Position numbers and translations under genes: made by a program. Positions 1-52,827 of a stretch of DNA of 52,827 nt are shown here, piece by piece. The notes beneath the pieces were generated by a model. That model was not told the origin of the DNA. It did no database searches and saw only the letters and a list, made by a program, of their open reading frames with translations. Position 1 is the stretch's first letter. Every line of letters starts with the position of its first letter. Origin of the DNA: an uncultured delta proteobacterium (GTDB taxonomy: Bacteria > Desulfobacterota > Desulfovibrionia > Desulfovibrionales > Desulfovibrionaceae); assembly GCA_903835685.1 (NCBI GenBank), contig CAILNX010000020.1:1-52827 (forward strand). The letters are read 5' to 3'.

Positions 1-94
1 AGGCATCGAGATCGATAGACAAGAGTTTTATGAGTTGACGGAATTTAGCCTCAGAAATTTTCGAACGGTGTGCGTACTTGTTGTTCCTTGTCAT
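1..94 (-). CDS. IS1595-family transposase, N-terminal fragment (cut by window edge)
   Basis: The 31 visible codons read MTRNNKYAHRSKISEAKF and onwards. This matches the typical amino end of IS1595 transposases (a tyrosine/basic start followed by an HTH-like segment that precedes the DDE/DDN-type ISXO2 domain). An AGGAG ribosome site lies six bases before the ATG at 94. The gene runs off the left edge, so it cannot be judged whether it is intact. It is transcribed away from folE2. Recognition is from memory of the family start; the catalytic domain is not visible. Confidence 0.6.
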   Translation of the reverse strand, partial: MTRNNKYAHRSKISEAKFRQLIKLLSIDLDA

Positions 95-140
95 GACTGG
101 CTCCTAGCAGATTAAACACCTGCTATGCTAGGCATGACCC
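1..140 (-). mobile_element. Terminal part of an IS1595-like insertion element
   Basis: The first 94 bases encode, on the minus strand, the amino end of an IS1595-type transposase. The sequence from about 95 to 140 is the leader of that gene and probably the element's end. The outer edge is inferred from the change at about 140 from a CATGCCTAGCATAGCAGG-type sequence (minus strand) to an AT-rich stretch that could be the 8-bp target duplication; the exact boundary is not proven. The rest of the element lies outside the window. Confidence 0.6.
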
Positions 141-193
141 TTAATTTATTTATTTTTCTTATCTTTTCTTCATTCCCGGCAGGTCGCCAGACC

Positions 194-1003
194 ATGGCCG
201 GAATGACGGAGGCTTTCGTGAAAGACGTACAAAGCGGCCCGGCCGGGGTGTTCATGCCCATTGACCGGGCCGGGGTGAAGAATCTGAAGCTGCCCCTGGT
301 GGTCAAGGACCGGGCCTCGGGCACCCAGCACACCGTGGCCCAGGTGGACCTCTCCGTGGATTTGCCCGCCGAATTCAAGGGCACGCACATGAGCCGATTC
401 GTGGAGGCCCTGGAGGGCTGGGACGAGGACCTGGACTACCATTCGTTCAAAAAGCTTTTAGCCGACGTGACCGAGCGCCTGGCCGCCCGCCGGGCCTTTG
501 TGCGCTTCCGCTTCCCCTATTTCCTGCGCCGGGTGTCCCCGGCCAGCAAGAGCCGCTCGCTCATGGGCTACGGCTGCACCGTGGAAGGGGAATACGAGGA
601 CGGTCGGCTGGTCTTCACCCTGGGCGTGGAGGTGCCGGTCATGACCGTGTGCCCCTGCTCCCTGGCCATCAGCGACCAGGGCGCGCACAGCCAGCGGGCC
701 GAGGTGCGCATCCGGGCCAGGTTCAAGGGCTTCTTGTGGCTGGAGGACCTGATCGACATCGCCGAGGGCGCGGGCTCCTCCCCGGTCTACGCCCTGCTCA
801 AGCGCGAGGACGAGAAGATGATCACGGAAAACGCCTTTGCCAACCCCACCTTTGTGGAGGACGTGGCCCGCAACGCGGCCAAGGGCCTCTCGGAACACGG
901 GCGCATCACCTGGTTCAAGGTGGAGGTGGAAAGTTTCGAGTCCATCCACGACCACAGCGCCTACGCCTCTCTTGAAAAGCATCTAGAGAAGGATTATATA
1001 TAA
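194..1003 (+). CDS. folE2: GTP cyclohydrolase FolE2 (type IB)
   Basis: This enzyme converts GTP to 7,8-dihydroneopterin triphosphate, the first step of folate (and queuosine) synthesis, in the cytoplasm. The 269-residue product has the FolE2 signatures: an early [14 protein letters not shown] segment, GTHMSRF, the [10 protein letters not shown] stretch holding the conserved metal-site cysteine, and [13 protein letters not shown] near the carboxyl end. An in-frame ATG at 125 would add a hydrophobic stretch not found in the family, so the start is put at ATG 194 (ATG 203 is also possible); neither has a strong ribosome site. The insertion element ends only about 55 bases upstream, so the native promoter may have been replaced. 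Confidence 0.93.
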
Positions 1004-1052
1004 GGGAAGGTCCTCCCATCCCAGCGGCCCGGTCCCCGGGCGAGGGTGAGCC

Positions 1053-1433
1053 ATGCGCATCGGCGACGCCAACATCCAGGCCATGCAGGCCATGGAAATG
1101 GCCATGCAGGTCTCGGCCAACAATGTGGCCAACGTGAACACCGACGGGTTCAAGGCCCAGCAGGTGAGCTATGAGACCGGCCCGGACGGCCAGGGTGTGC
1201 GCGTGGGCGACGTGGTGACCATCTCCACCCCCGGCCCTTTGATCAAGACCCAGGACCTGACCGGCACGGGCGAGGATATCGGAACCGTGCGCGATTACAC
1301 CCAGGGCTCCAACACGGACATCGCCCAGGAAATGGTCAACCAGACCCTGACCGAAACCGCCTACGGGGCCAATGCCGCAGCCGTGCGCACGGCCGACGAC
1401 ATGCAGGGCATCCTGCTGGACATGGTGGTCTGA
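1053..1433 (+). CDS. Orphan flagellar basal-body rod (FlgC-like) protein
   Basis: The 126-residue protein starts with the rod-protein signature (SANNVANVNTDGFKA, residues about 22-36) and ends with the flg_bbr_C signature around SNTDIAQEMVNQTLTE. The middle domain is very short, so it resembles a compact FlgB/FlgC protein rather than FlgE, FlgF or FlgG. It stands alone, with folE2 upstream and motAB downstream, not inside a flgBC-fliE cluster. A GAGGGTGAG ribosome site precedes the ATG. It is either a secondary rod or hook component or a domesticated rod-like protein; which one cannot be told from sequence. Confidence 0.8.
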   Translation: MRIGDANIQAMQAMEMAMQVSANNVANVNTDGFKAQQVSYETGPDGQGVRVGDVVTISTPGPLIKTQDLTGTGEDIGTVRDYTQGSNTDIAQEMVNQTLTETAYGANAAAVRTADDMQGILLDMVV

Positions 1434-1505
1434 CCCGAGAGATGCCCCGCCCGGTCCCAAATGAAACGAGCAGTCCCCACCTACCAGGAAAAGCCATCAT
1501 CAGAT

Positions 1506-1539
1506 AATTAAATCATTCATGGCAATGAATTAAGTAATT
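1506..1539. terminator. AT-rich hairpin after the rod-like gene
   Basis: The arms ATTCAT (1515-1520) and ATGAAT (1525-1530) surround GGCA, and outer arms AATTA and TAATT extend the stem with mismatches. It lies 75 bases past the stop of the rod-like gene and ends in a short T run. It plausibly ends that transcript; the stem is weak in G/C. Confidence 0.4.
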
Positions 1540-1576
1540 TCCCACCCCCACCCTCTGTTCTAATAAGTGAACTACC

Positions 1577-1655
1577 CCGCAGCAAGCTGCGGAGCATCAA
1601 AGGCATAAGGCCCAGAACAGACTCCTCAAACCAAGAGTAAACGAAGCGAGCTTCG
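1577..1655. repeat. Pair of REP-like palindromes upstream of motA
   Basis: Two short palindromes of the same design lie 49 bases apart: CCGCAGC-AA-GCTGCGG (1577-1592) and CGAAGC-GA-GCTTCG (1642-1655... inner arms 1642-1647 and 1650-1655). Both follow the pattern CGnAGC, two purines, GCTnCG. Together with the surrounding text they resemble REP-type or IS-end palindromes rather than a terminator, since no T run follows. The rest of the 277-base gap 1434-1710 holds nothing else that I recognise. Confidence 0.5.
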
Positions 1656-1710
1656 AGGAATCAACCCGCAGTGATTGACAATGATCCGCTGACACAGCAC
1701 AAGACCGGGC

Positions 1711-2565
1711 ATGTTCGTCATTGTTGGCATCATCGTGGTCTTGGCCTGTGTTCTGGGTGGGTTTGTGCTGGAGAGCGGCAACCTCCTGACCCTGGCGCAG
1801 CCCATTGAACTGCTCATCATCGGCGGCGCGGCCCTGGGGGCCTTTCTCATCTCCTCGCCCAAGTCCGTGATCACGGACACCATCAAGAGCGCGCTGGGCG
1901 TGTTCGGGGCCACGGAGACCGCCAAGAAGACCTATCTGGAGATATTCGGGGCCCTGTACGAGCTCATGAACTCCGCCCGGCGCAACGGGGTGGTGGCCAT
2001 CGAGCCCCATGTGACCAAGCCCGAGGGCTCCAGCGTGTTCGGGGCCTGCCCCAGCCTCCAGAAAGACAAGGAGGCCCTGCATTTCATCTGCGACAACTTC
2101 AAGGTCCTTCTGGTCGGCAACATCGATCCCAACACGTTCGAGTCCATCATGGACCTTGACATCGCCACCCGGCACCACCACCACATGATCCCCTCCCAGT
2201 CCATGTCCAAGATCGCGGACTCCTTGCCCGGCCTGGGCATCGTGGCCGCAGTGCTCGGCGTGGTCCTGACCATGAGCAAGATCAACGAGCCCCCGGACGT
2301 GCTGGGGCATAGCATCGGCGCGGCCCTGGTGGGCACCTTCCTGGGCGTGCTCCTGTGCTACGGATTCGTGGGTCCGGTGGCGGCCAACCTGGAACACATC
2401 GCGGCGGGCAAGTCGGCCAATTTGAAGGTCATCCGGGCCTGCCTGACGGCGTATTCCCAGGGACTGGCCCCTGCCCTGGCCATCGAGGCCGGACGCCGGG
2501 CCATCCCCGGCCACGCCCAGCCCAGCTTCGAAGAGGCTGAAGAGGCCATGAAGGCCAAGAAATAG
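1711..2565 (+). CDS. motA: Flagellar motor stator protein MotA
   Basis: MotA forms, with MotB, the proton-conducting stator of the flagellar motor in the inner membrane. The 284-residue protein has two amino-terminal membrane segments (residues about 2-20 and 30-50), a large cytoplasmic loop, and two further segments (about 170-190 and 210-225) with the conserved PGLGIVAAVLGVVLTM stretch. The MotA family proline is visible in the SLPGLG segment. motB follows 12 bases later, so the two form an operon. No convincing ribosome site precedes the ATG at 1711, and REP-like palindromes lie just upstream. Confidence 0.95.
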   Translation: MFVIVGIIVVLACVLGGFVLESGNLLTLAQPIELLIIGGAALGAFLISSPKSVITDTIKSALGVFGATETAKKTYLEIFGALYELMNSARRNGVVAIEPHVTKPEGSSVFGACPSLQKDKEALHFICDNFKVLLVGNIDPNTFESIMDLDIATRHHHHMIPSQSMSKIADSLPGLGIVAAVLGVVLTMSKINEPPDVLGHSIGAALVGTFLGVLLCYGFVGPVAANLEHIAAGKSANLKVIRACLTAYSQGLAPALAIEAGRRAIPGHAQPSFEEAEEAMKAKK

Positions 2566-2577
2566 GCGGGACGGACC

Positions 2578-3348
2578 ATGGCCAAAGACAACAATCCCCG
2601 CCAGGTGGTCATCAAGAAGATCGTGGACAACGGCCATGCGGCCGCCCACGGCGGCAGTTGGAAGGTGGCCTACGCGGACTTCGTCACCGCGCTCATGGCC
2701 CTGTTTCTCCTGCTCTGGCTCCTGGCGGCCTTGAAACCCACCCAGAAGGACCAGATCGCCCTGGTGTTCAAGGACAAGGCCCCCACCTCCAAGGAAAAGG
2801 TGGTGCACGTGGCCCGGCCCACCTACATCCCCAAGAATTTCAAGGAAGGCTCCCCGGATTTCAAGCTCTCCCAGGACCAGAAGCTGTTGTACGAGATCGC
2901 CCTGAAGGTGAAGGAGCTCATCACCGAGGACGCCAACATGCGCAACAACGCCGGGGTGAGCGCGGACAACGCGGGCGTGCTGCTTCAGGTGGACTCCAAT
3001 CTGCTTTTCGAGGCTGGTTCGGCCAAGCTCAAGCCCGAGGCGGAAAAGGCCATGCAGGGAGTCATCAAGATCATGAGGCAGGAGATGGTGGACCTGGTGG
3101 TGCGGGGACACGCCGACGACTTCGAGGCCAAGAGCTCCCAGTACCCGTCCAAATGGGAGCTGTCCTCGGCCCGGGCCATCGCCGCCCTGCGCTTCATCCT
3201 GGAAAAGGGCGGGATCTCGCCCAAACGCCTGCGGGCCACGGGCTATGCCGACACCCACCCCCTGGTGCCCCCCTTGAACCCCGAGAGCACGGCCAAGAAC
3301 CGCCGGGTGGAATTCTACTACCACAGCCCGGGCACCGAAACCTGGTAG
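2578..3348 (+). CDS. motB: Flagellar motor stator protein MotB
   Basis: MotB anchors the stator to peptidoglycan and carries the proton-binding aspartate. The 256-residue protein has a single membrane segment (about residues 30-50) beginning YADFVTALMALF, with Asp34 in the conserved proton-channel position. A plug/linker region follows, then an OmpA/MotB peptidoglycan-binding domain (about 115-250) with SARAIAALRFI and a closing NRRVEFY-type motif. It directly follows motA. The length and order are normal for the family. Confidence 0.95.
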   Translation: MAKDNNPRQVVIKKIVDNGHAAAHGGSWKVAYADFVTALMALFLLLWLLAALKPTQKDQIALVFKDKAPTSKEKVVHVARPTYIPKNFKEGSPDFKLSQDQKLLYEIALKVKELITEDANMRNNAGVSADNAGVLLQVDSNLLFEAGSAKLKPEAEKAMQGVIKIMRQEMVDLVVRGHADDFEAKSSQYPSKWELSSARAIAALRFILEKGGISPKRLRATGYADTHPLVPPLNPESTAKNRRVEFYYHSPGTETW

Positions 3349-3436
3349 CCCCTTACGCGCCAAAAAGGCGCACGGGAAAGGCTGGCCTTCCCCTTGCGCC
3401 CTTGGGCTGTGTCCGTGAAATCAGGAATGCTGGAGA

Positions 3437-4048
3437 TCAGGCCGCGCAGGTCCCGCCCCTGGCGGAGCCTGACGCTCCGGGCGCGGGCTTGTCCAGGGCC
3501 GCGAGTTCCAGCAGGAGCCGGTCCAACTGCACCCCGGGCTGGATCACCGCAGCCTCCAGGGTGCAGGAGCGCCGGTCCATCTCGTCGCACCAGCGGGTCA
3601 GTTCGGAGATGCCGTATTTTTCGGAACTGGCGAAGGTCACAGCCTTGGCCGTCTTGTCCGCCGCCGCGTTGTGGGTCAGGCGCAGGCTCAAATACACCTT
3701 GCCCTCCCACTCGTTGATGGCCTTGACCTCCGAGGCCACCAGCAGGCAGGTGGGGTCGGCCACGGGATAGAAGGGATCGGCCAGCTTGAAATAGGCCAGG
3801 ACCATCCGCTCCAGGAGCTTGTCCGCCGGGAGCTTGGGATGGGCCGTAAAGGAGACGGCCATGCCCGCGGCCGAGATGTCCTCGATGCGCAGGTCCAGGC
3901 GCTCGCCCTTGACCATGTGCGGCTTGCCCAACTCCAGCAGGGACATGCGGGAGAGAGGCCCCTTGCGCTTGAACCACACCGCGCACTCCACCAGATGGCC
4001 GATGGGCACCTCGATGCGGAAATGATTGCGATAATCTTCCTGGGGCAT
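3437..4048 (-). CDS. PilZ-domain protein (c-di-GMP receptor)
   Basis: The 203-residue protein has an amino-terminal PilZ domain: Arg7 and Arg11 form the RxxxR loop (YRNHFR) and DISAAG (57-62) is the DxSxxG motif that binds c-di-GMP. The carboxyl half has an alpha-helical region without recognised signature. The frame is open upstream to 4258, but the start is set at ATG 4048 because AAAGGGGAG lies seven bases before it. It is divergent from aguB and convergent with motB. It may link c-di-GMP to motor function given the neighbouring motAB, but that is inference. Confidence 0.85.
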   Translation of the reverse strand: MPQEDYRNHFRIEVPIGHLVECAVWFKRKGPLSRMSLLELGKPHMVKGERLDLRIEDISAAGMAVSFTAHPKLPADKLLERMVLAYFKLADPFYPVADPTCLLVASEVKAINEWEGKVYLSLRLTHNAAADKTAKAVTFASSEKYGISELTRWCDEMDRRSCTLEAAVIQPGVQLDRLLLELAALDKPAPGASGSARGGTCAA

Positions 4049-4106
4049 GAACGGCTCCCCTTTGAACCCTTTATAACCAGGTGAAAACATCACACTTTTT
4101 TCTTTG

Positions 4107-4135
4107 CCATTAAGATCACGCCGCGGTCTTGTCAA
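4107..4135 (-). promoter_or_regulatory. Candidate sigma-70 promoter for the PilZ gene
   Basis: On the minus strand TTGACA (4135-4130) is followed after 17 bases by TAATGG (4112-4107), about 60 bases before the PilZ start codon at 4048. The -35 is perfect and the -10 is weak. Confidence 0.4.
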
Positions 4136-4177
4136 CAAGGCGAACATGAATTTTCCCTCCAAGGGCCTTCTTTGGTC

Positions 4178-4205
4178 TTGACTCCATGGGCCTGCCTGGG
4201 ACAAT
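4178..4205 (+). promoter_or_regulatory. Candidate sigma-70 promoter for aguB
   Basis: TTGACT (4178-4183), a 16-base spacer and GACAAT (4200-4205) lie about 60 bases ahead of the aguB start at 4264. Both hexamers match four or five of six consensus positions. Confidence 0.4.
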
Positions 4206-4263
4206 GCCGCCAGAAGCGGCGCATTTTTCCCTGGCTTCCCTCCAACCGAATCGAGCAAAACCC

Positions 4264-5151
4264 ATGCCGGAAAAACCGTTCACCCTGGGCCTGGTGCAGA
4301 CGTCCATGAGCCCGGACCCGGAGCACAACCTGGACCGGGCCGCGAAGCTGGCCGAACAGGCGGCCCAGGACGGAGCCCAGATCATCTGCCTGCCCGAACT
4401 CTTCCTCACCCCCTATTTCTGCCAGCGCGAGGACTCCGCGCTTTTTGACCTGGCCGAGACCATCCCCGGGCCGTCCACCGCGCGCCTGGGGGCCGTGGCC
4501 AAGAAGACCGGCACGGTCATCCTGGCCTCCCTGTTCGAGCGCCGCGCCCCGGGCCTGTATCACAACACCGTGGCCGTCATAGGCGTGGACGGCGAAATCA
4601 TGGGCCTGTACCGCAAGATGCACATCCCCGACGACCCGGCCTTTTACGAAAAATTCTACTTCACCCCCGGGGACCTGGGGTTTTCGTCCTTCGCCACCCC
4701 GTTCGGCCGCATCGGCGTGCTCATCTGCTGGGACCAGTGGTATCCCGAGGCGGCCCGCATCACCGCCCTGTCCGGGGCTCAGGTCATCTTCTATCCCACG
4801 GCCATCGGCTGGCACCCCAGCGAGCGCGAGGCGCACGGGGCCGAGCAGCGCGACGCCTGGATGACCGTGCAGCGCGGCCATGCCGTGGCCAACGGGGTGT
4901 ACGTGGCGGCCGTAAACCGGGTGGGCCACGAAAAGCCCGCCACCGGCGGAGAGGGCCTGGTTTTCTGGGGCACCAGCTTTCTGGCCGACCCCATGGGCCA
5001 GATCACGGCCGAGGCTGGCGTCCAGGAGGAGGCCATCCTTCTGGCCGAAGTGGACCCGGCCCGACAGGAAGACGTGCGGAGGGGCTGGCCCTTTCTGCGC
5101 GACCGGCGTATAGACGCCTATGACCCCATTCTGCGCCGCTGGCTGGACTAG
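4264..5151 (+). CDS. aguB: N-carbamoylputrescine amidase
   Basis: This nitrilase-superfamily enzyme hydrolyses N-carbamoylputrescine to putrescine, CO2 and ammonia, the last step of the agmatine route. The 295-residue protein shows the Glu-Lys-Cys triad: Glu45 in CLPELF, Lys118 in YRKMHIPD and Cys155 in ICWDQWYPE. YHNTVAVI and the IGWHP segment fit AguB rather than a generic amidase. The start at ATG 4264 is chosen because the MPEKPFTLGLVQTSM beginning aligns with the family; the frame is open to 4186 upstream. It heads a cluster with pdaD, a DHS-like gene and aguA, which supports the substrate. Confidence 0.93.
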   Translation: MPEKPFTLGLVQTSMSPDPEHNLDRAAKLAEQAAQDGAQIICLPELFLTPYFCQREDSALFDLAETIPGPSTARLGAVAKKTGTVILASLFERRAPGLYHNTVAVIGVDGEIMGLYRKMHIPDDPAFYEKFYFTPGDLGFSSFATPFGRIGVLICWDQWYPEAARITALSGAQVIFYPTAIGWHPSEREAHGAEQRDAWMTVQRGHAVANGVYVAAVNRVGHEKPATGGEGLVFWGTSFLADPMGQITAEAGVQEEAILLAEVDPARQEDVRRGWPFLRDRRIDAYDPILRRWLD

Positions 5152-5314
5152 ACCTTAAAAAAAGCGCTCCCTGGAGAGCCGCCAGGCCTTAGAAACGCGG
5201 ACAACCATCCGTGATTGCTTTGAAAAATAATGCTGGCGGTTCTGGTTAAAACACCATATAGGGGCAATCGCGTCGGGGTTCCGGCGCAAATCAACCGTGA
5301 GGGAGGATACGCCC

Positions 5315-5875
5315 ATGGCTGGCCAAAATTCCTTTGTTCCGTCCAAAGCATTCTTCACCCGTGGCGTGGGCCACCATAAGAATAAGCTCCAATCCTTCGA
5401 GTTGGCCCTGCGCGAAGCGGGCATCGAGAAGCAGAATCTGGTATACGTGTCCAGCATCTATCCGCCGAACTGCGAAATGGTCACGGTGGAGGAAGGGGTC
5501 AAAAACCTTCAGCCCGGCCAGATCACCTTCTGCGTCATGGCCCGCAACCAGACCAACGAGAAGGGCCGCATCGTGGGCTCGGCCGTGGGCATGGCCTTCC
5601 CGGCCAACAAGGAGCACTACGGCTACATCTCCGAGCACACGGCCTTTGGCCAGGACCAGCACGAGATCGGGGACTATGCCGAAGACCTGGCCTCCACCAT
5701 GCTGGCCTCCACCCTGGGCGTGGATTTCGATCCGGAGATCGGGTACGACGAGCGCCGCGAAGTGTACCTCATGAGCGGCAAGATCATCTCCTCGGCCTCC
5801 TGCCCCTGCGTGGCCACAGGCCAGGCCAACATGTGGACCACAACGGTCTCGGCCGTGGTGTTCATCATCGAATAA
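5315..5875 (+). CDS. pdaD: Pyruvoyl-dependent arginine decarboxylase
   Basis: The enzyme decarboxylates arginine to agmatine using a pyruvoyl group made by self-cleavage. The 186-residue protein has the cleavage region NLVYVSSIYPP; the serine pair Ser46-Ser47 is the predicted break, Ser47 becoming the pyruvoyl residue. GAGGGAGG lies nine bases before ATG 5315, which is preferred to ATG 5297. The next gene starts inside the stop codon (TAATG), so the two are translationally coupled. The 163-base gap after aguB could hold its own promoter, but none is clear. Confidence 0.92.
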   Translation: MAGQNSFVPSKAFFTRGVGHHKNKLQSFELALREAGIEKQNLVYVSSIYPPNCEMVTVEEGVKNLQPGQITFCVMARNQTNEKGRIVGSAVGMAFPANKEHYGYISEHTAFGQDQHEIGDYAEDLASTMLASTLGVDFDPEIGYDERREVYLMSGKIISSASCPCVATGQANMWTTTVSAVVFIIE

Positions 5876-6963
5876 TGTCCGATAAGCGCAAACACCTCCA
5901 TACTGGCGTCGAGGACGGGCTCACCCCCCTGACCACCCTGGACCCGGACCGCATCGGCGATTTCGACGACCTGCTCACGGCCATGTCCCACACGGCCTTT
6001 GGCGGCCGCGCACTCGGCGAGGCCCTGGACGTGCTGGAGGCCATGGTCATTGACCCCGAGTGCCTGGTGGTGCTCACCCTGTCCGGGGCCATGACCGTGG
6101 CCAAGATGTCCAAGGTCATCATGAAGATGATCGACGAGAAATGGGTGGACGTGGTCATTTCCACGGGCGCGCTCATGGCCCACGGGTTCATCGAATCCAT
6201 CGGGCTCAAGCACTTCAAGTATGAGCCGCACAAGATGGACGACACCGTGCTGTTTGCGCACGGATACAACCGGGTCTACGACACCCTGGAGCCCGAGGCC
6301 AATTTCACCCAGGCCGAGCTCGTGGTCCGGGCGGTCATGCAGCAGATCAAGAAGAAGGGCCTGACCTACCTGTCCTCGGAGATCATCTGCCGGGAGATCG
6401 GCGAGTATCTCTGCGAGCACGTGGACGGCCCGGGAATATTGAAAAGCGCCCACGAAAAGGGCGTGCCGGTGTACGTCCCGGCCTTCACGGACTCGGAACT
6501 GGCCCTGGACGTGGCCTGCTCCCTGCTGGCCGAGCAGTACGACTTTCTCCTGGACCCGACCAAGAAGCCCGAGGACCTGCCCTTTCACTTCAATCCCTTC
6601 CTGGACCTGTTCAGCTACGCCCGCAAGATCCACGGGGCCAAGCGCCTGGGCATCCTGACCATCGGCGGGGGCGTGCCCCGCAACTGGGCCCAGCAGGTCG
6701 GCCCCTTTTTCGACATCATGGGCCAGCGCCTGGAGCGCGACGACCTGCCCCAGCGCCGCTTCACCTACGCCATCCGCATCTGCCCGGAACCGGTGCACTG
6801 GGGCGGGCTGTCCGGCTGCACCTACCAGGAGGGCATTTCCTGGGGCAAGTTCGTGCCCCCGCAGGAAGGCGGCCGCTTCGCCGAGGTCCATGCCGACGCC
6901 ACCATCGCCTGGCCCATCCTGGTCCAGGGCCTCATGGACCGGCTGAGGAAAAAGGGACGCTAG
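5875..6963 (+). CDS. speY: Deoxyhypusine synthase-like enzyme (probable homospermidine synthase)
   Basis: The 362-residue protein belongs to the deoxyhypusine synthase fold: a GGGVPRN nucleotide-binding motif (264-270) and WGK with the catalytic lysine at 325 are present. True bacteria do not make hypusine. A DHS homologue in Anabaena has been shown to make homospermidine, and such bacterial genes are called speY; the same NAD-dependent aminobutyl transfer is likely here, with putrescine (from aguA/aguB) as donor and acceptor. Use of agmatine in place of putrescine is an alternative. The ATG at 5875 overlaps the pdaD stop by one base. Confidence 0.8.
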   Translation: MSDKRKHLHTGVEDGLTPLTTLDPDRIGDFDDLLTAMSHTAFGGRALGEALDVLEAMVIDPECLVVLTLSGAMTVAKMSKVIMKMIDEKWVDVVISTGALMAHGFIESIGLKHFKYEPHKMDDTVLFAHGYNRVYDTLEPEANFTQAELVVRAVMQQIKKKGLTYLSSEIICREIGEYLCEHVDGPGILKSAHEKGVPVYVPAFTDSELALDVACSLLAEQYDFLLDPTKKPEDLPFHFNPFLDLFSYARKIHGAKRLGILTIGGGVPRNWAQQVGPFFDIMGQRLERDDLPQRRFTYAIRICPEPVHWGGLSGCTYQEGISWGKFVPPQEGGRFAEVHADATIAWPILVQGLMDRLRKKGR

Positions 6964-7074
6964 CGCCCGGACGCAGGACCTTCCCGGGTCCTGTCGATGC
7001 AGTAGGAAAAAATGCGCCGAGGCCTTCGGCTTCAAGAACAAGCACGGCATGAACGACACAAAGACCCACACCAG

Positions 7075-7114
7075 GAAGAAGAGGAGGAATATGATATTTT
7101 CTTTCTCTTCTTCT
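7075..7114. terminator. Purine/pyrimidine-biased AT-rich hairpin
   Basis: GAAGAAGAG (from 7076) and the following purine-rich run pair, with G-T wobbles, with TTTTCTTTCTCTTCTTC ending near 7114. A pyrimidine tract follows. It lies in the 223-base gap between the DHS-like gene and aguA and resembles three other palindromes in the window (30801, 36123, 48695). A smaller G/C hairpin, CAGGACC-TTCCCG-GGTCCTG, sits at 6974-6993. Confidence 0.5.
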
Positions 7115-7186
7115 TGTTCTTTCCGGCCTGCCCGCCCTACGTCCGAATCTCTTTTCCCGGTACGGCCCTAGTCCACCCGCCCCCCC

Positions 7187-8272
7187 ATGACGCCCATGCC
7201 CGCTGCATCCCCCTCCCTGCGCCTGCCCGCCGAGTGGGAGCCCCACGAGGCCACCTGGCTCACCTGGCCCCAGGCCACGGCCGATTGGCCCGGGCGTTTC
7301 CAACCCATCCCCTGGGTCTTTGCCGAAATGGTCCGACGTCTGGCTCTAGGCGAGCGAGTGCGCCTCCTGGTGGGTTCGGTCCAGGTAGCGGCCCGGGCTC
7401 GGGGCATGCTCTCCCGCGTGCATGCGCCCCTGGACCAGGTGGATTTCCTGGTCCTGCCCACGGATCGGGGCTGGATGCGCGACAGCGGCCCGGCCTTTGT
7501 GCAGGACTTGCACGCCCCGCAGGGCGTGGCCGTGGCCGGGTTCGGGTTCACGGGCTGGGCCAAATACGACAACCACGCCCTGGACACCCTGGTCCCGGAA
7601 CTTGCGGCCGCCCGCCTGGGCCTGCCCTTTCATTCCATCGAGCATAAAGGCGCGCGCGTGGTGCTGGAAGGCGGGGCCATTGACGTAAGCGGCGCGGGCC
7701 TCATCATCACCACCGAGGAATGCCTCCTGGACCCGGCGGTCCAGGTGCGCAACCCCGGGTTCACCAAGGCCGACTACCAGTCCGTGTTCCGCCAGGCCTT
7801 TGGCGCATCCTCGGTATTCTGGCTGGGCCAGGGCATTGCGGGCGACGACACCCACGGGCACGTGGACGACCTGTGCCGCTTCGTGAACGAACGCACCCTG
7901 GTGCTCTGCCAGGAAAAGAACCCGGCCGACGCCAATTTCCGCCCCCTGGCCGAGAACTGGGAGCGCATCGCCGATCTGCGCCTACCCGACGGTTCCAGGC
8001 CCGAGGTCGTGGCCCTGCCCATGCCCGAGCCCCTGATTTTCGACGGCCAGCGCCTGCCCGCCAGCTACGCCAATTTCTACATCGGCAACGCGGCCGTGCT
8101 CGCGCCCACCTTCAACGACCCGAACGACCGCCTGGCCCTGGGCATCCTGGCCGAGCTCTTCGACCGGCCGGTCATCGGCATCCACGCCGTGGACCTGGTC
8201 TGGGGCCTGGGCACCATCCACTGCCTGACCCGGCAGGAACCCGCGCGCCGAACCCCAGCCCCCCGTCCCTGA
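7187..8272 (+). CDS. aguA: Agmatine deiminase
   Basis: Converts agmatine to N-carbamoylputrescine and ammonia, between pdaD and aguB in the pathway. The 361-residue protein is a guanidine-group-modifying (pentein) enzyme: GWMRDSGP, LEGGAID, GDDTHGHVDDL with the catalytic histidine, and a nucleophilic Cys346 in GLGTIHCLTRQEP. A second ATG three codons in (7196) is an equally possible start, and no clear ribosome site precedes either. Together with aguB, pdaD and speY it gives a complete arginine-to-putrescine route. The thioesterase gene follows after 21 bases. Confidence 0.93.
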   Translation: MTPMPAASPSLRLPAEWEPHEATWLTWPQATADWPGRFQPIPWVFAEMVRRLALGERVRLLVGSVQVAARARGMLSRVHAPLDQVDFLVLPTDRGWMRDSGPAFVQDLHAPQGVAVAGFGFTGWAKYDNHALDTLVPELAAARLGLPFHSIEHKGARVVLEGGAIDVSGAGLIITTEECLLDPAVQVRNPGFTKADYQSVFRQAFGASSVFWLGQGIAGDDTHGHVDDLCRFVNERTLVLCQEKNPADANFRPLAENWERIADLRLPDGSRPEVVALPMPEPLIFDGQRLPASYANFYIGNAAVLAPTFNDPNDRLALGILAELFDRPVIGIHAVDLVWGLGTIHCLTRQEPARRTPAPRP

Positions 8273-8293
8273 CCCGCCCGACCCGGAGGCCGC

Positions 8294-8779
8294 ATGACCC
8301 AAGCCTTCCAGGACCAGTTCGCCGAGCGCCACAGCCACTGCTACGGCTGCGGCCGCTCAAACGAGCAGGGCATGAAGATCAAGAGCCGCTGGGAGGGGGA
8401 GAAGAGCGTGTGCCGCCACACCCCGCCCGAGTTCATGCACGGGGTCCCGGGCTTCGTGTACGGCGGGCTCATCGCCTCGCTCATGGACTGCCACGGCATC
8501 GGCACGGCCACGGCCGCGCACTTTCGGCAGGCCGGAACGCCCATCGGCTCGGACCCGGCCGTGCGCTACGTCACCGCAGCCTTGAGCGTGGACTACCTGA
8601 AACCCACGCCCACCGGGGTGGAGCTGGAGCTGTGGGGCACTGTGCGGGAGATCAAGGGCAAGAAGATCGTGGTAGACATCGAACTGAAGGTGGCCGGAGA
8701 GGTCACGGCCCGAGGCCAGGTGGTGGCCGTGCGCATGCCCGAGAATTTCGGGGGCGCGATGCAGAGCGAGGGGAAGTAG
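8294..8779 (+). CDS. PaaI-type hotdog-fold thioesterase
   Basis: The 161-residue protein has the hotdog fold signature of the PaaI/YiiD group: an early CYGCGRSNEQGMKIK segment, FVYGGLIASLMDCHG (the HGG-like helix, here YGG), and LSVDYLKPTPTG before a core strand. It probably hydrolyses a CoA thioester; the substrate is unknown. GGAGG precedes the ATG by five bases. It follows aguA closely and could be cotranscribed, although no polyamine role is evident. The CYGC pair is common in this subgroup and may bind metal, which is inference. Confidence 0.8.
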   Translation: MTQAFQDQFAERHSHCYGCGRSNEQGMKIKSRWEGEKSVCRHTPPEFMHGVPGFVYGGLIASLMDCHGIGTATAAHFRQAGTPIGSDPAVRYVTAALSVDYLKPTPTGVELELWGTVREIKGKKIVVDIELKVAGEVTARGQVVAVRMPENFGGAMQSEGK

Positions 8780-8812
8780 GCCCGGCCCGTCTGAAAATTC
8801 CGGATCGCCCCC

Positions 8813-8841
8813 TTGACAATCTGTAGCTTAAAAACTACATT
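8813..8841 (+). promoter_or_regulatory. Promoter and operator of the toxin-antitoxin pair
   Basis: TTGACA (8813-8818), exactly 17 bases and TACATT (8836-8841) form a near-consensus promoter. An inverted repeat TGTAG-N8-CTACA (8822-8839) lies in the spacer and touches the -10, where a repressor (presumably the antitoxin) would block polymerase. Transcription would begin about at the A of the toxin ATG at 8848, giving a leaderless mRNA; no ribosome site is present. Confidence 0.7.
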
Positions 8842-8847
8842 CATCTC

Positions 8848-9171
8848 ATGTACAACCTGGAGTTCTACACCACTGAGGACGGCACGCCTGTCGTTCACAA
8901 ATGGTTGACCGAACTGCGGGACTTAAAGGCCAGGGCGCGGATCATGGTCCGCTTGGACCGGGCCAAGGCCGGAAACCTGGGGACCAGCAAGGCCCTGCGC
9001 GACGGCGTGTACGAGATGAAAATTGATTACGGCCCCGGGTATCGCGTCTACTACGCGCTGGTGGGAGCCACGGTGGTCCTTCTCCTGAACGGGGGGGACA
9101 AGAGCAGGCAGGCCAAGGACATCGAACGAGCCGTGGCCTTTCTCGCGGACTATCGAAGGAGAACCTCATGA
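8848..9171 (+). CDS. RelE/ParE-superfamily toxin (HI1419-like addiction module killer)
   Basis: The 107-residue protein matches the 'addiction module killer' family of the RelE/HigB type: an early EFYTTEDGTPVVHKWL segment, GNLGTSKALRDGVYEMKIDYGPGYRVYY in the core, and a closing LNGGDKSRQAKDIERA. Family members usually act as ribosome-dependent mRNA interferases or are of unknown target. The toxin gene comes first and the antitoxin second, as in HI1419/HI1420. The antitoxin ATG overlaps the toxin stop (ATGA). No Shine-Dalgarno precedes the ATG at 8848, which coincides with the predicted transcription start. Confidence 0.87.
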   Translation: MYNLEFYTTEDGTPVVHKWLTELRDLKARARIMVRLDRAKAGNLGTSKALRDGVYEMKIDYGPGYRVYYALVGATVVLLLNGGDKSRQAKDIERAVAFLADYRRRTS

Positions 9172-9491
9172 AAAAGGGCAAGGCCTCTGTGCCCTACGAT
9201 CCTCTGGTGGTGAACGACCTCCGCCAGGACCCGGCCCTGGCCGCCGAGTATCTTCGGGCGGCCATGGAGGACGAGGAGGAACCTGCGGCTCTCCTGATCG
9301 CCTTGCGGCATATCGCCGAGGCCTACGGTTTCCAGGCCGTGGCCCAAAACGCGGGACTGAACCGCGAGAGCCTCTACCGAGCCCTTTCGCCCAAAGGCAA
9401 CCCGACCCTCAAGACCATGAACGCCGTGCTCAAGGCCGTGGGAGTCAAACTGTCTGTCGAGCCCCTGGCCACCCGCCACGTGGCGCAATAG
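9168..9491 (+). CDS. HTH antitoxin (HI1420-like)
   Basis: This 107-residue protein is the antidote partner of the preceding toxin. It begins with a short basic segment and YDPLVVNDLRQDPALAAEYL. The carboxyl half is a helix-turn-helix of the addiction-module antidote type (YGFQAVAQNAGLNRESLYRALSP, split here for length: recognition helix around RESLYRAL). It should bind the inverted repeat in the promoter at 8822-8839 and repress the operon. Overlap with the toxin stop by four bases implies coupled translation. Length and order are as in the family. Confidence 0.87.
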   Translation: MKKGKASVPYDPLVVNDLRQDPALAAEYLRAAMEDEEEPAALLIALRHIAEAYGFQAVAQNAGLNRESLYRALSPKGNPTLKTMNAVLKAVGVKLSVEPLATRHVAQ

Positions 9492-9532
9492 AGCCCTTTC
9501 CTTCAGGCCGTTCCGGCCTGGCTGACCCCACC

Positions 9533-9573
9533 AACGAACAGGCCCCGGTGCATTGCGCCGGGGCCTGTTCGTT
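9533..9573. terminator. Strong bidirectional hairpin between convergent genes
   Basis: A perfect 16-bp stem, AACGAACAGGCCCCGG (9533-9548) with its complement at 9558-9573, has a nine-base loop. It lies between the antitoxin stop and the HD-GYP stop, so it can end transcripts from both sides. A smaller hairpin CAGGCCG-TTC-CGGCCTG is at 9504-9520. Confidence 0.75.
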
Positions 9574-9591
9574 GATGTCTGCCTCCGCGCC

Positions 9592-10836
9592 TTACGCGTG
9601 GGGCGAGCCGGCCTCCCGGTACTTGGCCCGGATGGCCTTGATGACCTCGAAAATTTCCAGGAAGGCCGAGACCACGTCCGGGTCGAAATGTTTGCCGGAC
9701 TCTTCCTGGAGCAGGCCCAGGACCTTTTCGTCCGGCCAGGGGTCCTTGTAGGAGCGCCGGGAGGTGAGGGCGTCGAACACGTCGGCCAGGGCCACGATGC
9801 GGGCCTGGACCGGGATTTCCTCGCCCTGCTTGGGCTCGCCCATGACCGCCTGGGCGGCCATGATGTCCGGAATCTTGCCCGGGTAGCCCCCGCCCGTCCA
9901 TTTCTCGTGGTGGTTCAAGGCGATGTCCTTGCTCATGCGGTCCAGTTCCGAATTGGTGTTCATGAACAGCCTGGCCCCGAACACCGTGTGCCACTGCATG
10001 ACCGCCCGCTCCTCGTCCGTGAGCCGCCCGGGCTTCTTGATGATGGCGTCGGGCACGCCCACCTTGCCCACGTCGTGGAGCATGGCCGCCAGGCGGATGG
10101 TGTCTATCCCCGTACGGACAAGCTTGGGGTCCATCCCCTTGGCCGTGGCCCAGGTGCGGTACAGCTCGGCCGAGTAGGCCCCCACCCGTTGCACGTGCGC
10201 CCCGGTCTCCTCCGGGTCCCTGAGCTCGGCGGTCTGGACCATGCGCAGGATGAGCTCCCGGTTCATCATGCCCCGCTCGATGGTCAGGGAGGCGGAGTTG
10301 GCCAGAAGGGGCACGTAGGCCAGGGCGTCGGCGTCAAAGACCGTGGGGCCGCCGTTTGCGTCCTGGGCGTTGATGAGCTGGACCACGCCCACCAGTTTGT
10401 CCTCAAAGGTCTTGATGGGAATGGTCAGGATGGAGCGGGTGCGGTAGCCCGAGCGGCGGTCGAAATCCTGGTTGAAATGGTAGGGCTGATCCGAGGACAG
10501 GGCGTAGGCGTCGTCAATGACCAGTTGCTGGCCCGTGAGCGCCGCATAGCCCACGATGGATTTCTCGTTGATGGGCACGGCAAAATCCGCGTAGGCTGCG
10601 GCATTGGAGGTGTCGCCTTTCATCAGGGTGTCGTTCTGCACATAGGCGAAACGCAGGGACTGATCCTCCACCAGGAAGATGGACCCGGCGTCGGCATTGG
10701 CCAGCTTCCGGGACTCCAGAAGGATTTTATCCAGGATGGCGTCCACGTCTTTGAGCCGGTTCAGCTCCTCGGTGGTGCGCAGGATGCCCAGGACCTTTTC
10801 GTTGCTGAAATCCTTGCAGACATTCGGGGTATCCAT
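9592..10836 (-). CDS. GAF and HD-GYP domain protein (probable c-di-GMP phosphodiesterase)
   Basis: The 414-residue cytoplasmic protein has a GAF sensor domain (about residues 20-190) and an HD-GYP domain (about 200-400). The metal pair is His254-Asp255 in LHDVGKVGVPD and the GYP triplet is at 317-319 in EKWTGGGYPG. It should degrade c-di-GMP, with activity tuned by a ligand of the GAF domain. The start at 10836 is chosen for the GAGGA upstream and because the longer frame to 10989 adds low-quality sequence. A FecR gene lies upstream in the same direction. Confidence 0.88.
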   Translation of the reverse strand: MDTPNVCKDFSNEKVLGILRTTEELNRLKDVDAILDKILLESRKLANADAGSIFLVEDQSLRFAYVQNDTLMKGDTSNAAAYADFAVPINEKSIVGYAALTGQQLVIDDAYALSSDQPYHFNQDFDRRSGYRTRSILTIPIKTFEDKLVGVVQLINAQDANGGPTVFDADALAYVPLLANSASLTIERGMMNRELILRMVQTAELRDPEETGAHVQRVGAYSAELYRTWATAKGMDPKLVRTGIDTIRLAAMLHDVGKVGVPDAIIKKPGRLTDEERAVMQWHTVFGARLFMNTNSELDRMSKDIALNHHEKWTGGGYPGKIPDIMAAQAVMGEPKQGEEIPVQARIVALADVFDALTSRRSYKDPWPDEKVLGLLQEESGKHFDPDVVSAFLEIFEVIKAIRAKYREAGSPHA

Positions 10837-11001
10837 GACTTCATGTCCTCTGGGTTGGCGTCCCGGTCCGCCCGGTCCCCTGAGAAAGGGGCCGCGCAAC
10901 CGGTCTTCTGGTTCATGATCCTGTTCCTGGCCGACACCCTCTGTTTCCGCTGAACAAAATATACGGTGCATTTCCCGGAAAGCATCCATTCAGGAACGCA
11001 T

Positions 11002-11679
11002 TTATTGCCCCTGGCCCCCGGGGCCGAAAGTGACGGTGTCCAGGGCCATGAACAGCTTGGGCTGGGCCCAGGGAATGGGGTCGTCAATGGGTTCGTCCGG
11101 GGCCATGACCGAGACGCCGTAGCCGGGCTTGTCGATGGTGGCGGTCCCGGCCCGGTTGGTGATGGTCACGGTCTTGCCCGAGAGCATGAGCACCCCGAAT
11201 CCGTGCACGTTCAGCCAGCCGCCCCAGAAGTCCGTGCCCCGGATGCCGATGGTGGCCAGGGGAGTCTTGACCTGCATGTGGACCGCGTCCGAGACCGTGA
11301 TTCCGGTCACGGTGCGGAAGGCCCCGGAAAAGAGCTGGAAGGCCACGTCGCCGCGCCGCCGATCCCCGTCCAAGGCGTAGGCGTCCAGGCTGAAGGCGGT
11401 GTCCTCGCTCATGGTCAGGATGGTCCCGTCCAGAAACTGCATCTCCAGCCTGGCCCCGGCTCCGGTGCGCAGCACATCCCCCTCGTACACCGGCCCGCCC
11501 TGGACCAGGGTCCGGTTGCGCCCGCCCTGCTCGGCCACGGCCTCGGACTGGATGCGGCTCACCCCGCCGATCTGCCTCGGCCCCTTGGCCCGGGCCGGGG
11601 TGGCCAGAATCAGGCCGACCAGGACCAGGAACAGACCGCCCGCAGCCAGGAGCCGACTGCATTTCACTTTCCCGCCCAT
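11002..11679 (-). CDS. Exported FecR-domain protein
   Basis: The 225-residue protein has a clear signal peptide (MGGKVKCSRLLAAGGLF, cleavage near ATPARA) followed by a FecR-type domain: VYEGDVLRTGAGARLEMQF, then DGTILTMSEDTAFSLD and TPLATIGIRGTDFW. In Gram-negative bacteria such stand-alone FecR proteins are usually periplasmic and not linked to iron signalling; no TonB receptor or ECF sigma factor is nearby. GGAGGGG precedes ATG 11679, which settles the start. The GAF/HD-GYP gene is 165 bases downstream and may be cotranscribed. Confidence 0.85.
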   Translation of the reverse strand: MGGKVKCSRLLAAGGLFLVLVGLILATPARAKGPRQIGGVSRIQSEAVAEQGGRNRTLVQGGPVYEGDVLRTGAGARLEMQFLDGTILTMSEDTAFSLDAYALDGDRRRGDVAFQLFSGAFRTVTGITVSDAVHMQVKTPLATIGIRGTDFWGGWLNVHGFGVLMLSGKTVTITNRAGTATIDKPGYGVSVMAPDEPIDDPIPWAQPKLFMALDTVTFGPGGQGQ

Positions 11680-11875
11680 GCTTCCCCTCCGGCAAGAGAT
11701 GTTCGTCGCACCCTCACGGCCTGGCCGGGATTTTCCACAGCCTTCCGAACAAAAGAGGATACCAGTACTCCCCTTAAATCCTTGCGCCCCAAGAATCAAG
11801 TCGGCTGCGGCCCGAAAGGGAAACTGTTTCGCACCAGTCCCGGCCCTGGTCCGGGGCCGCCGGAAGATCAAAAGA

Positions 11876-11925
11876 GGGGGGAAAACCTCGCCGGACAAGC
11901 CGGATGGACCCGAGGTTTTCCCCCC
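11876..11925 (-). terminator. Terminator hairpin at the end of the tad operon
   Basis: A perfect 15-bp stem, GGGGGGAAAACCTCG (11876-11890) with its complement 11911-11925, encloses a loop with a small CCGG/CCGG stem. It lies 35 bases past the tadD stop in the direction of transcription. The rest of the 280-base gap 11680-11959 holds nothing else that I recognise, but must contain the fecR promoter. Confidence 0.7.
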
Positions 11926-11959
11926 ATGGACGGGGAGGACTTACGTCAGAGGGGCGAGA

Positions 11960-13168
11960 TCAAATATGGGTTCCGGCCACCCGGAACGCCAGTTCCTCGG
12001 GCAGCATGAAGCCTTCCAGGGAGGCGGTGCGCGGCTGGGTATTGGCCGTATGGGATGGATCAGGGTCCCCGGGCAGGGTGCGCTCGCGCAGCGGCCGGGG
12101 CTTGACCTTGGCCGGGGCAGCGGCCGGGGTCACGGATTCGACCACTGCCGGGGCAATGGCCGGGGCAATGGCCGAACTTGAGACCGGCGTCTGCGTGGAC
12201 ACCACCGGGATCACCGGCTTGGCCGCGCCCAGACCCCGGGCCGGGGCCGTTTCCAGGGCAGGGGCCGGGCCGGATTCTCCGCTGTCCAGGGCGGCCCTGG
12301 CCCGGCGCAGGTTCTCAAAGGCCCGGCCGTAGTAGCCCGGCGAGGCGGCCACGGCCTGCTCGAAGCAGCGCGAGGCCCGCTCGATGCGGCCCGAGAGCAG
12401 GAGCACCCAGCCCAGGTTGTTCAAGGCCTTGGCCTCGTCCCCGGCCAGGCGGAAGGCGTCCAGGGCCTCGGCCTCGCGGCCCAGGCGGGCCAGGGCCAGG
12501 CCCAGGTTGTTGGCCGCCCGGGGCAGGGGCTCGGGTCCGCGCACGGCCTGGTCCAGCACGGCCACGGCCTCTTCGGTGCGCCCGGCGTAAAGCAGGGCCA
12601 CGCCCAGGCTGTTGGCCACCACGGCCCGGCCGGATGATGCGGCCGGAGCCATGGACAAGGCGGCCTGGAACTCGGCCAGGGATTCAGGCCCGCGCCCGGC
12701 CCGCTCCAGGACCAGGCCCAGGCCGTGGTGGGCCTTCCAGAGCTTGGGGTCAGCGGCCAGGGCGCGGCGCAGGGGCGCTTCGGCCTCGGCCACGCGCTCG
12801 GCCTTGAGCAGGGCCAGCCCCACGCCCTGGTTGGCCCCGGCATGTCCGGGCGCAAGGGCCAGGACCTTGCCGTACTCGGCCAGGGCCTGGTCACGCAGGT
12901 CCCGGGCGGACAAAAGGTCGGCCTTGGCCAGCCGGGCCTCCGCGTGATCCGGATTCAGGGCCAGGATCTTGTCATAGTAGAGAAAGGCCGCCTCGGCTCG
13001 GCCACCCTGGGCGGCCGAGCGGGCCATGTCCTCGTATTCGGCCAGGGACTGCGCGGGCGCAGCCCCCTTGTCCGCTGTCCGGCCCCCGATAAACGAGCAT
13101 CCGGAAACAAGCAGGGCCGCAGCCATCAGGGCCAGTCTGGCAAAACGCAGGGTCTGTCCGGCGTTCAT
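11960..13168 (-). CDS. tadD: TPR lipoprotein of the tad locus (TadD-like)
   Basis: The 402-residue protein has a lipoprotein signal peptide with lipobox VSGC (Cys24), then a series of TPR units from about residue 45 to 300 (for example AEAAFLYYDKILALNPDHAEAR and LNNLGWVLLLSGRIERA) and a Pro/Ala-rich tail. In tad systems TadD is the TPR lipoprotein that helps assemble the outer-membrane secretin. AGGGGAG lies before ATG 13168. It is the last gene of the operon, 20 bases after tadC. Confidence 0.85.
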   Translation of the reverse strand: MNAGQTLRFARLALMAAALLVSGCSFIGGRTADKGAAPAQSLAEYEDMARSAAQGGRAEAAFLYYDKILALNPDHAEARLAKADLLSARDLRDQALAEYGKVLALAPGHAGANQGVGLALLKAERVAEAEAPLRRALAADPKLWKAHHGLGLVLERAGRGPESLAEFQAALSMAPAASSGRAVVANSLGVALLYAGRTEEAVAVLDQAVRGPEPLPRAANNLGLALARLGREAEALDAFRLAGDEAKALNNLGWVLLLSGRIERASRCFEQAVAASPGYYGRAFENLRRARAALDSGESGPAPALETAPARGLGAAKPVIPVVSTQTPVSSSAIAPAIAPAVVESVTPAAAPAKVKPRPLRERTLPGDPDPSHTANTQPRTASLEGFMLPEELAFRVAGTHI

Positions 13169-13188
13169 GGTCTTTCTCCCCTTTTTCC

Positions 13189-14148
13189 TCACGGATTGAT
13201 CCGGTTGAACACATGCATGAGATGCAGCCCGGCCGGGGCCATGATGGTCACCAGCAGCGCGGGCAGGATGCACAGCACCAGGGGCAGGAGCAGCTTGGCC
13301 GGCAGCTTGGCGGCCATTTCCTCGGCCCGCTGGTGGCGCTTGGTGCGCAGGGTGTCGGAATAGACCCGGAGCGTCCGGGCCACGCTGATGCCGAACATGT
13401 CCGCCTGGATGAGCAGGGTGATCAAGCTGTTCAAGTCCTCCAGGTCCACGCGCCGGGACAGGTCCTTCAGGGCGTCCTGCCGCCTGCGTCCGGCCCGCAG
13501 CTCCAGGTTGAGCTGGGCCAGCTCCTGGCTGATGACCGGGCAGGACTGGGCCACTTCCTCGCAGACCCGGTGGATGGCCTGGTCCAAGCCCATGCCCGAC
13601 TCCACGCAGACCACCATGAGGTCGAGCACGTCGGGCAGCTCGTTGGCCAGGCTCAAGCGGCGGCGGGTGGTGCGGCGGCGCAAATGCCAGTCCGGGGCGA
13701 AACTGCCCAGGGCGGCCAGGGCCACGACCAGGAAATAGGCGTTCTGGGCAGCCATGTCCGGGACAAAAAGCTGTTGCAGGGCAAAGAACACCCCGGCCGG
13801 CCCCAGGGCCAGGCCGAGCTTCAGGCCCTGAAATATCTGGGCCGCACGGGGACCCCGGTATCCGGCCAGGATGAGCCGCTGGCGGTCCCGCTCCTGGCGC
13901 GCCTCTTCCTTGGGACCCACCCGGCCGCCCAGGCTCTGGAACAGGTCCAGGACCCGGTCGGAAAATCCCCGGGAGGTCCGGGCCGAATGAGCGGCCCCGG
14001 GTCCCATGGCCGTGTCCAGGCGCAGACGCAGGCGCTGAACCCGTCCGGCCTCGCCGCCCAGGCCCAGGAGCAGCCAAGCCACGGCCAGCACCAGGCCCAT
14101 GGCCAGGGTCACGGCGAGGTATGGGGGAGCGGTGAATATGATATCCAT
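13189..14148 (-). CDS. tadC: Tad inner-membrane platform protein TadC
   Basis: The 319-residue protein has a T2SSF (GspF-like) domain: a hydrophobic amino segment, LANELPDVLDLMVVCVESG and LITLLIQADMFGISVARTL in the core, and terminal membrane helices (LLLPLVLCILPALLVTI). TadC with TadB forms the inner-membrane platform for Flp pilus assembly. It follows tadB by 10 bases. The longer carboxyl spacing and position after tadB mark it as TadC rather than TadB. Confidence 0.9.
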   Translation of the reverse strand: MDIIFTAPPYLAVTLAMGLVLAVAWLLLGLGGEAGRVQRLRLRLDTAMGPGAAHSARTSRGFSDRVLDLFQSLGGRVGPKEEARQERDRQRLILAGYRGPRAAQIFQGLKLGLALGPAGVFFALQQLFVPDMAAQNAYFLVVALAALGSFAPDWHLRRRTTRRRLSLANELPDVLDLMVVCVESGMGLDQAIHRVCEEVAQSCPVISQELAQLNLELRAGRRRQDALKDLSRRVDLEDLNSLITLLIQADMFGISVARTLRVYSDTLRTKRHQRAEEMAAKLPAKLLLPLVLCILPALLVTIMAPAGLHLMHVFNRINP

Positions 14149-14158
14149 GGTTTTACCC

Positions 14159-15130
14159 TCACACCTGGATGTTCACCATGCGCCGGATGATGAACGCGCC
14201 CAGGGCCATGAGCCCCAAGGCCCCCCAGGCCAGCATCCGGCCTATGGGCTCCTGCACGAGCATGGTCATGTATCCGGGGTTGAGCATGTTGATGATCCCG
14301 CCGACCACAAAGGGCAGGGCGATGAGAATGATGGCCGAGAGCCTGCCTTCTGAGGAGAGCACCTTGACCTGGCCGTAGAGCTTGTAGCGCTCGCGGATCA
14401 AATCCGCGATGTTGGACACGATCTCGGCCAGGTTGCCCCCGGACTCCCGCTGGATGTTCAGGGCCGTGACAAAGAACTTTAGGTCCGTGCACTCCACCCG
14501 GTCCAGGAGGCCTGCCAAGGCCCGGTCCACGTCCATGCCGAAATTGATCTCGTCCAAGGTCTGGCCGAACTCCGCCGCCGCCGGATCGGGAAATTCGTCA
14601 GCCACCATGCGCATGGCCCCGCCAAAGGTATGCCCGGCCCGGAGCGCCCGGCCGATGAGCTCCAGGACCTCGCCGAGCTGGCGCTGGAAGGTCTCCATGC
14701 GGGCGGTCTCCTTGCGCTTGAGCCACAAGAACGGCAGCCACAGGCCCAAAGCCCCGGCCCCAAGGCCCACAAGCAGGGAGTCGGCCAGGACGTAAGCCGT
14801 CTGGAACAGGACCACCCCGGCCAGGGCCGAGGCCAGGACATAGGCCCCGGGCGCGCCAGGGGCGTCGGCCCGGCGGATGCGCCGCTCCAGGCCCGCGATC
14901 CAGGCCTGGTCGGCCAGCAGGCGATCGAACCAGGGCAGGCGGGAGCGTTCGCGCCGCCGCACCAGGTCCACGGTGGCGGCCGCGTTTCCGGCTATGACCA
15001 GGGCGGCCAGGCGACGCCGGGCCAGCTTGCGGCCCGAGTCGGACAGGACCGAGGCCAGACCCAGGCCCCCGGCCAGGAGCGCGAAACACACCAGCCCGAT
15101 CAGAAGAGGAAACATCAGGGAAGCGTCCAT
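14159..15130 (-). CDS. tadB: Tad inner-membrane platform protein TadB
   Basis: The 323-residue protein has two amino-terminal membrane segments, a T2SSF domain with RQLGEVLELIGRALRAGHTF and ALNIQRESGGNLAEIVSNI, and carboxyl membrane helices. It is the partner of TadC in the pilus platform and is driven by the TadA ATPase. The ATG shares one base with the stop of tadA (TGATG), which implies coupled translation. The family length and motif set are normal. Confidence 0.92.
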   Translation of the reverse strand: MDASLMFPLLIGLVCFALLAGGLGLASVLSDSGRKLARRRLAALVIAGNAAATVDLVRRRERSRLPWFDRLLADQAWIAGLERRIRRADAPGAPGAYVLASALAGVVLFQTAYVLADSLLVGLGAGALGLWLPFLWLKRKETARMETFQRQLGEVLELIGRALRAGHTFGGAMRMVADEFPDPAAAEFGQTLDEINFGMDVDRALAGLLDRVECTDLKFFVTALNIQRESGGNLAEIVSNIADLIRERYKLYGQVKVLSSEGRLSAIILIALPFVVGGIINMLNPGYMTMLVQEPIGRMLAWGALGLMALGAFIIRRMVNIQV

Positions 15131-16617
15131 CAGACCACCCCCATTTCATGAGGGGTGAACAGGCGGCCGTCCAGATGCACGCCCTTGGCTTCCAGCCGGG
15201 AGGCGAACTTGGGCCGCACGCCCCGGGACACGAACCGGCCAGTGACCCTGCCCCGGCCGTCCACCCCGGTCTGCTCAAAGGCGAAAATCTCCTGCATGGT
15301 GACCATGTCCCCTTCCATGCCGGTGATCTCCTGGAAGCTGACCACCTTGCGGGTGCCGTCCATGAGCCGCTGGGACTGGATGATGACGTCGATGGCCGAG
15401 CAGATGAAGCGCCGCAGCGAAATGTCCGAGAGCCCCAGCCCGGCCATGGAGACCATGGTCTCCAGGCGCATGATGGCGTCACGCGGGGTGTTGGCGTGCA
15501 CCGTGGTGAGCGACCCGTCGTGGCCGGTGTTCATGGCCTGGAGCATGTCCAGGGCCTCGGCCGCGCGCACCTCGCCCACGATGATGCGATCCGGGCGCAT
15601 GCGCAGGCAGTTGCGCACCAGGTCCCGCTGGGTGATCTCGCCCTTGCCCTCGATGTTCATGGGCCGGGTCTCCAGGCGCACCACATGGTCCTGCTTGAGC
15701 TGCAATTCAGCGGCGTCTTCAATCGTTACGATGCGCTCGTCCTCGGGAATGAACCGGGACAGGACGTTCAGCAGCGTGGTCTTGCCCGAGCCCGTGCCTC
15801 CGGAGATGAGGATGTTCAGGCGGCAGCCCACGATGCCCCGCATGACCTCCCCGATCTCCGGGGTCAGGGCCTTGAAACCCACCAGGTCGTCCAGTTCCAG
15901 GGGGTCCTTGGAGAACTTGCGGATGGACAGGGCCGGGCCGTCCACGGCCAGGGGCGGGATGATGGCGTTGACCCGGGAGCCGTCCATGAGCCGGGCGTCC
16001 ACCATGGGCTGGGACTCGTCCACCCGGCGGCCCACCCGGGACACGATGCGGTCGATGATCTTGCGCAGATGGTTGTCGTCCCGAAAGCGCGCGCCGGTGC
16101 GTACCAGCTTGCCCGAGCGCTCCACGTAGATGCTGCGGTAGGAGTTGACCAGGATGTCGTTGACCGAGGCGTCCTTCAGAAAGGGCTCCAGCGGCCCCAG
16201 GCCCAGGACCTCGTCCTGGATCTCCGAGAGCAGGATGCGCCGTTCGGCCGAGTTCAGGGCCGTGCGGCCGAACTCCTCGCGCAGGAGCTTCTCCACGCTG
16301 CGGGTGATCTCGGCGCGCATCTCGGTCTCGCTCACGCTGTCCAGCAGGCTCAAGTCCAGGATGTCGATGAGCCGCTCGTGGATGCGGTTCTTGACCTCGT
16401 AGTATAGTTCGGACTGGGTGCTGGCCCCCGGGGTGTCAGCGTTCCCGGCCTGGATTGACGGCAAGGCGGGGGAGACAGCCGGGGCCGGACACAGACCGCC
16501 AACCTCGGAAAACAGGGGCACGGCCTGGATTGGCCCGGCTTCGGCAGAAGCGGCGGCCATATTGACGGCCGGACTGGGAGCCAGACTGCGACTCAGGCGG
16601 GCGGAAATGGCGCTCAT
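15130..16617 (-). CDS. tadA: Tad secretion ATPase TadA (CpaF)
   Basis: The hexameric ATPase that powers Flp pilus assembly. The 495-residue protein has an unconserved 70-residue amino end, the CpaF amino domain (about 75-240), and the ATPase core: Walker [10 protein letters not shown] (273-281), Walker B around RIIVGEVR (344-351) and a histidine box TTVHANT (about 371-377). Arginine fingers of the family lie in the segment LRLETRPMN. Three bases separate it from tadZ upstream and it overlaps tadB downstream. Confidence 0.95.
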
Positions 16618-16620
16618 GGC

Positions 16621-17883
16621 TTACGCTCCCTGGGCCAGCGTGGCCTGGTTGCCGGTCTGTCGTGAACGCAGCAGGCCGAAGAAGGAGAATCGTCCCGCCC
16701 CCTCGGATTCGGCCGAGCCCTTGGCCCCGCTCTTTGCCGAGGGATTCAGGTCCCGGGCCATGCGGGCCAGGGCCTTGGTCAGGGGGGACTTGGCCGCGGC
16801 CTGGGCCAGGGGCAGGCCCTGGTTCAGGGCGGCCAGGGCGGCCCGGGAATCCTCGGGCAGGAGCCAGGAGATGGGGCGGCCCAGGGCCTCGCCAGCCTCC
16901 TCGGGCTCGATGTCCGCGCCGGGCAGATGGCGGTTCACGGCCAGCCGGGTGCGGGCAGCCAGGTCCGGGTCCGCCAGCACCAGGGCCTCCAGGGTCCGGC
17001 GGGCGCGCACCAGCCCGGGCAGGCTTAAAGGCAGGACCAGGACCAGGTCCCGGGCCTTTTCCAGGACCGTGAGCGCGGTGTGGTCCAGGCCCGAGCCCGC
17101 GTCCACCACCACCAGATCGAAACGCCGGGTCAGGTCGGCCAAGACCCGGGCCAGGGCCTCGGCCTCGGGTCCAGGGGCCAGGCGGGCCGGGACCTCGGCC
17201 CCGGGTCCGGGCAGGACCATGAGCCCCGAGGCGTGGCGGGTGAGCACGCTGGCCAGAAAAGTGTCGTCCAAACGGTGGATGTTCTCGGCCGCCTCGGCCC
17301 AGGTGTAGGCGCTGTCCAGGTCCAGGAACAGGGGCACCTCGCCCGAACCCCGGCGCAGGTCCACCAGGACCACCCGGCCCGGAGACAAGGCGTTGGCCGC
17401 CAGGGCCAGGTTCACGGCCAGGGTGGTGGTCCCGGCCCCGGCCTTGGCCCCCAGAAGGCCCAGGATGCGGCCCGACTGCCCGGAAGCGGACAGGGCGGCC
17501 TGATCCGGCGACATATTCTGGGACAGGGCTGCGGCCCGGGGGAAACGGGCCTGCACCCGCGAGAGGGCAGCCGCGAACTCCTCGCGGCCCAAGGGCAGGA
17601 CCAGATATTCCTGCACCCCCTGGCGCATGGCCTGAAGCAGGAATTCCGGGGTCGGGACCGGACCGGCCAGCGCGATCTCCCGGACCAGACCGGAGGCGTG
17701 CAGTTCGGCGGCCTGGGCCAGGGCCGTGCGGGTGTCCTGGCCTGCGGCCAGGATGGCCAGATCGGCCGGGCCTCGGCCCTCGGTGAAAACCAGGGAGGTC
17801 GGCTCCAGATGGAGTCCCTCGACTTCCCGGCGCAGGCCAGGGTCGGAAACGAGCAGGGTCAGGGGGGCGGGCGTGGCGTTCAT
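16621..17883 (-). CDS. tadZ: Pilus localisation ATPase TadZ (CpaE)
   Basis: TadZ/CpaE is a ParA/MinD-like protein that places the Tad machine at the pole. The 420-residue product has an atypical receiver-like amino domain (about 1-115), lacking an obvious phosphoacceptor aspartate, followed by a ParA-type domain with a deviant Walker A GAKAGAGTTT (145-154). AGGAAGG lies upstream of ATG 17883. It sits between a small lipoprotein gene and tadA, its usual place in tad operons. Confidence 0.9.
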   Translation of the reverse strand: MNATPAPLTLLVSDPGLRREVEGLHLEPTSLVFTEGRGPADLAILAAGQDTRTALAQAAELHASGLVREIALAGPVPTPEFLLQAMRQGVQEYLVLPLGREEFAAALSRVQARFPRAAALSQNMSPDQAALSASGQSGRILGLLGAKAGAGTTTLAVNLALAANALSPGRVVLVDLRRGSGEVPLFLDLDSAYTWAEAAENIHRLDDTFLASVLTRHASGLMVLPGPGAEVPARLAPGPEAEALARVLADLTRRFDLVVVDAGSGLDHTALTVLEKARDLVLVLPLSLPGLVRARRTLEALVLADPDLAARTRLAVNRHLPGADIEPEEAGEALGRPISWLLPEDSRAALAALNQGLPLAQAAAKSPLTKALARMARDLNPSAKSGAKGSAESEGAGRFSFFGLLRSRQTGNQATLAQGA

Positions 17884-17915
17884 GGCGAACCTTCCTGAAA
17901 TGTTTGTTCTTCCCG

Positions 17916-18296
17916 CTACTTGGTGGGCGAAGAGCCCGTGGACTGGAGCAGGCTCGGGGGCTGGGAGGTCTGGCCCGTGGAACCGGACGAAGTGGGCGAA
18001 CTGGGCGAACTCGATGAACCGGAAGAGGCCGCCGGTGAGGACGAAGCGCCCCCGGTCTTGGTCCCGGACTTGAAACGATCCGGGCTCTGGTAGGTCCGCA
18101 TGAGCCCGGCGGCATAGGTCCCGTCCAGGTCCGAGGGCGGGGTGTCGTCCACCGGCCCGGGGTTCACCTTCTGGTTGTCCAGGGCCATGCGCACCGAGGA
18201 GCCGAAGGGCTGGTTCGGCGCGGGCTGCGGGGTGCAGGCCGGGAAGAGCAGGGCCAGGGCCAGGAGTGCGAGGGGAAGGATGCGCTGGATGTTCAT
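17916..18296 (-). CDS. Small serine-rich lipoprotein of the tad operon
   Basis: The 126-residue protein has a signal peptide with lipobox FPAC (Cys21), a short conserved-looking middle (LDGTYAAGLMRTYQSP) and a Ser/Pro/Gly-rich low-complexity tail. It occupies the place where CpaD or another pilotin-like protein lies in other tad operons, between the secretin and tadZ. A role in secretin targeting is inference from position. AAGGAG precedes the ATG at 18296. I do not recognise a domain. Confidence 0.7.
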   Translation of the reverse strand: MNIQRILPLALLALALLFPACTPQPAPNQPFGSSVRMALDNQKVNPGPVDDTPPSDLDGTYAAGLMRTYQSPDRFKSGTKTGGASSSPAASSGSSSSPSSPTSSGSTGQTSQPPSLLQSTGSSPTK

Positions 18297-18305
18297 ACCG
18301 ACTCC

Positions 18306-19769
18306 TTACCGGGGCAGGGCGTGTCCGAAATCACCGTCAAAGCCAGCGCCGCCGGGCTGGGGCAAAGGCCGAGTCCGGGCCGGGGCGGCCCCGCCCTGCT
18401 CCCGGCTCTCCAGAAGGCCCAGGGCGTAGAATTCCCAGTCCGTGGGCTCCTTGAACCCGTCCGTGGGCAGGGTCTGCCCGGCCATGTCCAGGGGCTTGGC
18501 CAGATGCGGGGTGACGATGATGATGAGTTCCGACTCGTTCTTCTGGAAATCCGTGCTGCGAAACAGCGTACCCAGGACCGGGATGTCGCCCAGGACCGGG
18601 AGCTTGTTGGCGTTCTCACGCAGGGTGTCCTTGATCAGCCCGGCAATGGCGAAGCTCTGGCCGTTGCCCAGTTCCACCACGGTGGAGGCCTTGCGGGTGG
18701 AAAACGCCGGGACCGTGAACCCGCCGATGGACACGGCGTTGGTGAAGTCCAGCTCCGAGACCTCGGGCTGGACCCTGATGTTGATCTTGCCGGAACTGAG
18801 GACCGTGGGCGTGAACGACAGGCCCACACCAAAGGGCTTGAACTCCACGGAAATGGTCCCCAGGCCCTGGGGGATGGGCACGGGAATCTCCCCCCCGGCC
18901 AGGAAGCTGGCCGATTCCCCGCTCAAGCAGATGAGATTGGGCTCGGCCAGGACCTTGACCAGGCCGTCGGCCTTCAAGGCATCAATGAATCCGCTCCAGC
19001 TCACCCCGTTGCTGGTGGTGGTGAAGGCCGCGCTGACGTGCGGGGACAGGGTGAGCAGGCCCTTGGTGGGGTCCAGGCTGGTGAGCTGGTTCAGGAAGGA
19101 ATAGAACACGTCCTGGCCCTTGATATAATTGAAGTTGACCCCCAGGCGCTTCATCAGGCTGCGGGACATCTCGGCCACCCGGACCTCCAGCATGACCTGG
19201 TGCACCCCGCCCACGCGCAGGAGGTTGACCACCTTGCCACCCGGGGCCGCAGCCTCGGCCAGGGACAGGGCTGTGGCCAGATTCACCGGGCTGGACACCC
19301 CGCCCGCCAGGGTCACGCTCCCTCCCGTGGACAGGACCTGGATGCCGGTCTCGTTGGGCAGGACCGTATGCAGCATGCGCTTGAGCTGGGTCAGGTCCGG
19401 AATGACCTCCAGGCTGTAGATGGCCATGATCTGGCCGTCGTGCCCCCACAGGGTCAGGGTGGTCAGCCCGGGCTTCTTGCCCGTGAGATATATCTGGCGC
19501 GGGGACAGGGGCACCACGTCGGCCGCCTCGGGGCTGGCCAGGGACACCCGGGAGCAGTCCCGGGCCGTGCGCAGGACCACGGACTTGCCCACGGACAATT
19601 CCACCACCTTGGCCGACTCGGCCCCCAGGATGGTCATGTCCTGGGCCTGGGCGGCCCAAGCCAATCCCATGTTACCCGGTCCCATGTTACCAGGTCCCAT
19701 GTTACCCAGAAGGATGGCCAGGATCACGAAAAGGCCTGTCCACGCGAACGTTCTGCTTGGAGCGTTCAT
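18306..19769 (-). CDS. rcpA: Tad outer-membrane secretin RcpA (CpaC)
   Basis: The secretin forms the outer-membrane channel for the Flp pilus. The 487-residue protein has a signal peptide, a pilus-formation N domain with LSVGKSVVLRTARDCSRVSL, a BON-like segment, and the secretin core with VKVLAEPNLICLSGESASFL and NKLPVLGDIPVLGTLF near the end. A GAGG six bases upstream selects ATG 19769; a TTG further up is unlikely. Unusually, the signal peptide contains a GNMGP repeat encoded by a 15-base tandem repeat. The start overlaps closely with the end of rcpC. Confidence 0.93.
   Translation of the reverse strand: MNAPSRTFAWTGLFVILAILLGNMGPGNMGPGNMGLAWAAQAQDMTILGAESAKVVELSVGKSVVLRTARDCSRVSLASPEAADVVPLSPRQIYLTGKKPGLTTLTLWGHDGQIMAIYSLEVIPDLTQLKRMLHTVLPNETGIQVLSTGGSVTLAGGVSSPVNLATALSLAEAAAPGGKVVNLLRVGGVHQVMLEVRVAEMSRSLMKRLGVNFNYIKGQDVFYSFLNQLTSLDPTKGLLTLSPHVSAAFTTTSNGVSWSGFIDALKADGLVKVLAEPNLICLSGESASFLAGGEIPVPIPQGLGTISVEFKPFGVGLSFTPTVLSSGKINIRVQPEVSELDFTNAVSIGGFTVPAFSTRKASTVVELGNGQSFAIAGLIKDTLRENANKLPVLGDIPVLGTLFRSTDFQKNESELIIIVTPHLAKPLDMAGQTLPTDGFKEPTDWEFYALGLLESREQGGAAPARTRPLPQPGGAGFDGDFGHALPR
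19666..19707. repeat. 15-bp tandem repeat in the secretin signal peptide
   Basis: Units CCCATGTTACCCGGT (19666-19680) and CCCATGTTACCAGGT (19681-19695) are followed by a partial third unit CCCATGTTACCC (19696-19707). In frame they encode repeated Gly-Asn-Met-Gly-Pro in the secretin signal peptide. Gain or loss of a unit would change signal-peptide length by five residues without a frameshift. Confidence 0.85.
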
Positions 19770-19777
19770 GATGCACC

Positions 19778-20605
19778 TCAAAAATTCACGGTTCCGAGCT
19801 TGGAGCCGGTGATGACCTGCATGGTCGATTCCCGGGCCGGGCCGGTTCGGGCGGCCCGCTTAGCCTGGGCCGGGCGGTTGCTGGCCAGGGCCTGGGACAC
19901 GTCCACGCCTTGGGTCAGGGCCGGGCCTGAGTCGTCGCTGCCGCGCAGGGCGAAATGCAGGGTGCCCTTGGTGGAGGCCAGGGCCAGGACTTCGCTCTCT
20001 TCCGGGGTCACTTCCAGGGTGTAGATCTCCACGGAGGAGGGCTTGTCGGACTTTGGGTCGTATTCCAGCTCGTTGCCCGTGGCTAGGACCGGCACATTGG
20101 CCAGGACCAGCTTGGCCACGGACTTCTGCTCGCCCTCGCCGTCCAGGCTGACCAGGACGTCCACCATGTTGCCCGGCCGGATGAACCCGGACAGGCCCAT
20201 GACCTTGTTGCCCTTGACGGCCATGGCCCGCTTGCCCGGGCCGATGAGCGCGCTCACCCCGCCGCCCTTGGCCCCCTCGGGAGCCAGCTTGCCCCCGGTC
20301 ACGGCCTCGTCCTTGAACACCGGGGCCAGAAGCACCCGGCCGTCGATCTCCGAGGCCTGGGAAAAGGATTGCAGGGGCAGGGATTCGGCCGGAAACGAGG
20401 TCAGCTTGAGCATGTCCGGGGCCAGCCGGGTGCCCCGGGTCAGATCCCGGGCGGCCACCACGGCCATGCGGGCGGTCTCGACCTTGGTCAGGGCCGGGGC
20501 CGGAACGCGGCGGGAGACCATCCACTGGAAGAGAATGACCCCGGCCACCAGGGACAGGGCCAGGGCCGAGCCCAGGCGGACCATGGTTCGTGCGGATCTG
20601 GTCAT
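19778..20605 (-). CDS. rcpC: Flp pilus assembly protein RcpC (CpaB)
   Basis: The 275-residue protein has one amino-terminal membrane segment, a SAF domain (AARDLTRGTRLAPDMLKL) and an RcpC/CpaB domain with GPGKRAMAVKGNKVMGLSG and IRPGNMVDVLVSL. It stabilises or partners the RcpA secretin in the periplasm. It lies 12 bases after tadV and its stop abuts the ribosome site of rcpA. Length is typical. Confidence 0.92.
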   Translation of the reverse strand: MTRSARTMVRLGSALALSLVAGVILFQWMVSRRVPAPALTKVETARMAVVAARDLTRGTRLAPDMLKLTSFPAESLPLQSFSQASEIDGRVLLAPVFKDEAVTGGKLAPEGAKGGGVSALIGPGKRAMAVKGNKVMGLSGFIRPGNMVDVLVSLDGEGEQKSVAKLVLANVPVLATGNELEYDPKSDKPSSVEIYTLEVTPEESEVLALASTKGTLHFALRGSDDSGPALTQGVDVSQALASNRPAQAKRAARTGPARESTMQVITGSKLGTVNF

Positions 20606-20617
20606 GATCGTGCCCCC

Positions 20618-21163
20618 TTACCAGCGGCCCAGGAGACCCTGCTCGTGCAGAGAGGCCAGGACCTGGACCAGGGTTCCGGCCGCAATGGCCAGGCCGTAAC
20701 AGAGCTTGGGCAGGCCCGCGCCCAGGGCCACGGGCGCGTACTGCAAGCGCCGGGTGGTGGCGAACAGCCACAGGCTGGCCCACAGGGCCTTGAACACGCG
20801 GGAAAAAACGTCCGAGCGCCGGGCCAGAATGATGGTCGCGTAGAGACCACCGGCCAGACAGGTGTAGAGGAAGGCGGCCAGGCCCTGCTGCGGGCCGAGA
20901 AAGGCCCCGACCACGGCCATGAGCTTCACGTCCCCGGCCCCCATGCACCCAATGAGAAAGGGGCCGAGCATCATGCCCAGGCCAAGGCCCAGGCCGGAAA
21001 GCGCGAAAAGGAGGCCCTGCGGCCCATTGGTCAGTCCGTGGTAGGCCAGGGCGCAGGCCATGGCCGGAAAGGTCAGGCCGTTCGGGATGCGCTGGGAGCG
21101 CAGGTCCGTATACACGGCCACGGTCAGAACCGGGCCGAGCATGGCGGCGGTGAAGAGGTCCAT
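20618..21163 (-). CDS. tadV: Prepilin peptidase TadV (CpaA)
   Basis: An A24-family aspartic protease that cleaves the leader of Flp prepilin and probably of TadE-type pseudopilins. The 181-residue protein is almost entirely hydrophobic, with Asp20 in YTDLRSQRIPN and Asp78 in GAGDVK as the catalytic pair. It lacks the amino-terminal methylase region of PilD, as is usual for CpaA. It lies between the pilin gene and rcpC in the main tad operon. Confidence 0.92.
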   Translation of the reverse strand: MDLFTAAMLGPVLTVAVYTDLRSQRIPNGLTFPAMACALAYHGLTNGPQGLLFALSGLGLGLGMMLGPFLIGCMGAGDVKLMAVVGAFLGPQQGLAAFLYTCLAGGLYATIILARRSDVFSRVFKALWASLWLFATTRRLQYAPVALGAGLPKLCYGLAIAAGTLVQVLASLHEQGLLGRW

Positions 21164-21186
21164 ATCATTCCCCCCGCGTTATGAGC

Positions 21187-21243
21187 CCTTTTCGGTCGCC
21201 CTCCTCCCCAGAAGAGCTTCCGTGGGCTGGCGAGACCGAAAGG
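21187..21243 (-). promoter_or_regulatory. Long hairpin between flp and tadV
   Basis: CCTTTTCGGTCGCC (21187-21200) pairs, with a two-base bulge, with GGCGAGACCGAAAGG (21229-21243). A second, G/C hairpin with CCCTTCC and GGAAGGG arms lies near 21280-21305. Neither is followed by a good T run on the minus strand. They may reduce read-through from the pilin gene or stabilise its mRNA, so that pilin exceeds machine proteins; that is inference. Confidence 0.4.
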
Positions 21244-21325
21244 ATTTGCTTCCCCCCGGCCCCGCCAAGACGCCCCTCCCCTTCCCCCCATGGGAAGGGC
21301 GCTTGCCTCCGTGTCGGAAGCCGTC

Positions 21326-21517
21326 CTACGGGGTCGTACCGGCACCCGAGGCGGCGCTCATCTTGTTGGCGATGGAGTCAAAGGTGGAGCTCACGTTCTT
21401 GCCCAGGGTGGTGACCGCGCCAACGATGACAGCGGCGATGAGGGCGGCGATGAGTCCGTATTCCAGGGCGGTGGCCCCTTCCTCGTCCAGCAGCAACTGA
21501 TGCAGCCTGGTCAACAT
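21326..21517 (-). CDS. flp: Flp-family type IVb pilin
   Basis: The 63-residue prepilin has a short charged leader ending DEEG (residues 11-14); the cleavage by TadV would be after Gly14. The mature protein begins ATALEYGLIAALIAA with glutamate at +5, as in Flp pilins. It forms the pilus fibre. AGGAGA precedes the ATG. It is the first gene of the operon and has a near-perfect sigma-54 promoter about 60-75 bases upstream. Confidence 0.95.
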   Translation of the reverse strand: MLTRLHQLLLDEEGATALEYGLIAALIAAVIVGAVTTLGKNVSSTFDSIANKMSAASGAGTTP

Positions 21518-21578
21518 ATGATTTCTCCTTGGTCTGTTCGTTTCAGCGACCCGGGTGGGCCGCCCTTGACTCCCCTAG

Positions 21579-21594
21579 AGCAACGGCCGTGCCA
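21579..21594 (-). promoter_or_regulatory. Sigma-54 promoter of the flp/tad operon
   Basis: On the minus strand TGGCACG-GCCG-TTGCT matches the -24/-12 consensus TGGCACG-N4-TTGCW at all defined positions. The predicted start lies near 21567, giving a leader of about 50 bases before the flp ATG. The remaining part of the 354-base gap 21518-21871 holds the shared AT-rich motif (next entry) and, nearer the PilZ gene, no promoter that I can identify with confidence. Confidence 0.88.
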
Positions 21595-21625
21595 GAACAG
21601 CAGGGCAGGCTATTTCTCAAATAAA

Positions 21626-21639
21626 ATTGTACATAATCA
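21626..21639 (-). promoter_or_regulatory. Candidate activator or IHF site upstream of flp
   Basis: The minus strand reads TGATTATGTACAAT, followed by 31 bases and then the -24 box. The same motif, TGATAATTATACAAT, occurs 30 bases before the sigma-54 box of tadE (33837-33851), in the same orientation. It could bind the sigma-54 activator or a bending protein. Confidence 0.5.
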
Positions 21640-21871
21640 GTATGATGCAGAGACAGACCAGGGGCTGAGCCCCTCGGGCGGGGCCTCTGAGGCGGGACGG
21701 GAATCTATTATTTGTAGATATACAGACTGGATTCGTGGAATGAGGATCCCAGGCCTGGATCAGCCGGAATCAGACCCAATGGCCGCCTGGAACCAGGAAA
21801 AGGCATCCATTTTGCATTAAAACAAGGGCGAAACAGCCCTGAAATCCTTGCAGGGAAGAAGAGAGGGAGGT

Positions 21872-22993
21872 ATGCTCCCTTTCGGGCGGGGTTCCGCCCA
21901 AGGTAGGCTTAAAAAACGTATGCTCGACTCCATCTTGAACCAGATCATGGCCCTGGCCCGGGACCTTGCCTTCCAGGCCGTGGAGTTCCCCAGGGTCGAT
22001 CAGAACATCGACCTGTCCTACAAGGATTGGAGTTCGCTGCCCGAACTCATGTCCTTCCTGAAGATATTGGGTTGGTGGGGCTCCATCGCCCTGGTCATCG
22101 CCCTCATCGCCCACGTCATCTACAAATACACGCAGCGCAAGGACTGGGCCAAGATGGCCGAGTTGCGCACGGACCAGGCCCGGGAGGTTTTGAAGATCGC
22201 GGAAAAGGAGCGCAGCAAGGTGGAGGTGGCCTTCAGTTCCGGCCGCTCGGTGCCCTGCGCCATGGTGGAGGCCACGGACCAGGTCATCAATCTGGAGGCC
22301 CCGGATTACGCCAACATCACCAGCGAGTTCGCGGGCAAGGAAGTGCAGTGCTTCTTCCGCATCCGCGACCCCCAGGGCAAGACCAAGTTCCTGTTCTTCA
22401 ATTTCTTTGCCAACATTCTTTCCGTGCAGCCCCGGGCAGATAATTTCAAGATATTGTCCCTGTCCACGCCCAACGAGATGTACCAGGGCCAGAAACGCAC
22501 CTCCTACCGGCTCAATCCGCCCCGCCACATGATCCTTGACTTCAAGGCCTGGCCGGACAGCTTCTCCCAGGCCCCCATCTCCCAGCTCCCGGAGCCCACC
22601 TTCAGCTTCCGGCCCAGCGGCGGGGTCATGCGCACCTTTCTGTCCAACATCTCCTCGGGCGGTCTGCTCCTGGAGGTTGAACGCAACCAGTTGGTCCGTT
22701 CCTCCCTGCCCCTGGACACGGGCAAATCCTGGTTCCTGCGACTGGTGGTCAAGGACCCGGCCAAGGAGGAGAACCTGACCTGGTGGCTGGTGGCCCGGCT
22801 GGTCAAGGTCTTTGAGAACACCAACGCCCGGTTCGAGCTGGCCTTCAAGTTCACGGCCTTCGGGGCCGGACTGCGGGAGAACCGAAGAGTGGACTGGCGC
22901 ATTCCCCGAGGCGACGACGGGGTCCCGGAAATCTCCAGTTGGGTCTTCAAGCGGGCCGTGGAGCTGGTGCGCGAAGGCCGGACCCCGGAATAA
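21872..22993 (+). CDS. Membrane-anchored PilZ-domain protein
   Basis: The 373-residue protein has one membrane helix (about residues 61-85), a cytoplasmic region with a flagellar-brake-like PilZN segment (about 110-200) and a PilZ domain: RxxxR at Arg209-Arg213 (QKRTSYRL) and NISSGG (259-264). It would sense c-di-GMP at the membrane. It is divergent from the flp operon, sharing the intergenic region, so a role in pilus control is plausible but inferred. ATG 21872 follows GAGAGGGAGG very closely; ATG 21920 is an alternative start without a ribosome site. Confidence 0.83.
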   Translation: MLPFGRGSAQGRLKKRMLDSILNQIMALARDLAFQAVEFPRVDQNIDLSYKDWSSLPELMSFLKILGWWGSIALVIALIAHVIYKYTQRKDWAKMAELRTDQAREVLKIAEKERSKVEVAFSSGRSVPCAMVEATDQVINLEAPDYANITSEFAGKEVQCFFRIRDPQGKTKFLFFNFFANILSVQPRADNFKILSLSTPNEMYQGQKRTSYRLNPPRHMILDFKAWPDSFSQAPISQLPEPTFSFRPSGGVMRTFLSNISSGGLLLEVERNQLVRSSLPLDTGKSWFLRLVVKDPAKEENLTWWLVARLVKVFENTNARFELAFKFTAFGAGLRENRRVDWRIPRGDDGVPEISSWVFKRAVELVREGRTPE

Positions 22994-23034
22994 CCCAGGC
23001 TCCGACCCTCGCACCCTTTCCCGCCGCCCGGCGC

Positions 23035-23778
23035 TTACTTCTTGATCTCTTCCATGTCCACCACCGGCATCTGGTGGTAGGATGTCTGATTTCCGTTCCG
23101 CACGGCCACGGTCACGGTGCTGATGCCCATCTTGGCCGGGAAATAGGCGTAGCCGACCTTGGTGTACATGCCCGGGGCCGCGCTGTCGTCCCAGGCGTAC
23201 TGCACGATCTCCCGCTCCACGACCTTCTTCAAGTCCTTCTCGGCCTCGTACAGGGCCGTGCCCGTACCCACCGTGCCTCCGATCAGGCCGCCGATGGCCG
23301 CGCCCTTCCAGACGTTCTCGCCCCTGCCCGTGAGCACGCCGATGAGTGCGCCCACGCCCGCGCCCAGACCGGCCATGAGCAGGCCGCTGGACACCGCGTC
23401 GGACGCGGTCTGCTTGAAGGTCTCGGAGCCCAGGACCAGGCGGATGGCCTCGTCCGGGGTGTAGGCCAAGAACTCGCCCTCGGTCCCGTCCCCGCGCATG
23501 TCCTTGACCGGCAGCACGTACGGGGTCTGGCTCTTGTTCTTGAAGACCAGAAAGACCGGGGACATGCCCGCCTTCTGATAGTTGAGGCCCTGGTCGTAGT
23601 ATTTGTAGGCCACGGCCGCGATGTCGTAGTTGTCGGTTTTCACGGCCTTGTCCGAGGCGGACGGGTCCACCACCTTGCGGGGCTGGGGCAGCGGCCCCTT
23701 GGCCGTGCAGCCCATGGCCATGACCAGGGCGGCGATGGTGGCCAGGGCCACGATCCGCCGCCAGAAAGAATGTCTCAT
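23035..23778 (-). CDS. Glycine-zipper lipoprotein
   Basis: The 247-residue protein has a signal peptide with lipobox AMGC (Cys24). The middle contains a glycine zipper (GLLMAGLGAGVGALIG and GAAIGGLIGGTVGTG, residues about 130-180), which usually inserts into or packs against membranes. The carboxyl part is beta-rich without a signature. AGGAG precedes ATG 23778. It follows the MEMO-family gene on the same strand. The function is unknown; an envelope role is likely from the signal and zipper. Confidence 0.75.
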   Translation of the reverse strand: MRHSFWRRIVALATIAALVMAMGCTAKGPLPQPRKVVDPSASDKAVKTDNYDIAAVAYKYYDQGLNYQKAGMSPVFLVFKNKSQTPYVLPVKDMRGDGTEGEFLAYTPDEAIRLVLGSETFKQTASDAVSSGLLMAGLGAGVGALIGVLTGRGENVWKGAAIGGLIGGTVGTGTALYEAEKDLKKVVEREIVQYAWDDSAAPGMYTKVGYAYFPAKMGISTVTVAVRNGNQTSYHQMPVVDMEEIKK

Positions 23779-23826
23779 GTCAATGCTCCTGTAGGGGAAA
23801 CGGTTATTCTCAAGATGGGAAAAGAC

Positions 23827-24636
23827 CTACTCCACCAGCACTCCGGCATAGCCCACCACCCGGGAGTGGTCGTGGTTCACATCCCCGGAGGTGGCGTAGG
23901 CCACCACCCGGGCCGAGGTCGCGCCCAGCGCCTTGGCCGCGAACAGGGCTGCGGTCATGGGCAAGACCCCGCACATGCTGATCTCACGCTCCCGGACCAC
24001 GGACAGAAGCCCGGCCGGGTCCAGGGCCAGCACGGCCGCAAGGGCCAGGGAGTCCTGGTCCTTGGTCCGCTGCTGGGAAAGGAAATGACTCATGTCCGAA
24101 CTGACCACCAAAGACACGGGCCGGGGAAAGGCGGCCACCACCCGGGCTAGGGACTCACCCAGGGCCTTCAGGGAGGCCAGGCGCGGGTCGGCCAGGGCGA
24201 TGGGCACGATGCGCGTGGCCGGGTTCAAGGCCCACAAAAAGGGCCCGACCACCTCCAGGGAATGCTCCCGGGAATGAGCGGCCGTGTCCGGGGTCAAGGC
24301 TGGCTCGGCAGCCAGCAGGGCGTCGGCCAACTCCTGGTCCACCTCCAGGCCTCCGCCCGGGAAGTTCCAGACCCCGTCGGGCCACAGGGCCATGGGCCGT
24401 CCCAGGCCGGTGTGGTTGGGGCCGAGCAGGATGATTGTCGGGGCCAGGTGCGCCTCGCCCAGGGTCTTTCCGGCCACGGCCCCGGAAAACACGTAGCCCG
24501 CATGGGGGACCATGGCCACCAGCGTGGGCTTCTCCGAGGGCCCTGCGGCCTGGGCCAGATACCCGGCCACCTCGGCCGCCAGGGCCTTGGCCCCAGCCGG
24601 ATAGAACTGACCAGCCACCACGGGTTCGCGATCCAT
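23827..24636 (-). CDS. AmmeMemoRadiSam system protein B (MEMO1 family)
   Basis: The 269-residue protein matches the MEMO family: VAGQFYPAG near the start, the PHAGYVFSG motif (His45), GPNHTG, SREHSLEVVGPFL and SSDMSHF. MEMO proteins have an extradiol-dioxygenase-like fold. In bacteria they often occur with an AMMECR1 protein and a radical SAM enzyme; neither AMMECR1 nor the matching radical SAM protein is next to it here. AAGGAGGTG selects ATG 24636. The reaction is not established. Confidence 0.88.
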   Translation of the reverse strand: MDREPVVAGQFYPAGAKALAAEVAGYLAQAAGPSEKPTLVAMVPHAGYVFSGAVAGKTLGEAHLAPTIILLGPNHTGLGRPMALWPDGVWNFPGGGLEVDQELADALLAAEPALTPDTAAHSREHSLEVVGPFLWALNPATRIVPIALADPRLASLKALGESLARVVAAFPRPVSLVVSSDMSHFLSQQRTKDQDSLALAAVLALDPAGLLSVVREREISMCGVLPMTAALFAAKALGATSARVVAYATSGDVNHDHSRVVGYAGVLVE

Positions 24637-24728
24637 GCCCACCTCCTTGCCCGCCGCGTCGGGCGGAACCACTGGGGCGAAATTTACCGGTCGCACCAAG
24701 AGGCGTCAACAATGGGAAAGACGCGCCC

Positions 24729-27443
24729 CTACGGCCGGACCTCCATCTGATAGGCCTCGTCCCATTTCAAATACCGGGCGGCCAGGTCCCGCAAATCCGT
24801 GGGGGTCAAGGCCTGGGACTGCTCGATCTGGCGCACGTTGCGGGTCAGGTCGTAGCCCCGGATCAACAGGGTGGCCGCCTCCCGGCCCCGGGAGAGCAGG
24901 GACTGGCGGTCGTGATAGTACTCGCCCCAGAGCAGGTTCTTGGCCCGGGCCACCTCGGCCTCGGGCAGGGGGGTCTTGTCCAGAGCGGCCACGGTGCGCT
25001 TGAAGCCCTCGCGGGCGGCCGCAAGCTTGTCCGGGGTGGTCCCGATGTAGAAGGCCATGAACCCGGACTTGGGCGCCTGCCAGACAAAGGCCGTGACCGC
25101 GTAGCCCAGGCTCTGGCCGTCGCGCAAATCGCGGAAGAGCAGGCCGCTCTGCCCGGCCAGGATGGCCCGCAGAAGGTTCAGCCCGGCAGTGTCCGGGTCG
25201 TCCTCGCCCGGGGTGGGGAACACGGCCAGCAGATGGGCCTGGTTGCGGTCGGCCAGGTTCAGGATCTTGGTCCGCTCCGCGTTCCACTGGGGCGCGACAA
25301 AGGGCGTGGGCACGGCCGGGCCTTGCAGGGCCAGGGTCCGGGACAGGCTTTCGGCAAAGGCGGTCATGCGGGCCGGGTCAAAGGCCCCGCACAGGGCCAG
25401 GACAAAGGGCTTGGAGGACTGGCGCTTCCAGAAGGCGGCCATGGCCTCGGGCGCGAACGCGGCCACGGTCTCGGGCATGCCTTCGTGATAGTACCCGTAA
25501 GGCGCGGTGGCGAAGAGAAAGGGGAACATGTGCCGGAAGGCCAGGCCCATGGGCTGGTCCTCGCGGCGCTTGATCCCGGCGATCTGGTCCTTCTTGGCCC
25601 GCTCCACCTCGGCCGGGGCAAAGGCGGGCTTGGTCAGGACCTCGCTGGTCAGGCCGAGCAGGTCCTCGGCGAACCGGGTGGGGAATTTGGCCGTGAAGGA
25701 AAAGGTGTCCCGGCCCGAGGTGGCCGAGAAGTCCGAGGCCCGGTCGGCCAGGAAGTCCTCGATCTGGTTGGCCGTTCGATTGGCCGTGCCCCGGGTCAGG
25801 GCGCTGGCGGTCAGCTCGGCCAGACCCTGTTCCTGGGCGGACAGCAGGGCGTCGCCGCCGGTAAAGGCCAGGGACAGCCCTACGTAGGGCAGGGTCGGGT
25901 CCGGGATGAGCACCAGGCGTGAGCCGCCGGGCAGGTCCAGAATCCGCGCGCTGCCGCCCTGGGTCGCGGCCGCGATCTCAGGCCCGGGCCGACTGGGCCA
26001 AAGGTCGGCCAGGGTCTTGGCCAGGGAGGCCTCGGGGATGTCCGCGCCCTCGGGGGTGAGCAGGGCCACGGCCAGGTTCTGGGGCCTTAAGTAGGTCCCG
26101 GCCAACCGGGCCATCTCCTTGCCGTCCACCTGGGCCAGGGAGTGCAGGAAGCGCTCCTCGGCCTGGAGGGTCCCGTCGTAGAACTGGAAATAGGCCAGCT
26201 TGGAGGCCAGGCCGGACAGGGTCTCCTTGGCCAAAAACAGCCCGTGCTCGATGTTCAGACGGCCTCGGGCGATCTCGTGCTCGCTGAAAGTGGCGTTGTG
26301 CAGCCCGGCCAGCTCGGCCACCAGGTCGGTCCAGAAGGGCTCCACGTTCTTGGCGTCCAGGGTGGCCTGGAGATAGAACATGCCCCCGCGCTCAAAGCCC
26401 ACGTTGGACACGGAAATGCTGTCCACCAGTTTTTTCTCGTACTTGAAGCGGCGGTACAGGCGGGAGGTGTCGTCCCCGCCCAGGACGTGGGTGAGCATCT
26501 CGATGCCCGCCTCGTCGCCCGAGCCCGAGCCGGGCACCGGAAAGGCCACGGCCAGATAGACCTTGTTCCATTTGCCCGGGGTGACCCGCACCGTGGCCCC
26601 GGTCCCCTGGGGCAGGCCGTAAGGCTCCCGGGCAGGGACAGGCCGGTCGTTCTTGAGGGTGCCGAAAAGCCGCTGGGCCTCGGCCACCACCGCGTCGGGA
26701 TTCACCCGGCCGACCACGGCCAGGACCATGGACTGGGGCTGGTAGAAGCGCTTGACGTAGGCCTTCAAATCTTCGGAGCTGATCCCTTCCACCGTGTCCC
26801 GAAAGCCGATGACCGGCCATTCGTAGCTGGTGCCCTTCCAGGTGCGGGCCAAGAGGTCCTCGAAGAGCAGGGTCCCGGGCTCGTCCGAGCGGCGCTCCAG
26901 TTCCGAGAGCACCACGGGCTTTTCCGAGGCCAGCTCCTTGGAGGCCAGCCTGGCCCCGAAGGCCATGTCCCCGATCACGTCCAGGCCCAAGGCCCAGTGC
27001 TTGTCCGGCACGTCCACGTAATAGACCGTGCTGTCGAAACTGGTGGCCGCGTTCATGTGCCCGCCCACGGCCTCGATCTCGGCGGCCGAGGACCCGGCCG
27101 GGCGTTTCTTGGTGCCCTTAAAGACCATGTGCTCCAGCACGTGGCTGATCCCGGCCTGGCTGCGGCTCTCAAAGGCCGAGCCGGCATGGACCAGAAGCCG
27201 GGCCGTGACCAGGGGGAAGCGGTCGTCGGGCTTGACCAACACGGTGAGACCGTTGGCCAGGGTGACCACCCGGACCCCGTCCGGGCCGAGGTCTGCCGGG
27301 GCCAGGACCGCAGGGGCCGAAGAGACCGTAGCCTTCATCTTCTTGGATGTATCCGCCTTGGCCGCCTTGGGCGCGGCCTGAACGTCGAGAGGAAGGACGC
27401 TCATGATGAGGGCCGTTCCCAGAACGAAGAGTATACGAAACAT
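24729..27443 (-). CDS. Two-domain M16 zinc peptidase (exported)
   Basis: The 904-residue protein has a signal peptide ending near VQAAP and two M16 half-proteases. The first half carries the inverted zinc motif HVLEH (101-105) and the third ligand Glu181 in LSELERR, at the usual spacing of about 76 residues. The second half (from about 490) lacks the zinc motif, as in pitrilysin-type pairs. It is probably periplasmic and degrades peptides. AGGGGTG precedes the ATG. It is upstream of the MEMO gene in the same direction, with 92 bases between. Confidence 0.92.
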   Translation of the reverse strand: MFRILFVLGTALIMSVLPLDVQAAPKAAKADTSKKMKATVSSAPAVLAPADLGPDGVRVVTLANGLTVLVKPDDRFPLVTARLLVHAGSAFESRSQAGISHVLEHMVFKGTKKRPAGSSAAEIEAVGGHMNAATSFDSTVYYVDVPDKHWALGLDVIGDMAFGARLASKELASEKPVVLSELERRSDEPGTLLFEDLLARTWKGTSYEWPVIGFRDTVEGISSEDLKAYVKRFYQPQSMVLAVVGRVNPDAVVAEAQRLFGTLKNDRPVPAREPYGLPQGTGATVRVTPGKWNKVYLAVAFPVPGSGSGDEAGIEMLTHVLGGDDTSRLYRRFKYEKKLVDSISVSNVGFERGGMFYLQATLDAKNVEPFWTDLVAELAGLHNATFSEHEIARGRLNIEHGLFLAKETLSGLASKLAYFQFYDGTLQAEERFLHSLAQVDGKEMARLAGTYLRPQNLAVALLTPEGADIPEASLAKTLADLWPSRPGPEIAAATQGGSARILDLPGGSRLVLIPDPTLPYVGLSLAFTGGDALLSAQEQGLAELTASALTRGTANRTANQIEDFLADRASDFSATSGRDTFSFTAKFPTRFAEDLLGLTSEVLTKPAFAPAEVERAKKDQIAGIKRREDQPMGLAFRHMFPFLFATAPYGYYHEGMPETVAAFAPEAMAAFWKRQSSKPFVLALCGAFDPARMTAFAESLSRTLALQGPAVPTPFVAPQWNAERTKILNLADRNQAHLLAVFPTPGEDDPDTAGLNLLRAILAGQSGLLFRDLRDGQSLGYAVTAFVWQAPKSGFMAFYIGTTPDKLAAAREGFKRTVAALDKTPLPEAEVARAKNLLWGEYYHDRQSLLSRGREAATLLIRGYDLTRNVRQIEQSQALTPTDLRDLAARYLKWDEAYQMEVRP

Positions 27444-27571
27444 GGATTCACCCCTTTGTCTCCTTTGGTGCTTATTACAGCGGGGATGTAAGCCCGGGGA
27501 GGGACCACGTCAAGCCGCCCCCCGTCTCTGGCCCTGCCCAGCCCATCCCCCTTTTCGGCCTTCTTCCCGGC

Positions 27572-27600
27572 TTGACACCCCCCGGGCCAGGACCTAATGT
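27572..27600 (+). promoter_or_regulatory. Sigma-70 promoter of the 27725 gene
   Basis: TTGACA (27572-27577), exactly 17 bases and TAATGT (27595-27600) form a good promoter, about 120 bases before the start at 27725. The 281-base gap 27444-27724 otherwise shows nothing. Confidence 0.65.
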
Positions 27601-27724
27601 TTCCAGCGCGACTTTTCCTGCCGACCGAAACGTCCCAGAAAAGCGGCCCTGTGGCGTCCCTGTACAGGCGCGCCCTTGCCGACAAACCTTCACCCGTAAA
27701 CGGGTTTCATTCAAGGAGCATCCC

Positions 27725-28075
27725 ATGGCGTACGACATCCGACTGGTCAAACTCATCAACGGCGACCTGGTCCTGGGCAAATGGTCTGACGACGGCAGCA
27801 CCATCAAGGACCCGGCCATGATCCAGACCGTACCCGCCCAGCAGGGCGTGCAGATGGTTCTTCTGCCCTTCGGCTACCCCTTTGAGCAGGAGATGTCCGG
27901 GGAGATTTCCACCAAGCATGTCCTCTATCAGTACAAGAAATGCCCGGAAGAGATCAAAACCAAGTACATGGAAGCTTGCAGCAACCTGACCCTGGCCACG
28001 GGCAACACCCTGCGCAACCTTCAGAACATCGCGGACAAGACCCCTGGCGGCGTGTCCCGGTTGATCACCAAATAG
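27725..28075 (+). CDS. Small conserved-looking protein, possibly Sm-like
   Basis: The 116-residue protein begins MAYDIRLVKLINGDLVLGKW. The strand-turn-strand pattern with an INGD turn recalls Sm/LSm folds, but this is only a resemblance. The carboxyl half is helical (PEEIKTKYMEACSNLTLATG). AAGGAG lies before ATG 27725 and a good promoter precedes it. The radical SAM gene starts 28 bases after its stop, so the two may be cotranscribed. No function is assigned. Confidence 0.6.
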   Translation: MAYDIRLVKLINGDLVLGKWSDDGSTIKDPAMIQTVPAQQGVQMVLLPFGYPFEQEMSGEISTKHVLYQYKKCPEEIKTKYMEACSNLTLATGNTLRNLQNIADKTPGGVSRLITK

Positions 28076-28103
28076 CGCCCCCTTCCCCACACTCACCCCA
28101 CCC

Positions 28104-30734
28104 ATGAAGCGGCTTTTGCCCATCCTGCCCCGGCCCAGCCGCCTGCTCGGTTCGGAATGGGGGGTGGTCCGCAAGGACCCCTCCCAGGTGCGCCTGCGTC
28201 TGGCCCTGGCCTTTCCGGACCTCTACGAGGTGGGCATGTCCTACCTCGGCCAGAAAATCCTCCTGGACGCGGTGAACGCCCGGCCCGAGTTCTGGGCCGA
28301 GCGGGTCTACGCCCCCTGCCAGGACACGGCCGCCCTCCTGCGCGAACACCAGGAGCCCTTAAGCACCCTGGAGAGCGACACCCCGCTGGCGGACCTGGAC
28401 GTGCTCGGATTCAGCCTGACCCACGAGCTGTGCTTCAGCACGGTCCTGTACATGCTGGACCTGGCCGGGCTGCCCCTGCGCGCGGCCGAGCGGGATGCCT
28501 CCATGCCCCTGGTCCTGGCCGGGGGCGGGGCCTGCTTCAACCTGGAGCCCGTGGCCGAATTCTTTGACGCGGCGGTGTTGGGCGACGGAGAGGAAGCCTT
28601 GATCCAGGTCCTGGACGTGTGCACGAAAGGCAAGGACGAGGGCCTCTCCCGGGCCGAACTCCTGGCCCGCCTGGCCCAGGTGCGCGGGGTGTATGTGCCC
28701 TCGCTCTTCCGCTTCGACGGGCCGGACCAGCCGCTGGCCCCGCTCCTTTCCGGGTACGAAGCCGTGGACCGGGCCGTGGTGCCAGACCTGGACGCCGCGC
28801 CCTTTCCCACGCTCCAGCCCGTGGCCTTTGGCCAGGCCGTGCACGACCGGCTGACCATGGAGATCGGCCGGGGCTGCTCCCGGGGCTGCCGCTTCTGCCA
28901 GGCCGGAATGCTCTACCGCCCGGTACGCGAGCGCAGCCTGCCCACCCTGGATCATCTCCTGCGCCAGGGCGTGGCTGCCACCGGGCACGAGGAAGTCTCC
29001 TTCCTGTCCCTGTCCACCGGCGATTTCTCGGCCCTGGAAGGGCTGTTCGACCAGAGCTTCGCCTTTTGCCGGGACGGGCAGACGGCCATCTCCCTGCCCT
29101 CCCTGCGCGTGGGGTCCTTAAGCACCGGGATCATGCGCCAGATCGCGGCCATCCGCCGCACCGGGGCCACCATCGCGCCCGAGGCCGGAAGCCAGCGTTT
29201 GCGCGACGTGATCAACAAGGGCGTGACCGAGGAAGGCCTGCTGGACCACACCCGCCGCCTGTTCGAGAGCGGCTGGCAGTCGGTGAAGCTCTATTTCATG
29301 ATCGGCCTGCCCACCGAGACCAAGGAGGACTTGACGGCCATCGCCGACCTCTGCGTCAAGGTCCGGGCCACGGCCCCGCGCCATCTGCGCCGCCTCCAGA
29401 TCACGGCCTCCCTCTCCCCCTTTGTGCCCAAGCCCCACACCCCCTTCCAGTGGGAGCGCCAGATCGGGCTGGCCGAGATCTGGGAGCGCATCGACTTTCT
29501 CAACCGGCTGTTCAAGCCCTTGAAGGCCGTCACCCTCAAGTTCCACACCCCGGAGATGAGCTTTCTGGAAGGGATATTCTCCCGGGGCGACCGCCGCCTG
29601 GCCCCGATTCTGGAGGCGGCCTTCAAATCCGGGGCCGTGTTCTCGGGCTGGAAGGACAAGCTCTGGCTGGAGCCCTATCTGCGGGCCATGCCCGCGGCCG
29701 GGCTCTCGCCCGACGAGTACCTGGCCGCGCGCGAGCCGGAGAACCCCCTGCCCTGGGACCATCTGCGCTGCGGCGTGACCCGCGAGTATCTGTTGCAGGA
29801 GCGGGCCAAGGCCCTGGCCGCAGACCTGACCCCGGACTGCCGGTTCGCGGTCTGCACGGACTGCGGGGCCTGCCCCCCTGGCCCGCGCACGCCGGTCAAA
29901 GCCGGAGAGGGCCAGACCACTCAGCAGGGAGGGACCCAGCGCATCCGCCTGGCCGATCCCGAGGCCGCGCGGGCCAAACCGGGAGCGGTCCAGGAAGAGG
30001 CCACGCCCCAGGCCGCCCCCCAGGACCAGTCCCAGACCCCGCCCCAAAACCAACCCAGCGACCGCCCGGCCCGGCCCAACAACCCGAGCCTGAACATCCG
30101 GGCCGCCCATGTCCGTCTCTGGTACGAAAAGACCGGACCGGCCGCGTTCCTGAGCCAGCTTGAGCTGCAAAGCATGTTCGAGCGGGCCATGCGCCGGGCC
30201 AATGTGCCCGTGACCTTTTCGGCCGGATTCCACCCCCTGCCCGAGATATCCTTTGGCCGGGCCTTGTCCGTGGGCGCGTCCAGCCTGTGCGAATGGCTGA
30301 ACCTGTTCCTGCGCGAGAACGTGCCGCCCGAACATATCCTGGCCACCCTGGGCCCGGCCCTGCCCGAGGGCCTGAAGCTCCTGGCCGTGGAGCCCATCAG
30401 CATGGGCAAGAAGCAGCCCCAGGCCATGATCGAGGTCTTTGAGCTGCGCCTGCGCGGGACCCCCGAGGACCTCCAAGCCCGCCAGGCCGTCCTGGCCCAG
30501 GCCGCAAGGGCCGAGACCTGGCCCGCCACCATCAGGACCAAGGGCGGGGACACCCCCATGGACCTGGGACCAGCCATCACCGAGGCCCAGGCCATAAGCG
30601 CGGACACCGTGCGCCTGACTTTTTCCTGGGCCAAGACCTACATCAGCCCCTTGAAAATCATCAATGTCCTGCTGCCCGGGCTCTCGCCCCTGGATTTCCA
30701 TTTGACCAAGGTTTCGCAGCGGTTCGGGGAATAG
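28104..30734 (+). CDS. Fused radical SAM protein (TIGR03960) and DUF2344 (TIGR03936) protein
   Basis: The 876-residue protein has a B12-binding-like amino domain (about 30-190), a radical SAM core with Cys258, Cys262 and Cys265 in GRGCSRGCRFCQAG, a cysteine pair region near CTDCGACPPG (about 590), a Pro/Gln-rich linker (about 600-665), and a DUF2344 domain from about 670. The two parts are separate adjacent genes in many Gram-positive bacteria and fused in others. The reaction is not known; relatives lie near rRNA/tRNA-processing genes. It is convergent with the DUF2971 gene. Confidence 0.9.
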   Translation: MKRLLPILPRPSRLLGSEWGVVRKDPSQVRLRLALAFPDLYEVGMSYLGQKILLDAVNARPEFWAERVYAPCQDTAALLREHQEPLSTLESDTPLADLDVLGFSLTHELCFSTVLYMLDLAGLPLRAAERDASMPLVLAGGGACFNLEPVAEFFDAAVLGDGEEALIQVLDVCTKGKDEGLSRAELLARLAQVRGVYVPSLFRFDGPDQPLAPLLSGYEAVDRAVVPDLDAAPFPTLQPVAFGQAVHDRLTMEIGRGCSRGCRFCQAGMLYRPVRERSLPTLDHLLRQGVAATGHEEVSFLSLSTGDFSALEGLFDQSFAFCRDGQTAISLPSLRVGSLSTGIMRQIAAIRRTGATIAPEAGSQRLRDVINKGVTEEGLLDHTRRLFESGWQSVKLYFMIGLPTETKEDLTAIADLCVKVRATAPRHLRRLQITASLSPFVPKPHTPFQWERQIGLAEIWERIDFLNRLFKPLKAVTLKFHTPEMSFLEGIFSRGDRRLAPILEAAFKSGAVFSGWKDKLWLEPYLRAMPAAGLSPDEYLAAREPENPLPWDHLRCGVTREYLLQERAKALAADLTPDCRFAVCTDCGACPPGPRTPVKAGEGQTTQQGGTQRIRLADPEAARAKPGAVQEEATPQAAPQDQSQTPPQNQPSDRPARPNNPSLNIRAAHVRLWYEKTGPAAFLSQLELQSMFERAMRRANVPVTFSAGFHPLPEISFGRALSVGASSLCEWLNLFLRENVPPEHILATLGPALPEGLKLLAVEPISMGKKQPQAMIEVFELRLRGTPEDLQARQAVLAQAARAETWPATIRTKGGDTPMDLGPAITEAQAISADTVRLTFSWAKTYISPLKIINVLLPGLSPLDFHLTKVSQRFGE

Positions 30735-30800
30735 CGGAAGGGACGGAGGCCCGTCGAGAGCCATGCTCCAAAACAGGCCCAAGAAATACAGACAAGAATA

Positions 30801-30828
30801 AGAATAAAAAATAATTATTTCTTATTCT
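30801..30828. terminator. AT-rich palindrome between convergent genes
   Basis: The 28-base palindrome has arms AGAATAAAAAATAATT and AATTATTTCTTATTCT, sharing the centre, with one mismatch. The 3' arm is pyrimidine-rich on both strands. It lies between the radical SAM and DUF2971 stops and closely resembles the palindrome at 48695. Confidence 0.6.
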
Positions 30829-30869
30829 TACGCGATCGCAGAACCTACTGCAAATTTCGAAATCCCTTC

Positions 30870-31598
30870 TTACAGCGGCACGGCCGCCAGGGCAAAGTCG
30901 CTCTTTCTGTGCCGGACCATGCGCCGGAAGCTGACCTTGTAGCCGCAGTCCAGGGCCAGGGTGCGCACCAGCTTCATGTCCGCGTCCGTGGTTTTGAGCC
31001 CGAAGCAGATCTGCTTGAGATAGCCCTTGTCCACCGGGTGCAGGCCCACGGGGTCGCGCAGGATGCGCCACTCCTTCTCGTACCGCCAGGGCATGTCCTT
31101 GATGGTCCACACGGTCTTGACCAGGGCCTGGCCAAAGGCCTCGAAGTCCTCATACCCCGTGGCCTCGTTGGTGAACCAGCGCACCAGGGGGCGGCTGCCG
31201 TAGGTCACCGGCCCGATGCCCAGGATGCGCCCGACGTTCTCCCATATGAAGGACTCAGGGAATACGTATTTGAGGCACACGCCCTCGTGGCTGTCCGCGT
31301 AATGGGACCACATGAGGGTGTTGCCGGACTTGGAGGAAAAGGCGCAGACCCCGATGCCCTCCAGCTTCTTCTGCAAATCCTCGAAGAATCCGTCCCGGGA
31401 GCGGAAGGCCTCCAGCCGGGCGCGCAAACGGCCCGTGGCCTGGGACATGGCCACGTCCAGGGCCTTGACCATGTCCACCTGGCAGTCGAAGGGGTCGTTC
31501 AGGAGTTCGGGCGGGGCGAAATAGAGTTCGCTGTTGACCAGAGACTCGAACAGGTACTTGGTGATGGGCCTGAATTTGTAGAGGGTGTATGCCTGCAT
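30870..31598 (-). CDS. DUF2971 protein in a toxin-antitoxin operon
   Basis: The 242-residue protein matches DUF2971: YKFRPITKYLFESLVNSELY near the start and LMWSHYADSHEGVCLKY in the middle. The family has no known enzymatic activity. GGAGG lies before ATG 31598 and only nine bases separate it from the ParE toxin gene, so it is the third gene of that operon. A role in toxin function or in defence is possible from context only. Confidence 0.85.
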   Translation of the reverse strand: MQAYTLYKFRPITKYLFESLVNSELYFAPPELLNDPFDCQVDMVKALDVAMSQATGRLRARLEAFRSRDGFFEDLQKKLEGIGVCAFSSKSGNTLMWSHYADSHEGVCLKYVFPESFIWENVGRILGIGPVTYGSRPLVRWFTNEATGYEDFEAFGQALVKTVWTIKDMPWRYEKEWRILRDPVGLHPVDKGYLKQICFGLKTTDADMKLVRTLALDCGYKVSFRRMVRHRKSDFALAAVPL

Positions 31599-31607
31599 GA
31601 CGGCCTC

Positions 31608-31886
31608 CTATTCCGGCCAGACGCGTGAGGTGTGCAAAAATCTCAGGATGCTCACCGAGGCGTCGGTCTCCACCCGGTAGACCAGGACATAGGGCAGGCT
31701 CGGGAGCACCAATTCCCGAGTCCCGGCCCGGCGTCCCTCCCGGCCCAGAAGGGGGAACTGGTCCAGGCGGCGCGCAGCTGCCCGTACCCGCCCGGCCACC
31801 GCCCGCGCGGCCTCCGGGTTGTCCCGGGCGATGAAGCCCAGGCCATCGTCCAAGTCCCTCAAGGCCGGGGGCGTCCACCTAGCCAA
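31608..31886 (-). CDS. RelE/ParE-family toxin
   Basis: The 92-residue protein matches the ParE family: WTPPALRDLDDGLGFIARDNPEAARAV (helical hairpin, given as its start WTPPALRDLDDG), then RLDQFPLLGREGRRAG, LPYVLVYRVE and a closing ILRFLHTSR. ParE toxins poison gyrase; RelE relatives cut mRNA, and sequence alone does not decide. It overlaps its antitoxin gene by eight bases. Order is antitoxin then toxin, the reverse of the pair at 8848. Confidence 0.88.
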   Translation of the reverse strand: MARWTPPALRDLDDGLGFIARDNPEAARAVAGRVRAAARRLDQFPLLGREGRRAGTRELVLPSLPYVLVYRVETDASVSILRFLHTSRVWPE

Positions 31887-32118
31887 TATCCACGCCCCAC
31901 TTGGCGAAGACGGCCCTCACCTCCGCCTCGGAGGCGAACTCGCCCCGATCCGCAGCCCGCACTCCCTCGTCCACCGAGGCCAGGAACCATTCATTGTAAT
32001 CGATGAACCGGCCCACGGCCTCGCCGATGAGCTGAGTCCGGCTCTGGCCCAGGGTCTTGGCCAGGGCGTCCAGGCGGTTGAGCTGATGCTCTTCCAGACG
32101 AACGGATGTGGATTTCAT
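31879..32118 (-). CDS. Ribbon-helix-helix antitoxin (CopG/ParD type)
   Basis: The 79-residue protein begins with an RHH strand and helices (MKSTSVRLEEHQLNRLDALA, GQSRTQLIGEAV, residues 1-40), and the rest forms the toxin-binding tail. AAGGGGG precedes ATG 32118. It is the first gene of the antitoxin-toxin-DUF2971 operon and should repress it through the inverted repeat just upstream. Confidence 0.9.
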   Translation of the reverse strand: MKSTSVRLEEHQLNRLDALAKTLGQSRTQLIGEAVGRFIDYNEWFLASVDEGVRAADRGEFASEAEVRAVFAKWGVDIG

Positions 32119-32127
32119 GCGGCCCCC

Positions 32128-32150
32128 TTGTATTCAGATAGTGAATACAA
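32128..32150 (-). promoter_or_regulatory. Operator and promoter of the RHH/ParE/DUF2971 operon
   Basis: A perfect inverted repeat TTGTATTC-N7-GAATACAA lies 10 bases before the antitoxin start. A -35-like TTGACA is at 32168-32163 (minus strand), with TATTCA as a -10 after 15 bases inside the repeat. The RHH antitoxin is the likely binder. Confidence 0.75.
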
Positions 32151-32190
32151 TCCGGGAGAAAATGTCAAGGCCGACAACGGCCCGAGCCCC

Positions 32191-33585
32191 CTACCCCGCG
32201 CTGTCCGGGTCGATCCCGTGCTTTTGCAGCTTGTTCCACAGGTTCTTGGCCGAGACCCCAAGGAGCTTGGCCGCCTCGGTCTGGACCCCGTTGGTACGTT
32301 TGAGGGCCGAGAGGATCAGGCCCTTTTCATAGTCCTGCACGGCCTGGCGCAGGGGTGTGCCCTCCGGGGGCAGGGCCAGGCCAGGACCCGGGGACTGGGC
32401 CGCCGGGCCGGAGCTGCGCTGGAAGGCCAGCTCCACGTCCTGCATGGACAGCCGCGCGCCATGACAGAAGATGGCCGCCCGCTCCAGGGTGTTGGCGAAC
32501 TGGCGGACGTTGCCCGGCCAGTCGTGGTCGTGGAGCATGCGCATGGCCTCGGGCGAGACGCCCACGATGTCCGTGCCCATCTGGGCGTTGATCCTGGCCA
32601 GGAAATGCTCGGCCAAAAGGGGTAGGTCCTCCCGGCGCTGGCGCAGGGACGGCAGGGGGATGGCCGCCACGTTCAACCTATAATAGAGATCGCCCCGGAA
32701 CTTCTTCACGGCCATGAGCTCGGACAGGTCCTGGTTGGTGGCCGCGATGATCCGGGCGTCAAAGGACACGGGCTTGGCCCCGCCCACCCGCTCCACCATC
32801 TTCTGTTCCACGGCCCGCAAAAGCTTGGGCTGCAAGTGCAGGGGCATGTCCCCGATTTCGTCCAGGAGGATGGACCCGCCCTGGGCCAGCTCGAACTTGC
32901 CCGGCCGGGAGGCGAGGGCCCCGGTGAAAGCCCCCTTCTCATGGCCGAACAGCTCGCTCTCCAGCAGATTGTCCGGGATGGCCGCGCAATTGATCTTGAT
33001 GAAGGGTCCCGAGGCCCGCACACTCAAGGCGTGCACCACGTCGGCCACCAGCTCCTTGCCCGTGCCCGACTCGCCAGTGATGAGCACGTTCACGTCCAGC
33101 TCGGCCACCCGCTCGACCATGGCCGCCACCCGGCGCATGGCCTCGCTCTGGCCGATGAGCCGCCGGACGGGGTCGCCCGCGTCCAGGTTCCGGCGCAGGG
33201 TCTTGACCTGGGCCTGCAGGGCGCGGCGCTCCACGGCCCGGCGCAGGACCACCTCCATCTCGGCCAGGCTGAAGGGCTTGGTAAAATAGTCGTAGGCCCC
33301 GCGCTTCAGGGCCTCCAGGCCCGAGTCCTTGGAGGAGTAGGCGGTCATGACGATGATGTCGGCCAGGGGATCGGCCTTGCGCAGGAGTGGGATGGAGTCC
33401 ACCCCGCTCATGCCCGGGAGCTTCACGTCGGTCAAAATCAGGTCGTAACGGCCGGACTTGGCCTTTTCCAAGCCCTCCTCGGCCGAGCCCGCAGTGTCCA
33501 CAACAAAGCCCTTGTCCCCCAGGGCCTCCGCCAGCATGCCCCGAAAGGCCAGATCGTCGTCCACCACCAGTATGCTGACTGCCAT
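32191..33585 (-). CDS. Sigma-54-dependent response regulator (NtrC family)
   Basis: The 464-residue regulator has a receiver domain with phosphoacceptor Asp53 (LTDVKLPGM), an AAA+ domain with Walker A GESGTGKE (171-178), the sigma-54 contact loop GAFTGA (218-223) and Walker B near SILLDEIGD (238-246), and a Fis-type HTH at the end (EAAKLLGVSAKNLWNKL). No sensor kinase is adjacent. It is divergent from tadE, whose sigma-54 promoter lies in the shared gap, and is the natural activator candidate for both tad operons. Start ATG 33585 has a run of G upstream. Confidence 0.93.
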   Translation of the reverse strand: MAVSILVVDDDLAFRGMLAEALGDKGFVVDTAGSAEEGLEKAKSGRYDLILTDVKLPGMSGVDSIPLLRKADPLADIIVMTAYSSKDSGLEALKRGAYDYFTKPFSLAEMEVVLRRAVERRALQAQVKTLRRNLDAGDPVRRLIGQSEAMRRVAAMVERVAELDVNVLITGESGTGKELVADVVHALSVRASGPFIKINCAAIPDNLLESELFGHEKGAFTGALASRPGKFELAQGGSILLDEIGDMPLHLQPKLLRAVEQKMVERVGGAKPVSFDARIIAATNQDLSELMAVKKFRGDLYYRLNVAAIPLPSLRQRREDLPLLAEHFLARINAQMGTDIVGVSPEAMRMLHDHDWPGNVRQFANTLERAAIFCHGARLSMQDVELAFQRSSGPAAQSPGPGLALPPEGTPLRQAVQDYEKGLILSALKRTNGVQTEAAKLLGVSAKNLWNKLQKHGIDPDSAG

Positions 33586-33836
33586 GCGCCCCCCCGTTGG
33601 CCCGGATTTCCAGGTCCGATTCCAGGGTAATCCATTTATTTTAGATTGCAATGGAAAAAGAGATGCCCCCAAATATCTCCCTAACATTCGAGATTTTCAT
33701 ATATTTTCCTGCTGCCCCTTGTGTTGCCAGACGAGACAGCCTGGATTCTGGCCCCTTTTTTGGGGGAATCCGGCTCGGACCCCCGGGAAAATCCATGAAC
33801 TTGAGATTCCCGCCCGGCCGTTCGGCCTGCACTGTT

Positions 33837-33868
33837 TGATAATTATACAATATTTCAGTGTTATACAA
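33837..33868 (+). promoter_or_regulatory. Candidate activator sites upstream of tadE
   Basis: TGATAATTATACAAT (33837-33851) is followed by a direct repeat of TTATACAA (33843-33850 and 33861-33868), 18 bases start to start. The first copy corresponds in sequence, orientation and distance to the flp site at 21626-21639. The rest of the gap 33586-33962 is AT-rich near the regulator gene and shows no other clear signal. Confidence 0.5.
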
Positions 33869-33881
33869 AATTTCGCGACCC

Positions 33882-33897
33882 AGGCACGGCCCTTGCT
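33882..33897 (+). promoter_or_regulatory. Sigma-54 promoter of the tadE operon
   Basis: AGGCACG-GCCC-TTGCT differs from the consensus TGGCACG-N4-TTGCW only at the first base and keeps the essential GG and GC pairs. The start would be near 33909, about 54 bases before the tadE ATG. Confidence 0.85.
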
Positions 33898-33962
33898 CTG
33901 TCCTGGTCAGGCGCTTCAGGATTGCGGGACCACCGCACCCGGAGCGCCAAGGAGAATCGGCC

Positions 33963-34358
33963 ATGAACGCTGAAAAGACTTCACAACAGGGAATGGCGGC
34001 CGTGGAACTGGCCCTGATGCTGCCCGTGGTCGCGGCCCTGCTCTTTGTGCTGGTGGAAGGGGCCAACGCCCTGCGCACCTATTCGGCCCTGCAGGACGCC
34101 AGCCGAGAGGCCGCGCGCCTGGTCCTGCGCAGCGGCCCCACGGCCGACGTGCAGACCCTGGTCCGCTCGCTCTTCCCGGACCTGGACCCGGCCACCCTGA
34201 CCGCCAAGGCCACTGTGGACACCATTGCCCGAACCGTGACCGCCGAGGTGACTTATGTGTACACGCCCTTTTCCGGCAGCACCGGAACCGGAACCCAGGA
34301 CGCCTTTGGGAACGAGCCCTACACCTTCAAGGTCTTTACCTGCATGCCCACGCCCTGA
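33963..34358 (+). CDS. tadE: Minor pseudopilin TadE
   Basis: The 131-residue protein has the TadE signature: a short leader ending in Gly10, then MAAVELALMLPVVAALLF with glutamate at +5, and SALQDASREAARLV. It is likely processed by TadV and forms part of the Flp pilus with Flp and TadG. AAGGAGA lies before ATG 33963. It is the first gene of the second tad operon, behind a sigma-54 promoter. Confidence 0.9.
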   Translation: MNAEKTSQQGMAAVELALMLPVVAALLFVLVEGANALRTYSALQDASREAARLVLRSGPTADVQTLVRSLFPDLDPATLTAKATVDTIARTVTAEVTYVYTPFSGSTGTGTQDAFGNEPYTFKVFTCMPTP

Positions 34359-34377
34359 CCCAAATCAAAGCGGGTCC

Positions 34378-35571
34378 ATGACCCTGTTCGTGGCCCTGCT
34401 GCTGCCTGTGCTGGTGGGCATGGTGGGCCTGGCCCTGGACATGGGCAACCTGTACATGACCCAGTCCCGGCTCCAGACCGCCACCGACGCCTCGGCCCTG
34501 GCCGGAAGCCTGGAGCTGCCCTATGACCCGGACCTGTCCAAGGGCCTGGTGTCCAAGGCCTCCCGGGACATGCTCCGGACCAACTATACAAACGCCACCG
34601 TGACCTCCATCACGGCCGGGACCGAGGTGCGCAGCGTGTGCGTGCAGACCAAGGCCACGGTGGGCGCCCTGCTCCTCCAGACCCTGGGCATCAACTCCAC
34701 CCTGGTCACGGCCAAGGCCTGCGCCGGGTTCAACAACCTGGACGTGGTCCTGGTCATCGACAACACCGGGAGCATGAGCGGCACGCCCATTTCCATGGTG
34801 CGCCAGGCCTCCCTGGAGTTGGTGGACCTGATCATGCCCGACCACGGGGCTCCGGCGGCCAAGATCGGCCTGGTCCCCTTCCGGGGCAAGGTGCACGTGG
34901 GCGCGAACGTGGACGGGCTGGCCGACGGCTGCCGCAATGCGGACGGAACCCGGAACACCGGGCTGTTGTCCAAGTACCCCGATCCCCAGCACCGGGTGGC
35001 CACGGACTCCTGCTCCAACATCCCGCGCATCTCCCCGCTCACCGGGGACAAGGCCACCATCAAGGCGGCCATCAACTCCCAGACCGCCACGGGCTCGTCC
35101 TCGGGCACGGTCATCTCCGAGGGCATCAAGTGGGGCCGCCAGGTCCTCTCCCCGGCCGCGCCCTTCACCCAGGGCGGGGACCCCAAGAAGTATCGCAAGA
35201 TCATGATCCTGCTCACGGACGGGGACACCGAGGACGGCTCCTGCGGCGGAACCTACAAGGCCACCTACACCCCCAACGACTACTGGACCAACGCCTACTA
35301 CGGCATGAGCACCACCACCTGTCACTGCGAGGACGGGGGCTGCCTGAACAAGGCCATGCTGGACGAGGCCCAGAAGGCCAAGAACGAGGGAGTGGAGATT
35401 TTCACCGTGCGCTATGGGGATTCGGACACCACGGACAAGAACCTGATGAAGACCGTGGCCTCCAGCCGGGCCGGAACCACCGACCACTACTACGACGCGC
35501 CCTCGACCTCGGCCATCAGCGATGTGTTCAAGCAGATCGGCCGCCAGCTCGGGTGGCGGCTGCTCAACTAG
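34378..35571 (+). CDS. tadG: Minor pilin TadG with von Willebrand A domain
   Basis: The 397-residue protein begins with a Tad-type hydrophobic segment (MTLFVALLLPVLVGMVGLAL) and carries a VWA domain from about residue 122, with the metal site VIDNTGSMS (Asp128, Thr130, Ser132) and LLTDGDTEDG. It probably acts at the pilus base or tip in adhesion. The frame is open upstream to 34255 but has no start codon between there and ATG 34378 that fits; the residues normally found before the hydrophobic segment are missing. A weak AAAGCGGG precedes the ATG. Confidence 0.85.
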   Translation: MTLFVALLLPVLVGMVGLALDMGNLYMTQSRLQTATDASALAGSLELPYDPDLSKGLVSKASRDMLRTNYTNATVTSITAGTEVRSVCVQTKATVGALLLQTLGINSTLVTAKACAGFNNLDVVLVIDNTGSMSGTPISMVRQASLELVDLIMPDHGAPAAKIGLVPFRGKVHVGANVDGLADGCRNADGTRNTGLLSKYPDPQHRVATDSCSNIPRISPLTGDKATIKAAINSQTATGSSSGTVISEGIKWGRQVLSPAAPFTQGGDPKKYRKIMILLTDGDTEDGSCGGTYKATYTPNDYWTNAYYGMSTTTCHCEDGGCLNKAMLDEAQKAKNEGVEIFTVRYGDSDTTDKNLMKTVASSRAGTTDHYYDAPSTSAISDVFKQIGRQLGWRLLN

Positions 35572-35581
35572 GAGGCAGGCC

Positions 35582-36061
35582 ATGTACGCCACCATACGAC
35601 GTCTTTTGAATCGCCGGTCCCCGGGGCACTCCAGCGTGGAGATGGCCATGATCATCCCGGCCGCCCTGCTGCTCTGCCTGGGGCTCATGGAGTCCGGAAA
35701 CATGTTCCTGTCCTGGCTGACCATGCAGAAGGCCGCGGAGTCCGGGGCTCGCATGGCCACCACTGGCCAGGGCCTGGACGACGGGACCCGCCTGACCCTC
35801 ATCCAGAAGCAGGCCGCGCAGATGGCGGCCATTGTCCCGGGCGGGGACAAGGCCAAGGTCTCGGTGCGCAGTTGGACCACCTCGGACACCTCGGGGCCGG
35901 GCGTGAAGGGGGACGCGGGCGGGGCCTGCCTGCCCGTGGAGGTCCGGGTGGACCTGGCCTATGTGCCGACCATCCCGCTCTTCGAGAGCCTGTTTCCCCC
36001 GCAGGTGGCCCTGTCCGGCCGGGAGCGCCTGGTCAACGAACCCTGGGTGCCCTGCCCCTAG
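35582..36061 (+). CDS. TadE-like pseudopilin (TadF position)
   Basis: The 159-residue protein has a basic leader ending in Gly15, then HSSVEMAMIIPAALLLCLG with glutamate at +5, and KAAESGARMATT, as in TadE/TadF pseudopilins. The carboxyl part holds a predicted beta region with a single cysteine. AGGAGG lies eight bases before ATG 35582. It ends the second tad operon. Confidence 0.85.
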   Translation: MYATIRRLLNRRSPGHSSVEMAMIIPAALLLCLGLMESGNMFLSWLTMQKAAESGARMATTGQGLDDGTRLTLIQKQAAQMAAIVPGGDKAKVSVRSWTTSDTSGPGVKGDAGGACLPVEVRVDLAYVPTIPLFESLFPPQVALSGRERLVNEPWVPCP

Positions 36062-36122
36062 AGAGAACACTGACGCGCCACAAAAAGCTTGAAACCCAGT
36101 TTTCAGGGGGCCATCCCAAAAA

Positions 36123-36155
36123 AAGAGGAAGAAAATATAATATTTTCTTCCTCTT
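36123..36155. terminator. Perfect AT-rich palindrome between convergent genes
   Basis: A 16-bp perfect inverted repeat, AAGAGGAAGAAAATAT (36123-36138) with its complement at 36140-36155, has only one base at its centre. It lies between the TadE-like stop and the cupin stop. The 5' arm is almost all purine and the 3' arm pyrimidine on either strand. Confidence 0.65.
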
Positions 36156-36220
36156 GTGTTTCACGTTCGGGCCTGTGCGGGGCCAACACTCCGCCCGTTT
36201 TGGGGTTCGGAATCCAGGGC

Positions 36221-36535
36221 CTACAACGGCGGGGCGATGGTCACCAGCACCCGCATGCGCTCGCTGGCCCGGATGCCGTGGGGCTCGGCGATGTCGCAGA
36301 TGAGGATGTCCCCGGCCTTGGCCGGCAGGGCCGTGTCCTTGCCCAGGAACTCGCCCGAGCCCTCCAGCACCAGGATGGTCAACTGGCCTTCCAGCTCGTG
36401 GGAATGGACCGGAAGCTCCTGGCCGGGCTCGAAATTGAAGTTGATGACCCGCATGTAGGGCGAATCGTTGATCAAAAATCGACGCATGGCCTTGGGGCTG
36501 AAATCCCCGGTCTCGATGATGTTCAAGGCGCGCAT
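36221..36535 (-). CDS. Single-domain cupin protein
   Basis: The 104-residue protein is a small cupin: PGQELPVHSHELEGQLTIL, GSGEFLGKD and CDIAEPHGIRA show the two conserved motifs with likely metal-binding histidines (HSH and the later H). The ATG lies two bases after the ferredoxin stop (TAGCCATG), so the genes are coupled. The longer frame to 36559 is rejected because it overlaps ferredoxin. The ligand is unknown; the link to ferredoxin and possible redox control is inference. Confidence 0.8.
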   Translation of the reverse strand: MRALNIIETGDFSPKAMRRFLINDSPYMRVINFNFEPGQELPVHSHELEGQLTILVLEGSGEFLGKDTALPAKAGDILICDIAEPHGIRASERMRVLVTIAPPL

Positions 36536-36537
36536 GG

Positions 36538-36732
36538 CTACTTGTCCCAATGGATGCACTGGGCCGGGCAGGTGTCCATGGCCTCCTGGATCTCCTCTTC
36601 CGAGCCCCCGTCCAGGTTGACGACCCGGGCCTTGCCCGAGGCTTCATCCATGGCGAAAACCCCGGGGCAGATCCCCACGCAGGATTCACACCCGATGCAC
36701 TCGTCCTCTTCGATATAGAAACTTCTGGCCAT
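36538..36732 (-). CDS. Small [4Fe-4S] ferredoxin
   Basis: The 64-residue protein has CIGCESC (Cys12, Cys15, Cys18) with Cys22 and a later CPAQC (Cys54, Cys58). Cys12/15/18/54 would bind one [4Fe-4S] cluster as in Desulfovibrio ferredoxin I; Cys22 and Cys58 may form a disulfide, as in those proteins. It is an electron carrier of the cytoplasm. It is divergent from nrfH and has a promoter overlapped by a palindrome at 36824-36837. Confidence 0.9.
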   Translation of the reverse strand: MARSFYIEEDECIGCESCVGICPGVFAMDEASGKARVVNLDGGSEEEIQEAMDTCPAQCIHWDK

Positions 36733-36809
36733 ATGATCCTCCTTTCGATTCTGGCCGGGGGATTCCGGACTTGGAAGCCCTCCAGCCCAAGGTCACCATG
36801 TCACCGCAC

Positions 36810-36837
36810 ATTGTACCATGAATTTGACTTAAGTCAA
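36810..36837 (-). promoter_or_regulatory. Ferredoxin promoter with an FNR/HcpR-like palindrome
   Basis: The perfect 14-bp palindrome TTGACTTAAGTCAA (36824-36837) has CRP/FNR-type half-sites TTGAC-N4-GTCAA. On the minus strand its left half is the -35 (TTGACT) for a -10 TACAAT (36815-36810) after 16 bases. Overlap with the -35 suggests repression. The nitrite/NO regulator HcpR of Desulfovibrio is a candidate, from memory of its motif. Confidence 0.6.
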
Positions 36838-37042
36838 TTTCACGGCAAAAATTTTGGGATATGTTTGGCCATACCCTTGTGAACCTGGGCTCAAGTCCCC
36901 GGTTTCCGGGCCAGGACCCGAGGGTTCGAGGGTCGGCGGACTTGAGGGGTGAGCGACAAATTTGGGAGCCTTTCGCCAGTCCAATATCTGGCCACAGAGA
37001 GGCGATCATTCAGAATAATGGACCGGAAAGTGCGTCCGGGAT

Positions 37043-37065
37043 ACTGTTCAAGTTTGTCAAACAGT
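37043..37065. promoter_or_regulatory. Inverted repeat upstream of nrfH
   Basis: ACTGTT (37043-37048) and AACAGT (37060-37065) flank an 11-base centre that itself contains TTCAA and GTCAA. It lies 72 bases before the nrfH start and could be an operator for nrfHA. No T run follows, so it is not a terminator. The rest of the gap 36838-37136 shows no clear promoter. Confidence 0.4.
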
Positions 37066-37136
37066 GCTAGGAAGCGGGCAATGTGGACCATCGGCCCGCC
37101 CCAGGGCGGGTCCTTTCGGAGAAAGGAGGAGAAGGG

Positions 37137-37598
37137 ATGGGGCGAATAACGTCGCGAGGCTTGAAACTTTTCATCGTCGCCGGGCTGTTGGGCTTGGGCG
37201 GCGGCCTGTTCCTCATGCTTGGCCCGCCACAACTTCTGGCCAAGTCCGAATCGCCGGAGTTCTGCGCCTCCTGCCACGTCATGGAGGCCGAATACGAAGC
37301 CTGGTTCCACCAGGGAGCGCACCGCCGCAAGGCCTGCGTCGAGTGTCATCTGCCCCATGGCAATCTGGCCTCGTACTACACCTGGAAATCCATCGACGGG
37401 ATGAAGGACGTGGTGGTCTTCAATTCGGGCCGAGTCCCGGAGCAGATCGTCATCTCCGAGCACGGCCAGAGCGTGCTCAAGGGCAACTGCATCCGCTGCC
37501 ACGAATCGACCGTGGAGATGATCGACCAGGACCGCAATTGCTGGAACTGCCACCGCCGCCTCTCGCACAAGCGTAGCGGCGCCATCGAGACCAAGTGA
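37137..37598 (+). CDS. nrfH: Cytochrome c nitrite reductase membrane subunit NrfH
   Basis: NrfH takes electrons from menaquinol and passes them to NrfA at the periplasmic face of the membrane. The 153-residue protein has one amino-terminal membrane helix (about 10-30) and four haem c sites: CASCH (43-47), CVECH (67-71), CIRCH (118-122) and CWNCH (135-139). Met49 follows the first site (CASCHVM), the unusual ligand known in Desulfovibrio NrfH. AAAGGAGGAG fixes ATG 37137. nrfA follows after 49 bases. Confidence 0.96.
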   Translation: MGRITSRGLKLFIVAGLLGLGGGLFLMLGPPQLLAKSESPEFCASCHVMEAEYEAWFHQGAHRRKACVECHLPHGNLASYYTWKSIDGMKDVVVFNSGRVPEQIVISEHGQSVLKGNCIRCHESTVEMIDQDRNCWNCHRRLSHKRSGAIETK

Positions 37599-37647
37599 CC
37601 TTTTTGGCCTGCATGACGCACAGCCACTGACACGGGAGGAGAACGCA

Positions 37648-39120
37648 ATGATTGGAAAAAGCAAGGCCTGTCTCATCGCCATCGGCGCGGCCGTGACCCT
37701 GACCTTTCTGCTCGGCCCCTACGGGTGCGCCCCGGAAAAACCCCAGAGGGTGAAGACCGTGACCATTGGGGACAACGAGATCGATCCGGAAATCTGGGGC
37801 AAGGCCTACCCTGAGGAATACGAACTGTGGAAGATGACCGAAAAGCCCGAACCGGCCGGGAAAAGCAAGTACAAGCGCGGCTTTGACGCGGACCACATCA
37901 CCTACGACAAATTGTCCGAATATCCCTACATGGCCCTGCTCTTCAACGGCTGGGGATTCGGCGTGGAGTACAACGAGCCCAAGGGCCACGCCAACATGCT
38001 CCGGGACCAGCTCGAAGTGGACGCCTCGCGCATCAAGGCCGGGGGCGTGTGTCTCTCTTGCAAGACCCCCTATGCGGCCGGCCTCCAGAAGGAGATGGGC
38101 AAGGACTACTACTCCCTGGACTACAAGGACGTGATGGCCAAAATCCCGGAGAAGAACCGCCAGCTCGGCGTGGCCTGCATCGACTGCCACGACAACAAGG
38201 ACATGACCCTCAAAATCTCCCGGGGCTTCACCCTGGGCGCGGCCATGAAGGACATGGGCGTGGACCAGTCCAAGCTGACCCGCCAGGAGATGCGCTCGGC
38301 CGTGTGCGCCCAGTGCCACGTGACCTACAACATCCCCAAGGACAAGGACATGAAGTCCGTGGGCCTGTTCTTCCCCTGGCAGAACGGCAAGTGGGGGGAC
38401 ATCTCCATCGAGGGCATCATCCAGAAGATCCAGAGCGACGACGCCAACCGCGAATGGAAGCAGACCGTGACCGGGTTCAAGCTGGGCTTCATCCGCCATC
38501 CCGAGTTCGAGCTGTTCTCGAAAAAGAGCGTGCACTGGAAGGCCGGGGCCGCCTGCGCCGACTGCCACATGCCCTACACCAAGTCCGGGGTGTTCAAGGT
38601 CTCGGACCACCGGGTCATGAGCCCGCTGAAAAACGACATGAAGGCCTGCATGCAGTGCCACACGGAAACCGCCGAATGGCTCAAGCAGCAGGTCATTGAG
38701 ATCCAGGACCGCACCGTGTCCATCCAGATCCGCTCGGGCTACGCCACGGCCACCACGGCCAAGCTCTTCGAGGCCGTGCACAAGGCCAAGGCCGAGGGCA
38801 AGACCATCGACGAAGAGCTCTACAAGAAAGCCAAGCAGTACTATGAGCAGGCCTTTTACCGGAGCCTGTTCATCGGCGCGGAGAACTCCATCGGGTTCCA
38901 CAACCCCACCGAGGCCATGCGCGTGCTCGGCGACGCCACGGCGTTTGCCACCAAGGCCGAGGCCTATCTGCGCCAGATTCTGACCAAGGCCGGGGTGGAC
39001 GTTCCGCTCAGGGTGGACCTGGAGATGGCCAAGTACCTGGAAGGCCGGGGAACCAAGAAGCTCCCGGACGACAAGAGCGTGGAGTTCAAGGACCCCTCGG
39101 GAGTCCAGGACATGTTCTAG
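37648..39120 (+). CDS. nrfA: Ammonia-forming cytochrome c nitrite reductase NrfA
   Basis: NrfA reduces nitrite to ammonium with six electrons. The 490-residue protein has a lipoprotein-like signal (Cys27 in YGCAPE) and five haems: the active-site CLSCK (135-139) with lysine as ligand, then CIDCH (177-181), CAQCH (220-224), CADCH (303-307) and CMQCH (334-338). The order is that of the canonical NrfA. GGAGGAG precedes the ATG. It protects against nitrite and can support respiration in sulfate reducers. A strong terminator follows. Confidence 0.97.
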   Translation: MIGKSKACLIAIGAAVTLTFLLGPYGCAPEKPQRVKTVTIGDNEIDPEIWGKAYPEEYELWKMTEKPEPAGKSKYKRGFDADHITYDKLSEYPYMALLFNGWGFGVEYNEPKGHANMLRDQLEVDASRIKAGGVCLSCKTPYAAGLQKEMGKDYYSLDYKDVMAKIPEKNRQLGVACIDCHDNKDMTLKISRGFTLGAAMKDMGVDQSKLTRQEMRSAVCAQCHVTYNIPKDKDMKSVGLFFPWQNGKWGDISIEGIIQKIQSDDANREWKQTVTGFKLGFIRHPEFELFSKKSVHWKAGAACADCHMPYTKSGVFKVSDHRVMSPLKNDMKACMQCHTETAEWLKQQVIEIQDRTVSIQIRSGYATATTAKLFEAVHKAKAEGKTIDEELYKKAKQYYEQAFYRSLFIGAENSIGFHNPTEAMRVLGDATAFATKAEAYLRQILTKAGVDVPLRVDLEMAKYLEGRGTKKLPDDKSVEFKDPSGVQDMF

Positions 39121-39142
39121 GCCCAGACGAAACGCTTGAATA

Positions 39143-39180
39143 AAAAAAACCGCGCCGGGTTGCCCTGGCGCGGTTTTTTT
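39143..39180. terminator. Bidirectional rho-independent terminator after nrfA
   Basis: A 14-bp stem AAAAAAACCGCGCC (39143-39156) with GGCGCGGTTTTTTT (39167-39180) serves both nrfA on the plus strand and ald, ending at 39206, on the minus strand. It is a textbook case with an A run on one side and a T run on the other. Confidence 0.93.
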
Positions 39181-39205
39181 GTTGTTTCTCTTTCCGGGGA
39201 CAGCC

Positions 39206-40312
39206 CTAGGCCAAGGCCTCCTGGGGCGTCATGCTCGGCAGGCCGAACGCCTCGCCCACGGCCGGGCAGGTGATCTGGCCCTGGTAGGTGTTCAGGCCCA
39301 GGCACAGGGCCGGGTTGGCCCGCAGGGCGTCCAGGCCCTTGTCCGCCAGCATGAGGGCGTAGGTCATGGTCTGGTTCACCAGGGCGAAGGTGGAGGTGCG
39401 CGGCACGGCCCCGGGCATGTTGGCCACCCCGTAATGCACCACGCCATCCACCACATAGGTGGGGTTGTCGTGGGTGGTGGCCTTGATGGTCTCCACACAC
39501 CCGCCCTGGTCCACGGCCACGTCCACGATGACCGAGCCTTCCTTCATGAGGGAGAGCATGTCCCGGGTCACCAGGCGGGGGGCCTTGGCCCCGGTGATGA
39601 GCACCGCGCCGATGACCAGGTCGGCCCTTTTCAGCATCTCGCGGATGTTGGCCTCGTTGGAGGACATGGTCACCACCCGGCCCTGGAAGATGTCGTCCAG
39701 GTACTGCATGCGGTTGTGGCTTAAGTCCATGACCGTGACCTGGGCGCCCATGCCCACGGCGATCTTGGCCGCGTTGGTGCCCACCACCCCGCCGCCCAGG
39801 ATGACCACCGAGGCCGGATGCACGCCGGGCACGCCGGAGAGCAGCACCCCGCACCCGCCCTGGGGCTTTTCCAGATAATGCGCGCCCACCTGGGGGGCCA
39901 TGCGGCCAGCCACTTCGCTCATGGGCGTGAGCAGGGGCAGGCTGCGGTCGGGAAGCTGCACGGTCTCGTAGGCCACGCCCGTGGCCCCGGATTTCAGCAT
40001 GGCCTGGGTCAGGCCCTCGGCCGCAGCCAGGTGCAGGTAGGTGAACAGCAGCAGATCACTGCGAAGATATTGATATTCCTCTGGAAGAGGTTCCTTGACC
40101 TTGATGACCATCTGGCCGCCCCAGGCGTCCTGTGCGTTGACCATGGAAGCCCCGGCCCGCACGAAATCCTCGTCCGCGATTCCGCTGCCCAGGCCCGCGC
40201 CCGTTTCCACCAGGACCTTGTGGCCCCGGCGGACCAGGGTTTCCACCGCGCCCGGGGTCATGGCCACCCGGTTTTCCTTGGTTTTGATCTCTCTCGGTAC
40301 TCCGATGATCAT
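39206..40312 (-). CDS. ald: Alanine dehydrogenase
   Basis: Interconverts L-alanine with pyruvate and ammonia using NAD(H). The 368-residue protein begins [20 protein letters not shown], has the substrate lysine in IKVKEP (Lys73) and the catalytic histidine in FTYLH (His94), and an NAD-binding glycine motif [14 protein letters not shown] around 170. Because nrfA makes ammonium next door, ald could use it for assimilation, which is inference. AAGGAGA precedes ATG 40312; the frame upstream to 40354 is not needed. Confidence 0.96.
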
Positions 40313-40412
40313 TTGGCATTCTCCTTTGCTCAAGGCGCGTGGCATCGCGCCCAATGGGGTTGTTCTCCGGCAATCCGGAGGAAATGGCGGTTAGCAGGCC
40401 CAAAAGGCGCGG

Positions 40413-41543
40413 TCAAGGCCGGGCTGGGGGCCTTAATGCGGGATCGCCAACGCGGGCCGGAGCAGGGGCCGGGGCCAAAGCCGGAGCCGAAGTCTGAATC
40501 CGACGCCGGGTCCCGTCCCCGTAAATCTTGTCCATGGACAGGTTGTCCCCCGGATGCAGGAAATAGCACTGGGCCTCGGCCCTGGGGCGGCCCTGGGCCA
40601 GAAGCTCGGACACCGTGACCAGCACAAGGCCCCGGGCCTTCATGGCCGGGAGCAGATGCCCCAGCAGTTCGGCCGTATGGGCCGGAACCCCGTTGGCGTG
40701 CATCACCAGGATGGACCCGGGCTTCAAATGGGCCAGGGCCTCCTTGGTCGCGGCCTCGGAGTCCGAAGCCCCTTCGGCCCCGATCACGTCCCATTGCACG
40801 ACCGCCAGCCCCTGGGCGGCCAGCAGGTCCAGGCTCTCGGGGGAACAGCGGCCGTAGGGCAGGCGGAAGAGTCGCAAGGATTCCGGGATGCGGGCCATGT
40901 CGGCGGCCAGGTTGGCGGACTGGCCCTTGGCCGTGGCCCGGCGGGCCAGTTCCTCGCGCAGGATTTCGTACTGGGCCTGGGTCCAGACCACCTGATCCCT
41001 GGCCTTGGTCCCGGTCATCACCCCCATATTTCCGTGGGTCCAGGCGTGGTTGCCCAGTTCGAACAACGGGTCGGCCATGAGTTGCAGGGTCCGCTCCGCA
41101 TGGGTGCGCATCCACTTGCCCGAGGCGAAAAAGGTGGCCTTGGCCCCGGCCGCGCGCAGGAGGTCCACCACGGCCCCGTCGTACCCGGACCGGCGCGTGG
41201 CCAGTTCGCAAAGATCGAAGGTCAGGGCCACCAGGGACGGTGAGCCAGGAGGCAGGTCCACCCGGCGCACAGCCCCGGGGCTGGGCCTGGGCAGGGCGGG
41301 CAGCACCTGGGTCGGGGCCTGGCGTAGCGGCGGGCTGTCGTCCGGGACCGTGCGCGGCCCCATCTTGCGCTCGGCCGCTGTGCCGACCAGTTGTTCCGGG
41401 GTCCACAGGGCCGTGAGCAGGGCCGGGCCGGGCGGATCATGGGATTGGGCCGGGGATGGGGGAACAAGAAAGAGAAACGCCACGAGGGCCAGACAGGCGG
41501 TCAGCCCGGCCCGGCCCCGGGAGATCAGGCCAGCGGGGTCCAC
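40413..41543 (-). CDS. Exported polysaccharide deacetylase (NodB-like, altered motif 1)
   Basis: The 376-residue protein (start GTG 41543, overlapping the PilZ gene by 19 bases) has a signal peptide near [14 protein letters not shown] and a NodB-type domain. Motif 2 is GNHAWTH (His166, His170) and motif 3 [10 protein letters not shown]. Motif 1 reads LTFDLCE, so catalytic Asp110 is kept but the second, metal-binding aspartate is leucine. A carboxyl Ala/Pro-rich tail ends the protein. The change may alter metal use or activity. The start is uncertain because there is no good ribosome site. Confidence 0.75.
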
Positions 41544-42394
41544 CGCAGGGAGCCGTCGGCCGGGTTCTCCACCCCGGCCCGCAGAAATTCCAGGCCCACC
41601 CGCAAGGTGTCCTTGGGGGCCTCCTCCACGGAACGGACCACGGCCGCGTACCAGTAGGATTTGAAATGCTTGCCCTTGAAGCTGAACATGGACAGGTTCA
41701 GGACCATGCTGGCCCCGGCCGCGCAATGCTCGCCCACCAGGGACTTTTTCAGCTCCAGGCCCACCCCGCCTTTGGAGATGTTCAGGATGCTCCCGCCGCT
41801 GGCCTGGCCCGAGCGCACGTCGAAATCGTTCACGGCCAGATGCGGGGCGGTGTCGGCCGGGCGCACGCCCTCGGGCGAGTCCGGAGAGACGAACCAGAGC
41901 TTGGCCCGGATGAACTGAGGGTCCACCACCTTCTTGCGGGACTGCACCCGGCGGGGGTGGAAGCCCGGGTCCCCGGGCGGCTCCAGGAGCACGCGGGGGA
42001 TGCGATCCGTGGCCAGCTCCTCGCCGGCAAAGGCCGTGGTGAAGGAGTTGAGTTTGACCCCGGCCAGGCGCAGGGGCCTGAACTCGGCGCGCAGGGGGTC
42101 TCCCAGGACCAGGGAATGGGACCCGGCGTCCTCCAGCACCTCGCACAACAGCCAGCGGCCGCGCACGCCCACCACCAGGACCCGGGTCAGGGCATGGCGG
42201 GCCTCGTCCTGGGCCGGGCTCAGGTCCAGGACCACTCCGTTGCGCCGCAGATGCTCGGGCAGGATTTTTTCCAGGTCCCCGGGCCGCAGGCGGGGCAGGA
42301 GAAAGTGCACCACGGCCCAGGCCAAAAGCCCGACCAGTCCGGCCGCACCCCAGAGCCAGGGCGAAAGCAACACTTCGCTGAAATCCATGCCCAT
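41525..42394 (-). CDS. Membrane-anchored PilZ-domain protein
   Basis: The 289-residue protein has one membrane helix (about residues 13-35), a PilZN-like segment and a PilZ domain: Arg149 and Arg153 in RRVQSRKK form RxxxR and NISKGG (205-210) is the second motif. GGGAGG precedes ATG 42394. The deacetylase gene starts inside its end, so an operon is likely and c-di-GMP could steer envelope modification; this is inference. It resembles the protein at 21872 in layout. Confidence 0.83.
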
Positions 42395-42524
42395 CCATCC
42401 TCCCGCGCGACCGCACGGCGCTTGAGGTCCCTGCCGATTTCATAAACTATGGCCCGGGCCGCTTCTCTTGTCAAACCCCCGGCCCAGGGCTACAACCAGC
42501 CATTCCCTTTTCCTGGAGCCTGGC

Positions 42525-43577
42525 ATGAATGCGAACACCTTCGGACAGATTTTCAGCCTGACCACTTTTGGAGAATCCCACGGCCCGGCCCTGGGCGGGA
42601 TCATCGACGGGTGCCCGCCCGGCCTGCCCCTGACCGAGGAGATGATCCAGACCGAGCTGGACCGGCGCAAACCCGGCCAGGGCCTGGCCTCCACGGCCCG
42701 CAAGGAGAGCGACGTGGTGCGCCTCTTGTCCGGGGTCTTCGAAGACCGGACCACGGGCACGCCCATCGGCTTTCTCATCGCCAACGAGGACCAGCGCTCC
42801 CGGGACTATTCGTCCATCAAGGACCTCTATCGTCCGGGGCACGCGGACATCACCTTTGCGGCCAAGTTCGGGGTGCGGGACTATCGAGGCGGAGGCCGGT
42901 CCTCGGCCCGGGAGACCGTGGCCCGGGTGGCGGGCGGGGCCGTGGCCCAGGAGCTTCTGCGCGCCTTGGGCGTCCGGGTCCTGGCCTATCCGGTGGAGTT
43001 GGGAGGAATCCCGGCCGCCCGGGTGGACCTGGACGCGGCCCAGAATCGGCCCTTCTTCTGCCCGGACCCGGCGGCCGTGCCCCTGTGGGAAGACCGGGTG
43101 CGCGAGGCCAAGTCCCTGGGCGACAGCCTGGGCGGGGTGGTGGAGATTTCAGCCACGGGCGTTCCGGCCGGATGGGGCGAGCCGGTGTTCGACAAGCTGG
43201 ACGCCCGCCTGGCCTACGCCCTCATGGGCGTGGGCGCGGTCAAGGCCGTGGAGATCGGGGCCGGCGCGGCAGCGGCCCGGCTCACGGGCAGCACCAACAA
43301 CGATCCCATCACTCCGGCGGGATTCGCCTCCAATAATTCCGGGGGCATTCTGGGCGGCATCTCCAACGGCGACGCGGTGATCGTCCGGGCCTTCGTCAAG
43401 CCCATCCCCTCCATCGCCCAGGCCCAGGGCACCGTGACCACCACGGGCCAGCCCGCCAGCATCAGCGTGCCCGGCCGCCACGACGTGAGCGCCATCCCGC
43501 GCATCGTGCCAGTGCTCAAAGCCATGGTCTGCCTGGTGTTGGCCGATTTCGCCCTCATGCAGCGGCGGATGGGGTAG
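42525..43577 (+). CDS. aroC: Chorismate synthase
   Basis: The last common step of aromatic amino acid synthesis: it converts EPSP to chorismate with reduced FMN. The 350-residue protein has FGESHGPALGGIIDGCPPG near the start, GRSSARETVARVAGGA, and NNDPITPAGFASNNSGGILG, all family signatures. ATG 42525 follows GGAG and gives the standard amino end MNANTFG; the frame is open to 42468. It is divergent from the PilZ/deacetylase operon and convergent with the YbjQ-like gene. Confidence 0.97.
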   Translation: MNANTFGQIFSLTTFGESHGPALGGIIDGCPPGLPLTEEMIQTELDRRKPGQGLASTARKESDVVRLLSGVFEDRTTGTPIGFLIANEDQRSRDYSSIKDLYRPGHADITFAAKFGVRDYRGGGRSSARETVARVAGGAVAQELLRALGVRVLAYPVELGGIPAARVDLDAAQNRPFFCPDPAAVPLWEDRVREAKSLGDSLGGVVEISATGVPAGWGEPVFDKLDARLAYALMGVGAVKAVEIGAGAAAARLTGSTNNDPITPAGFASNNSGGILGGISNGDAVIVRAFVKPIPSIAQAQGTVTTTGQPASISVPGRHDVSAIPRIVPVLKAMVCLVLADFALMQRRMG

Positions 43578-43589
43578 GAAAAAAGGCGG

Positions 43590-43931
43590 CTACTTCTTGG
43601 GTTTCAGGCGCACGGCCGTGCCGTAGCAGGAGAAGTACTTGTCGCCCTCGGGATGGAAGGCCACGTGCTCGCGGTAGCCCACCACGGCGTCGGCGTTCAC
43701 TTCCTGGGCCTGGGCCAGAAGGCCGTAGAAGGCGTTGTCGAAATTGTATCCCCGGCAGACGATGAGCCCGAAGGTCCACAGGATTTCCCGGCCCTCCAGA
43801 CACTCGGTGGTCACGATCTTGATCTTGCCGCCCAGATAGGCCTCCTTGGCCTGCTCCTGGCGGTGGTCCCGCCGGGCTTCCTCCCGGCCGCCCAGGGATT
43901 TCTTGTTCGGCGTTCCGAAGAAAAGGGTCAT
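43590..43931 (-). CDS. YbjQ-like (UPF0145) small protein
   Basis: The 113-residue protein has a polar amino third and then TTECLEGREILWTFGLIVCRG, AQEVNADAVVGYREHV and SCYGTAVRL, which follow the YbjQ/UPF0145 pattern of a small beta-rich fold that can form pentamers. It is shorter than, and diverges from, standard YbjQ in the middle. Function is unknown. It could be the fourth gene of the HK/HD-GYP/PilZ operon, being 115 bases downstream. Confidence 0.6.
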   Translation of the reverse strand: MTLFFGTPNKKSLGGREEARRDHRQEQAKEAYLGGKIKIVTTECLEGREILWTFGLIVCRGYNFDNAFYGLLAQAQEVNADAVVGYREHVAFHPEGDKYFSCYGTAVRLKPKK

Positions 43932-44046
43932 GACTCCGCCTTGGGGATGAGAGGTGAGGCCGCGCCAGGCCGATTGTGGAGCCGGATGCGCGACCGGTGG
44001 CTGGTTCTAGCCCGAAACAGCCGGGAAATTCAAGGGGCCAGGGCCA

Positions 44047-44712
44047 TCATTTCCCGGCCGGAGTCCCTCCCGCGCCCAGATAGGAGGCCACGGCCTCCAC
44101 ATACCGGCCGAGCTGCTCCTGAATCTTCTGGGGCGTATCCACGAAAGAGACCACCAGCACGGCCCGGCCCCCCTCCACCGCAGCCTTCATGATCTTGGCG
44201 GACAGAGCATACTCCTCCACCTCACGGCTGACCAGCCGGAAACGCAGCCCGAACACCCCGTCGGTCTTGGGCAGGGGCCGACCCTCCTTGGAGTCCAGGA
44301 CGATCCGGCCTCCGCTGGCCGAGAGATTGAGCATGGCCCCTTCCCAGGTCTCGTTCTCGGCCGCGAGGATCACGGGCACGAAGCAGTCCACCCGGTCTTG
44401 CTTGCGCAGGCTCATGACCTCCAGGCCCTCGGGATAGCGCAGAAAAAGAATGCGGAAAGGGACATGGGCCAGGGCCAGGATAGTGGAACGGAAGGCGTAG
44501 ACCCGGCCGCCCGAGTGCAGGTATTTCACCACCACGGGCTTCTCCAGGTACAGATTTTCCGAGGCGGCCAGCTTGGGGGGGAGCTTGAGCATGATGTAGC
44601 GGCCCCGCTCCCAGCCCAGAAATTCCGAGGTGAAGTGCTCCCCCACCCCGGCGGGCTCCACCATGACCCGGGACCCGACCTCGGCCTCGAACACAGGCTT
44701 TTCTTCGGTCAT
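44047..44712 (-). CDS. YcgR-like PilZ flagellar brake protein
   Basis: The 221-residue protein has a PilZN (YcgR) domain (about 8-98) and a PilZ domain with LRKQDR (Arg103, Arg107) and NLSASG (129-134). YcgR proteins bind c-di-GMP and slow the flagellar motor. AAGGAG precedes ATG 44712. It lies 11 bases after the HD-GYP regulator gene and thus is probably controlled together with it. Confidence 0.9.
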   Translation of the reverse strand: MTEEKPVFEAEVGSRVMVEPAGVGEHFTSEFLGWERGRYIMLKLPPKLAASENLYLEKPVVVKYLHSGGRVYAFRSTILALAHVPFRILFLRYPEGLEVMSLRKQDRVDCFVPVILAAENETWEGAMLNLSASGGRIVLDSKEGRPLPKTDGVFGLRFRLVSREVEEYALSAKIMKAAVEGGRAVLVVSFVDTPQKIQEQLGRYVEAVASYLGAGGTPAGK

Positions 44713-44723
44713 TCCCTCGCTCC

Positions 44724-45760
44724 TTATTTGTAGTGGCCGGCGATGGCCTCGACCTGGGGCCGAAAAGCGCCAAACAGCGCGGCCAGCCTGGGGTCGAAAA
44801 ACTGACCGGACTTGTCCCTGATCTCCTCCACGGCCAGGTCCAGAGGCCAGGCCTCCTTGTAGGGCCGCTTGGAGATCAGGGCGTCGAACACGTCGCAGAC
44901 GCAGGCGATGCGGCCGGACAGGGGGATGTCCTCACCCGAAAGCCCCAGGGGATAGCCGGTCCCGTCCCAGCGTTCGTGGTGGGTCCCGGCGATGACCTCG
45001 GCCATGCGCAGGATGTCCGAGTCCCCGCCAGCCAGAAGCCGCCGCCCGATATCGCAATGGGTCTTCATGATCTCCCATTCCTGGACGTTCAGCTTGCCGG
45101 GTTTGAGCAGGATATGGTCGGGAATGCCGATCTTGCCCACGTCGTGCATGGTGCAGGCCGTGGCCATGAGGTCGGCCTGCTTGGGCTCGATCCCGGCGGC
45201 CCGGGCCAGGATGCGGCAGAATTCGCTCATGCGCCGGATGTGCTGCCCGGTCTCCATGTCCCGGTACTCGGCGGCCAAGCCCAGGCGGTAGATGACCTCG
45301 GCCTGGGTCTTTTCCAACTCCAAGGTGCGTTCGCGGACCCGGTCCTCCAGTATCTGGTTCTGGTTGGTCAGGGTCTCCCGGGCGATTTTTAAGGACAGAT
45401 GGGTGCGCACCCGGGCCTTGACCTCGGAAATCTCAAAGGGCTTGGTGATGTAGTCCACGGCCCCGGCTTCCAGGCCCTTGGTCTTGTGCCGGGGGTCGTC
45501 CACGGCCGTGATGAAGATGATGGGGATGTCCCGGGTCTCGGGGTCGGCCTTGAGCTCCCGGCAGACCATGAAGCCGTCCATGCCGGGCATGACCACGTCC
45601 AGGAGGATCAAATCCGGCCGAGTGCTCCGGGCGAAATCCAGGGCCTTCTGGCCGGACAGGGCCACGCTCAAGCGGCATTCGCCCTGGAGGGCCTGCACCA
45701 GGATGTCGATATTGGTCTTGGTGTCGTCCACCAAGAGGATCTTGCGCTCCGAAAAATCGT

Positions 45761-45764
<4 letters not shown>
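44724..45764 (-). CDS. Response regulator with HD-GYP output
   Basis: The 346-residue protein has a receiver with phosphoacceptor Asp56 (LILLDVVMPG), a short coiled linker (about 125-155) and an HD-GYP domain with His207-Asp208 (MHDVGKIGIPD) and GYP at 270-272 (RWDGTGYPLG). It should degrade c-di-GMP on phosphorylation. Its ATG overlaps the stop of the hybrid kinase gene (ATGA), so the kinase is the likely partner. RpfG-like arrangement. Confidence 0.93.
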
Positions 45765-48511
<2,747 letters not shown>

Positions 48512-48694
48512 GGCGTGCACGCGGCCTCCCTGGGGCGCAATCCCGCAAAGCCTACCATTCGGCCCGGTCCCAGGCAAGCCGGGGGGGCAGCCGCCAACAC
48601 CGGGTCTCAACCTTCCGAGCAGGCGCCAGGCCCATGAAACAAGCCCCGGACAAAATGAAAAAATGCAATTTCCCGTGGTCCTGCACCAGAGTAT

Positions 48695-48723
48695 AAGAAT
48701 AAGAAATAATTATTCTTATTCTT
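48695..48723. terminator. AT-rich palindrome after the nuclease gene
   Basis: The arms AAGAATAAGAA and TTCTTATTCTT flank an ATAATTA centre, with one bulged A. It lies 35 bases beyond the stop of the nuclease gene on the minus strand. The core is nearly the same as in the palindrome at 30801-30828, 18 kb away. The remainder of the gap 48521-48758 holds nothing that I recognise. Confidence 0.55.
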
Positions 48724-48758
48724 CCTTCTCGGTGGACCATATTCCGGGGATGCCAGTC

Positions 48759-49358
48759 CTAACGCCTGCTCAAAACCCGCCAGAGATGGCGCAGGACCTT
48801 GGAGGGGGTGTTGGCGGTCCCGGCCTCCTGGCGCTCCTTGCGCCGGAACTCCCAGGGCGGGACCGGGGCGGGATCGGCCCACAAGCCCCGGCGCGCGGCC
48901 CGGGCCTGGGCCTCCTCGGCCTTGAATTCCTCGCAGAGAGGCAGACGGCAGTAGTGGACATACACCCAGGCCAGACCGGCCTGGACCAACTCCAGGTTGA
49001 GCAGCCGCCCCGAACCGTATTCCACCAGGCCCACGGACCTACCGTAGCGGTCCACGTCCTCGACCGTCACCCGCACGGTCTGCCGGAACACGGCCTTGGA
49101 GGTGAATTTCCGGGCCGCCTGGCCAAAGGCCTGGCTCCGCTCCGGGCAGTCCACCCCGTAGAGCCGCACCCGCTCGGTGGTCTGGCCGTGCCGCACGGTG
49201 ATGGTGTCCCCATCGGCAATGCCCACCACCTGGCCCTCGAACTCCTCCCGTGGCCCGGCGGCCCCGGCCAGAGCGCCCTGGCCCGCGACCAGCAGAAACG
49301 CCAGGACGAACCCGGCCAAAACGGGCCCGGCCAGAAAACGGCGGTCCTCCCCCTTCAT
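48759..49358 (-). CDS. Exported thermonuclease-family nuclease (SNase)
   Basis: The 199-residue protein has a signal peptide (about 1-33) and an SNase-like domain: IADGDTITV (Asp51), VRLYGVDCPE (Arg65, Glu73) and DRYGRSVG (Arg107). The two arginines and glutamate are the catalytic set of staphylococcal nuclease. A basic tail follows. The start overlaps the nitroreductase stop (ATGA), so the two are an operon. Probably acts on nucleic acids in the periplasm. Confidence 0.9.
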   Translation of the reverse strand: MKGEDRRFLAGPVLAGFVLAFLLVAGQGALAGAAGPREEFEGQVVGIADGDTITVRHGQTTERVRLYGVDCPERSQAFGQAARKFTSKAVFRQTVRVTVEDVDRYGRSVGLVEYGSGRLLNLELVQAGLAWVYVHYCRLPLCEEFKAEEAQARAARRGLWADPAPVPPWEFRRKERQEAGTANTPSKVLRHLWRVLSRR

Positions 49359-50023
49359 CGGCCGGGTTCCGGCTCACCATCGGCCCCGCGCTCCTGCCAA
49401 CGCCCCTGATGGATGCGCTCCGCCTTGAAACGGTCCTCGGGTCCCGGATGCTCGGCCGGATAGCCCATGACCACCAGGGCCAGGGGCACGATGAACGAGG
49501 GCAGCCCGGCCAGGGTGCGAAAACCCTCCATGCGCTCGGGCAGGGGCCAGATTCCGGTCCAGACCGCGCCCAAACCCAGGGCGTGGGCGGCCAGGAGCAT
49601 GTTCTGGGTGCAGGCCGCGCAGTCCAGGGGCCAGAATCCGCCCGTGCGGTCCAGGGTGGTGTCCCCGCAGACCAGAACGGCCAGGGGGGCCTGGACGGCG
49701 AATTTCGCATAAGGGTTAATCTCCCCGGCCTTGGCCAGGGCGGCCTTGTCCCGGATGATCACACAGACCCAGGGCTGTTCGTTGCCTGCCGAGGGCGCGC
49801 TCATGCCCGCGCGCAGGACCGCCCGCAGGGTCTCCTCGGACACCGGCCGGTTGGTGTAGCTGCGCACGCTGCGCCGGGTGAGGATGGCCGTGAGCGGGTC
49901 CATCTCCCCGGCCAGGGGGACCGGACCAGTAACCGCCCCGGCCGCCCGGGCGCACAGGGCCAGGGGCAAGATGGCCGATGCGCGCAGCACCAGCCGACGC
50001 CCCAGGCTTGTCTCCTTGCTCAT
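49355..50023 (-). CDS. Exported nitroreductase-family protein
   Basis: The 222-residue protein has a twin-arginine-like leader (LGRRLVLRAS, hydrophobic stretch to ARAAGAV) followed by a nitroreductase domain: TRRSVRSYTNRPVSEE, SAPSAGNEQPWVCVII and GLGAVWTGIWP. Such enzymes bind FMN and use NAD(P)H or another donor. The leader suggests Tat export, which would fit a folded FMN protein. AAGGAGA fixes ATG 50023. The nuclease gene follows, overlapping by four bases. Confidence 0.85.
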   Translation of the reverse strand: MSKETSLGRRLVLRASAILPLALCARAAGAVTGPVPLAGEMDPLTAILTRRSVRSYTNRPVSEETLRAVLRAGMSAPSAGNEQPWVCVIIRDKAALAKAGEINPYAKFAVQAPLAVLVCGDTTLDRTGGFWPLDCAACTQNMLLAAHALGLGAVWTGIWPLPERMEGFRTLAGLPSFIVPLALVVMGYPAEHPGPEDRFKAERIHQGRWQERGADGEPEPGR

Positions 50024-50196
50024 GCCGCTCTCCTTGCAAAGAATCCGGGGCCGCGAGGGTTTCCCGGAGAGGAAGGACATCATGGTCGTAAGCCCCATCT
50101 TAGGAGAGGCGCGGGGCCATGGCAAGCCCATGTCTCGGGCACGGCGGGCGCGACGGGTCCGGCTCCGGAGGATTCCGGGCTTGCGCCCTGCCGGAT

Positions 50197-50228
50197 TCCT
50201 TATTATGGGAGAGAACACATAATAAGGA
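50197..50228 (+). promoter_or_regulatory. Inverted repeat enclosing the moeA-PBP ribosome site
   Basis: TCCTTATTATG (50197-50207) and CATAATAAGGA (50218-50228) form a perfect 11-bp inverted repeat with a 10-base centre. The right arm includes most of the AAGGAG ribosome site for ATG 50238. It could be a regulator's operator or an RNA hairpin that hides the ribosome site. Confidence 0.7.
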
Positions 50229-50237
50229 GCGCCCCTG

Positions 50238-52187
50238 ATGGAACGAAACATCTACCTTTCCACGGTCACCCCGGAAGAGGCCGTGGCCCAGGCCACGGCC
50301 GCCCTGAACCGCGACGAACTCATCGGCGTGGAGACCGTTCCCTCTCAGGACAGCGCGGGTCGGGTCACGGCCGCCCCGGTCTTTGCCCGCTACTCCTCGC
50401 CCACCTATCATTCGGCGGCCATGGACGGGATCGCGGTCAAAGCCGAAGCCACCTTTGCCGCTGGCGAGGGCCGTCCGGTGCAGCTCGTCCGGGGCGTGGG
50501 GTACGAGCCGGTGAACACCGGCCAAGTCCTGCCCCCTTTCGCGGACGCGGTGATCATGATCGAGGACGTGGTGGAGGAGGACGAGCACACCGTGTCCATC
50601 GAGGCCCCGGCCTTTCCCTGGCGGCACGTGCGCCGCATCGGCGAGGACATCGTGGCCACGGAGCTGCTCCTGCCCCAGAACCATCTGCTCACGCCCTACG
50701 ACGTGGGCGCGCTGCTCTCGGCCGGAATCTTCGAGCTGGCCGTGCACCAGCGGGTCAAGGCCGTGTTCATCCCCACAGGCGACGAGGTCCTAGACTTCAC
50801 CACCCGTCCGGCCCCGGGTCCGGGCCAGGTGGTGGAGAGCAACTCCCAGATTTTTTCGGCCTGGGCCAAGGCCCAGGGAGCCGAGCCCAGCCGCGTGCCC
50901 CCGGTGCTGGACGACCTGGCGGTCCTGACCCGGGCCGTGTCCGACGCCTTGGACTCCGACGTGCACATCGTGGTGGTCGGGGCCGGGTCCTCGGCCGGGT
51001 CCAAGGACTACACCCGGGCCGCGTTCGAGTCCGTGGGCCAGGTCCTGTCCCACGGGCTCTCGGTCATGCCCGGCAAGCCCACGGTCCTGGGCCTGGCCCG
51101 GGGCAAGCTCCTGGTGGGCGCTCCGGGATACCCGGTCAGCGCCGTGGTCTGCTTCGAGCGCATCCTGGGGCCGATCATGGCCTGGCTGGGACGCCGCCCT
51201 CCGGCCGAGCGCCCCAAGATCGAGGCCGCCCTGACCCGCAAGACCCCGTCCCGTCTGGGCATGGAAGAGGTGGTCCGCCTGGCCGTGGGCCGGGTGGGCA
51301 AGAACTTTGTGGCCACGCCGCTCAACCGGGGCGCGGGCATGCTCACCACCCTGACCAAGGCCCAGGCCATCACCCGCATCCCGGCCTCAAGCGAGGGCGT
51401 GGAGGCCGGAAGTCTGGTCACGGCCGAGCTTCTGGTGCCCGAGGCCTCCCTGGACCGGGTCCTGGTGCATGTGGGCAGCCACGACAACATCCTGGATCTC
51501 ATCGCCAACGAACTCATGGGCCAACCCGAGGCCCTGCAACTGGTCTCGGCCCATGTGGGCAGCATGGGGGGCCTCTCCGCCTTGAAGGCCGGGTCCTGCC
51601 TGTTCGCCGGGTGCCACCTCTTCGACCCGGAGACCGGGGATTTCAATTTCCCCTTCCTGGCCAAGTACCTGCCGGACATGGACGTGGCCGTGGTCAACCT
51701 GGCCATCCGCCACCAAGGCCTCATCGTGGCCAAGGGCAACCCCAAGAACATCCTGAGCGCCGCTGACCTGGCCCGGCCCGACGTGCTCTTCATCAACCGC
51801 CAGAAAGGGGCCGGGACGCGCATCCTGCTGGACCACAGCATACGCACCGCCGGGCTTGAGCCGCACCAGGTGCGGGGCTACGACCGCGAGGAATACACCC
51901 ACATGGCCGTGGCCGTGAACGTGCTCACGGGCGCGGCGGACTGCGGCCTGGGCATCTTCGCTGCGGCCAAGGCCCTGAACCTGGACTTCGCGCCCCTGGC
52001 CCTGGAGCGCTACGACCTGATCATTCCCAAGGCCTTTTTGGACGACCCCAAGATCACCGCCCTGCTCCATCTCGTGCGTGATCCGGCCTTTAAGGCCAAG
52101 GTCCGGGACCTGGGCGGGTACGAGACCGACCTGACCGGCCAGATCATGGAGCCGGGCATGGGCCTGGCCGGGGTCGGAAGCCGCTAG
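50238..52187 (+). CDS. MoeA-like molybdenum insertion protein fused to a PBP-like domain
   Basis: The 649-residue protein has the MoeA amino and linker regions (about 1-165), the molybdopterin-binding domain (about 170-310; GAGSSAGSKD, GKPTVLGLARGK), the MoeA carboxyl barrel (about 320-400) and a PBP-like / LysR-substrate-type domain (about 410-630; INRQKGAGTRILLD). MoeA inserts molybdate (or tungstate) into molybdopterin; the added domain might bind the oxyanion or a cofactor intermediate. This fusion is known in deltaproteobacteria and archaea. AAGGAG precedes the ATG and lies in an inverted repeat. Confidence 0.92.
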   Translation: MERNIYLSTVTPEEAVAQATAALNRDELIGVETVPSQDSAGRVTAAPVFARYSSPTYHSAAMDGIAVKAEATFAAGEGRPVQLVRGVGYEPVNTGQVLPPFADAVIMIEDVVEEDEHTVSIEAPAFPWRHVRRIGEDIVATELLLPQNHLLTPYDVGALLSAGIFELAVHQRVKAVFIPTGDEVLDFTTRPAPGPGQVVESNSQIFSAWAKAQGAEPSRVPPVLDDLAVLTRAVSDALDSDVHIVVVGAGSSAGSKDYTRAAFESVGQVLSHGLSVMPGKPTVLGLARGKLLVGAPGYPVSAVVCFERILGPIMAWLGRRPPAERPKIEAALTRKTPSRLGMEEVVRLAVGRVGKNFVATPLNRGAGMLTTLTKAQAITRIPASSEGVEAGSLVTAELLVPEASLDRVLVHVGSHDNILDLIANELMGQPEALQLVSAHVGSMGGLSALKAGSCLFAGCHLFDPETGDFNFPFLAKYLPDMDVAVVNLAIRHQGLIVAKGNPKNILSAADLARPDVLFINRQKGAGTRILLDHSIRTAGLEPHQVRGYDREEYTHMAVAVNVLTGAADCGLGIFAAAKALNLDFAPLALERYDLIIPKAFLDDPKITALLHLVRDPAFKAKVRDLGGYETDLTGQIMEPGMGLAGVGSR

Positions 52188-52253
52188 CCAAAGACCCAAA
52201 ACCAAGCGCGGAGGCGAACAGGGCCGGAAGGCCTGGACCAGGAAAAAATCTGC

Positions 52254-52282
52254 TTGACAGGCGGGCCGACTCTCGATAGTTA
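52254..52282 (+). promoter_or_regulatory. Promoter of the tRNA operon
   Basis: TTGACA (52254-52259), 17 bases and TAGTTA (52277-52282) lie 13 bases before tRNA-Gln. A G/C-rich discriminator follows, as expected for a growth-controlled stable RNA promoter. The -10 is weak. Confidence 0.6.
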
Positions 52283-52295
52283 GTCGCCTCCCTGC

Positions 52296-52369
52296 TGGGG
52301 GATCGTATAGCGGCAGTACTACGGGTTCTGGCCCCGTCAACCGAGGTTCGAATCCTCGTCCCCCAGCCA
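52296..52369 (+). tRNA. tRNA-Gln (CUG)
   Basis: The acceptor stem TGGGGGA pairs with TCCCCCA; the anticodon stem ACGGG/CCCGT encloses TTCTGGC, giving anticodon CTG (glutamine, CAG codons). The T loop GGTTCGAATCC is normal and CCA is encoded. 74 bases. Confidence 0.96.
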
Positions 52370-52373
52370 CTTT

Positions 52374-52451
52374 GTCCCCATCGTCTAGCCTGGTCCAGGA
52401 CACCGGCCTTTCACGCCGGCGACAGGGGTTCAAATCCCCTTGGGGACGCCA
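52374..52451 (+). tRNA. tRNA-Glu (UUC)
   Basis: The acceptor stem GTCCCCA pairs with TGGGGAC; the anticodon stem CCGGC/GCCGG encloses CTTTCAC, giving TTC (glutamate). The D loop is long, as in other tRNA-Glu genes, the T loop is GGTTCAAATCC and CCA is encoded. It lies four bases after tRNA-Gln, and integrase remains follow downstream. Confidence 0.96.
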
Positions 52452-52496
52452 AGTGATTCTAATAGGTTGGATGCGATCTGACCTCTGCCTTTGAAA

Positions 52497-52520
52497 GTGG
52501 GTACCCCAGGTGGGTACCCC
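52497..52520. repeat. Direct repeats downstream of tRNA-Glu
   Basis: GTGGGTACCCC occurs at 52497-52507 and again at 52510-52520, two bases apart; each contains the palindrome GGGTACCC. Between a tRNA gene and an integrase remnant, they could be integrase arm sites or traces of excision. Confidence 0.6.
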
Positions 52521-52522
52521 GC

Positions 52523-52732
52523 TCAGCCCCCGGCGACTGCTACGCTGGGGGCTGTTTTTTTGCCGAAGGGAATAACCTTCGCCAGTCCTCTGTTCTCGAA
52601 CACCTCCACCGCCGTCTTCAACTTCTCCGGGTCCAAGCCCAGCCGCTTCAGGTATTTCTCGGTTGTCGTCGCATTCTCATGGCGGAGGATGGCCTGGATC
52701 ATCGCCTGTACCGCACCCGGTTTCCTGGACAC
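52523..52732 (-). pseudogene. Tyrosine integrase, C-terminal remnant
   Basis: The 69 codons from a GTG at 52732 read the end of a phage-type integrase: VQAMIQAILRHENATTTEKY, in which the final tyrosine is the nucleophile position, followed by a long basic tail. The amino-terminal and core regions are absent; an in-frame TAA lies just upstream. It points towards tRNA-Glu, the usual place for an integrase next to its tRNA site. It is a leftover of a lost or disrupted element. Confidence 0.75.
52524..52561 (+). terminator. Terminator of the tRNA operon
   Basis: CAGCCCCC (52524-52531) pairs with GGGGGCTG (52547-52554) and seven T follow (52555-52561). It also overlaps the 3' end of the integrase remnant on the other strand. 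Confidence 0.85.
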
Positions 52733-52741
52733 AAGACTTTC

Positions 52742-52827
52742 TTACGCCGCCATCGGGAACACCTCTTGATTCAGCCGGTGCTGTCGGAGCTGTAAGGGGC
52801 TGAGAAAACCATTCTTTTCGACCAGCC
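52742..52827 (-). CDS. Unknown partial frame at the window edge
   Basis: Twenty-seven codons ending in TAA (52744-52742) read KNGFLSPLQLRQHRLNQE and on to VFPMAA. The frame is the same as that of the integrase remnant, separated by the stop. It may be the end of another mobile-element gene inserted in the integrase, or a degraded part of it. I do not recognise it, and it may be non-coding. Confidence 0.3.
   Translation of the reverse strand, partial: LVEKNGFLSPLQLRQHRLNQEVFPMAA

Follow-up and report, generated by a model that had tools for sequence, protein, structure and literature searches.

A gene cluster for a predicted arginine-to-homospermidine pathway with a deoxyhypusine synthase-like enzyme in a member of the Desulfovibrionales

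The gene cluster and its predicted pathway

In the stretch of DNA analyzed here (the window, 52,827 nt) a gene for a protein resembling deoxyhypusine synthase (DHS) lies within a four-gene polyamine cluster on the plus strand (Table 1), which raises the question of what this DHS-like enzyme produces and from which substrate. The sequence-only reading had recognized pdaD, aguA, aguB and the DHS-like gene at this locus, and positions, strand and Pfam matches bear this out, with bit scores far above the gathering scores for all four products (CN_hydrolase 215.8; PvlArgDC 195, cut-off 22.7; DS, PF01916, 248.8, cut-off 27; PAD_porph 322.6). The NCBIfam equivalog cut-offs were missed by AguA, AguB and the DHS-like protein. 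For AguB, TIGR03381 (agmatine_aguB) was the best family by far, with 310.3 bits at a cut-off of 410.25, while AguA reached 205.3 of 483 bits for PRK13551 and 193 of 381.8 bits for TIGR03380, a cut-off that was also missed by five other AguA proteins scanned from the same order. PdaD exceeded the cut-off of TIGR00286 (126.1 bits, cut-off 106.95) and did not reach that of PRK12398. The motifs which we take to be expected of these families are present, namely LPEL (PEL), YRKMH (YRK) and CWDQWYPE (CWD) in AguB, MRD, GHVD and HC in AguA (with Cys346 within IHCLT) and VSSI in PdaD, including the Ser46-Ser47 pair, by analogy the presumed site of self-cleavage.

Table 1. Features of the polyamine gene cluster (positions within the window).
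Feature	Position	Strand	Basis
aguB, N-carbamoylputrescine amidohydrolase, 295 aa	4264..5151	+	Pfam CN_hydrolase, NCBIfam TIGR03381, motifs
pdaD, pyruvoyl-dependent arginine decarboxylase, 186 aa	5315..5875	+	Pfam PvlArgDC, TIGR00286
TAATG stop-start overlap, pdaD / DHS-like gene	5873..5877	+	sequence
DHS-like aminobutyltransferase, clade DHSA, predicted homospermidine synthase, 362 aa (start ATG at 5875, stop at 6963)	5875..6963	+	Pfam DS, fold, tree, residues
aguA, agmatine deiminase, 361 aa	7187..8272	+	Pfam PAD_porph, motifs

The coupling of pdaD to the DHS-like gene that had been noticed earlier is confirmed by the sequence, as one A is common to the stop codon TAA (5873-5875) and the start codon ATG (5875-5877). 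In many relatives, pdaD likewise adjoins the gene of this type or is one gene away from it, and as this linkage recurs so often it is not due to chance. The window aguA begins 223 bp past the stop of the DHS-like gene; several relatives have a gap within about 20 bp.

It appears likely that the cluster encodes a complete pathway from arginine to homospermidine, in which the DHS-like protein would receive putrescine and act, like SpeY, as an NAD-dependent homospermidine synthase. PdaD would decarboxylate arginine to agmatine, AguA would deiminate agmatine to N-carbamoylputrescine and AguB would hydrolyze the latter to putrescine. We infer that the DHS-like enzyme would then use putrescine as both donor and acceptor: NAD+ would oxidize one putrescine, the aminobutyl group would be held as an imine on Lys325, and its transfer to a second putrescine, followed by reduction, would yield sym-homospermidine. 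Homospermidine is a small, positively charged molecule that takes the place of the common polyamine spermidine, and the DHS-like enzyme probably stands in for spermidine synthesis in the window genome.

Fold and active site of the DHS-like protein

The DHS-like protein belongs to the DHS superfamily by its Pfam match, and its AlphaFold2 model (mean pLDDT 90.4) superimposes on human DHS with a Z of 33.3 and an rmsd of 2.2 over 306 residues (Z about 33 for matches spanning 306-323 residues). It scores below every NCBIfam DHS-type cut-off, including those of the CdmS model NF002699 (171.2 bits, cut-off 500) and of the SpeY model NF001980 ('homospermidine biosynthesis protein'; 150.9 bits, cut-off 450), the latter of which we take to represent the Anabaena-type DHS-like homospermidine synthase. 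In a tree of 85 sequences (230 matches, 229 after a length filter, 85 after near copies had been removed at 78% identity) the protein falls into a well supported clade of its own (support 100/99), here called DHSA, and the groups held in a second tree without the long branches L073, L184 and L168. Its identity to the compared proteins of the SpeY and CdmS groups amounts to about 24-28% (25-28% for three NF001980 members). The trees do not place DHSA as the sister group of SpeY, and this was counted against the use of putrescine. The earlier mention of an Anabaena relative therefore calls for a correction, in that the SpeY-type enzymes are related to the window protein only distantly.

For the residue comparison, 44 DHSA rows, selected by Asn270, Trp271 and Cys315 (L184 excluded) and coinciding with the tree clade, were set beside 12 rows of the SpeY group and seven rows of the CdmS group. 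The SpeY group includes the five-row L204 subgroup; of the four members of the whole group that were scanned, three pass NF001980 and the one from this subgroup fails, whereas all three scanned CdmS-group members pass NF002699. Lys325, previously proposed as the catalytic lysine, indeed aligns with Lys299 of Thermus CdmS and Lys329 of human DHS and is present in all 44 DHSA rows. The other active-site places are occupied by Ala72, His103, Leu211, Asn270, Leu312, Glu319 and Trp323.

With eukaryotic and archaeal DHS the clade shares the fold, the catalytic Lys, the Trp and the Glu, and it could be imagined that DHSA modifies proteins as a deoxyhypusine synthase, with a lysine of EF-P or of some other protein as its target. 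A woesearchaeotal DHSA carrier (G301) contains eIF5A and has DHSA as its sole DHS match. However, DHSA retains none of the human residues Asn106, Glu137, Asp243, His288 and Asp316. Leu for Asp316 (7cmc, 8put) and His for Glu137 (8put) are changes that archaeal DHS has in common with DHSA, but Asn106 and His288, the pair taken here to mark a deoxyhypusine synthase proper and still found in the archaeal DHS structure 8put, are Ala72 and Asn270 (the latter one of the selecting residues) in 44/44 DHSA rows. Furthermore, eIF5A above the cut-off was absent from 13 of the 14 genomes tested, among them the window genome (97.6% complete), whose best match to TIGR00037 had 24.5 bits (cut-off 75.45), and the genes to which DHSA is linked are polyamine genes. 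A protein-modifying function is accordingly very hard to credit.

Columns 72, 103, 211 and 341 separate SpeY (NF001980) from CdmS (NF002699), and all 44 DHSA rows follow the SpeY set (Ala72, His103, Leu or Met211, Asp341), having Ala, His, Leu and Asp where the CdmS group has Ser, Gln or Met, Phe and Glu. DHSA and SpeY also have the fold, the catalytic Lys, Asn270 and Leu312 in common. With CdmS, DHSA shares the fold, the catalytic Lys, Leu at the place of Asp316, an acidic pair at the entrance and, throughout the seven CdmS-group rows, Asn at the place of human His288.

The possible use of agmatine, which the sequence-only reading had already considered, has a real precedent in the caldomycin synthase of Thermus (TTHA1570, CdmS, 2024). 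The available part of PMC10981699 describes agmatine as its sole substrate, followed by the action of a SpeB-type ureohydrolase, with Glu136 being proposed to hold the second agmatine. By analogy, two agmatines, or agmatine and putrescine, would be coupled to guanidino-homospermidine, from which AguA and AguB (SpeB in relatives) would trim the guanidino groups to give homospermidine. The overlap of the DHS-like gene with pdaD speaks in favor of this, as does the acidic pair Glu136/Asp143 of CdmS, which is matched by Glu141 in 44/44 and Glu148 in 42/44 DHSA rows; Glu141 occurs in only 4/12 SpeY rows and was counted against the use of putrescine. The match of Leu312 to CdmS Leu286 points in the same direction, but as a mark of agmatine use Leu312 was rejected because Leu is also found in a Haloferax plasmid homologue, in SpeY rows and in the archaeal DHS 7cmc and 8put.

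Agmatine coupling is opposed by the replacement of CdmS Ser67, modelled at the guanidino group, and Phe204 by Ala72 and Leu211 in 44/44 DHSA rows, by His and Asp at columns 103 and 341, and by the low score for the CdmS model. In addition, AguA would need to work as a deiminase at either end of a long substrate. Nor does the divergence of the window AguA hint at an unusual substrate, since in two genomes that have the other DHS paralogue alone AguA likewise fell short of the TIGR03380 cut-off, with 226 and 244 bits against 381.8. Agmatine coupling is an unlikely but serious rival, and marginally less likely still is the wider proposal that DHSA constitutes a second agmatine-coupling route to homospermidine, distinct from that of Thermus and spread over at least six bacterial phyla, with two unrelated trimming modules interchanging.

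Distribution of DHSA and of other polyamine genes

DHSA is carried by Desulfovibrionales, Nitrospirota, Acidobacteriota, Planctomycetota (of the 10 genomes used in the SpeB-family and ODC searches below, two, G447 and G486, being called by score alone, as near copies not in the tree), Myxococcota and others; the phage collection contained no match to the DHS-like protein. Among 80 named DHSA loci, pdaD was present in 41, speB in 29 and aguA in 13, these counts being lower bounds since flanks extended up to 6 kb and less at contig ends. All 33 DHSA genomes of the order that were checked (of 44) have an AguA or SpeB-family gene, 13 of them SpeB-family only, 19 AguA only and one, the window genome, both. 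That AguA and SpeB replace each other while residues 72, 103, 211 and 341 of DHSA stay unchanged fits putrescine as the shared intermediate. Outside the order, 24 DHSA genomes were searched for the SpeB family alone and six had no match, so that a route from agmatine to putrescine is putative there; this was counted against putrescine.

No close ornithine decarboxylase (ornithine decarboxylase, ODC) was found in 28 DHSA genomes, searched without a positive control; any match occurred in 21 of them, and the full-length ones were 25-32% identical. DHSA thus seems to travel with agmatine makers, a suggestive observation that also favors agmatine coupling.

Carboxynorspermidine decarboxylase (CANSDC) was surveyed in 297 genomes of the order and was found in 0/44 DHSA genomes, in 2/76 with any counted DHS homologue and in 166/221 without (Fisher p 1.4e-31, uncorrected for kinship). 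In these counts, the choice between the two DHS clades was made for each genome from bit scores and not from individual trees, G051 was counted from three fragments, and the weak or fragmentary matches in G050, G119, G132 and G224 were left out, of which G050 may be a DHSA cut by a contig end. SpeD was found in one of the 33 DHSA genomes checked and missing from 32, and the window genome had no match to CANSDC or SpeD. This exclusion of CANSDC together with the near absence of SpeD suggests that DHSA probably replaces spermidine synthesis. As SpeD is so rare, home-made spermidine is unlikely to be the donor, and spermidine as donor was set aside.

DHSA might also act as an aminobutyltransferase on a different acceptor or towards a different product, forming aminobutylcadaverine or longer polyamines such as canavalmine, or salvaging imported spermidine. 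A second DHS paralogue in 13/44 DHSA genomes of the order would permit two different products, and the available part of PMC8437039 calls the products of bacterial dhs genes promiscuous homospermidine synthases. Yet the recurrent neighbors provide agmatine and putrescine, and the fact that DHSA and CANSDC exclude each other indicates a product that serves as the main triamine, which makes such an activity improbable. Homospermidine, the product expected from the sequence-only reading, is favored by this exclusion, by the scarcity of SpeD, by AguA or SpeB in 33/33 genomes and by the SpeY-type residues.

Known pathways and significance

The type of pathway has been described before, in Zymomonas, SAR11 and speDA-speY clusters, whereas the DHSA subfamily is apparently new to assay. 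Excerpts of PMC10407285 describe clusters of speDA with speB or aguA/aguB plus speY, and those of PMC9992855 contain the homospermidine pathway type for speY clusters as well. Like the window, these clusters combine a pyruvoyl-dependent arginine decarboxylase, enzymes leading from agmatine to putrescine and a DHS-like gene, but their decarboxylase is a SpeD homologue and not PvlArgDC (PMC10407285, in part). For Zymomonas, the available part of PMC8594446 proposes a homospermidine route by ZMO1020-ZMO1019 with ZMO1369/ZMO1370, likewise comprising a decarboxylase, AguA, AguB and a DHS-like protein; there, however, an ORN/DAP/ARG decarboxylase takes the place of PdaD, and aguA/aguB lie in another operon. 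No assay of a DHSA-clade member was found in the open-licence literature, as judged mostly from search listings, and the available parts of PMC5178350, PMC11999265 and PMC11107197 did not settle the substrate of DHSA.

The cluster provides a probable pathway and main triamine for many uncultured and some cultured bacteria, among them Desulfovibrionales, Nitrospira, Acidobacteria, Planctomycetes and Sorangium-type myxobacteria. None of the 12 DHSA members scanned passes a curated NCBIfam DHS-type cut-off, and the best-scoring model would label these enzymes deoxyhypusine synthase. Residues 72 and 211 offer a handle on whether bacterial DHS homologues divide into users of putrescine and users of agmatine.

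The cluster and its deoxyhypusine synthase homologue

The four genes which the sequence-only reading had placed in the window were all found at their positions, each with an unambiguous Pfam match. Likewise, the TAATG overlap, by which pdaD and the gene for the deoxyhypusine synthase (DHS) homologue have one base in common, was confirmed, as was the proposed catalytic lysine of this protein (Lys325, aligned with human Lys329). Behind the cluster lie a hotdog thioesterase gene (8294-8779) and then a Gp49-type toxin-like gene with a HI1420-type antidote gene (8848-9491).

Genes of the window cluster and examples of DHSB, the second paralogue clade in Desulfovibrionales
Feature	Location	Strand	Remarks
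aguB	4264-5151	+	unambiguous Pfam match
pdaD	5315-5875	+	unambiguous Pfam match
DHS-like gene	5875-6963	+	unambiguous Pfam match; product 362 residues
aguA	7187-8272	+	unambiguous Pfam match
DHSB example	L058:8439-9410	-	
DHSB example	L051:2457-3524	+	
DHSB example	L037:8596-9570	-	

In a profile scan, the window protein reached no NCBIfam DHS-type equivalog cut-off (score/cut-off: 237/434 bits for PRK00805, 171/500 for the caldomycin synthase (CdmS) model NF002699 and 151/450 for the homospermidine biosynthesis model NF001980), and 11 further members of its clade, DHSA, also stayed below all of these cut-offs. An AlphaFold2 model (pLDDT 90.4, pTM 0.89), built from an alignment of 42 sequences including the window protein, matched human DHS with Z ~33 across 306-323 residues.

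A search of genome contigs yielded at least 587 matching stretches, at least 563 of them encoding relatives. The best 80 of these, which were retained, come from Thermodesulfobacteriota (Desulfovibrionales, Desulfobacca and others), Myxococcota (Sorangium, Polyangium, Minicystis), Nitrospirota, Acidobacteriota, Planctomycetota, Omnitrophota and Woesearchaeota. In a tree of 85 proteins, DHSA forms one well supported branch (100/99, 44 rows), apart from the groups of CdmS (7 rows) and of the DHS-like homospermidine synthase SpeY (12 rows) and from DHSB (15 rows). The same groups came out of another, faster tree from which three long branches had been removed. Identity between the window protein and the SpeY- and CdmS-group proteins compared is 24.5-27.9%. 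Two DHSA copies in draft genomes are broken, one by an in-frame TGA (L016, G057) and one into three pieces (G051:C15), which may reflect sequencing errors or decay.

Gene neighbourhood and agmatine-processing enzymes

The order pdaD-DHSA-aguA is present in 13 of the 14 Desulfovibrionaceae loci (L075-L088), the remaining one being ended by a contig edge after pdaD-DHSA. Only L088, which is the same place as L044 and window-like, has aguB in front of the cluster. The 16 other Desulfovibrionales loci (L089-L102, L106, L108; placed partly by tree) include ten with pdaD-speB-DHSA, eight of which have argS upstream, one with pdaD-DHSA, one that is too short and four that lack pdaD/speB/aguA-type neighbours. 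In the loci displayed, a SPOR-like gene was seen by eye between argS and pdaD. Among the best 80 of at least 563 loci, pdaD is a neighbour in 41, speB in 29 and aguA in 13; AguB adjoins AguA in four of five loci read. One genome (G269) carries partial DHSA-like and aguA-like stretches (L069:1936-2744) that resemble a partial duplication of the cluster; the intact pdaD-DHSA-aguA set follows some 6 kb downstream.

Many Nitrospirota loci are ordered DHSA, DsbA-like gene (named by eye), aldehyde dehydrogenase, pdaD and speB, for example L127, L130 and L149. The aldehyde dehydrogenase, for which all 25 matches listed, of 43, were under the cut-off, could deal with leaked aminobutyraldehyde.

Agmatine-processing enzymes were searched in 33 of the 44 DHSA genomes of the order. 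Thirteen have only a SpeB-family gene, 19 only AguA and one, the window genome, both; an enzyme able to remove the guanidino group of agmatine was thus always found, its kind being variable. Of 24 DHSA genomes from outside the order, 18 gave a SpeB-family match and six gave none. The SpeB-like gene of the window genome (L225:3820-4857, contig C27) is unlinked to the cluster and clears TIGR01230 by 1.6 bits. It is the only SpeB-family gene among the 14 Desulfovibrionaceae DHSA genomes checked and, by eye, adjoins integrase-like and Fic-like genes.

Putrescine or agmatine as substrate

CdmS from Thermus joins two agmatines (PMC10981699). Its residue roles rest on the authors' docking model, not on mutants: Ser67 and Glu293 are placed at the guanidino group, and Glu136/Asp143 are assigned to the second agmatine (PMC10981699). 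As CdmS residues 67, 204, 286, 293 and 299 are all shifted by the same offset in a homologue from a Trichormus plasmid, which scores 592 bits with NF002699, the CdmS numbering could be transferred without the Thermus sequence itself. The places of CdmS Ser67 and Phe204 are taken by Ala72 and Leu211 in all 44 DHSA rows, and DHSA has His at position 103 and Asp at 341, whereas the CdmS group has Gln/Met and Glu, respectively. At all four positions the SpeY group resembles DHSA (Met or Leu at 211). Leu312 is uninformative, because it is common to all DHSA and SpeY rows and five of seven CdmS rows. A coupling of agmatine would fit with Glu141 (CdmS Glu136), which is Glu in 44/44 DHSA rows and in only 4/12 SpeY rows. 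On balance, the aligned residues favour putrescine, short of proof, and agmatine coupling by the window DHSA appears unlikely.

Among NF002699 members, a Sphingomonas plasmid locus (L072) adjoins a type III PLP-dependent gene, taken for that of an ornithine-decarboxylase-like enzyme, so that agmatine use need not hold for every member. The Trichormus plasmid member (L071) lies beside rocD and iron transport genes, and a Nostoc plasmid locus (L074) has similar neighbours; the NF002699 scan covered L071 and L072. 'Caldomycin synthase' may be too narrow a family name.

Probable replacement of spermidine synthesis and known precedents

Carboxynorspermidine decarboxylase (CANSDC) was found in 168 of 297 genomes of the order (E <=1e-80; 162 above the curated cut-off). 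None of the 44 genomes with DHSA has it; among the 76 that carry either DHS clade there are 2 with CANSDC, against 166 of the 221 in which no DHS homologue was counted (Fisher p 1.4e-31, a figure that ignores the considerable kinship). SpeD is absent from 32 of the 33 DHSA genomes searched and present in one. Nearly all these genomes therefore lack both spermidine routes tested, which makes the DHS homologue the likely source of their main triamine and home-made spermidine an unlikely aminobutyl donor. The window DHSA is predicted, with good probability, to be a homospermidine synthase working from putrescine; another acceptor or product is more doubtful than agmatine coupling.

Modification of a protein by the window DHSA is highly improbable, and no eIF5A over the cut-off was found in the window genome (best match 24.5 bits). 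An archaeal MAG (G301, Woesearchaeota, L120) has eIF5A over the cut-off and a DHSA as its only PF01916 match. The assembly may lack the gene for the true DHS, or else eIF5A may be a target of DHSA in this archaeon.

Of the 297 genomes of the order, 45 carry DHSB and 13 of these have DHSA as well; the clade is also found in Planctomycetota and Myxococcota. None of three DHSB proteins scanned passed an NCBIfam cut-off, and all 15 rows have Asp at His288, Tyr at Asp316 and Asn at Asp243, with Glu137 kept. By eye, four DHSB loci displayed no shared neighbours. CANSDC is absent from 30 of 32 genomes with DHSB alone.

Homospermidine formation by DHS-like SpeY is taken as established in bacteria (PMC9992855, PMC10407285). 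Clusters of SpeDA, a pyruvoyl-dependent arginine decarboxylase, with speB or aguA/aguB and speY are described in PMC10407285, a SAR11 cluster with an equal set of steps is drawn in PMC9992855, and for Zymomonas the same pathway has been put forward (PMC8594446). The 'SpeY' of this earlier work, where a Woesearchaeota case is mentioned, may already include the DHSA subfamily. The window cluster is alike in pathway type to the SpeDA/speY clusters (PMC10407285), but its decarboxylase is pdaD; the pathway type was known before, and the window adds a case with pdaD as the decarboxylase.
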